Virus record (IMG/VR): IMGVR_UViG_3300025102_000292 | Coordinates: 1-23,865 of that record | Strand: one strand, 5' to 3' | Length of the DNA: 23,865 nt | Origin: a virus | In this document: one piece after another, positions 1-23,865 of the stretch | How the letters are laid out: every line of letters starts with the position of its first letter | Position numbering within the stretch: position 1 is the first letter of the stretch | Position numbers and translations under genes: made by a program | Notes under the pieces: model-generated | The model's database searches: none | Seen by the model: the letters and a program-made list of their open reading frames with translations, nothing else | What the model was told of the DNA's origin: nothing

Positions 1-2
1 AT

Positions 3-902
3 GTTCCTACAACATTTCCAATAAAAGTTAATGGTAGTGAAAAATTAAAAATAGATTCGTCTGGAAGAATAGGACAGTATGCACCTAATTTTAGTGCTTT
101 TAACGCAAATGCTGATGATTTTATTATTAACGGTTCAGGTAATACAGGAATAACTATTAACTCTGGGGCAGCTTTGTCTACAAGTGAGGGTAATTTAGTT
201 TTTGCTGAAGGAAATGGTAGTGGTGGTAGTTCTGATGCTTATAGAGGTGCTATTAAATATAAGCATGGCGATGATTATATGGCTTTCTATACAGATGTTT
301 CAGAACGTATGCGTATAGATTCGTCTGGTCGTATGCTAGTAAATACTACTTCTAACTTTATTGGCGATTCAAAGTTTGAAGTAGAAAATGGTGGAGGTAA
401 TGTTGGAGGTTTTTATCATAATGGTTCAGGTAATAACTATCCATTAATTATTAGAAATAATAGATGTGATGCAGGAACTACAGGTACACTAATTCATTTT
501 GTCAAAATTGGAGGTAGTGAAATTGGGAGTATTAGGGCTAATGGTTCTTCAACAAGTTACCTTACATCTTCTGATTATAGATTAAAAGAAAATGTAACTG
601 CTATATCTGATGGGATTACAAGATTAAAAACTCTTAAACCATCGAGGTTTAATTTTAAAGCTGATAAAGATACAACAGTTGACGGATTTTTAGCACATGA
701 AGTTACAGCAGTACCAGAAGCAACTACAGGAACAAAAGATGAAGTAGCAACTGAGGACAGTACAAACTTTAAAAAAGGAGATCCAATTTATCAAACTATA
801 GATCAAAGTAAACTTGTACCTTTACTTACTGCTGCATTACAGGAGGCTATTGCTAAAATTGAAGTATTGGAAACAAAAGTCGCTGCATTGGAGGCTGGAT
901 AA
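3..902 (+). CDS. Tail fibre/spike C-terminal part with S74 peptidase chaperone (5' truncated)
   Basis: The frame is open from base 3, so the gene begins before the window and 299 residues are visible; a TTG at 174 is internal. The visible N-terminal part has two KLKIDSSGRIG / RMRIDSSGRML repeats, common in phage fibre shafts. The C-terminal part is an intramolecular chaperone of peptidase family S74: SDYRLKENV, then a spaced GFLAHEV. The catalytic Ser-Asp pair is in the TSSDYRLKEN motif (codons near 570-575). In this family the domain helps the fibre trimerise and then cuts itself off. The last ~25 residues form a heptad-like coiled coil (ALQEAIAKIEVLETKVAAL). It abuts the next fibre gene (TAA then ATG). 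It probably forms part of the receptor-binding apparatus. The S74 call is strong; the receptor is unknown. Confidence 0.88.
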   Translation, partial: VPTTFPIKVNGSEKLKIDSSGRIGQYAPNFSAFNANADDFIINGSGNTGITINSGAALSTSEGNLVFAEGNGSGGSSDAYRGAIKYKHGDDYMAFYTDVSERMRIDSSGRMLVNTTSNFIGDSKFEVENGGGNVGGFYHNGSGNNYPLIIRNNRCDAGTTGTLIHFVKIGGSEIGSIRANGSSTSYLTSSDYRLKENVTAISDGITRLKTLKPSRFNFKADKDTTVDGFLAHEVTAVPEATTGTKDEVATEDSTNFKKGDPIYQTIDQSKLVPLLTAALQEAIAKIEVLETKVAALEAG

Positions 903-1493
903 ATGACAGCAAAGATTAAACTAAACGCAGCATCAGGAGGTGGGTCTTTCAGCTTACAAGCACCCTCTTCTTCTGCTAATAACAGAGTTTTTACCTTACC
1001 AGACGTTGCAGACGCAACAATGGCAACTGTAAATGGAATTAAAGAATTTGACCAATGGGTTTTAACTGCTGATATCACATCAGATGGAGACGTTACAAGT
1101 AATCTATCAAGAAATACTAGAACAGGTGCACCAAGTCAAATAGGAACTGGTATGTCGCAAAGTAGCGGTATTTTTACCTTTCCAACTACAGGTAAATATT
1201 TAGTAATGGTTTCTGTTGAATTTTCTTTAAATGGTTCTGACAATGTTAATTTCCGTACTAATGTAACAACCAATAATAGTTCATACACTATTCAAGGGAG
1301 AGCAATAGATGGGAACAATGGCTCTGGTGCAAGGTCAGGTAATGCGACTTCTTTTTCATTTATAGATGTCACAGATACAAGTCAGGTTAAAGTTAAATTT
1401 GACGTAGCTTCAATAGCTTCTGGAAGTAGCGTTAAAGGAGATACAAATGATATCCCTACATCATTTCTTTTTGTTCGTTTAGGAGACACCTAA
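903..1493 (+). CDS. Probable tail fibre accessory protein, C1q/TNF-like beta fold
   Basis: A 196-residue protein starting one base after the upstream stop. The N-terminus (MTAKIKLNAASGGGSFSLQAP, then RVFTLPD) is of a kind common at the start of marine phage fibre proteins, where it likely serves as an attachment peptide. The rest is rich in Ser, Thr, Gly and Asn, with alternating beta-strand patterns (GIFTFPTTGKYLVMVSVEF) that resemble C1q/TNF-type jelly-roll domains of phage fibre tips. No signal peptide or membrane segment is seen. Its position between two other fibre genes supports a virion role. The fold is inferred from pattern only; it could be another beta-sandwich. Confidence 0.62.
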   Translation: MTAKIKLNAASGGGSFSLQAPSSSANNRVFTLPDVADATMATVNGIKEFDQWVLTADITSDGDVTSNLSRNTRTGAPSQIGTGMSQSSGIFTFPTTGKYLVMVSVEFSLNGSDNVNFRTNVTTNNSSYTIQGRAIDGNNGSGARSGNATSFSFIDVTDTSQVKVKFDVASIASGSSVKGDTNDIPTSFLFVRLGDT

Positions 1494-1495
1494 TT

Positions 1496-2563
1496 ATGTC
1501 AGAGATCAAGGTAAATTCGATAAAAGGGGTAGGAGCTAGTGCTGCTGCTATTACTGTCAACAATACTGATGGAACGTGTACTGCCAATATTACTAATAAA
1601 CCTAATCGTAATTTAATAATTAACGGAGCTATGCAAGTGGCTCAACGTGGTACGTCAGCAACGGGTCTTACATCGGGTGGGTATCAAGTTTTAGATAGAT
1701 GGAATTTAGCTCAAAATCAAGGAACTGTTTCATTAACACAAAGTACAGATGCTCCAGATGGTTTTGGTTTTTCTTATAAAGTTGATGTTACAACTGCTGC
1801 TTCTTCTTTAAATGCTAATGCTTATTTTTATCCTAGAACACTATTAGAAGGACAAGATCTGCAAGCTTTTGCAAAAGGTACATCAAGTGCAAAAGAATTT
1901 ACTATAAGTTTTTATGCTAAATCAACTAAGACAGGACAATATACTGTTCAACTTTATGATATGGATAATAATAGAGGATGCAGTAAAAGTTATACAATAT
2001 CTAATACTAACTGGAACAAATATACATTAACTTTTCCAGCAGATACAACTGGTACTTTTGATAATGATAATGTTGCAAGTTTATTTATTCAATTTATATT
2101 AGCTGTTGGGTCTGATCGTTCTTCTGGAACTTTACAAACAACTTGGGCTACAAATGTTAACGCTAATCAAGCTGCTGGTAATGTTAATTTTTTAGATAAT
2201 ACTGCAAATGATTTTTATTTTACAGGAGTTCAATTAGAAGTAGGCAGCGTGGCAACAGATTTTGAGCATAGGTCATTCGGTCAGGAGCTTGCTTTATGTC
2301 AAAGGTATTACCATAAAATGACAGGCTCACAAAATAAACTTATTTTATTCAATGATTACAATAATGCTACAAATAACTTTTGGGCAAATGTTTATTTACC
2401 AACAACAATGAGAGCAGCACCTACATTAACAGCAACAGGTATATCTGGTGGCGATAGTCTTGATTCTAGTAGTACATCAATACACTTAATGAGCCTACAA
2501 ACTAGCGATGGTGCAAAATACATAGGTAACGGCACAGTTATCGAAGCCAACGCAGAACTTTAA
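1496..2563 (+). CDS. Putative receptor-binding tail fibre protein
   Basis: A 355-residue protein with the N-terminal peptide MSEIKVNSIKGVGASAAAI, followed by NRNLIINGAMQVAQRGTS. The (N)LIINGxMxVxQRG motif is widespread in phage receptor-binding and carbohydrate-binding fibre domains. The middle (about 80-250) reads as a jelly-roll carbohydrate-binding module, with strands such as FTISFYAKSTKTGQYTVQL and a later FYFTGVQLEVGSVATDFEHR, the usual end of this module. The C-terminal ~100 residues are a separate, probably variable tip. It follows the upstream gene by two bases, within the fibre operon. The sugar ligand cannot be predicted. Confidence 0.72.
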   Translation: MSEIKVNSIKGVGASAAAITVNNTDGTCTANITNKPNRNLIINGAMQVAQRGTSATGLTSGGYQVLDRWNLAQNQGTVSLTQSTDAPDGFGFSYKVDVTTAASSLNANAYFYPRTLLEGQDLQAFAKGTSSAKEFTISFYAKSTKTGQYTVQLYDMDNNRGCSKSYTISNTNWNKYTLTFPADTTGTFDNDNVASLFIQFILAVGSDRSSGTLQTTWATNVNANQAAGNVNFLDNTANDFYFTGVQLEVGSVATDFEHRSFGQELALCQRYYHKMTGSQNKLILFNDYNNATNNFWANVYLPTTMRAAPTLTATGISGGDSLDSSSTSIHLMSLQTSDGAKYIGNGTVIEANAEL

Positions 2564-2567
2564 ACTT

Positions 2568-2750
2568 ATGACATATCCAACAAATCCTATTTACAAGTTC
2601 ACTAAAAATTCTCTTACAAATGAGATAGAAGCAGTAAAAATAACTGTTAATGGTATTGAATCATTTATTCCTTTAGATGAAGCAAACACCGACTACCAAG
2701 AGTACCTTGAATGGGTAGCAGAGGGAAATACAGCCGAAGCTGCTGATTAA
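2568..2750 (+). CDS. Small protein downstream of fibre genes, possible fibre-assembly partner
   Basis: A 60-residue acidic protein. Its C-terminal part, IPLDEANTDYQEYLEWVAEG, is a pattern that recurs in short proteins encoded beside phage tail fibres in many tailed phages. It has no membrane segment. It lies four bases after the fibre gene, so it is probably translated with it. The last four bases overlap the end of a small minus-strand gene. A role as fibre chaperone or fibre-associated factor is inferred from position and motif only. Confidence 0.6.
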   Translation: MTYPTNPIYKFTKNSLTNEIEAVKITVNGIESFIPLDEANTDYQEYLEWVAEGNTAEAAD

Positions 2751-2878
2751 TTAACCTTTTCCTGCATTTGTCTTGTCATTATCCCCATAGTGACGTAGAG
2801 AGGGGATAGACCTATAATTAGCAGTAATGTAGCGAATGTCATAACTGACATAGCTCTAATAATTGCAAATTTTATCAT
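2747..2878 (-). CDS. 43-residue single-pass membrane microprotein
   Basis: Reading the minus strand from ATG at 2878 to TAA at 2747 gives 43 residues: MIKFAIIRAMSVMTFATLLL, then IIGLSPLYVTMGIMTRQMQEKVN. Residues about 8-34 form one hydrophobic helix with a short charged C-terminus. The frame fits the gap between the plus-strand neighbours almost exactly: it overlaps the downstream stop of one by four bases and shares the CATG start region of the other. The protein looks like a genuine membrane peptide rather than a chance frame, and no plus-strand gene fills the gap. No recognisable ribosome binding site was seen. The function is unknown. Confidence 0.5.
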   Translation of the reverse strand: MIKFAIIRAMSVMTFATLLLIIGLSPLYVTMGIMTRQMQEKVN

Positions 2879-3101
2879 GTTTCAAAAAATTGCTAATGTT
2901 TTGAGTATTGTCTCATTCATAATGGTAACTTCTGTTATTGGTGGAGGATACTTTGGATATAAATATGTAACATCAGAACAGGTAAAGGCAAAATTAATGA
3001 ATCAAATACTTGGCGAGGTAAAAGGGCTGTTACCTAATGTATTAGATAAAGGTTTACCAAAAACAACTGGCATATCTATACCAACACAACCAAAAAATTA
3101 A
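2877..3101 (+). CDS. Small membrane protein of cyanophage type, unknown function
   Basis: A 74-residue protein with an N-terminal membrane segment at about residues 5-30 (IANVLSIVSFIMVTSVIGGG), then YKYVTSEQVKAKLMNQI and a Pro-rich tail. From memory, similar short proteins occur in marine cyanophages, but no function is known to me. The start overlaps head-to-head with the minus-strand microprotein. The TAA stop is followed at once by an in-frame TTG that begins the next protein, so the two may be translationally linked. A role at the envelope is inferred from the membrane helix. Confidence 0.65.
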   Translation: MFQKIANVLSIVSFIMVTSVIGGGYFGYKYVTSEQVKAKLMNQILGEVKGLLPNVLDKGLPKTTGISIPTQPKN

Positions 3102-3728
3102 TTGGAAATACCAGAGATAAGTATTCCAGAAATACATATTCCTGAGGTTCATATACCTTATACTTTTTTACCTAACTATGAACATTCAAATGTAGAAGTT
3201 ATAGGTTGTAATTATTATCATCGAGACACAAAAAATACAGGCAATAGAAATCTATTATTAGATGATCCAAACGGAGTAAGTAGTAACTGTCCGTACCCAA
3301 GTTTTTACCCATTGAACTATGTACCAGATCAATTAATTATTGTTGAAGAGGCTGCACCAATAAATAAAGAACCTGATAAATTACCAGAAGGAAAACAACC
3401 ACAAACACAGATTCCAAAAGAAGAAAAAAAAGAAGATGACTATAAACCTTGTCCACCTAAAAATGCAGTATTTAGGCAGGGCGATTTTAAAAATGAACTT
3501 AGGCTTGAGAGACTGTTAAAATATGAACGTGATATTGATGGTTCATGTAATGCGGTCTGGGAAAAAGTACCTTTCATCGACCAATATATACCTAGTGCTT
3601 CCGTGGTTGTCTCTACTGCTCTTATTGCATCTGTGGCTGCGACTACTCCTATTATTTTAAATTTAGTAAAACCAATCGTTAAAAATTTAATTAAAAAATT
3701 ATCAAAAAAGAAAAAAAATTCTAATTAG
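3102..3728 (+). CDS. C-tail-anchored protein with IPE repeats, unknown function
   Basis: A 208-residue protein. It begins with a short repeat of Ile-Pro units (EIPEISIPEIHIPEVHIP). It has four Cys (about 36, 63, 117, 149), a Pro/Lys/Glu-rich linker (90-120), one hydrophobic helix at about 166-190, and a strongly basic tail (KKLSKKKKNSN). It contains no internal Met, so the only sensible start is the TTG at 3102, directly after and in frame with the upstream TAA; readthrough is the alternative. It ends in a shared palindrome with the minus-strand gene. The layout suggests a membrane-anchored protein with an exposed N-terminal domain. From memory, related proteins exist in cyanophages, with no known role. 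Confidence 0.65.
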   Translation: MEIPEISIPEIHIPEVHIPYTFLPNYEHSNVEVIGCNYYHRDTKNTGNRNLLLDDPNGVSSNCPYPSFYPLNYVPDQLIIVEEAAPINKEPDKLPEGKQPQTQIPKEEKKEDDYKPCPPKNAVFRQGDFKNELRLERLLKYERDIDGSCNAVWEKVPFIDQYIPSASVVVSTALIASVAATTPIILNLVKPIVKNLIKKLSKKKKNSN

Positions 3729-4299
3729 TCTCTATTTTGTGTGTATGTGGTATAACTTGATTTGGTGGTACTGTTACTTTTATCCCTTCACAAATCTGTG
3801 CGTATTTGCCTACGAAGGTCACTCCTAGGTTTGCTTGCTCTCCGCAGACCTTCAAACGAAACATTGCAAGCTCAAGCATCTGTTTCTGGTATAACAATTC
3901 TTGATTCTTTATATTTACCTCTGTAGCTTTCAAACATAAATCAGGAGCTTTACCTAAAGGAATAGTGATCTGTGCTGAAATTCCATAATTTAAGTTGTAA
4001 TTATCTTTCTCGAACCTTGGAGTTTCTTGAACGTATTTAATTTGGCCTGTATCTTCATCGTAAATGTTTTGTTTAGTGACTGTTTCTATTGGTCTATTAA
4101 ATGACCAAGCATCTGTCACATAAGGAGTAATCGTGAGACTTGGTGAACTACAAACAATTCCCTGTGACATACGAAACTGAGGTGTAGATTGAGGTGCAAT
4201 CATTGTCGCATTATTGTTTACTGTACCCTGTGCATTTGAGCTAGGACTTGCAACAGTTGTATTAGCAAAAACCCTTACAGGGCAAAGGATTACAAGAAT
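3721..4299 (-). CDS. Secreted protein of minus-strand cassette (start unresolved)
   Basis: Last gene of the minus-strand cassette. After the Sec-like hydrophobic stretch LWSVILVILCPVRVFA comes NTTVASPSSNAQGTVNNNA, then ITPYVTDAWSF, NYGISAQITIPLG, and a C-terminal helix with four conserved-looking Cys. From memory, cyanophages encode a family with the same order (a SSNAQGTV motif, ITPY, NFGISAxIxIPL, a C-terminal Cys pair). The frame is open up to 4437, but that extension lies inside the upstream gene and reads as a shadow. No ATG, GTG or TTG sits near the signal sequence. An ATT codon at 4299, overlapping the upstream TAA, is the nearest candidate. Function unknown; export to periplasm or outer membrane is inferred. 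Confidence 0.62.
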   Translation of the reverse strand: MLVILCPVRVFANTTVASPSSNAQGTVNNNATMIAPQSTPQFRMSQGIVCSSPSLTITPYVTDAWSFNRPIETVTKQNIYDEDTGQIKYVQETPRFEKDNYNLNYGISAQITIPLGKAPDLCLKATEVNIKNQELLYQKQMLELAMFRLKVCGEQANLGVTFVGKYAQICEGIKVTVPPNQVIPHTHKIETN

Positions 4300-4736
4300 T
4301 ACTGACCAAAGGTAGTTTCTACTGTGGTTGTTGTTGTGGTATTTATAACTCGATCTATTTTTGTTATAGTGTCGATTCCGTTTCCAATAACTGTTTCCAT
4401 TAAAGAAAATGGTTGACCAGAATTTACTATTTTCCATCTAGGCACTCCCTCAAGCGTTGGGCTTGTATAAGAAAAATTAATTCCGTTAACTGTTTGTGTA
4501 GCCTCTGCTGTAGGAATTGAATTGATATAGCCATTAACATCTGCACTTTCTATATTTGTACCTGAGACACTTAAAGAATATCCTGTCCGATATTGATAAC
4601 TGGTTATGCTCTCGGTTATTACACTTTGAGAAGTGCTGTTTGTTGAAGAACTTCCTGTACGAAATGTTGGTACTACTGGGTTTGCAAGGATTTTGACAGG
4701 AAATAATATTATTAATAGCAGCCAAAACCTAGTCAA
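4299..4736 (-). CDS. Secreted protein of minus-strand cassette, TTG start
   Basis: A 145-residue protein starting at a TTG that overlaps the end of the upstream gene by eight bases. It has a clear Sec signal peptide (MTRFWLLLIILFPVKILA, cleavage before NPVV). The mature part is rich in Ser, Thr and Asn. It shares pieces with the upstream gene product: GYSLSVSGTNI against TYSISGNNI, and SGQPFSLMETV against SGSAFSLTEAI. The two are probably ancient paralogs. A second minus-strand frame at 4534-4725 is a shadow. The cassette position argues for an envelope or extracellular role together with its partners. Function unknown. Confidence 0.68.
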   Translation of the reverse strand: MTRFWLLLIILFPVKILANPVVPTFRTGSSSTNSTSQSVITESITSYQYRTGYSLSVSGTNIESADVNGYINSIPTAEATQTVNGINFSYTSPTLEGVPRWKIVNSGQPFSLMETVIGNGIDTITKIDRVINTTTTTTVETTFGQ

Positions 4737-5247
4737 TTTGGATTGTTACTGTAGTTGACCCCACGCAGCTTGAACCTGATCCAAATGCACCACTACAAGT
4801 ATGGACTCCTGATGATAGAGAAGTCATAGCACCTGATCCAAGAGTACCTCCACTACCTACAGTTGTTTGTCCTGATAAATGAGGTAATGTTGCTATGCCT
4901 GATGATGGAGTGATTGCAGAAGGTGTTGCATCGCCTATGTTTATAGCTTCTGTTAAAGAAAATGCAGATCCGCTAGTGGTTACACTTTTATCAGTCTGTA
5001 TTAAAGCAGGTACACCATCAGTTAAACTGCCTAAATTTAATCCACCAATTTGACCAGCAGTAGTACTGCCACCAGAAGTAACAGAGGGGGTAATATTGTT
5101 ACCTGATATTGAATAAGTCGTGCCTAATTTATTAGTCACAGAGTATGGCATATCAACAGTAATTTGTGCAGATGTCGTGAATTTTTGAGTTATATCAGCG
5201 TAGGCTGGTGCTGATAACAAAAATAGAAATGGAAGAAGTTTTTTCAT
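4729..5247 (-). CDS. Secreted protein with Sec signal peptide, cyanophage type
   Basis: A 172-residue protein with a textbook signal peptide, MKKLLPFLFLLSAPAYA, cleavage expected before DITQ. The mature part is Ser/Thr/Gly-rich and likely beta-stranded, with SAQITVDMPYSVTNKLG near the N-terminus and two Cys near the end (HTCSGAFGSGSSCVG) that could form a disulfide after export. It overlaps the preceding membrane-protein gene by four bases and the next gene by eight, so the cassette is translated as one unit. From memory, marine cyanophages carry proteins of this type. They have no known function. Confidence 0.75.
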   Translation of the reverse strand: MKKLLPFLFLLSAPAYADITQKFTTSAQITVDMPYSVTNKLGTTYSISGNNITPSVTSGGSTTAGQIGGLNLGSLTDGVPALIQTDKSVTTSGSAFSLTEAINIGDATPSAITPSSGIATLPHLSGQTTVGSGGTLGSGAMTSLSSGVHTCSGAFGSGSSCVGSTTVTIQID

Positions 5248-5687
5248 GTGTCTAATTTTCCGTTGTTCTTTACGTTTTTTCCAGTAATCGGATCGACTCT
5301 GATTACATCAGGTTTACTTGTAATTAATTCTATCGGTTGCCTTATTACTATAGTTTGTACACCACCATTGGTGTTACCAATATTACCGTTCTCTCCTTCT
5401 TTCTTTTTCTTTTTTGCACCTGTAGCAGCACCAACAGAAACACCCCAACCAGCAAGAATATTTCCTAATAAACCTGCGGCAAAAGTGCTGTCTACTCTAG
5501 GCTGGTCTGGAATATCAAGACCAAATAATCTATTAGGTAGCTTTATATATCCAAGAGACAGAACTATTAAACACCAAGCAAGGATAGCTCCTTGTGCAGT
5601 AGTGCTTACTAAGAACATTATCTTTTCTTGATAGTCAGGTTTATCATCATCTAATTGCTTTTTATTTTCGATTGTCTTATCTGCCAT
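5244..5687 (-). CDS. Membrane protein heading the minus-strand cassette
   Basis: A 147-residue protein with two hydrophobic segments: about 23-50 (IMFLVSTTAQGAILAWCLIV) and about 68-92 (TFAAGLLGNILAGWGVSVGA). A Lys-rich stretch (KKKKKEGENG) and a polar C-terminal domain ending in PITGKNVKNNGKLDT follow. The N-terminus is charged and cytoplasmic by the positive-inside rule. It is the first gene of a four-gene minus-strand unit and overlaps the secreted-protein gene by four bases. A small pore, holin-like protein or membrane anchor for the secreted partners are all possible. The plus-strand frame over the same bases is a shadow. Confidence 0.68.
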   Translation of the reverse strand: MADKTIENKKQLDDDKPDYQEKIMFLVSTTAQGAILAWCLIVLSLGYIKLPNRLFGLDIPDQPRVDSTFAAGLLGNILAGWGVSVGAATGAKKKKKEGENGNIGNTNGGVQTIVIRQPIELITSKPDVIRVDPITGKNVKNNGKLDT

Positions 5688-5697
5688 AACTTGTTTT

Positions 5698-5725
5698 ATT
5701 AGTCATACTAGACATAATTACTAAT
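5698..5725. promoter_or_regulatory. Divergent intergenic region with small inverted repeat
   Basis: Only 46 bases separate the start of the minus-strand cassette (5687) from the plus-strand holin-like gene (5734). This gap holds the inverted repeat ATTAGT (5698-5703) and ACTAAT (5720-5725). If the cassette has its own promoter, it should lie here or inside the first plus-strand gene. No clear -35/-10 pair was found. Confidence 0.25.
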
Positions 5726-5733
5726 TTAAGCAA

Positions 5734-5895
5734 ATGCCAGAGGTTTATGGTGCATTAATAGGGGCAGCAGCCACCGCTTTTGTTATGGTGTTATCCAACA
5801 TGAGTAACCGCAGAGAAAAAACAATAATAGATATATATACCAGACTCAACAAGCTATCACAGGCGGTTAGTAGGCTGGAAGGCAAGATTCAATAG
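5734..5895 (+). CDS. 53-residue holin- or spanin-like membrane protein
   Basis: Reading from ATG at 5734 to TAG at 5895 gives MPEVYGALIGAAATAFVMVL, then SNMSNRREKTIIDIYTRLNK and LSQAVSRLEGKIQ. There is one N-terminal membrane helix (about 4-22), followed by an amphipathic helix with heptad spacing. One helix plus a short charged tail resembles small class II holins and XhlA-like membrane proteins. The position just before the terminase genes matches the T7 lysis region (gp17.5 before gp18 and gp19). The holin role is an inference; an anchor or scaffold peptide is the alternative. Confidence 0.55.
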   Translation: MPEVYGALIGAAATAFVMVLSNMSNRREKTIIDIYTRLNKLSQAVSRLEGKIQ

Positions 5896-5903
5896 CGTAT
5901 GCT

Positions 5904-6089
5904 ATGTTTGAAAAAAAACTAATTATGTACAAAATACTAAAGCCTATTTTATTACGATTCCTTTCTACGACAGGATGTAAACGATTAATCTTAGATTTAT
6001 TGCGGTCAATATGTAAGCAGACCTCCAATACATTGGACGACAGAGCAGTTGATTTACTAGAACAAAAATTATTTCCTAAAATGAACTAA
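5904..6089 (+). CDS. Small hypothetical protein in lysis/terminase region
   Basis: Up to 61 residues from ATG at 5904, with a second possible ATG at 5925 (MYKILKPILLRFLSTTG). The N-terminal half is hydrophobic and basic, perhaps membrane-associated. The C-terminal half (CKQTSNTLDDRAVDLLEQKL) is an acidic helix containing the LDDRAV pattern, which I associate with small phage membrane or holin-like proteins, but I cannot name a family. The stop overlaps the next start (TAATG), so the two are coupled. Confidence 0.55.
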   Translation: MFEKKLIMYKILKPILLRFLSTTGCKRLILDLLRSICKQTSNTLDDRAVDLLEQKLFPKMN

Positions 6090-6397
6090 TGACCCATAAA
6101 GAATTTTTTGATATTCTTATTGGTAATCCTCCTCCCGAAGTAGAGCTTGAAATAGAAATAAAATGCAGAGAGGTTAAAGAATTACCTGATCCTGTAATTA
6201 AAGATTATTGTTGTGATCTTGTAAAACAAATAAGACTACAAGATATGTTACTTGTCGCAGCTTTAGTTCGGATCTCTGATACTGAAAGTAAATTACACAA
6301 GATTGAATCTCAATTAAAACGCTATAAAAACCAAAAGAAATTAGGTTTTATAGGTAAACTTAAGTATGTTTTATTTGGCAATAGACCTAAAAAGTGA
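6089..6397 (+). CDS. Hypothetical protein with coiled-coil C-terminus
   Basis: A 102-residue protein. The first half is acidic with several Cys (CREVKELPDPVIKDYCCDLV). Then comes a helical segment with heptad spacing (LVAALVRISDTESKLHKIES) and a basic end (GFIGKLKYVLFGNRPKK). No known motif. It overlaps the upstream stop by one base and precedes the terminase small subunit by 26 bases. Its position between the lysis-like genes and terminase suggests a late role, but nothing in the sequence shows which. Confidence 0.55.
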   Translation: MTHKEFFDILIGNPPPEVELEIEIKCREVKELPDPVIKDYCCDLVKQIRLQDMLLVAALVRISDTESKLHKIESQLKRYKNQKKLGFIGKLKYVLFGNRPKK

Positions 6398-6423
6398 TTA
6401 TATTAATTTAAAACGTAGTTCTC

Positions 6424-6645
6424 ATGGATAAGAATTTTAAAATCCTAGAAAAGTTACACCTACTTCTAGCTAAAGAACTGACAGATAAAATCACAAGTGG
6501 CGAAGCAAAGGCTGGTGATCTAAACGTAGCGAGACAATTTCTAAAAGATAATGGTGTTGAGTGCTTACCTGTAGAGAAAAACCCTATGCAAGAACTAATG
6601 GAGAACTTACCAGACCTAGATGCTGTACCTGTAGCTGATTTATAA
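6424..6645 (+). CDS. Terminase small subunit (T7 gp18-like)
   Basis: A 73-residue protein directly upstream of the large terminase. The central part (LTDKITSGEAKAGDLNVARQ, then FLKDNGVE) is the pattern of short terminase small subunits in T7-like marine phages: a helix, GEAxxxDLxVARxFLKDN, then an acidic C-terminus (LMENLPDLDAVPVADL). T7 gp18 is 89 residues, so the size fits. The small subunit recognises concatemer DNA and regulates the large subunit. Its TAA stop is followed immediately by the in-frame TTG start of the large subunit, which points to tight translational coupling. Confidence 0.75.
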   Translation: MDKNFKILEKLHLLLAKELTDKITSGEAKAGDLNVARQFLKDNGVECLPVEKNPMQELMENLPDLDAVPVADL

Positions 6646-8367
6646 TTGCAACCTTTACCTAAAAAATTACAAGACTTTAGATATTTCTTAATTGTTACTT
6701 GGAGACATCTAAACCTACCAGACCCTACTCCTGTTCAGTTAGATATAGCTGAGTATCTACAATATGGTGCTAGACGTAAGATCATTCAAGGATTTCGTGG
6801 TGTAGGTAAGAGTTGGATTACTTCTACTTACGTTGTGTGGCGACTTCGTATGAACCCACAACTAAAATTCTTAGTGGTATCTGCCAGTAAAGACAGAGCC
6901 GATAACTTTACGACCTTTACCATGCGTCTTATAAACGAGATGCCTATACTTGCTGGATTGATCCCTAGTGACGACCAGAGAAACAGTAAAGTAAGTTTTG
7001 ATGTAAGACCAGCACAAGCTGACCATGCCCCCTCATGCTCTTCTAGAGGGGTCTTAGGGCAGATGTCAGGAGCTAGGGCAGACGAAGTAATTGCAGATGA
7101 CGTAGAAGTTCCTAATAATTCTTTCACTCAACCCATGAGAGACAAACTTAGTGAAGCTGTAAAAGAATTTGAAGCGATCTTAAAACCTAATGGAAAGATT
7201 ACCTTCCTAGGTACACCACAGGTAGAAAATTCTGTGTACCTAACACTAGAAGAAAGAGGATATGAAACACGAATATGGACTGCACGTTACCCACAGCTAA
7301 AAAACAACTACGGAGATAGACTTGCACCTATTATTCTTAGAAAACTTACAGAAGGACTTGTAAAGCCTAAAGACCCTGTAGATCCTATAAGGTTCTCTGC
7401 TGAAGATCTTATGGAAAGAGAAGCTTCCTATGGTCGTAGTGGCTTTAACCTGCAATTCCAGCTTGATACGACCCTATCTGACCAAGATCGTTACCCATTA
7501 AAAATAAATGACCTTGTGATAATGCCAATAAACAAAGAATTTGCTCCCGAAAAAGTAATATGGTCTAACTCTCCCGAATATGTAATCACGGATCTGCAAT
7601 GTGTAGGCTTCAATGGCGACAGGTTCTATCGACCTGCCCAACAATTTGGAGACTTCATAGAATATACAGGCTCCGTTATGTTCGTTGACCCTTCTGGTAA
7701 AGGTAAAGACCAGACCGCTATAAGCTGTGTAAAGATGCTTAATGGTAATTTATACGTCACAGAGTGTTTAGGACTCTCTGGGGGCTATTCTGACGCTGTT
7801 CTAGAGAAGATTAGTAAGATTGCTAGAGATAATCAAATCAATACTATCCTCGTAGAACAAAACTTCGGTGGCGGTATGTTCGCTGAACTTCTAAAACCTT
7901 TCCTTATGCGGTTCCACCCATGCCAATTAGAAGACGTAAGGAACAATAAGACCAAAGAACTACGCATAATCGACACCTTAGAACCTGTAATGAACTCTCA
8001 TAGACTAATAATTGACCAGAAAGTTATAGAAAAAGACTTTCGTTCTAACCCACAAGAAACACCAGAAAGAAGATTAAAACTTCAACTTGTCTATCAACTA
8101 TCCCGACTATCAAGACATAAAGGTTCCCTAGTACATGATGACCTCGTTGACTCCCTAGCAGGTGCAGTTGCCTACTGGACTGACTACATGGCTCAGAATG
8201 AAGACCTAAACATATCTAAAAGAAAAGATGAACTACTATCCATTCACACAGATAACTGGAACTCCCTTATGAACAACACAATATCTCAATCCGCTATGGG
8301 GATGTCCATTACTCAGATAAGAAATTCTAATGTATCTACTGATGGATTCATAAGTGACGCTTATTAG
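6646..8367 (+). CDS. Terminase large subunit, packaging ATPase-nuclease (T7 gp19-like)
   Basis: A 573-residue packaging motor, close to the usual T7 gp19 length. The ATPase domain has Walker A FRGVGKSW (50-57), Walker B VIADDVEV (148-155) and a coupling motif FLGTPQ (189-194). The RNase H-like nuclease domain has its first acidic residue in FVDPSGKGKD (D350), then VEQNFGGG (E406) and LVHDDLVDSLAG (D500, D501, D504). All expected catalytic residues are present. The start is TTG at 6646, directly after the small-subunit stop and in frame with it; the next Met (residue 69) lies beyond Walker A, so a later start would destroy the ATPase. It pumps DNA into the prohead and cuts concatemers. Confidence 0.95.
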   Translation: MQPLPKKLQDFRYFLIVTWRHLNLPDPTPVQLDIAEYLQYGARRKIIQGFRGVGKSWITSTYVVWRLRMNPQLKFLVVSASKDRADNFTTFTMRLINEMPILAGLIPSDDQRNSKVSFDVRPAQADHAPSCSSRGVLGQMSGARADEVIADDVEVPNNSFTQPMRDKLSEAVKEFEAILKPNGKITFLGTPQVENSVYLTLEERGYETRIWTARYPQLKNNYGDRLAPIILRKLTEGLVKPKDPVDPIRFSAEDLMEREASYGRSGFNLQFQLDTTLSDQDRYPLKINDLVIMPINKEFAPEKVIWSNSPEYVITDLQCVGFNGDRFYRPAQQFGDFIEYTGSVMFVDPSGKGKDQTAISCVKMLNGNLYVTECLGLSGGYSDAVLEKISKIARDNQINTILVEQNFGGGMFAELLKPFLMRFHPCQLEDVRNNKTKELRIIDTLEPVMNSHRLIIDQKVIEKDFRSNPQETPERRLKLQLVYQLSRLSRHKGSLVHDDLVDSLAGAVAYWTDYMAQNEDLNISKRKDELLSIHTDNWNSLMNNTISQSAMGMSITQIRNSNVSTDGFISDAY

Positions 8368-8379
8368 GTTGCACTATAG
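8362..8379 (+). promoter_or_regulatory. Possible phage RNA polymerase promoter after terminase (SP6/T7-like)
   Basis: TATTAGGTTGCACTATAG at the end of the terminase gene matches the SP6 promoter ATTTAGGTGACACTATAG at 14 of 18 bases, and the T7 core CACTATAGG exactly. T7 carries a promoter at this place, near its right end (phi-OR). The match is from memory of the consensus and is not tested. Confidence 0.42.
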
Positions 8380-8400
8380 GAGAGGGGAGCTAAAAAGAAC

Positions 8401-8440
8401 ACACTAAGATAACACTAAGACCAAGGAAGACCAAGGAAGA
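8401..8440 (+). repeat. Two adjacent short tandem repeats
   Basis: ACACTAAGA occurs twice with an 11-base period (8401-8409, 8412-8420). It is followed directly by two exact copies of CCAAGGAAGA (8421-8430, 8431-8440). T7 has arrays of short direct repeats flanking its terminal repeat; these could be the counterpart. Confidence 0.6.
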
Positions 8441-8672
8441 TTGCTGACTACCTGAAAAAAAATTAGTTCCAAAAATTTCAGGGGGTTATACGTATATAAA
8501 GAATAAAATTTTACCCGTACCCTGTCCAAAAAATAAATAAATCAAGACTATATAGACCAAAAACATTGATATAACTAGCGTTTCATAATATATATAATAT
8601 TATTTGGGTAGATTCTGGCTTAATTTTTTTATTATTAGGGTATATCTTTTCATATTATCGATACGGTAGGTA

Positions 8673-8701
8673 TTGTTACTAAATATAAACATAAATATAC
8701 T
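8673..8701 (+). promoter_or_regulatory. Candidate host sigma70-type early promoter
   Basis: TTGTTA (8673-8678) and TATACT (8696-8701) are separated by exactly 17 bases. The expected start point falls inside the inverted repeat CTTAGT-GAT-ACTAAG (8700-8714). It faces the ArdC-like gene and could drive the early operon. Confidence 0.45.
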
Positions 8702-8714
8702 TAGTGATACTAAG
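8700..8714. promoter_or_regulatory. Inverted repeat at early promoter, possible operator
   Basis: CTTAGT and ACTAAG form a perfect six-base inverted repeat around GAT. It begins in the -10 box of the candidate early promoter and covers the expected transcription start, a usual place for an operator. The binding protein is unknown. Confidence 0.35.
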
Positions 8715-8807
8715 GGATCAGAGAGAAAGAGTAAATCAATCTAACCAAAACAGTAATATATATATTAATATTATTATTAAGCGGCTCAACCTGCCGCACT
8801 AATCACA

Positions 8808-8818
8808 GAACCACAATG
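8808..8818 (+). promoter_or_regulatory. GAACCACAATG leader, copy 1
   Basis: GAACCACA stands immediately before the ArdC-like ATG, without a Shine-Dalgarno sequence. The same block precedes the genes at 9873, 10315 and, in changed form, 10886 and 11905. Confidence 0.6.
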
Positions 8819-9778
8819 ACACTTTCAGCAACTAGACAATCTAAGAAACAACAGTATGACCCAAACAAAGGGTATGAAGAACTAGCTCAGTCTTTAATAG
8901 AACTAATGGAGAAAGGTGTTAATCCTTTCCGTAGGTCTTGGACTAAGGAAGCTCAACATACTAACTTTGTAACTGGGGAGCAGTACCAAAACGGAAACTT
9001 AATATGCTTAGAGATTGCCAGACTAACAAGGGGCTATAAGTCACCTTATTGGATGGGATTCGGACAAGCTAAGAAATTCGGATTAAAGATGATTAAAGGA
9101 TCTAAGGGTTCTATTATCTTGAGACCTGTAGCAATCAAGAAAGAATTACTAGACAATTCTGGTAAGCCTGTAAAAGATGCTCTAGGCAATCCCGAATTTA
9201 CAGCGTTTACTTTATTTACACCTTGTAGAGTTTTTAATCTTGACTGTTTTGAAAAGACAGGAAAGGTAGAAAACAGACTTCAAGAACTTAATAAGGATGT
9301 TGCAGTTATGCAGAATCCTATAAGTGCTAATGAAGATAAAGCAATTAAGCAATTAAGGCAGTATATGAAAACTCACAATATTGATTTTTCAGAGACAGGT
9401 AATGAAGCTTATTATTCTCCTACTTTTGACTCAATAACTGTACCTAACAGAGAAAGATTTAATTCTAACTCTTTACATTGTTCAGTTGTTGCTCATGAGT
9501 CTGTCCATTCATCAGGGGCAGATAAAAAAGGTAGGCTTTCTAGAGTTGGTATTACTAGCAAGAAAGCAACCTTTGGAAGTGAGCTATACGCAACTGAAGA
9601 ATTAATTGCAGAATTAGGAGCCTTTCTAATTTGTAATGAATTAGAGATAGATTCTAATAATGATGTTCACGCTTCATATTTAGACGGATGGATTAAGAGA
9701 TTAAGGAAAGAACCTAAGCACCTTCTAACTGTTATAGGTCATGCTGTAAAAGCTAAGAATCTAATACTAGGTTCTTAG
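8816..9778 (+). CDS. ArdC-like antirestriction protein with zincin metallopeptidase domain
   Basis: A 320-residue protein. Residues about 20-145 match the ArdC N-terminal ssDNA-binding domain (DUF1738): NPFRRSWT, then a GEQYQNGNLICLE segment and FTLFTPCRVFNLDC. Residues about 165-320 form a zincin-like metallopeptidase domain with the full HExxH motif (HESVH, 227-231) and a downstream acidic helix YATEELIAELGAF (about 258-270) that can supply the third zinc ligand. ArdC proteins of plasmids bind ssDNA and protect incoming DNA from restriction. As first gene after the genome end it occupies the position of T7 gene 0.3, also antirestriction. The catalytic motif is intact; the protease substrate is unknown. 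Confidence 0.82.
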   Translation: MTLSATRQSKKQQYDPNKGYEELAQSLIELMEKGVNPFRRSWTKEAQHTNFVTGEQYQNGNLICLEIARLTRGYKSPYWMGFGQAKKFGLKMIKGSKGSIILRPVAIKKELLDNSGKPVKDALGNPEFTAFTLFTPCRVFNLDCFEKTGKVENRLQELNKDVAVMQNPISANEDKAIKQLRQYMKTHNIDFSETGNEAYYSPTFDSITVPNRERFNSNSLHCSVVAHESVHSSGADKKGRLSRVGITSKKATFGSELYATEELIAELGAFLICNELEIDSNNDVHASYLDGWIKRLRKEPKHLLTVIGHAVKAKNLILGS

Positions 9779-9796
9779 TTCTTGGATTTACTGAAT

Positions 9797-9830
9797 CTTT
9801 CTCAGAGGGCTTTCTAGCCCTCTCTGAAAG
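9797..9830 (+). terminator. Strong hairpin after ArdC-like gene, without T tract
   Basis: CTTTC (9797-9801) pairs with GAAAG (9826-9830), and AGAGGGCT (9804-9811) with AGCCCTCT (9816-9823). The two stems are separated by a small symmetric TC/CT internal loop. No T run follows, so this may be an RNase III-type processing site or a 3'-end stabiliser rather than an intrinsic terminator. Confidence 0.5.
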
Positions 9831-9843
9831 GCTCATAACCTTT

Positions 9844-9875
9844 CTAATAAACTTACCTTTTGAGGAACCACAATG
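9844..9875 (+). promoter_or_regulatory. Repeated early leader, copy 2
   Basis: CTAATAAACTTACCTTTTGA leads into GGAACCACAATG at the start of the 9873 gene. Very similar blocks precede the starts at 10315 and 11905, and the CTAATAAACTTA part recurs inside two terminator loops (10216, 10766). Confidence 0.65.
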
Positions 9876-10187
9876 CCAATTTCAGCACACTACAAGTCAA
9901 GACCTGATGAAGAACTAAGAAGTAAATTCTTTGAAGATTACTCACACTTTGCAAGCAATGGAATGAGTACTCACTTAAACCTTAAAGAATTAATTATTAA
10001 ATCTTTAAATCATACCTTGACTTGTAATACAGAAGGCAATGACCTTGCCTTTGAAGTTGCTAAGAAAACAGTTAATAAAGTTTCTTGTAACCTTAATGAT
10101 TACATGTTTATGTATGTTACTGATGAATTTAAACTAGCTTTTAAACATCATCTCAATAAAGAATATGTATTCATAGATTACGTTTAA
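9873..10187 (+). CDS. Hypothetical early protein
   Basis: A 104-residue protein, no family recognised. It begins MPISAHYKSRPDEELRSKFF. It is mostly helical in appearance, mixed in charge, with two Cys, and ends in a basic/aromatic stretch (FKHHLNKEYVFIDYV). No membrane segment or signal peptide. It has the GAACCACAATG leader and is followed by a terminator hairpin, so it may form its own transcription unit. Many phages carry such small early genes, which often act against host functions; that is only a possibility here. Confidence 0.6.
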   Translation: MPISAHYKSRPDEELRSKFFEDYSHFASNGMSTHLNLKELIIKSLNHTLTCNTEGNDLAFEVAKKTVNKVSCNLNDYMFMYVTDEFKLAFKHHLNKEYVFIDYV

Positions 10188-10205
10188 AGAATCTTTCTAA
10201 CACTT

Positions 10206-10245
10206 AAGCCGATCTCTAATAAACTTAGGGGTTGGCTTTTTTTAT
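10206..10245 (+). terminator. Terminator with repeated-element loop
   Basis: AAGCC (10206-10210) pairs with GGCTT (10234-10238), extended by a G-T wobble and an A-T pair. A run of seven T (10237-10243) begins in the closing arm. The loop contains CTAATAAACTTA, the same element found in early leaders. Confidence 0.65.
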
Positions 10246-10260
10246 TTCTTAAACTATACT
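10232..10260 (+). promoter_or_regulatory. Candidate promoter fused to terminator, copy 1
   Basis: TTGGCT (10232-10237), in the closing arm of the terminator, and TATACT (10255-10260) are 17 bases apart. It is part of a 42-base direct repeat (10236-10277) whose second copy is at 10801-10842 with 37 identical bases. Confidence 0.45.
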
Positions 10261-10283
10261 AGATGTAGTTATGTTTACCATAA

Positions 10284-10317
10284 CTAAATAAACTAACCTA
10301 ACTGGAGAACCACAATG
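10284..10317 (+). promoter_or_regulatory. Repeated early leader, copy 3
   Basis: A changed CTAAATAAACTAACC block is followed by CTGGAGAACCACAATG at the start of the 10315 gene. The GGAG could act as a weak Shine-Dalgarno sequence. Confidence 0.6.
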
Positions 10318-10569
10318 GAACTAAACAAGATTAAAAAATTCACTTCAAAAGTTGACGGTAGCGAATTTGATTATTGTATTAATCAAAGTACTAGCAGCCA
10401 TTACATGATCCTTAGTTATAGGGTAGAAGGTACTAGCAACTGGCAAGACTTCATACCTAACGACAAAAGAGCCTACACTAAAGAACAGTATCAAGAAATG
10501 CTAGACCTATTAGAGGGCAAGCTAGAGGGTACTTTAGAGGGTGAATTTATAGCAGGCTTTCACGATTAA
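10315..10569 (+). CDS. Hypothetical early protein
   Basis: An 84-residue acidic protein beginning MELNKIKKFTSKVDGSEFDY. The middle (YMILSYRVEGTSNWQDFIPN) looks like a small beta sheet. The C-terminus carries a short repeat, EGKLEGTLEGEF. No family recognised, no membrane segment. It has the repeated leader with GAACCACAATG and a candidate promoter 55-80 bases upstream, so it is probably expressed early. Confidence 0.6.
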   Translation: MELNKIKKFTSKVDGSEFDYCINQSTSSHYMILSYRVEGTSNWQDFIPNDKRAYTKEQYQEMLDLLEGKLEGTLEGEFIAGFHD

Positions 10570-10579
10570 ATAAATTATT

Positions 10580-10753
10580 ATGAATTATTTTGTATTTGAT
10601 AGAGGTCTTTATTCTTGTGAACCTACAACTTTTCAAATCTTTGATAAAGATTATGAGTTAAAACATAACTTTCCTAATGCTGCAATGGTTTATTCAACTA
10701 TGGATGAAGCATTAGAAGAAATGAAAAGGTTAAATCATAAAGAACTTAGTTAA
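10580..10753 (+). CDS. Small hypothetical early protein (57 residues)
   Basis: Reading from ATG at 10580 to TAA at 10753 gives MNYFVFDRGLYSCEPTTFQI, then FDKDYELKHNFPNAAMVYST and a helical end MDEALEEMKRLNHKELS. The amino-acid mix is protein-like, and the gene sits 10 bases after its neighbour and directly before a strong terminator, which supports a real gene. No Shine-Dalgarno sequence is visible and no family is recognised. Confidence 0.5.
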   Translation: MNYFVFDRGLYSCEPTTFQIFDKDYELKHNFPNAAMVYSTMDEALEEMKRLNHKELS

Positions 10754-10758
10754 ATCTT

Positions 10759-10808
10759 AGTCAACCTAATAAACTTACCTTTTGGTTTTTTATGGGTTGA
10801 CTTTTTTT
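10759..10808 (+). terminator. Strong intrinsic terminator with repeated-element loop
   Basis: AGTCAACC (10759-10766) pairs perfectly with GGTTGACT (10795-10802), and a run of seven T (10802-10808) follows. The loop contains CTAATAAACTTACCTTTTGG, identical to the leader block before the 9873 gene over most of its length. Confidence 0.82.
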
Positions 10809-10825
10809 ATGTCTTAAACCATACT
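10797..10825 (+). promoter_or_regulatory. Candidate promoter fused to terminator, copy 2
   Basis: TTGACT (10797-10802), in the closing arm of the terminator stem, lies 17 bases from CATACT (10820-10825). The 42-base block 10801-10842 repeats 10236-10277, including the identical end TAGTTATGTTTA. It faces the 10886 gene. Confidence 0.45.
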
Positions 10826-10871
10826 GTATTTAGTTATGTTTATTCATAGCTATTTAAATCAACCTCAAATC

Positions 10872-10888
10872 GAACCACAATTATTATG
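10872..10888 (+). promoter_or_regulatory. GAACCACAAT leader, displaced copy
   Basis: GAACCACAAT (10872-10881) stands five bases further from the start codon than in the other copies, with TATT inserted before the ATG at 10886. No Shine-Dalgarno sequence is present. Confidence 0.5.
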
Positions 10889-11218
10889 GGATTAATCGTT
10901 TCAGTCTATAAAGATATAGATGGTACAGACTGTACCAACAATGGAGTATCTTCAAGAGATATAGATGGTCTTTGTATTACAAACATTGACGCACCTTTTG
11001 AACCTTGTGATAGATACCCTGCTGCTGAATTAGTAAAGCAGACTTTTTCCTTTGGGTCTTCAGTAAAGGTTATACCAACTGAAGTTAAACATAAGTCAAC
11101 CATGATGGGCGGCAATTATGCTGCTTGTTGTGATAGTAGATTTAGTAAAGCTATTAAATCATTACTAGGCCATGACTTTTATGGTGCTGTAGCTATCCAT
11201 GACAGAGTAGAGGGATGA
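10886..11218 (+). CDS. Conserved-looking hypothetical protein of cyanophage type
   Basis: A 110-residue protein beginning MGLIVSVYKDIDGTDCTNNG and ending HDFYGAVAIHDRVEG. It has five Cys, including CC in NYAACCDSRF. From memory, proteins that open with MGLIVSVY and contain an xNxDAPFEP motif recur in marine cyanophages, but I know of no function. No membrane segment. Its stop overlaps the next start (ATGA), so it begins a run of coupled small genes. Confidence 0.65.
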   Translation: MGLIVSVYKDIDGTDCTNNGVSSRDIDGLCITNIDAPFEPCDRYPAAELVKQTFSFGSSVKVIPTEVKHKSTMMGGNYAACCDSRFSKAIKSLLGHDFYGAVAIHDRVEG

Positions 11219-11385
11219 TTAAAAGAAAGACCTCTCAAACGTATTGGGAATTAGAGTCTATCTATTACCGAGCCTGTAGGATTACAGGCTCACTACCTGA
11301 TACTGAAGCCTATAAAGATCTTGATTACAAGCAAGCAATCATCATACTTAAAAGGTTAATTGTAAAAACTATTTCATCTATCTAA
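11215..11385 (+). CDS. Small hypothetical protein (56 residues)
   Basis: ATG at 11215 overlaps the upstream TGA. The frame reads MIKRKTSQTYWELESIYYRA, CRITGSLPDTEAYKDLDYKQ and AIIILKRLIVKTISSI. It is basic and helical, with no known motif. The four-base overlap and direct junction with the next ATG (TAA then ATG) support a real gene in a coupled series. Confidence 0.52.
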   Translation: MIKRKTSQTYWELESIYYRACRITGSLPDTEAYKDLDYKQAIIILKRLIVKTISSI

Positions 11386-11529
11386 ATGAATTTTATGGAA
11401 GAGATCAACAAAGAAACTCAAGCCATGTTGAAACAAATTACAACTAGAAAGCTAGAGAAAAAACTTAATGCTGAAAAGCGGATAGCAGAATTAAAAACAC
11501 TTATCAAACTATGGGAGGAAGACTTATGA
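11386..11529 (+). CDS. Small coiled-coil protein (47 residues)
   Basis: ATG at 11386 follows the upstream stop directly. The product (MNFMEEINKETQAMLKQITT, RKLEKKLNAEKRIAELKTLI, KLWEEDL) is almost wholly a charged amphipathic helix with heptad spacing, likely a coiled coil. Its end carries GGGAGG (11513-11518), a strong ribosome binding site for the next gene, whose ATG overlaps its TGA. Function unknown. Confidence 0.52.
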   Translation: MNFMEEINKETQAMLKQITTRKLEKKLNAEKRIAELKTLIKLWEEDL

Positions 11530-11654
11530 ATCAATCAAAATTATACGAGTGGTTACTCGATAACGATTGCCCTTTTGAATGGGAAACAGTTGACAGTAAA
11601 ATGACTGCAACATCTTGTACTCTTGTATTTACCGATCAGGAGGATAACGATTGA
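11526..11654 (+). CDS. Small acidic hypothetical protein (42 residues)
   Basis: ATG at 11526 lies seven bases after GGGAGG and overlaps the upstream TGA. The product (MNQSKLYEWLLDNDCPFEWE, TVDSKMTATSCTLVFTDQED, ND) is acidic, with a helix then a likely beta hairpin. Its last codons contain AGGAGG (11638-11643), which serves the TTG start of the next gene. The good ribosome binding site makes this a credible gene. Function unknown. Confidence 0.58.
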   Translation: MNQSKLYEWLLDNDCPFEWETVDSKMTATSCTLVFTDQEDND

Positions 11655-11878
11655 AGTGTACTAAATGCGGAAGCCTAGAGAATCAAGTAAACAATACTAG
11701 AACTAGGCTATCTACTAGAGGTCACAACATAGACAGCAAAGCAAGTTCTATTCCTTTTACTTGGAGGAGTAGGACTTGCTTATCTTGTGGCCATAAATAT
11801 TCAACCTATGAATTAAGAACTGTTGACTATGCAACAGATGGATTTCTAAAAATGTTAGATGATCTTATTCATAACTAA
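11651..11878 (+). CDS. NrdR-like zinc-ribbon protein
   Basis: A 75-residue protein starting at TTG 11651 (overlapping the upstream TGA), seven bases after a perfect AGGAGG, which fixes the start. It carries one zinc ribbon: MKCTKCGSLEN ... WRSRTCLSCGHKYSTYE, with four Cys as two CxxC pairs. This closely resembles the N-terminal zinc ribbon of the bacterial repressor NrdR, which binds operators of ribonucleotide reductase genes. The ATP-cone domain of NrdR is absent. It may bind DNA in the host or act as an early transcription modulator. The family link is good; the target is an inference. Confidence 0.65.
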   Translation: MKCTKCGSLENQVNNTRTRLSTRGHNIDSKASSIPFTWRSRTCLSCGHKYSTYELRTVDYATDGFLKMLDDLIHN

Positions 11879-11907
11879 TAAACTTACCTATTGGAGAACC
11901 ACTAATG
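11875..11907 (+). promoter_or_regulatory. Repeated early leader, copy before integrase
   Basis: CTAATAAACTTACCTATTGG is followed by AGAACCACTAATG at the integrase start. It overlaps the stop codon of the zinc-ribbon gene. The same leader therefore marks the integrase as part of the early regulon. Confidence 0.6.
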
Positions 11908-12747
11908 AAAACTAAAGTACCGACCTTATCGGAAGCTGCAAGGCTTGTGTATAAGAGAACCTACAACGGAACAGACTCAGCACAAAACTTTTTGATAGCT
12001 ATGAAACATAACATCAAAGCTATTGGAGATCTGCCTGTAAATAAAATAACTACACCTGTAGTTAATAAGATGATGGATTATTTAAGAGATGAACTGAAGA
12101 ATAGTAAAGCGGTAATCAATACTAAACGAGGGTATCTAAAAGTAGTACTTGATAGCATGATTGATGATGGACATATCAAAGAGATCCGACTACCTAAAAG
12201 ACATAGGGTAAAGAAACAAAAGGTAGAATATTTAACTGTTGATATGGAGAGGGAACTTATTAGCTGGCTTAATTGTATGCAAAGAAATAGAGAAGCTAAA
12301 GATATTGTTGAATGTCTAATAGACTTAGGGTGTAGGGTTAATGAGTTACTTGGATTAGAAAAAAGATTTATTGATTGGGATAACAACCAGATAAATTTCA
12401 ATGAAAGAAAGAATGATAAAGCTGTAGCTGTACCTATGACTAACAGAGTGCAATCAATACTCAGGAGTTACTACAGGGAAAGCAAAGACTGTGATACTTT
12501 ATTTAGCTTGGACTATACAGAACTAAATACTATATGGCAGAAGGCTAGAAAAGATTTAGGTTATGAAAAGAAAAAGTTTTATACCTTGCACCTATGCCGA
12601 CATACTTGTGCTTCAAGATTAGTACAACGAGGAGTTCCCTTACTACTGGTAAAGGATTGGCTAGGGCATGAGGACATACAGACAACCATGATCTATGCTC
12701 ACCTACAACCTAAAGCATTACATAGTGTGGTGGAGGTGTTGAACTGA
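11905..12747 (+). CDS. int: Tyrosine recombinase/integrase
   Basis: A 280-residue site-specific recombinase. The N-terminal part (about 10-100) is a SAM-like core-binding domain. The catalytic domain has the full residue set: Arg144 (LGCRVNELLGL), Lys172 (NDKAVAVPM), His229 and Arg232 (LHLCRHTCASRL), His255 (LGHEDIQTT) and Tyr264 (MIYAHL). It should therefore be active. Cyanopodoviruses often carry such an integrase just before the RNA polymerase gene, as here, though stable lysogeny is rarely seen in them. No arm domain, excisionase, repressor or clear tRNA-derived attachment site is visible nearby. It overlaps the next gene by one base. Confidence 0.92.
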   Translation: MKTKVPTLSEAARLVYKRTYNGTDSAQNFLIAMKHNIKAIGDLPVNKITTPVVNKMMDYLRDELKNSKAVINTKRGYLKVVLDSMIDDGHIKEIRLPKRHRVKKQKVEYLTVDMERELISWLNCMQRNREAKDIVECLIDLGCRVNELLGLEKRFIDWDNNQINFNERKNDKAVAVPMTNRVQSILRSYYRESKDCDTLFSLDYTELNTIWQKARKDLGYEKKKFYTLHLCRHTCASRLVQRGVPLLLVKDWLGHEDIQTTMIYAHLQPKALHSVVEVLN

Positions 12748-12989
12748 TGGAAGTAACAATAGAATTTATGGAAGCTGGTTTCTTTTTTAATAAAGATAGC
12801 GGTATGCACCCAGAGAAACCTTTAGTAAATGTTGTTTGGGTTAAAGATGACAAGACTTATGGTTCTATATCTACAATCGAAGGTCTTTTTTATCCTAATC
12901 TTTGCCCTGAGCTTGTAACTGTACCTGAGAATGTAAGGCTTGAGGTAATTAGAAAGTATGAAGATGAACTTAAGCCTTACTTACAATGA
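12747..12989 (+). CDS. Hypothetical protein between integrase and RNA polymerase
   Basis: An 80-residue acidic protein beginning MEVTIEFMEAGFFFNKDSGM. It has a likely beta-sheet first half (NVVWVKDDKTYGSIS) and a helical C-terminus (VPENVRLEVIRKYEDELKPY). No family is recognised. It overlaps the integrase stop by one base and the RNA polymerase start by four bases, so all three are translated together. It could modulate either neighbour, but that rests on position only. Confidence 0.6.
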   Translation: MEVTIEFMEAGFFFNKDSGMHPEKPLVNVVWVKDDKTYGSISTIEGLFYPNLCPELVTVPENVRLEVIRKYEDELKPYLQ

Positions 12990-15382
12990 CTGAACCAAGT
13001 AAGAAACAACTAGAGCTAGAGCAAAGTATCTGTAGTATCTCAGCCTATAACAAGATCAGTAAACAAAACAGAAACATTGAGAAGGGCAGGGAGTCAGAGA
13101 ATTACTATGCTCGCAACATGATTGAAGCTGGTCTTGAACAACTGACTAAGGAACTAGAGAAACATATCTTTGAATCTTTATCTGGCAAGGTAGGAGTCAA
13201 GGCTATATCTGCCTTATTCCTATCTCAGTTCCCTGATCTAGATGTAGTATCTTTTATTGCTTTTAAAGTAATAATAGATAGCACTTCACAATCTAAAACC
13301 ACGACATCAACTGCACTAAAGATAGGGCAAATGTTAGAGGATGAACTGAGGTTTACTAAGTTCGAGGAGGTAGATCCGAAACACTTTAAAAATATTATTA
13401 AACATACAAGTGATACAAGGCACGAAAGATATAAAAGAAATCTCATGGTCTATCACATGAACCAGAAGGGGCATGAGTTTGAGACTTGGACTAGAGCTAA
13501 TAAACTTAGGGTTGGGCTAAAACTTATTGAGTTAACCATGACAAAGATAGGCATGGTCAAGATAATAAATAAAAGGATTAAGAATACTACAGTCTCACAT
13601 ATTATTTTTACTGAAGTCTTTATGGAGTACATAAGGAAAGGAAGATCTAATCGTATCGCTGCTTACCCACTACTACAACCATGCTTCGATATGCCTAGAC
13701 CTTGGACTTCTATTAATGATGGTGGTTACTACACCGAGAGACTACAGACTAGAGCAATCAAGACGACTGATCGAGATTCGATAAAGAGATTACAAGAAGA
13801 AAACTTATCAACAAGTCTGAAAGCGTTAACTCTGGCGAGTCAAACTGCTTGGACTGTAAACAAATTTGTGCTTGAAATTCTTGTGTATTGTTGGGAAGAA
13901 AGAATAGAAGTAGGTTCATTGATTGATAGAGAACTAGCTGAACTGCCTACGAAACCACTTGATATAGATACCAATAAGGAAGCTCGAAAGGAATGGAGAT
14001 ACTTAGCTTCTCTTATACATGATATGAACGCACACAATAAAAGCAAACGCTATCAAATACTTTCAATGATAGATACCGCACAAAAATATTCTGATGAAAA
14101 GTTCTTTCATGTATATCAATTTGATTGGACAGGTAGGATGTACCCTGTTACTGCACACTTTCACCCACAAGGTAATGATGTAGCTAGAGGACTACATATA
14201 TTTCATAAGGGTGCTGCTATCAATAACAAAAAACAACTGAACTGGTTAGCCATAGCTGGTGCTAATCATTGGGGTCTTAATAAAGAATCCTATGAAGATA
14301 GATTGGAGTGGGCTTACATTGCTGGTACTGATTTAGCTCTACAAATATATGATGATCCTATTGCTCATGTAGCTTTATGGGGTAAAGCAAAAGAACCTTG
14401 GCAGTTTCTTGGGTGGTGTAGAGAGTGGGCAGAGTTTCAAAGAGATGGGTGGGGTTATGTATCTCATCATTGCTGCTGCCTTGATGGTACTAACAATGGC
14501 TATCAACATATAGCAGGTCTTACAGGCAACCAACATCTAGCTAATAAAGTTAACTTGCAGAATGTAAATCAACCGCAAGATTTATATAAACAAATCCTTG
14601 ATGTATTACTAGAAGAATTAGAGAAGGATGATAAACCAGAAGCTAAAGAGTGGCTTGCAATTAAAGATAAGTTAACTAGAAAATTTATAAAGAAACCTGT
14701 GCTTATGATTCCTTACAACTCAACAACATTCGGCATAGCTAATTACATAGAAAGATATTTTGTAAACGAAAACATTTCAATGGCAAAAAATTTTCGTAAT
14801 AACTTTTACTTGGCACATTTGATTGAACATTCTGTAAAGTCTGTAACCCCTGAGAGTCCCTTGCTTTTGAAACACTTAGCTACTATTGCTCGCTGCTTTA
14901 ATAAAGAGAACAAACCTATACGTTGGCATAGCCCATCAGGTTTTCTTATCGAACAAAACTATTATGTGAATCAAAGTAAAAGAGTTAAGAGTAAGATAAG
15001 TAACTCAACTATATATTTAAACCTAGCTGAAACAGATAAGACTAAGGTAGATAAAAGAAAACAACACCAAGGTTTTCCTAGTAATTATATACATAGTCTT
15101 GATGCTGCTCATTGCCATTTAAGTTTGGTTGCTGCCAGTAAGAAAGGACTAAATCAATTCTGTATTATCCACGATTGCTATGGGAGTCCAGCTAGTGAAT
15201 TAGAATCTTTAATCCAATGTGTTAAGCAAAGTTTCTATGATATTTATAGTGATAATAATTTAGATAATCTATACCATCAGGCAGTACAACAACTGAGTGA
15301 GACAAAGGATTTACCCAAGGCACTACGCATGGGGGATTTTAATATTACTGATGTGTTAAATGCACCATATATATTTACTTAA
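12986..15382 (+). CDS. T7-type single-subunit DNA-directed RNA polymerase
   Basis: A 798-residue polymerase (T7: 883). The DxxGR element is DWTGRMYPV (380-388). The catalytic Asp of motif A is D500 (CCCLDGTNNGYQH) and that of motif C is D730 (IIHDCYGSPA). The O-helix motif reads R565, K569 and Y577 (RKFIKKPVLMIPYNSTTFG), with T7 spacing. A late His703 lies in YIHSLDAAH. The Gly that follows the Tyr in T7 (G640) is Asn578 here. It transcribes the phage middle and late genes, and phages of this type need it for DNA movement into the cell. The start ATG overlaps the upstream stop. Confidence 0.96.
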   Translation: MTEPSKKQLELEQSICSISAYNKISKQNRNIEKGRESENYYARNMIEAGLEQLTKELEKHIFESLSGKVGVKAISALFLSQFPDLDVVSFIAFKVIIDSTSQSKTTTSTALKIGQMLEDELRFTKFEEVDPKHFKNIIKHTSDTRHERYKRNLMVYHMNQKGHEFETWTRANKLRVGLKLIELTMTKIGMVKIINKRIKNTTVSHIIFTEVFMEYIRKGRSNRIAAYPLLQPCFDMPRPWTSINDGGYYTERLQTRAIKTTDRDSIKRLQEENLSTSLKALTLASQTAWTVNKFVLEILVYCWEERIEVGSLIDRELAELPTKPLDIDTNKEARKEWRYLASLIHDMNAHNKSKRYQILSMIDTAQKYSDEKFFHVYQFDWTGRMYPVTAHFHPQGNDVARGLHIFHKGAAINNKKQLNWLAIAGANHWGLNKESYEDRLEWAYIAGTDLALQIYDDPIAHVALWGKAKEPWQFLGWCREWAEFQRDGWGYVSHHCCCLDGTNNGYQHIAGLTGNQHLANKVNLQNVNQPQDLYKQILDVLLEELEKDDKPEAKEWLAIKDKLTRKFIKKPVLMIPYNSTTFGIANYIERYFVNENISMAKNFRNNFYLAHLIEHSVKSVTPESPLLLKHLATIARCFNKENKPIRWHSPSGFLIEQNYYVNQSKRVKSKISNSTIYLNLAETDKTKVDKRKQHQGFPSNYIHSLDAAHCHLSLVAASKKGLNQFCIIHDCYGSPASELESLIQCVKQSFYDIYSDNNLDNLYHQAVQQLSETKDLPKALRMGDFNITDVLNAPYIFT

Positions 15383-15401
15383 TAAAGAACTAAGGTACAA
15401 T
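15374..15401 (+). promoter_or_regulatory. Possible promoter before SSB gene
   Basis: TTTACT (15374-15379) and TACAAT (15396-15401), 16 bases apart, resemble a sigma70 promoter, at the end of the RNA polymerase gene. Weak on sequence alone. Confidence 0.25.
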
Positions 15402-15408
15402 AAACGAA

Positions 15409-15423
15409 CGTCTAATTTAGACG
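15409..15423. promoter_or_regulatory. Near-perfect palindrome before SSB gene
   Basis: CGTCTAA-T-TTAGACG is a seven-base inverted repeat with one central base, flanked on both sides by ACGAAC-like sequence. It has no T tract, so an operator or an RNA hairpin controlling SSB is more likely than a terminator. Confidence 0.4.
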
Positions 15424-15452
15424 AACTAACCAGTTAATTACCAAGGTAAAAA

Positions 15453-16112
15453 ATGGACAACATTAAATCGGAGAGTATTAAGTTAGTCACTCCAGTAGGA
15501 ACTCGCTTTCGTTACTCTTATCTAGTAACACCTGATGAGTACATGGGTGAACAGAAGTGGAAGACTGAAGCATTGATACCAGTAGGTTCAATGATGAAAA
15601 ACAAAGAAGGCAAGATGGTAGAAGCTACTGCTTATATCATTGGAGAACTAGAAGGATTACTAGAGATATGGAAGGGTCAACTGAAAGCTGCTTTTCCTGA
15701 TAGATCTTTTAGTTTAACTAAGAGTTCAAAGACAGGACAACCATCTTTCCCTTGGTCATTCGAGGAGAGTGATTTAGTTATCAGACTAAAGAAAAATTAT
15801 AAAGGCATGAAGGGTATCAATACACCTGTTGCTTTCTATAAGACTGAAGAACAAAGTGGTCAAGTAGTTCTTATGAATGAGGATGAAAGATTACAGATGG
15901 AGAAGATAAGTCCAGAGACAGAAGGACAAGTATCTTTCTTAGCTTCTGGATATAACGCAGGTGGTAATGGTGTAGGTATTAGATGTATGCCATTAAGTAT
16001 TTGCTTTAGAAATATAGTTCCCTTTACAGGTGGAGGTGGAGCAAGTGACTTCGAGACAGCAGAACCAACGACCTACGAAGAGAAAGCGACTGCCACAGCA
16101 GCCGACTTCTAA
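15453..16112 (+). CDS. Single-stranded DNA-binding protein (T7 gp2.5-like)
   Basis: A 219-residue protein in the gp2.5 position, after RNA polymerase and before endonuclease (T7 gp2.5: 232). It opens with an OB-fold pattern (VTPVGTRFRYSYLVTPDEYM) and ends with an acidic, low-complexity tail whose last residues are AADF. The terminal Phe on an acidic tail is the hallmark of gp2.5, where it contacts DNA polymerase and helicase. Its presence is notable because no polymerase gene is seen here. AAGG in the leader (near 15443) can serve as ribosome binding site. Its 3' end overlaps the endonuclease gene by about 80 bases. Confidence 0.82.
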   Translation: MDNIKSESIKLVTPVGTRFRYSYLVTPDEYMGEQKWKTEALIPVGSMMKNKEGKMVEATAYIIGELEGLLEIWKGQLKAAFPDRSFSLTKSSKTGQPSFPWSFEESDLVIRLKKNYKGMKGINTPVAFYKTEEQSGQVVLMNEDERLQMEKISPETEGQVSFLASGYNAGGNGVGIRCMPLSICFRNIVPFTGGGGASDFETAEPTTYEEKATATAADF

Positions 16113-16470
16113 ATACAAAAGCAAGTTTGAAGCTGCTTTTGCCGACAGTTTACACAAAAAGAAAATAAAATTTACTTATGAAACTATCAGCATTGACTAC
16201 ACAATTAGCTACAGCTACAAGCCTGACTTTATCCTCAACAATTTTATTGTTGAAACGAAAGGATATTTTTCGACTGAAGACCGCAGAAAGCATCTTGTTA
16301 TTAAGGAGACAAGACCCGAACTAGACATCAGGTTTTGTTTTCAAAATAGCAAGACACGATTAAGCAAAGCAAAGAGAAGCCTTACCTATGGTGCATGGTG
16401 CGATAGGCATGGGTTTCTCTACTGCGATAAAACAATTCCTTCTGAATGGTATGACTTACCCACAACCTGA
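16030..16470 (+). CDS. Endonuclease I, Holliday-junction resolvase (T7 gp3-like)
   Basis: A 146-residue protein (T7 gp3: 149) aligned over its length with T7 gp3: KIKFTYE, YKPDFIL, IVETKGYF, RRKHLVIKETRPELDIR. The catalytic set is conserved: Glu34, Asp66, Glu75, Lys77 (T7 E20, D55, E65, K67). It cuts branched DNA and helps digest host DNA to nucleotides. There is no ATG; the start must be one of three GTG codons (16030, 16036, 16045), all deep inside the SSB gene in another frame. The basic N-terminal stretch (TKRKRLPQQPTSKYK) is shared by any of these starts. Confidence 0.92.
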   Translation: MEVEQVTSRQQNQRPTKRKRLPQQPTSKYKSKFEAAFADSLHKKKIKFTYETISIDYTISYSYKPDFILNNFIVETKGYFSTEDRRKHLVIKETRPELDIRFCFQNSKTRLSKAKRSLTYGAWCDRHGFLYCDKTIPSEWYDLPTT

Positions 16471-16603
16471 TAACCCTAAAGCAGGTGATACTTTTTTTGA
16501 CCCAGTTAATAAAATGTGGAGAGTTTTCAATGGCATGACTTGGGTTGAAGTTAATTTACAAGAACACAAATGTAACTTAGATGAAGAGTCAATACAAGAA
16601 TAA
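16451..16603 (+). CDS. Small hypothetical protein between endonuclease and primase
   Basis: The most likely start is ATG at 16451 (MTYPQPDNPKAGDTFFDPVN), giving 50 residues; the frame is open to another ATG at 16388. The core GDTFFDPVNKMWRVFNGMTW resembles short phage peptides of tail or adaptor type (D-x-x-NKxWRVFNGxxWxEV), but I cannot assign a role. It overlaps the endonuclease end by 20 bases and the primase start by 23 bases. Confidence 0.55.
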   Translation: MTYPQPDNPKAGDTFFDPVNKMWRVFNGMTWVEVNLQEHKCNLDEESIQE

Positions 16604-18194
16604 AAAGATTTGCCCTGAGTGTGGCAAAAAAAACTGTGCAGTCTTTGATGATGGGCATGAACATTGCTTCACTATGGATTGCGAATACACGTACTACCCC
16701 AACCAAGACAAAGAAAAGAAAGTGAGTAACATCATTCCATTAAAGAAAACAAATCCAAAACTATTAAAGGTAACACCTATACCTTTAGTTAAACGTGGAA
16801 TCACCAAAGAGACTTGCGAACTATTTGGTTATGGACAGGCAGAATATAGAGGACAGCCTGTTCAAGTTGCTACTTATAAAGACCAACAAGGTAGAGATGT
16901 AGCACAACACGTACGATTTCAAGACAAGAAGTTTGTTTGGATAGGAGACATATCTAACGTACAACTATGGGGTCAACACTTATGGCGACAACATGGCAGC
17001 AATGGATCTGTATTCGTAAGCTGCTTTGAAGGTGAGATTGATTGCATGAGTGGATCTCAAATACAAGGCAACAAGTTTCCTTGTGTATCAATACCATCAG
17101 GGGTGCAGTCAGCAGCTAAGTATTTGGCAGCCAACTACAAATGGTTAGATACTTATTGTCGTATAGTTCTTTGCTTTGATAACGATGATGCAGGGAATAA
17201 AGCAGCAGAGAAGTGTATGGAAATTTTACCCAAAGGTAAGGTTGCAATAGCAAGACTAGATCGTAATGATGTTAACGATCATCTTGTACAAGGTGAAGGA
17301 GATTTAGTACAAGAAAGATTATGGAAAGCTAGACCAGTAAGACCTGATTGTTTGATCAATGCTGCTGATGCTTGGGATTTATTTACTAAAGAAACAAGTA
17401 AAGCTGTAACAGATTTTCCTTTTCCTAAACTAAATGATTTTACAAAAGGATTATTTCCTAGCCAATTATTTACAGTAGCTTCCGCAAGTGGGGCAGGTAA
17501 GTCCACAATCTGTAGAGAATTTTGCCATCACTTTTTGAAGAGAGGATTAAAGGTTGGTTATATAGGACTAGAAGAATCAGTACAAAGAACACTTCAAGGT
17601 TTGGTAGGCATTGACTTGAATGTTCCTTTACATCTAACTGAAGATGGTATAGATGAAGCGAGCTTAAAGACTGCCTTTGATAAACTTACTTCAAGTCGTA
17701 ATTTGTTTTTATACAATCACTTCGGTAGTCTTGAACCTGATGTATTGCTTGAACAGATCAGATACTTAGCAACAGTTGATGGAGTGCAGGTAGTAATTCT
17801 TGACCACATCAGTATAGTTTTATCTGGTCTTGAGTTAGACAATGAACGCAAAGCAATAGATATTATAATGACCAAGCTAAGAAGTTTATGTGAAGCCACA
17901 GGTATAGCTCTTGTATTGGTCAGTCACTTACGCAGACCACAAGGACAATCACATGAGTCAGGCAGGGAGGTTGATACCTCAGACTTGAGGGGATCTCATT
18001 CACTACTTCAACTATCAGATGTCGTACTCTCGGCTTCTAGAAACCAGACAGGAAATGCTAGTGAGAGACAGCGATTACAGCTAAAGGTACTCAAGTCTAG
18101 ACATACAGGGATGACAGGAGAAGTAGATAAATTATTATACGACCAAAAGACAGGTCGATTAATTGTATATGAAAATGATTTTGCTGAACTATGA
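16581..18194 (+). CDS. DNA primase-helicase (T7 gp4-like)
   Basis: A 537-residue bifunctional protein (T7 gp4: 566). The N-terminal zinc ribbon has Cys11, Cys14, Cys29 and Cys34. The TOPRIM primase core has CFEGEIDCMSG (Glu150) and CFDNDDAG (Asp200, Asp202). The RecA-like DnaB-type helicase has Walker A ASGAGKST (302-309), Walker B VQVVILDHIS, and motif LVLVSHLRRP. It unwinds the fork and makes primers. The C-terminus ends YENDFAEL, without the acidic tail and terminal Phe by which T7 gp4 binds DNA polymerase. It overlaps the exonuclease gene by four bases. Confidence 0.95.
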   Translation: MKSQYKNKKICPECGKKNCAVFDDGHEHCFTMDCEYTYYPNQDKEKKVSNIIPLKKTNPKLLKVTPIPLVKRGITKETCELFGYGQAEYRGQPVQVATYKDQQGRDVAQHVRFQDKKFVWIGDISNVQLWGQHLWRQHGSNGSVFVSCFEGEIDCMSGSQIQGNKFPCVSIPSGVQSAAKYLAANYKWLDTYCRIVLCFDNDDAGNKAAEKCMEILPKGKVAIARLDRNDVNDHLVQGEGDLVQERLWKARPVRPDCLINAADAWDLFTKETSKAVTDFPFPKLNDFTKGLFPSQLFTVASASGAGKSTICREFCHHFLKRGLKVGYIGLEESVQRTLQGLVGIDLNVPLHLTEDGIDEASLKTAFDKLTSSRNLFLYNHFGSLEPDVLLEQIRYLATVDGVQVVILDHISIVLSGLELDNERKAIDIIMTKLRSLCEATGIALVLVSHLRRPQGQSHESGREVDTSDLRGSHSLLQLSDVVLSASRNQTGNASERQRLQLKVLKSRHTGMTGEVDKLLYDQKTGRLIVYENDFAEL

Positions 18195-18925
18195 CTTTAT
18201 TAATTGATGCTGATTGGCTAGTTTATTCTTCTTGTTGTGCTTGTGAAATAGATACAAGATGGAATGAATGGCAACATACTCTTCACTCTGATGAAAGAGA
18301 TATAATGAACCTGATTGAAAGCAGGTTAGAAGTATATAAACAGATAGCAGAAGACAAGCATGATGTGGTTATGTGCTTTACTTCTTACCCTACATTTCGA
18401 CATGAGATATTTCCTGAGTACAAAATGAATAGGATAGGTAAACGAAAACCATTAGCACTAAAAAGTATTATTAAAAAAATTAAGAATGAATATGAATCTG
18501 CTGCCTATCCAAACCTAGAAGGAGATGATGTTCTTGGATTGTTGGCTACCAATGGTCAGTATAAAAATCCAATCATAGTCTCAGTAGATAAAGACATGAA
18601 GACTATACCTTGTAAGTTAATACAAGAAGATGAGATCTTACATATAACAGAGAAGAAAGCAGATAGGCATTGGTTTGAGATGTCACTAGCTGGTGACTCT
18701 GGTGATGGTATCGCAGGTCTTAAAGGTATGGGTATGGTTACTGCTTCCAAGACACTAGCCAATACTCCAGATACTAGAGATGCACTTTGGTCTAAGGTAC
18801 AGGAGACATATACAAAGAAAGGTTATAGTATTGCTGATGCTATTCTCAATGTAAGACTTACAAGAATACTAAGAGAAGGAGATTATAACTACAGCACAGG
18901 TGAAGTAAAACTTTGGCAGCCATAA
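18191..18925 (+). CDS. 5'-3' exonuclease (T7 gp6-like, FEN family)
   Basis: A 244-residue nuclease of the flap/5'-exonuclease family. Acidic metal-binding clusters: LLIDADWLVY (D6, D8), NLEGDDVLG (E110, D112, D113), VSVDKDMK (D133, D135) and AGDSGDGIAGLKGMG (D169, D172, with the following helix-hairpin-helix). T7 gp6 removes primers and degrades host DNA. In T7 the polymerase gene lies between helicase and exonuclease; here the two overlap by four bases (ATGA). The strong terminator starting at 18925 ends the replication operon. Confidence 0.92.
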   Translation: MTLLIDADWLVYSSCCACEIDTRWNEWQHTLHSDERDIMNLIESRLEVYKQIAEDKHDVVMCFTSYPTFRHEIFPEYKMNRIGKRKPLALKSIIKKIKNEYESAAYPNLEGDDVLGLLATNGQYKNPIIVSVDKDMKTIPCKLIQEDEILHITEKKADRHWFEMSLAGDSGDGIAGLKGMGMVTASKTLANTPDTRDALWSKVQETYTKKGYSIADAILNVRLTRILREGDYNYSTGEVKLWQP

Positions 18926-18964
18926 AAAAATCTCTAGATAGAACCACTTACCTAGAGATTTTTT
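18925..18964. terminator. Strong bidirectional terminator after replication operon
   Basis: Thirteen bases, AAAAAATCTCTAG (18925-18937), pair perfectly with CTAGAGATTTTTT (18952-18964), with a 14-base loop. The A run on one side and T run on the other allow termination in both directions. The loop holds GAACCACTTACC, which shares words with the early leader element. Confidence 0.9.
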
Positions 18965-19003
18965 ATTGCGTTGCAACAAGGTAACCACTCCTTGCTATCT
19001 ACA

Positions 19004-19021
19004 GCGTAACATATAATATAG
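19004..19021 (+). promoter_or_regulatory. Possible late promoter
   Basis: GCGTAACATATAATATAG lies just before the first late gene. It contains TATAAT (19012-19017) and ends in TATAG like a T7-type start, but matches the full T7 consensus poorly and has no clear -35 box. Position after a strong terminator requires some promoter here. Confidence 0.3.
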
Positions 19022-19040
19022 ATATATCTTTTAAATCTTT

Positions 19041-19235
19041 GTGTCTTTACCAGTAATTACTGACGAACTTATTGAAGCTTTAGATCAAGTGTTTCCTAAT
19101 AGACATCCAGACCTATCGCTATCTGACAGAGAAGTATGGTATCGTGCAGGTCAAAGATCTCTTGTTGATTATTTAATTGAACAACAAGCTAGACAAAAAG
19201 AAACCATGTTAACCAATAGAGTACTGGAGAGATAG
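19041..19235 (+). CDS. Small conserved-looking protein opening the late genes
   Basis: A 64-residue protein starting with GTG at 19041: MSLPVITDELIEALDQVFPN, then a DLSLSDREVWYRAGQRSLVD motif and a helical end. From memory, proteins with the pattern ITDELxxALDxxFPxRxPDLSLSxRExWxxAGQRS occur at the same place in other marine T7-like phages, before the gp7-type genes and portal. No function is known to me; its constant position suggests a head or adaptor role. Confidence 0.65.
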   Translation: MSLPVITDELIEALDQVFPNRHPDLSLSDREVWYRAGQRSLVDYLIEQQARQKETMLTNRVLER

Positions 19236-19237
19236 TT

Positions 19238-19576
19238 ATGTGTCTTGGAGGAGGTGTAGCTAGAATGACTCCACCAAAAAGTGAATATCAAAATAGACCT
19301 GTTACTGTAACTGGTTCACAGACAGGAGTTGATGACGCTAAAGATACAGTCAAAGCAACAGAAAGTTTAAAGATAAAGAGACAAAAAGAAGAAGGAACTT
19401 ATGTAGATCCAAACCTTACAACTGTACAAAAACTTACAAGAAGTGGAGGTGGAAACAAAACTGCACAACAAAAAGCTAATATATCTGCAAATAGAAAAAA
19501 AGCACAAAGCATGGCAAAGGCTAGAATGAGAAGTAAATCACGAATGTCTGGCAGTAGGTCAGGAGGGAGACGTTAA
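19238..19576 (+). CDS. Basic MCLG protein before portal, unknown virion-related
   Basis: A 112-residue protein starting MCLGGGVARMTPPKSEYQNR. The C-terminal half is strongly basic (KAQSMAKARMRSKSRMSGSR). The MCLG opening is shared with the next gene product. GGAGAG lies about 10 bases before the start. The position matches T7 gp6.7/gp7, small virion proteins, but similarity to them was not seen. DNA or RNA contact through the basic tail is possible. Confidence 0.58.
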   Translation: MCLGGGVARMTPPKSEYQNRPVTVTGSQTGVDDAKDTVKATESLKIKRQKEEGTYVDPNLTTVQKLTRSGGGNKTAQQKANISANRKKAQSMAKARMRSKSRMSGSRSGGRR

Positions 19577-19578
19577 CT

Positions 19579-19833
19579 ATGTGTTTAGGAAGACCAAGCC
19601 CACCACCATTACCAGATCCAGAACCAGTTGATTCTGCTATCGAGAAGACTGCAACCAAAGTTGCTATTGGTGACAATAGAACTATGGGGCAATCTAAGAA
19701 AAAGAAAACAGGAAATAAAGTTACAGGAGGTAAGATTGCTAGAGCAGTAGCACCAAGAAGATTAGGTACAAGGTCTTTACAAATACCTTTACTATCTAAT
19801 TCTTCTAGTACTGGAAACTTAAACTACTCTTAA
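19579..19833 (+). CDS. Tail assembly protein, T7 gp7.3-like
   Basis: An 84-residue protein: MCLGRPSPPPLPDPEPVD, then a basic middle, and an end RRLGTRSLQIPLLSNSSS-TGNLNYS. The order (Pro-rich start, Lys-rich middle, then R-S-L-xxP/A-xxS-SSxGxxNxx at the end) matches T7 gp7.3, a 99-residue tail assembly protein that ends KKSLSVARSSGGGINI, and its counterparts in marine podoviruses. It lies directly before the portal gene, as in T7. The link is by pattern and position. Confidence 0.6.
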   Translation: MCLGRPSPPPLPDPEPVDSAIEKTATKVAIGDNRTMGQSKKKKTGNKVTGGKIARAVAPRRLGTRSLQIPLLSNSSSTGNLNYS

Positions 19834-19834
19834 A

Positions 19835-21442
19835 ATGGAATACACTTCACAAGGCACAACCGCAGCAGGTAGATATGAAGCTCTTGTTAGTAGTAGATCA
19901 ACCTACGATAGAGAAGCAAAAGAATCATCAAAGCTAACGATACCTAGTTTAATACCAGAACAAACATCAGGTACTAGAGCTAGGATCAAGACACCTTTCC
20001 AAGCTACTGGTAGTCGTGGAGTTAATAGCTTATCAAATAAATTATTAATGACTTTGCTTCCACCAAGCACAGCATTTTTTAAATTAGAAATAGATGATCT
20101 TGAAATAAAAAAGCAAGGACAAGAAGCACTACAAAGTGAGATAGATAAAGGACTACGCACAATAGAAAATGCTTTGATGAATCAGATAGAAATATCTAAT
20201 GATAGGGTTGCTATGTTTGAAGCACTTAAGCATTTAGTTGTATCAGGTAATGTTCTTCTTTACCTAACAGATAAAGGATTAAAAGTATATCCACTATCTA
20301 AGTTTGTTTGCAAGCGTGATGAAGTCGGTAATGTTTTAGAGATCTTAATTAAAGAGACAGTACATCCACAAGCTTTACCTCTTGAGTTCTTAGAGCAGAT
20401 TAAAAAGAAAGAGAACTATGATTCAGATATGATGAAGGGAGACTTGGATATATATACATCTATCAAAAGAATGAATGATGACTTCTTTTGGTTTCAAGAA
20501 TGTAAAGGAGAAAAGATACCTAACACAGATGGCAGATCAAAAGTAGATGTCACTCCCTTTATTCCTCTCAGGTTCATTCGGGTGGATGGTGAAGATTACG
20601 GAAGAGGATATGTTGAAGAGTATCGTGGCGACTTGATTAGTCTTGAGTCTTTAATGCAAGCAATCATTGAAGGTGCTGCTGCTTCTGCTAAAACTTTATT
20701 CTTAGTTAATCCTAATGGTATTACAAGAGCAGCCACTATAGCTAAAGCACCGAATGGTGCTATACGAGAAGGGCAAGCTTCTGATATTTCTGTGATGCAA
20801 GTAGGAAAGAGTGGAGATTTTTCTGTTGCTTTTAGTGCAATACAAAGAATAGAAGCAAGACTTGAGTTTGCTTTCTTGATGGCTAGATCAGTACAACGTG
20901 ACGCAGAAAGAGTAACAGCAGCCGAGATAAATCTTATGGCACAAGAACTAGAGAATAGTCTTGGTGGTATCTACAGTATCTTGACCCAAGAGTTTCAACT
21001 ACCATACCTCAGACGTAGGATGCACCTGTTAGTAAGACAAGGCAAAGTTCCTAAGTTACCTGATGATCTAGTCAAACCTAAGATAGTGACAGGGCTACAA
21101 GGACTTGGTAGAGGTAATGATAGAAACAAACTTATAGAGTTTATTGGAACTGTAGCTCAAGCTCTAGGACCAGATGTAATGAGACAGTACGTTAATGTGG
21201 ATGAAGCGGTCAAACGTCTTGCTACCAGTATCGGAATAGATACTGCTAACCTAGTAAAAACACAAGAGGAGATCCAAGCCGAGCAACAAGCTGCACAACA
21301 ACAACAGCTTATTCAAAGTCTTGGACCTGCTGCTTTAGGTTCACGTTTGCTTGATCCTAAAGTAAATGCTGAAGCTGGTTTAGCTGATGCACAGGCACAA
21401 CAATTACAAGGAGGACAACCTGATGCCAACCAAGAAGCCTAG
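19835..21442 (+). CDS. Portal / head-tail connector protein (T7 gp8-like)
   Basis: A 535-residue protein (T7 gp8: 536). It contains typical connector segments: GRYEALVSSRSTYDREAKES, then RGVNSLSNKLLMTLLPPSTA, FIPLRFIRVDGEDYGRGYVE and a late QRDAERVTAAEINLMAQELE. The C-terminus is Gln-rich (QAEQQAAQQQQL). Twelve copies form the channel at one capsid vertex, through which the terminase packages DNA and to which the tail binds. The order gp7.3-like, portal, scaffold, capsid is that of T7. The small next gene starts within its last 20 bases. Confidence 0.94.
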   Translation: MEYTSQGTTAAGRYEALVSSRSTYDREAKESSKLTIPSLIPEQTSGTRARIKTPFQATGSRGVNSLSNKLLMTLLPPSTAFFKLEIDDLEIKKQGQEALQSEIDKGLRTIENALMNQIEISNDRVAMFEALKHLVVSGNVLLYLTDKGLKVYPLSKFVCKRDEVGNVLEILIKETVHPQALPLEFLEQIKKKENYDSDMMKGDLDIYTSIKRMNDDFFWFQECKGEKIPNTDGRSKVDVTPFIPLRFIRVDGEDYGRGYVEEYRGDLISLESLMQAIIEGAAASAKTLFLVNPNGITRAATIAKAPNGAIREGQASDISVMQVGKSGDFSVAFSAIQRIEARLEFAFLMARSVQRDAERVTAAEINLMAQELENSLGGIYSILTQEFQLPYLRRRMHLLVRQGKVPKLPDDLVKPKIVTGLQGLGRGNDRNKLIEFIGTVAQALGPDVMRQYVNVDEAVKRLATSIGIDTANLVKTQEEIQAEQQAAQQQQLIQSLGPAALGSRLLDPKVNAEAGLADAQAQQLQGGQPDANQEA

Positions 21443-21587
21443 TAGAAAAAGAGATGATGACGGAAAGTTTATTTCTGAATCTGAAAAAGCAATCGTTAGT
21501 CCCATAGGAGAGAACGAAAAGAACCCTGTACCAGACAAGTCAGGCGACCACGTTACTGGCAATGGTAATACAATTCACTATAGTTAA
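21423..21587 (+). CDS. Small basic/polar protein between portal and scaffold
   Basis: The start is set at ATG 21423 because AAGGAGG (21408-21414) lies eight bases before it; an earlier ATG at 21387 has no such site. The product, 54 residues (MPTKKPSRKRDDDGKFISES, ending TGNGNTIHYS), is polar with a basic start. Its start overlaps the portal end by 20 bases. The DNA of its last codons contains a near-consensus T7 promoter for the scaffold gene. Function unknown. Confidence 0.6.
   Translation: MPTKKPSRKRDDDGKFISESEKAIVSPIGENEKNPVPDKSGDHVTGNGNTIHYS
21566..21583 (+). promoter_or_regulatory. T7-type phage promoter before scaffold gene
   Basis: TAATACAATTCACTATAG equals the T7 promoter TAATACGACTCACTATAG (-17 to +1) at 16 of 18 bases; the changes are at -11 and -9. 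It stands 17 bases before the scaffold start, the place of phi-9 in T7, and the genome encodes a T7-type polymerase. The bases also encode the end of the small upstream gene. Confidence 0.62.
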
Positions 21588-21599
21588 ATAAAAAACACT

Positions 21600-22451
21600 A
21601 TGACTTCATCACAAGTACAAGTCTCTGAAACCCCACCAGTTTCCCAACAAGACCTCGAAGGTTTAAAAGATGAGAATGGTTTGTATGCTGGTAAATTTAA
21701 AACTGTAGAAGATCTTGCTAATAGCTACAAAGAACTAGAAGGTAAGCTTGGTACAGTAACAGAAGAAGCACCAGCAACAGAAGAAGTAGAAGAATCTACT
21801 GGTGTACCAGAAGGATATGAAGATTACTACCAAGAAGATGGAACTGTAGATTACGCTTCTGTAAATGAAAACTACGGAGAAATATTAGGTGAGATCTTTA
21901 AAGAGAACAGCATTGATCCTTATAAAATTAGTGCAGAGTTTCATAAGAATGAAGGTGAGATACCAGAAGAAATGTATCAGTCTTTATTAGATGCAGGTCT
22001 ATCTAAAGGTGCTGTTGACCGATACCTTACTGGTGCAGCAGTAGATAGTGGTTATACAGAAGAAGGTGAAGAAGGTGCTGCTGCTGAACTGCCATCTCAA
22101 GAAGTAAAAGATATAAGAGACTCAATAGGGGGAGATGAAGCTTATGGCAAGATGGTTAGTTGGGCTTTAGATAACTTACCTAAACCTGAGATCGAAGCTT
22201 TCAATGATGCAACAAATACAATGTCTGGTCCACAACTAGGTATGATGGTACAAGGACTATATACAAGATACCAAAACGCTATGGGAGTTGAACCAAATCT
22301 TTATTCTGGTAAGTCTGCTTCTAGTGGAGTTGCACCTTACAGATCAACAGCAGAAGTTATAGCTGCTATGGGTGATCCTCGTTGGGAAAAAGATATGACT
22401 TATACAGAACAAGTTAAAGCACGTTTAGAAAATAGTAACGTCTTTGGGTAA
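21600..22451 (+). CDS. Capsid assembly scaffolding protein (T7 gp9-like)
   Basis: A 283-residue very acidic protein (T7 gp9: 307) between portal and capsid. The middle is Glu-rich and helical. The C-terminal end (GVAPYRSTAEVIAAMGDPRW, then a YTEQVKARLENSNVFG end) matches the conserved scaffold C-terminus of T7-like phages: YRSxAEVxxAMxDPRYxxDxxYxxxVxxRL. Scaffold proteins guide capsid assembly and leave before DNA fills the head. A T7-like promoter lies just upstream. Its stop overlaps the next start (TAATG). Confidence 0.9.
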   Translation: MTSSQVQVSETPPVSQQDLEGLKDENGLYAGKFKTVEDLANSYKELEGKLGTVTEEAPATEEVEESTGVPEGYEDYYQEDGTVDYASVNENYGEILGEIFKENSIDPYKISAEFHKNEGEIPEEMYQSLLDAGLSKGAVDRYLTGAAVDSGYTEEGEEGAAAELPSQEVKDIRDSIGGDEAYGKMVSWALDNLPKPEIEAFNDATNTMSGPQLGMMVQGLYTRYQNAMGVEPNLYSGKSASSGVAPYRSTAEVIAAMGDPRWEKDMTYTEQVKARLENSNVFG

Positions 22452-22621
22452 TGGCTAAGTTATGTGCCAGAGGTAAAGCAGCAGCCAAGCGTAAGTTTAA
22501 GGTTTATCCTTCTGCTTACGCTAATGCTTACGGAGTCAAGGTCTGTAAAGGACAAGTCAAAGTAGGTGGTAAAAAGAAAGTAGCTAGTGGCTACACTAGA
22601 AAATCATTGAGGGTATCTTAA
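22451..22621 (+). CDS. Small basic protein with KRKFKVYPSAYANAYG motif
   Basis: ATG at 22451 overlaps the scaffold stop. The 56 residues read MAKLCARGKAAAKRKFKVYP, SAYANAYGVKVCKGQVKVGG and KKKVASGYTRKSLRVS. The pattern LCxRGKAAAKRKFxVYPSAYANAYxxKVC is one I recall from short proteins of many marine phages and of some large eukaryotic viruses; no function is known to me. Two Cys and a basic charge suggest metal or nucleic-acid contact. It heads a run of tiny basic genes between scaffold and capsid. Confidence 0.7.
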   Translation: MAKLCARGKAAAKRKFKVYPSAYANAYGVKVCKGQVKVGGKKKVASGYTRKSLRVS

Positions 22622-22623
22622 TC

Positions 22624-22734
22624 ATGCTTAAAGGAAATCAAAATAAATTAGACGTTAATAAAGATGGCAAGATAAGTCGTGAAGACTTTAAAATTTTAGG
22701 TAAGAACTCTAAGAAAAAGAAGAAGAAGAAATGA
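22624..22734 (+). CDS. 36-residue single EF-hand-like microprotein
   Basis: ATG at 22624 to TGA at 22734. The product MLKGNQNKLDVNKDGKISRE-DFKILGKNS ends in seven Lys. Residues 10-21 (DVNKDGKISRED) follow the EF-hand loop: acidic or Asn at 1, 3, 5, Gly at 6, Ile at 8, Asp at 12 (Glu is more usual). A single such loop plus a Lys tail suggests a calcium-responsive nucleic-acid or capsid-binding peptide. Its TGA overlaps the next ATG, which supports a real gene. Confidence 0.62.
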   Translation: MLKGNQNKLDVNKDGKISREDFKILGKNSKKKKKKK

Positions 22735-22883
22735 GTAAACTTACACCTAAACAAATAGTTACTCTCAACAAACATTCCAAACATCATTCCAAAAAACACA
22801 TGGATATGATGAAGAAGCTTATGCGTGAAGGTATATCATTTAAAGCTGCACATGAGAAAGCACAAAAGCAAGTAGGTAAATGA
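22731..22883 (+). CDS. Small His/Lys-rich helical protein (50 residues)
   Basis: ATG at 22731 overlaps the upstream TGA; the stop at 22883 overlaps the next ATG. The product (MSKLTPKQIVTLNKHSKHHS, KKHMDMMKKLMREGISFKAA, HEKAQKQVGK) is a basic helical hairpin. From memory, LTPxQxxTLxKHSxHHxxKHMxxMxxLMxxGxSFxxAHxxAxKxVGK is a pattern found in other marine phages. The His-rich first helix could bind metal. Function unknown. Confidence 0.65.
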   Translation: MSKLTPKQIVTLNKHSKHHSKKHMDMMKKLMREGISFKAAHEKAQKQVGK

Positions 22884-23140
22884 GTTTACGCAGATGGTTT
22901 AAAGAAGAATGGGTAGACGTTAAAACAGGTAAGCCTTGTGGTCGTCAGAAAGGTGAGAAGCGTAGTGGCTACCCTGCTTGCAGACCTTCTAAAAGAGTTA
23001 GTAGCAAGACTCCAAAGACTACAAAAGAAATGAGTGGTAGTGAGACTAGAAAATTTAAAGCAAGTAAGACCAGTTCAAGGAAGATAGCTTATCAACATAG
23101 ACGCAAAAAAAATAATCGCAAGAGTTTAAAGATTGCGTAA
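22880..23140 (+). CDS. Small basic Cys-containing protein, DUF5872-like
   Basis: An 86-residue basic protein overlapping its neighbour by four bases. The N-terminal half, RRWFKEEWVDVKTGKPCGRQ then KRSGYPACRPSKRVS, matches my memory of the domain of unknown function DUF5872 (W-VDVKTGKPCGR...YPxCRPS), known from phages and large eukaryotic viruses. Two Cys and many Lys/Arg suggest a small structured nucleic-acid-binding module. The C-terminal half is basic and low in complexity. The family name was not checked. Confidence 0.65.
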   Translation: MSLRRWFKEEWVDVKTGKPCGRQKGEKRSGYPACRPSKRVSSKTPKTTKEMSGSETRKFKASKTSSRKIAYQHRRKKNNRKSLKIA

Positions 23141-23172
23141 TAATGCTATATTTTAAATAGCTTACATCTTTT

Positions 23173-23436
23173 ATGTCTAAAGGAGTATCTCTTACTAAGA
23201 AGGACAAAGACCCTACAGGGGGTTTGACTGCTTCTGGTCGTAGGAAATATAACCGAGCAACAGGTGGAAACTTGCAAGCACCTGTTACTAAAAAGACAGG
23301 TCTTTCGCCTAGACAAAAATCAAGAAGGAAATCTTTTTGTGCAAGAATGTCAAAAGCAAAAGGACCGTTAAAGAAAGATGGTAAGTTAACTCGCAAAGCC
23401 CTTGCTTTAAGGAAGTGGAATTGTGGGTCAGTATAA
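23173..23436 (+). CDS. Small basic protein, DUF6321-like
   Basis: An 87-residue basic protein: SLTKKDKDPTGGLTASGRRK, then RRKSFCARMSKAKGPL and a LTRKALALRKWNC end. This fits the pattern PTGGLTxxGRxxYNRxTGxNLxAPV...RKSFCARMxxxKGPxK...TRKALALRKWNC that I recall as DUF6321, seen in phages and giant viruses. Function unknown. It is the last of five small basic genes before the capsid gene. The minus-strand frame over the same bases is a shadow. Confidence 0.68.
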   Translation: MSKGVSLTKKDKDPTGGLTASGRRKYNRATGGNLQAPVTKKTGLSPRQKSRRKSFCARMSKAKGPLKKDGKLTRKALALRKWNCGSV

Positions 23437-23463
23437 ATTAACAAAGTAGAAATCTAAATATCT

Positions 23464-23523
23464 AAGTGCCTGATGCGTCAGATAACACTTGTGAGAAAGG
23501 ATTGAAGCAAAGTTAGTTTCTCA
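23464..23523 (+). promoter_or_regulatory. Two hairpins in the capsid gene leader
   Basis: First hairpin: AAGTG (23464-23468) with CACTT (23486-23490), enclosing CTGA/TCAG (23470-23481). Second: TGAGAAA (23492-23498) with TTTCTCA (23517-23523). No T tract follows. They lie 31-90 bases before the capsid ATG and may be processing or stability elements of the capsid mRNA. Confidence 0.45.
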
Positions 23524-23554
23524 AATTTGTAAACATTAATCAAGGAATTTTACT

Positions 23555-23865
23555 ATGGCTAACGCTACAGTCTCACGCCTTGGTTTGGTTAACAATAGTG
23601 GAACAGGCTTTGATGCCCTGTTTTTAAAAATTTTCTCAGGTGAGGTCCTAACTTCGTTCACCAGAAATAACATTTTTAATGAACAGCTTCATTCAGTTCG
23701 TACTATTACAAGTGGAAAATCAGCACAGTTTCCTGTTTTAGGAACTGCGACTGCGGCTTATCATACAGTCGGAAATCCATTGGTAGGAGCAAACCAAATC
23801 AAGGCAAATGAAAAGATTATCACAATAGATGATCTTCTAATTGCACAGAGTTTCATTGCTAACAT
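23555..23865 (+). CDS. Major capsid protein (T7 gp10-like), 3' truncated
   Basis: ATG at 23555, with AAGGA about eight bases before it; open to the window end (103 full codons). The visible part reads MANATVSRLGLVNNSGTGFD, then ALFLKIFSGEVLTSFTRNNI, RTITSGKSAQFPVLGTATAA and EKIITIDDLLIAQSFIAN. The motifs FLKxFSGEVLxxFxR, GKSxQFPxxG, YHTxGxP and EKxIxIDDLLIAxxFI are those of T7-like major capsid proteins of marine podoviruses (HK97 fold). Position directly after scaffold and small genes fits. The rest of the head and tail genes lie outside the window. Confidence 0.93.
   Translation, partial: MANATVSRLGLVNNSGTGFDALFLKIFSGEVLTSFTRNNIFNEQLHSVRTITSGKSAQFPVLGTATAAYHTVGNPLVGANQIKANEKIITIDDLLIAQSFIAN

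Follow-up and report, generated by a model that had tools for sequence, protein, structure and literature searches.

A conserved unit of six genes, here called A to F, is encoded in the window (the whole stretch of DNA analysed, i.e. the 23,865-nt virus record IMGVR_UViG_3300025102_000292) and is larger than the four genes first noted there. This unit may encode a late complex spanning the cyanobacterial envelope, which would disrupt or remodel the outer envelope of the host and would be spanin-like in its action without belonging to the spanin family; a probability of roughly 40% is given to this reading. The record is probably a fragment of a longer genome and belongs to an MPP-C-like, T7-like cyanophage. 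Its closest complete relative is Prochlorococcus phage P-SCSP2, whose clade, MPP-C, was described previously (PMC9860041).

Gene content and layout of the cassette

The genes of the cassette and their neighbours are the following:

2877..3101, plus strand: gene F (74 aa), one N-terminal helix; phrog_568; T4-GC 414
3102..3728, plus strand: gene E (208 aa), convergent with D, with an overlap of 8 nt; phrog_570; T4-GC 234
3721..4437, minus strand: gene D (238 aa), predicted to be exported (VFA|N); phrog_848/1755; T4-GC 235 (= gp165 of Syn9)
4299..4437, minus strand: out-of-frame C/D overlap, in which the 3' end of C encodes the D n-region
4299..4736, minus strand: gene C (145 aa), TTG start, predicted signal peptide (ILA|N); DUF6322, phrog_650; T4-GC 236
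4729..5247, minus strand: gene B (172 aa), predicted signal peptide (AYA|D), all-beta in the model, paralogue of C; phrog_564; T4-GC 237
5244..5687, minus strand: gene A (147 aa), inner-membrane protein with two predicted helices and a basic C-terminal tail; DUF6450, phrog_2714/721; T4-GC 218
5734..5895, plus strand: gene I (53 aa), neighbour, N-terminal helix and coiled-coil-like tail
5904..6089, plus strand: gene J (61 aa), neighbour; phrog_2738
6424-6645: TerS, PF11123 match

As the initial annotation had pointed out, four overlapping genes (3721-5687) run on the minus strand. Indeed, according to the ORF lists, A, B, C and D overlap successively by 4, 8 and 139 nt, and every large gene of the window outside A-D lies on the plus strand. 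Profile matches of A-D were obtained with E-values of 1e-7 to 1e-57, and none of the matched families has an assigned function. These E-values, together with dN/dS or pN/pS values of 0.11-0.18, indicate that the cassette is not due to chance. No paper on DUF6322, DUF6450 or the PHROG numbers was found in the literature collection searched, and a promoter and terminator scan found promoter-like sites to be no more numerous than in shuffled sequences.

Several other features of the window are worth recording. A small minus-strand ORF with a hydrophobic helix (2747-2878) is divergent from F, their start codons overlapping, and an ORF resembling it sits opposite F in MED4-117 (locus L160). An ArdC-type protein (8816-9778), composed of an anti-restriction N-terminal domain and a zincin-like metallopeptidase, is also encoded, as it is in P-SCSP2, and a 75-aa protein with an NrdR-like zinc ribbon (11651-11878) adjoins the integrase gene.

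Co-occurrence and distribution among phages

Viral contigs were retrieved with either D or A as the only bait, and the loci that had sufficient flanking sequence were searched with profiles of all six genes. Of the 32 myovirus-type loci, all contained B, C and E, 31 contained F and 26 had A within 6 kb; the set A-F was complete in all 20 podovirus-type loci; and the 37 loci fetched by A contained B and D in every case and C, E and F in 36. Across loci, B, C and D share a strand, opposite to that of E and F; gene A precedes B in podovirus-type loci and follows F in myovirus-type loci. The proposal that the minus-strand genes form a conserved, co-travelling unit with predicted export, including the region 2747-3728 (genes E and F), is thus borne out: partners were found near the D- or A-fetched loci, and the random, independent occurrence that would speak against such a unit was not seen. 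Gene J goes with the cassette in podoviruses and in the MED4-117 group. Gene I is outside the conserved core.

A tblastn search recovered 409 phage records with the window D and 455 with the P-SSP7 form of D. The records related to D are named as cyanophages, Prochlorococcus or Synechococcus phages, Tiamatvirus (the genus of P-SSP7), or unassigned marine or uncultured viruses, in agreement with the earlier remark that the relatives of these proteins are cyanophage proteins without function. The unit was found in MPP-C podoviruses, in MPP-B podoviruses (in reduced form), in a siphovirus-like group and in most T4-like cyanomyoviruses, among them S-RIM2, S-SM1, P-SSM4, P-SSM2, Syn9 and S-SCSM2R; it is also present in S-TIM5, in S-SKS1, in the MED4-117/MED4-184 group and in the single-cell contig AG-345-A17. 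The reduced set of P-SCSP2 and P-SSP7 consists of A, C, D and an E-like gene, which belongs to phrog_9426; 4/14 E proteins are likewise matched by this family (best E-value 2e-4). The profiles of D, A, B and E gave no match in Syn5, S-PM2, P-SS2, S-CRM01, Ma-LMM01, S-CBS2, T4 or pelagiphage HTVC008M.

This distribution bears on superinfection exclusion or envelope modification, which is the main rival of a lysis-type reading, a rank that it owes to the several phages of the same hosts that are devoid of the set. According to this rival, the exported proteins would cover or obstruct the outer-membrane receptors of infected cells, or make their envelope stiffer, and thereby bar other cyanophages. 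The patchy presence of the cassette (absent from S-PM2, Syn5 and P-SS2) fits a useful but dispensable trait, its presence in unrelated phages of the same hosts and the predicted nature of its products (exported or membrane proteins) are likewise favourable, and TraT, a surface-exclusion lipoprotein, figures among the non-significant Foldseek rows for D (E 1.3). However, known exclusion systems usually consist of one or two small proteins rather than of a six-gene set, and the position in the late operon of P-SSP7 and S-TIP37 is late for exclusion; this explanation is considered somewhat unlikely.

Among genome contigs, only 9 encode D. A bacterial or host origin of D was rejected, most of these contigs appearing to be phage sequences that were grouped with bacterial MAGs or with Prochlorococcus single cells during binning, a judgement based on the cassette carried and on contig size that falls short of proof. 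A 188-kb contig filed under Nonlabens xiamenensis (L256, NZ_RMVE01000006.1) carries a full cyanomyovirus-type cassette, which is probably phage contamination of the assembly.

Relation to a previously described gene cluster

The cassette had been put forward as an undescribed system, which does not hold, since Sullivan et al. 2010 (PMC3037559) already described, in T4-like cyanophages, a cluster of hypothetical proteins 'clustered for functional reasons', comprising T4-GC 218, 219, 234, 235 and 237 with the 'plasmid stability' protein 414. Profiles built from the window genes find the genes that bear GC labels in P-SSM4 and S-SM1, A to F corresponding to GC 218, 237, 236, 235, 234 and 414, respectively; gene F is therefore the window counterpart of GC 414. 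The two arrangements share homologues of all six genes and the convergence of D and E. They differ in that A lies downstream of F in the Sullivan cluster but upstream of B in the window, and in that the former lies beside hsp20 in T4-like cyanophages, whereas the latter lies between the tail-fibre and terminase genes of a T7-like podovirus. Furthermore, the Sullivan cluster includes GC 219 (phrog_605 in P-SSM4), which the window cassette lacks, no match to it having been found among the ten window proteins scanned; the window cassette is consequently regarded as a variant of the Sullivan cluster and not as an identical member. New in the present analysis are the distribution in podoviruses and siphoviruses, the selected out-of-frame C/D overlap, the B-C paralogy and the slot between the tail-fibre and small-terminase genes. 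As regards the database label 'plasmid stability' of phrog_568, it looks unsupported for F, which is a short membrane protein with a single predicted helix.

Selection and the overlap between genes C and D

All six genes are under purifying selection, the lack of which had been named beforehand as an outcome contradicting a functional unit. The median dN/dS against relatives is 0.11 for A, 0.13 for B, 0.18 for E and 0.14 for F, and pN/pS outside the overlap is 0.16 for C and 0.15 for D.

No canonical start codon is present near the signal peptide of D. The sole in-frame start is the ATG at 4437, within C, which gives D an n-region of about 44 residues. The frame offset between C and D is identical in 227/228 loci. 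To test the overlap, 35 representatives with a similarity below 75% were compared over the final 46 codons of C, with synonymous shuffling of the C codons as the null: the D frame is open across the 3' end of C in 30/35 representatives versus 2.4 expected, and a control frame is open in 0 versus 1.7 expected. Within the overlap, substitutions follow C, pN/pS being 0.27 in the C frame and 1.48 in the D frame, so that the n-region of D stays open while its residues are little constrained.

An open D frame upstream of the signal peptide could also mean that programmed frameshifting joins C and D into a single protein. This is compatible with the 30/35 representatives mentioned above and with the frequent lack of a start codon near the D signal peptide. 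However, no conserved slippery site or heptamer was found at the C/D junction, an ATG is present at -139 or at -166 to -178 in nearly all representatives, and in four loci (L035, L081, L055 and L068) the overlap has shrunk to leave a start codon at about -4. A frameshift fusion is therefore improbable and was rejected for want of a slippery site; from this and from the four lineages with a shrunken overlap, D was concluded to be a gene of its own, with a long n-region, and not part of C. In P-SSP7, the annotated start of D cuts off its signal peptide. In MED4-184 (L170), a one-T difference from MED4-117 in a T-run at the D start breaks the upstream D frame, possibly through a sequencing error.

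Predicted protein features and folds

The initial annotation recognised one two-helix membrane protein and three proteins with Sec signal peptides. The hydrophobic cores and small-x-Ala sites agree with this; the one correction concerns D, whose start lies at the ATG at 4437, ahead of a long n-region. Signal peptides were called from a hydrophobic core followed by a small-x-Ala site, and the predicted cleavage sites are AYA|D in B, ILA|N in C and VFA|N in D, where the core spans residues 45-58. The same pattern is found in 226/233 members of the B family and in 226/238 members of the C family. In A, the helix 25-43 is hydrophobic and a second, weaker segment (about 68-91) is the most conserved stretch of the family; a TMHMM note of two helices accompanies its P-SSP7 orthologue, gene 43. 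Gene A is thus predicted to have the at least two membrane helices in a small protein that are expected of a holin. No holin family was matched, however, by its members, which matched only phrog_2714/721/21865, of no known function, and DUF6450.

An hhalign comparison (probability 98%, E 1.5e-13) identifies B and C as paralogues, and C has a conserved C-terminus (..TTxxxF.Q). Four conserved cysteines are found in the mature part of D, which ends in a PHxHxI motif, and four others in the proline-rich N-terminal part of E, which has a C-terminal membrane segment (163-181) with a cationic tail. The conserved cysteines of D and E fit an oxidising compartment. A C-terminal cysteine pair of B (window 4729-4800) occurs in Prochlorococcus-phage forms and is rare elsewhere.

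The structural model of B is all-beta (pLDDT 73, pTM 0.43) and that of D consists of a long beta-hairpin followed by a 40-residue helix (pLDDT 64, pTM 0.32). Fold searches of both against the PDB gave no significant match (lowest E-values: D, 0.08; B, 0.49), and a PDB sequence search gave no match. The top Foldseek rows for D, all non-significant, are FlgH (L ring, E 0.08), CDTb, lysenin and aerolysin, with VIA Z values of at most 4.4, on the helix; these model-based rows are hints that D may be a ring or pore protein. BFVD matches of D with E <0.001 bear no functional names, and the organisms named are cyanophages or uncultured marine phages, several of the proteins being called Gp165. D was also considered as a TolC-type channel or outer membrane efflux protein, which was rejected (PF02321 matched by 2/74 D members, best E 0.15).

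Such features could fit a fibre or appendage on the surface of the infected cell, with B and C as fibre subunits and D as an outer-membrane ring or pore. The paralogy and all-beta character of B and C, the hairpin and long helix modelled for D and its ring- or pore-like top rows (FlgH L ring, CDTb, aerolysin) are in line with this, but the fold matches are non-significant, with low pTM values, and an usher, a chaperone and a secretion ATPase are all absent. An appendage is quite doubtful and is the least supported of the three functions that the initial annotation proposed.

Cassette members gave no match to holin, spanin or peptidoglycan hydrolase families. With regard to spanins in particular, the predicted cleavage sites of B, C and D precede Asp or Asn and not the Cys of a lipobox, and E is devoid of an N-terminal signal; the C-terminal helix of E and the N-terminal helix of F could provide inner-membrane anchoring, but neither protein gave a sequence match.

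Genomic slot and putative lysis neighbours

In the window, the cassette lies between the tail-fibre genes and I, J and TerS. The equivalent region of P-SSP7 (MPP-B) resembles it, as genes 42-45 (E-like, A, C and D) are consecutive between the tail-fibre genes and TerS, but differs in being devoid of B and F, in lying entirely on the plus strand and in having an E that is only distantly related (phrog_9426). Gene 45 (D) of P-SSP7 is followed, ahead of gene 46, by an unannotated J homologue (L271, 9184-9342). S-TIP37 likewise has a plus-strand run after its tail-fibre genes, made up of J, E-like, A, C, D and gp47-like genes in succession, with TerS next. In MPP-A podoviruses, the same slot is occupied by gp47-gp48 in Syn5, gp48 being a J homologue, and in P60 by the lysozyme gene followed by a gp47 homologue (gp38) and gp39. 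Phage T7 has its holin gene 17.5 between the tail-fibre and small-terminase genes and its spanin genes 18.5/18.7 beyond TerS. The cassette therefore shares its slot with the T7 holin and with the P60 lysozyme and gp38, and small membrane proteins are present in both settings; it differs from T7-like lysis genes in having no holin, spanin or lysozyme match and in having three predicted Sec-exported proteins in place of an enzyme or lipoprotein. This podovirus slot points to lysis or envelope work.

In a panel of 24 phage records, which is not a random sample, D and the gp47-like gene occur together in one only (S-TIP37). Gene I, whose anatomy is like that of Syn5 gp47, has weak matches to holin family phrog_1350 (E 0.05) and to phrog_12220 (E 0.07) and is a candidate holin or spanin-like lysis gene. 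Ten unassigned proteins of P-SCSP2, whose MPP-C genome is complete, were tested, and none has a lysozyme or amidase domain. The gene order had also raised Syn5 gp55-gp58 as a divergent E-A-C-D set, which was rejected.

The same position could suggest that the products are virion components, i.e. decoration or appendage proteins on the particle, since the genes come after the tail-fibre genes in the window and in P-SSP7; moreover, Sullivan et al. (PMC3037559) found 18 hypothetical proteins in S-SM1 virions. However, their Sec signal peptides would divert B, C and D from assembly in the cytoplasm, nearby virion proteins but not the cassette genes are flagged in the S-TIM5 record, and the cassette is conserved across three virion morphologies. 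Its conservation across podovirus, siphovirus and myovirus lineages is better explained by a function at the host envelope than by a role in the virion, and the latter is very unlikely.

Proposed function

In the preferred reading, the products of A-F would form one phage-made, envelope-spanning complex, produced late in infection. The inner membrane would house A, E and F, and B and C, the two paralogous beta-proteins, would fill the periplasm or the outer face; D would be an exported protein with disulphide bonds, probably in association with the outer membrane. The complex would breach or remodel the outer layers and let the progeny exit, acting with the small membrane genes I and J and with an endolysin where one is present. 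Complex formation, late timing and outer-membrane action at lysis are what we infer from sequence. This reading is supported by the constant co-occurrence and strand pattern, the predicted export and membrane segments, the slots in P-SSP7 and S-TIP37, the other genes found in this slot in MPP-A podoviruses and T7, the conservation across three phage lineages, the conserved cysteines of D and E, the absence of lysozyme and amidase domains from the P-SCSP2 proteins tested and the finding of D with a gp47-like gene in only one of the 24 records.

Against it, S-PM2, P-SS2, S-CRM01 and several MPP-A phages do without these genes and still lyse their hosts, and gene I, which is weakly gp47-like, accompanies the cassette in the window, so that the two sets are not strictly exclusive. 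The lack of any holin, spanin or hydrolase family match also weighs against it, as does the orientation of the cassette, opposite to the late genes of the window, and its location in T4-like phages, where it lies beside hsp20 or replication genes, outside any lysis slot. The stronger proposal of a cyanophage-specific envelope-breaching machine unrelated to holin-endolysin-spanin modules, in which two exported beta-proteins, paralogous to each other, would combine with membrane anchors and with a ring protein exported to the outer membrane, and common to the podo-, sipho- and myoviruses of marine picocyanobacteria, is considered unlikely.

The set is carried by most marine cyanomyoviruses and many cyanopodoviruses, which are killers of the ocean's main photosynthesisers. 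The link to the lysis slot, the full membership of the set and the true gene starts make a testable envelope system out of hypothetical genes that were listed 16 years ago.

Follow-up and report, generated by a model that had tools for sequence, protein, structure and literature searches.

A T7-like replication block without a DNA polymerase gene in a virus fragment assigned to the MPP-C cyanophages

How is a phage genome copied when its T7-like replication genes are in place and the DNA polymerase gene is missing from its usual site? This question is raised by the virus record IMGVR_UViG_3300025102_000292, all 23,865 bases of which were analyzed and are referred to here as the window. The window is a fragment, in that its 5′ end lies inside one open frame and its 3′ end inside the capsid gene, and comparison with the isolate P-SCSP2 suggests that about 13 kb of the genome is unseen.

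Gene content of the replication block

The window carries a single-subunit RNA polymerase together with a T7-like portal and terminase (Table 1), the combination by which Autographiviridae are recognized, and virion genes run from the portal to the window end inside the major capsid protein. As stated in a preliminary description of this DNA, every base from SSB to exonuclease is accounted for: none of the 3,473 bases of 15453–18925 falls outside the five frames for the single-stranded DNA-binding protein (SSB), endonuclease I, a 71-aa ORF, helicase-primase and exonuclease. The same description noted that helicase and exonuclease overlap by four bases, and indeed the helicase stop and exonuclease start share nucleotides 18191–18194, at the site of the family A polymerase in T7-like relatives. 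The helicase-primase comprises T7 helicase-primase N, Toprim and DnaB_C domains, and the 71-aa ORF gave no match above cut-off in a Pfam scan. Like coliphage T7, the window thus encodes gp2.5-, gp3-, gp4- and gp6-like proteins. However, the T7-type replisome (gp4–gp5–gp2.5) has its own family A polymerase, gp5, and the window has no gp5: a family A polymerase HMM, run over all six frames as had been proposed, found no match in the 23,865 bases.

Table 1. Coordinates of annotated features in the window
Feature	Coordinates	Strand	Supporting match
Large terminase	6646..8367	+	PF22530 E 6.3e-35; 92% identity to P-SCSP2
Tyrosine integrase	11905..12747	+	PF00589 E 8.3e-24; 77% identity to P-SCSP2 integrase
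T7-type RNA polymerase	12986..15382	+	PF00940 E 1.4e-78; 73% identity to P-SCSP2
gp2.5-like SSB, C-terminus TAADF	15453..16112	+	phrog_112 E 2.7e-8
Endonuclease I (gp3-like resolvase), start overlaps SSB	16030..16470	+	PF05367 E 2.8e-37; 42% identity to T7 gp3
71-aa ORF	16388..16603	+	matches P-SCSP2 gene 10 (47%)
gp4-like helicase-primase, four-Cys N-terminus, short C-terminus ENDFAEL	16581..18194	+	phrog_239 E 2e-157
gp6-like 5′–3′ exonuclease	18191..18925	+	phrog_107 E 8.9e-48
Portal protein	19835..21442	+	PF12236 E 6.6e-79

Relatives of the window and the extent of polymerase absence

The polymerase-less cyanopodovirus clade named in the preliminary description does exist. Cai et al. 2022 (PMC9860041) describe MPP-C as 18 isolates without an identifiable DNA polymerase, grown on Prochlorococcus MED4, with small genomes (37.3–37.9 kb) and with criteria that include the lack of psbA, hli, mazG, rnr, talC and thyX. 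They also give latent periods of 12 h for P-SCSP1a and 15 h for P-SCSP1u versus 6–8 h in two MPP-B phages, and find that MPP-C makes up 43.5% of the cyanopodovirus reads from surface waters. They report no stable one-step growth curve for P-SCSP2, and therefore the isolate closest to the window is the least well characterized.

Judged by its sequence, the window is part of a new uncultivated MPP-C cyanophage on the P-SCSP2 branch, and the polymerase-less finding is therefore already in print. Identity to P-SCSP2 is 80% for the helicase, 75% for the exonuclease, 73% for the RNA polymerase and 93% over 103 aa of the capsid fragment. A helicase plus exonuclease tree places the window together with P-SCSP1 and P-SCSP2 and separate from MPP-A, MPP-B and P-RSP2 (100/100); once SAR11, Roseobacter and Rhizobium phages were added, the tree gave no firm placement of MPP-C with MPP-A/B or away from them (p-AU 0.151). 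Neither psbA, hli, mazG, rnr, talC nor thyX was among the 17 proteins of this fragment scanned with Pfam. The 80% helicase match to an MED4 phage suggests Prochlorococcus as the host.

The P-SCSP2 subgroup (OM416780) shares with the window the order integrase, RNA polymerase, SSB, endonuclease I, 68–71 aa ORF, helicase, exonuclease, portal, the absence of a DNA polymerase, and an ArdC-like gene after the terminase. However, the ArdC-like proteins are only 32% identical, and tblastn left several early small P-SCSP2 genes unmatched in the window, which is an uncultivated fragment. P-SCSP2 also carries an intact endonuclease I that was overlooked in its annotation and by Cai et al. The P-SCSP1 subgroup (OM416763 and 16 more) likewise has no DNA polymerase and has the same SSB–endonuclease–helicase–exonuclease block (helicase 53% identity), but P-SCSP1a differs in having no annotated integrase or ArdC and a terminase on the opposite strand. 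The HTVC120P pelagiphage group and MPP-A/MPP-B (P-SSP7, Syn5, P60) have the T7-like order RNA polymerase, SSB, endonuclease I, helicase, exonuclease, with an integrase, as in the window, in HTVC120P, P-SSP7 and Syn5; unlike in the window, their helicase and exonuclease genes are separated by one for a family A DNA polymerase. In the open-licence literature we found no other polymerase-less T7-like phages beyond those of Cai et al.

For a fragment such as the window, the case for a genome-wide absence has to be made through relatives. The PF00476 HMM matched none of 17 MPP-C records (15 uncultivated records of 24.7–38.6 kb, P-SCSP2 and P-SCSP1a) in a search that detected both positive controls, HTVC120P and P-SSP7. 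It also matched none of 19 further records, of which 7 were picked for a P-SCSP1-like helicase and 12 for a g29-like protein (MPP-C membership is not established for all of these 12), and none of 14 further relatives taken from an alignment scan. HMMs for PolB, Pol III alpha and Prim-Pol each matched 0 of 11, and a DNA_pol_B_2 profile search was uninformative, as its control was silent. No polymerase gene was detected in P-SCSP1a or in the nearest isolate, P-SCSP2 (37,264 b), both complete and the latter annotated without a polymerase. The eight longest close relatives are 35.1–38.6 kb, their completeness not being given. In one of 35,134 b with 98.7% helicase identity (G001), the counterpart of the missing part encodes capsid, tail tubes, gp13- and gp14-like proteins, two large proteins at the gp15/gp16 place and a fibre, in line with the earlier expectation that only virion genes were unseen.

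The order helicase, DNA polymerase, exonuclease, given earlier as typical of T7-like phages, is annotated in 10 polymerase-positive phages; in S-CBP1, P-SSP2 and P-RSP2 the intervening polymerase is not annotated as such and was found by tblastn. The helicase–exonuclease gap is 2,612 nt in HTVC120P and 2,214 nt in P-SSP7. Of the best 80 of 213 relatives, two end before the exonuclease and 78 loci contain both genes; in 77 of these the gap is −4 or +2 nt, and in the other one, L043, the match is out of register. Three polymerase-negative loci have an insert at this site (a 232-aa ORF in L272, NrdR-like zinc ribbons in L282 and L286), and tblastn with known phage polymerases found no polymerase remnant in them. 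We conclude that a polymerase encoded by the phage itself is almost certainly absent.

Polymerase-negative helicases form one clade (SH-aLRT 100, helicase tree), such that a single loss suffices, and the window's lineage evidently lost a T7-like DNA polymerase gene. This clade is wider than the isolates and takes in lineages of 57–61% GC; its hosts probably span low and high GC. The relative sets comprised the best 80 of 213, 27, 33, the best 80 of 131, the best 80 of at least 598, and the best 80 of 184.

Candidate polymerases for phage DNA synthesis

A host polymerase is very probably used, as the preliminary description suggested and as two of the three options of Cai et al. would have it, and we lean toward a phage primosome that feeds the host Pol III holoenzyme rather than Pol I. 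The phage RNA polymerase would supply initiation and the helicase-primase unwinding and priming, with the gp2.5-like SSB coating single-stranded DNA. The host replicase, most likely Pol III holoenzyme, would then extend the phage primers, the phage exonuclease would act in primer removal and recombination, and endonuclease I would resolve branches. Pol III is preferred because the holoenzyme is processive and is used by the well-studied polymerase-less phages.

Host DNA polymerase I might instead extend the primers, possibly with a phage factor that modifies or tethers it. It is the host's family A enzyme and thus belongs to the family of the lost polymerase, and the phage retains its own FEN-type exonuclease; against this, Pol I has low processivity, and the loss of the helicase tail that docks a family A polymerase in T7 is a mild point against family A coupling. 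Cai et al. (PMC9860041) name Pol I first of three options, ahead of host Pol III and a hidden polymerase, but describe it as mainly a repair enzyme. On this evidence we regard Pol I as a possible but doubtful candidate.

The hidden polymerase left standing in that paper would be a phage enzyme too divergent for profiles, such as the gp16-position protein, and is very unlikely. Room for it comes from P-SCSP2 g29 and g30, which have no confident family match, and from the gp16-position protein (about 1,400–1,600 aa), which has no confident assignment: hhalign gave its family 0.4% probability with T7 gp16, 1.2% with P-SSP7 gp16 and 0.6% with a polymerase, and for a g30 relative AlphaFold gave an unusable model (pLDDT 34) of the N-terminal 1,100 aa. 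However, g29 and g30 sit between tail tube and fibre genes, as gp15 and gp16 do, and show little conservation from P-SCSP2 to G001 (g29 29% over 208 aa, g30 22%), two phages with identities of 80% for helicase, 75% for exonuclease and 64% for RNA polymerase and SSB. Moreover, a g29 relative modelled at low confidence (pLDDT 55) comes out largely alpha-helical, and the best PDB hit of the model is chain 9jyy_G, a T7 core protein (Foldseek probability 1.00, but E 1.2e-3 and a TM-score of only 0.17–0.22); the other 49 listed matches have probabilities of at most 0.13, and no DNA polymerase is among the 50 listed. That the gene was dropped from the contig by assembly error or deletion is conceivable for a single uncultivated virus record, but this reading is contradicted by recurrence of the junction in independent records, namely those 77 loci and two sequenced isolates, and carries negligible weight.

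Helicase and SSB C-termini

In T7, the acidic, Phe-ended helicase C-terminus contacts the polymerase. The window helicase ends ENDFAEL, 11 aa past the conserved strand versus 25 in T7 and with no terminal Phe, which fits the lack of a gp5 for docking and, for the window, bears out the preliminary argument from this tail. The terminal DF previously noted in its SSB is also there (TAADF), and SSBs of the polymerase-negative clade retain the terminal Phe. We attribute this retention to the other roles of that tail, which are known for T7 gp2.5.

As a general rule, the helicase argument is weaker. A terminal Phe was found in 133 of 144 polymerase-positive versus 2 of 119 polymerase-negative helicases, leaving 11 and 2 exceptions, respectively. 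A first panel, with duplicate records of the same phages included, gave 112/113 and 0/104; a wider panel of 73 loci, 6 of which had no polymerase call and were set aside, gave 31/41 and 2/26. Helicases in 75 polymerase-positive genome loci end in Phe (57), Tyr (11) or other residues (6), one being cut. Given the exceptions on the wider panel, we rejected the terminal Phe as a clean polymerase marker and treat it as a tendency. The association also carries no statistical weight because there was only one loss; a tree test had one independent pair and no power.

Eight of 14 clade representatives have helicases ending in Leu-x-x-Pro-Met/Leu followed within four positions by an aromatic residue (e.g., RLKLPLFAL); the six with other endings include the window, P-SCSP1a and P-SCSP2. 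The consensus of beta-clamp-binding peptides contains Gln, and the Leu-x-x-Pro-Met/Leu ending may loosely resemble such a peptide minus its Gln. A motif scan found no conserved clamp-binding motif in the replication proteins of the window, P-SCSP2 and P-SCSP1a. Because its matches were loose (e.g., QVSFL and QMSFL in SSB) and P-SCSP1a had none, such a motif is unsupported. It is improbable that, along with polymerase loss, the acidic docking tail of the helicase gave way to a short hydrophobic C-terminus that recruits the host replicase; if true, a T7 primosome would have been converted to drive bacterial Pol III.

Beyond Cai et al., the analysis adds that one loss suffices, that the clade extends past the isolates, and that the helicase tail has changed where the SSB end has not; together these point to the protein surface worth testing first. 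Isolates grown on MED4 make the host-enzyme question directly testable. MPP-C escapes surveys in which the polymerase gene is the marker. Textbooks present the T7 replisome as the minimal one, and here a natural clade, common in surface seawater, operates that primosome without its polymerase.

Gene layout and search for a DNA polymerase gene

The window, an entire virus record of 23,865 b, opens inside a frame and closes inside the capsid gene and is therefore a fragment. Its genes are ordered as fibre-related genes, terminase, ArdC-like gene, small early genes, integrase, RNA polymerase, SSB, endonuclease I, a 71-aa ORF, helicase-primase, exonuclease, portal, scaffold, and capsid protein (first 103 residues only). 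The replication layout claimed in the preliminary description proved exact, with no uncovered base between 15453 and 18925 and four bases shared by helicase and exonuclease. The ArdC-type protein, encoded 3′ of terminase, is merely 32% identical to its counterpart in P-SCSP2, the nearest isolate.

Coordinates of features in the window
Feature	Position	Remarks
Terminase	6646-8367	
ArdC-like gene	8816-9778	ArdC-type antirestriction protein, zincin domain; PF08401, PF18818
75-aa protein	11651-11878	NrdR-type zinc ribbon; PF22811, E 1.4e-8; no other family over cut-off
Integrase	11905-12747	
RNA polymerase	12986-15382	
SSB	15453-16112	
Endonuclease I	16030-16470	
71-aa ORF	16388-16603	
Helicase-primase	16581-18194	
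Exonuclease	18191-18925	
Portal	19835-21442	

An annotated polymerase lies between helicase and exonuclease in ten polymerase-encoding (pol+) relatives (HTVC120P, P-SSP7, T7, Syn5, P60, S-SBP1, HTVC011P, CRP-125, Pasto, and HTVC134P), and a polymerase that the records leave unnamed is present in S-CBP1, P-SSP2, and P-RSP2. The distance between the two genes is 2.2 and 2.6 kb in the pol+ phages where it was measured. Among the best 80 of 213 relatives, 77 of the 78 loci with both genes have them spaced at −4 or +2 nt; the exception, L043, has an out-of-register exonuclease match.

No match to a family A polymerase HMM was detected in the window, in 17 MPP-C records (complete P-SCSP2 and P-SCSP1a included; both positive controls were found alongside), in 19 more records (7 picked by helicase and 12 by a protein like g29, a large P-SCSP2 protein, the latter 12 not all proven MPP-C), or in 14 additional relatives. 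PolB, Pol III alpha, and Prim-Pol HMMs each matched none of 11 records, whereas a fourth model is uninformative because its control was silent.

The unseen part of the genome had been expected to hold virion genes. A close relative of 35,134 b (G001), whose helicase is 98.7% identical to that of the window and whose replication block shares 93.7% nucleotide identity across 4,596 b, supplies this part and agrees with the expectation: it encodes capsid, tail tubes, gp13- and gp14-like proteins, fibre, and two large proteins (846 and 1,405 aa). The two large proteins of P-SCSP2, g29 and g30, lack a confident family in Pfam or PHROG. For a g29 relative, structure prediction gave a low-quality, mostly alpha-helical model (mean pLDDT 55). 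The best PDB hit of this model is 9jyy_G, a core protein chain of T7, with probability 1.00 and E 1.2e-3 but a TM-score of only 0.17-0.22. The g30 gene adjoins the fibre gene, which is the position of gp16.

Helicase phylogeny and C-terminal tails

A helicase alignment scan added loci 52-61% identical to the window (best 80 of at least 598). When 66 helicases with pairwise identities <85% were placed in a tree after removal of the tail columns, the 14 representatives from loci lacking polymerase (pol−) formed one clade (SH-aLRT 100), and polymerase state changed a single time. A supported group (100) contains 11 of these 14, isolates included; L281, L282, and L286 fall outside, and L283 is 93% identical to L281. 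These four loci have 58-61% GC (P-SCSP2, 34%; P-SCSP1a, 39%), and their high GC suggests that the polymerase-less trait probably reaches hosts beyond low-GC Prochlorococcus. Their records (G041-G044) represent polymerase-less lineages of 57-61% GC, presumably with hosts other than Prochlorococcus. The L283 record (G043; 39,726 b, 57% GC) has RNA polymerase, SSB, endonuclease I, exonuclease, and terminase, with no family A polymerase detectable.

The C-terminal element of T7 helicase contacts polymerase. Among 263 full-length helicases of known polymerase state (144 pol+, 119 pol−), a terminal Phe is found in 133 of the pol+ but only 2 of the pol− proteins (42/52 and 2/14 for representatives). 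The median tail past the conserved strand is 16 versus 11 residues for representatives (15 versus 11 for all rows), with 4 versus 0 acidic residues (3 versus 2). SSB ends in Phe at 101 of 101 pol+ loci and at all 79 loci with an MPP-C-type SSB. Given these differences, the pol− helicase has lost or changed the element that contacts polymerase in T7, with the SSB end unchanged. Caution is warranted: because polymerase was lost once, the tail association counts as one event, pol+ exceptions exist, and the helicase of prophage L379 (described below) is DF-ended although its locus yielded no polymerase.

Observations on related loci

P-SCSP2 (OM416780) carries at 5209-5628 (+) an intact, unannotated endonuclease I overlapping SSB (PF05367, E 6.2e-37) and 70% identical to that of the window; Cai et al. 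2022 (PMC9860041) report no recognizable endonuclease in this phage. The PF22811 zinc ribbon is matched in 14 of 23 records tested, including P-SCSP2 and 8 long relatives, with no match in P-SCSP1a, three P-SCSP1-like records, or two pol+ controls. The 75-aa protein of the window might act on host nucleotide-reductase control. In two high-GC polymerase-less loci, an NrdR-type zinc ribbon (L282, 6608-6829; L286, 1495-1767) sits between helicase and exonuclease, the polymerase position in relatives; another polymerase-less locus has there a 232-aa ORF with no assigned function (L272, 3058-3756).

L379, a T7-like prophage in an alphaproteobacterial MAG, has helicase plus RNA polymerase, SSB, endonuclease I frames, and integrase, the latter four identified by eye. 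Its helicase keeps a DF end, though searching the 13.6-kb locus revealed no polymerase; the genome has a single PolA match, in a 1,021-aa frame on contig C30. L379 could reflect an independent polymerase loss, or the prophage could be decayed or rearranged. Two contigs binned in MAG 'bacterium TMED161' (L339 and L340) are MPP-C phages, with helicases 84 and 94% identical to that of the window.

Replication of polymerase-less phages

The polymerase-less clade named in the preliminary description exists: Cai et al. 2022 (PMC9860041) isolated 18 such phages on Prochlorococcus MED4, called them MPP-C, and proposed that they rely on Pol I or Pol III of the host or on a polymerase of their own that had escaped recognition. 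The virion structure of P-SCSP1u has been solved (PMC10575957). Later work on the replication mechanism was absent among the literature matches listed.

We infer that the phage would build its own primosome and hand its primers over to a host polymerase. Host Pol III is the favoured candidate for the extending enzyme, given its processivity and the precedent of polymerase-less phages. A close interaction with a family A enzyme is made slightly less likely by loss of the helicase tail. Direct recruitment through the clamp has no conserved-motif support in a scan of the replication proteins of the window, P-SCSP2, and P-SCSP1a; the Pro-Met/Leu-aromatic ending of 8 of the 14 pol− representative helicases is a candidate worth testing. 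The window adds an uncultivated member to a phage type that is already published and ecologically important.
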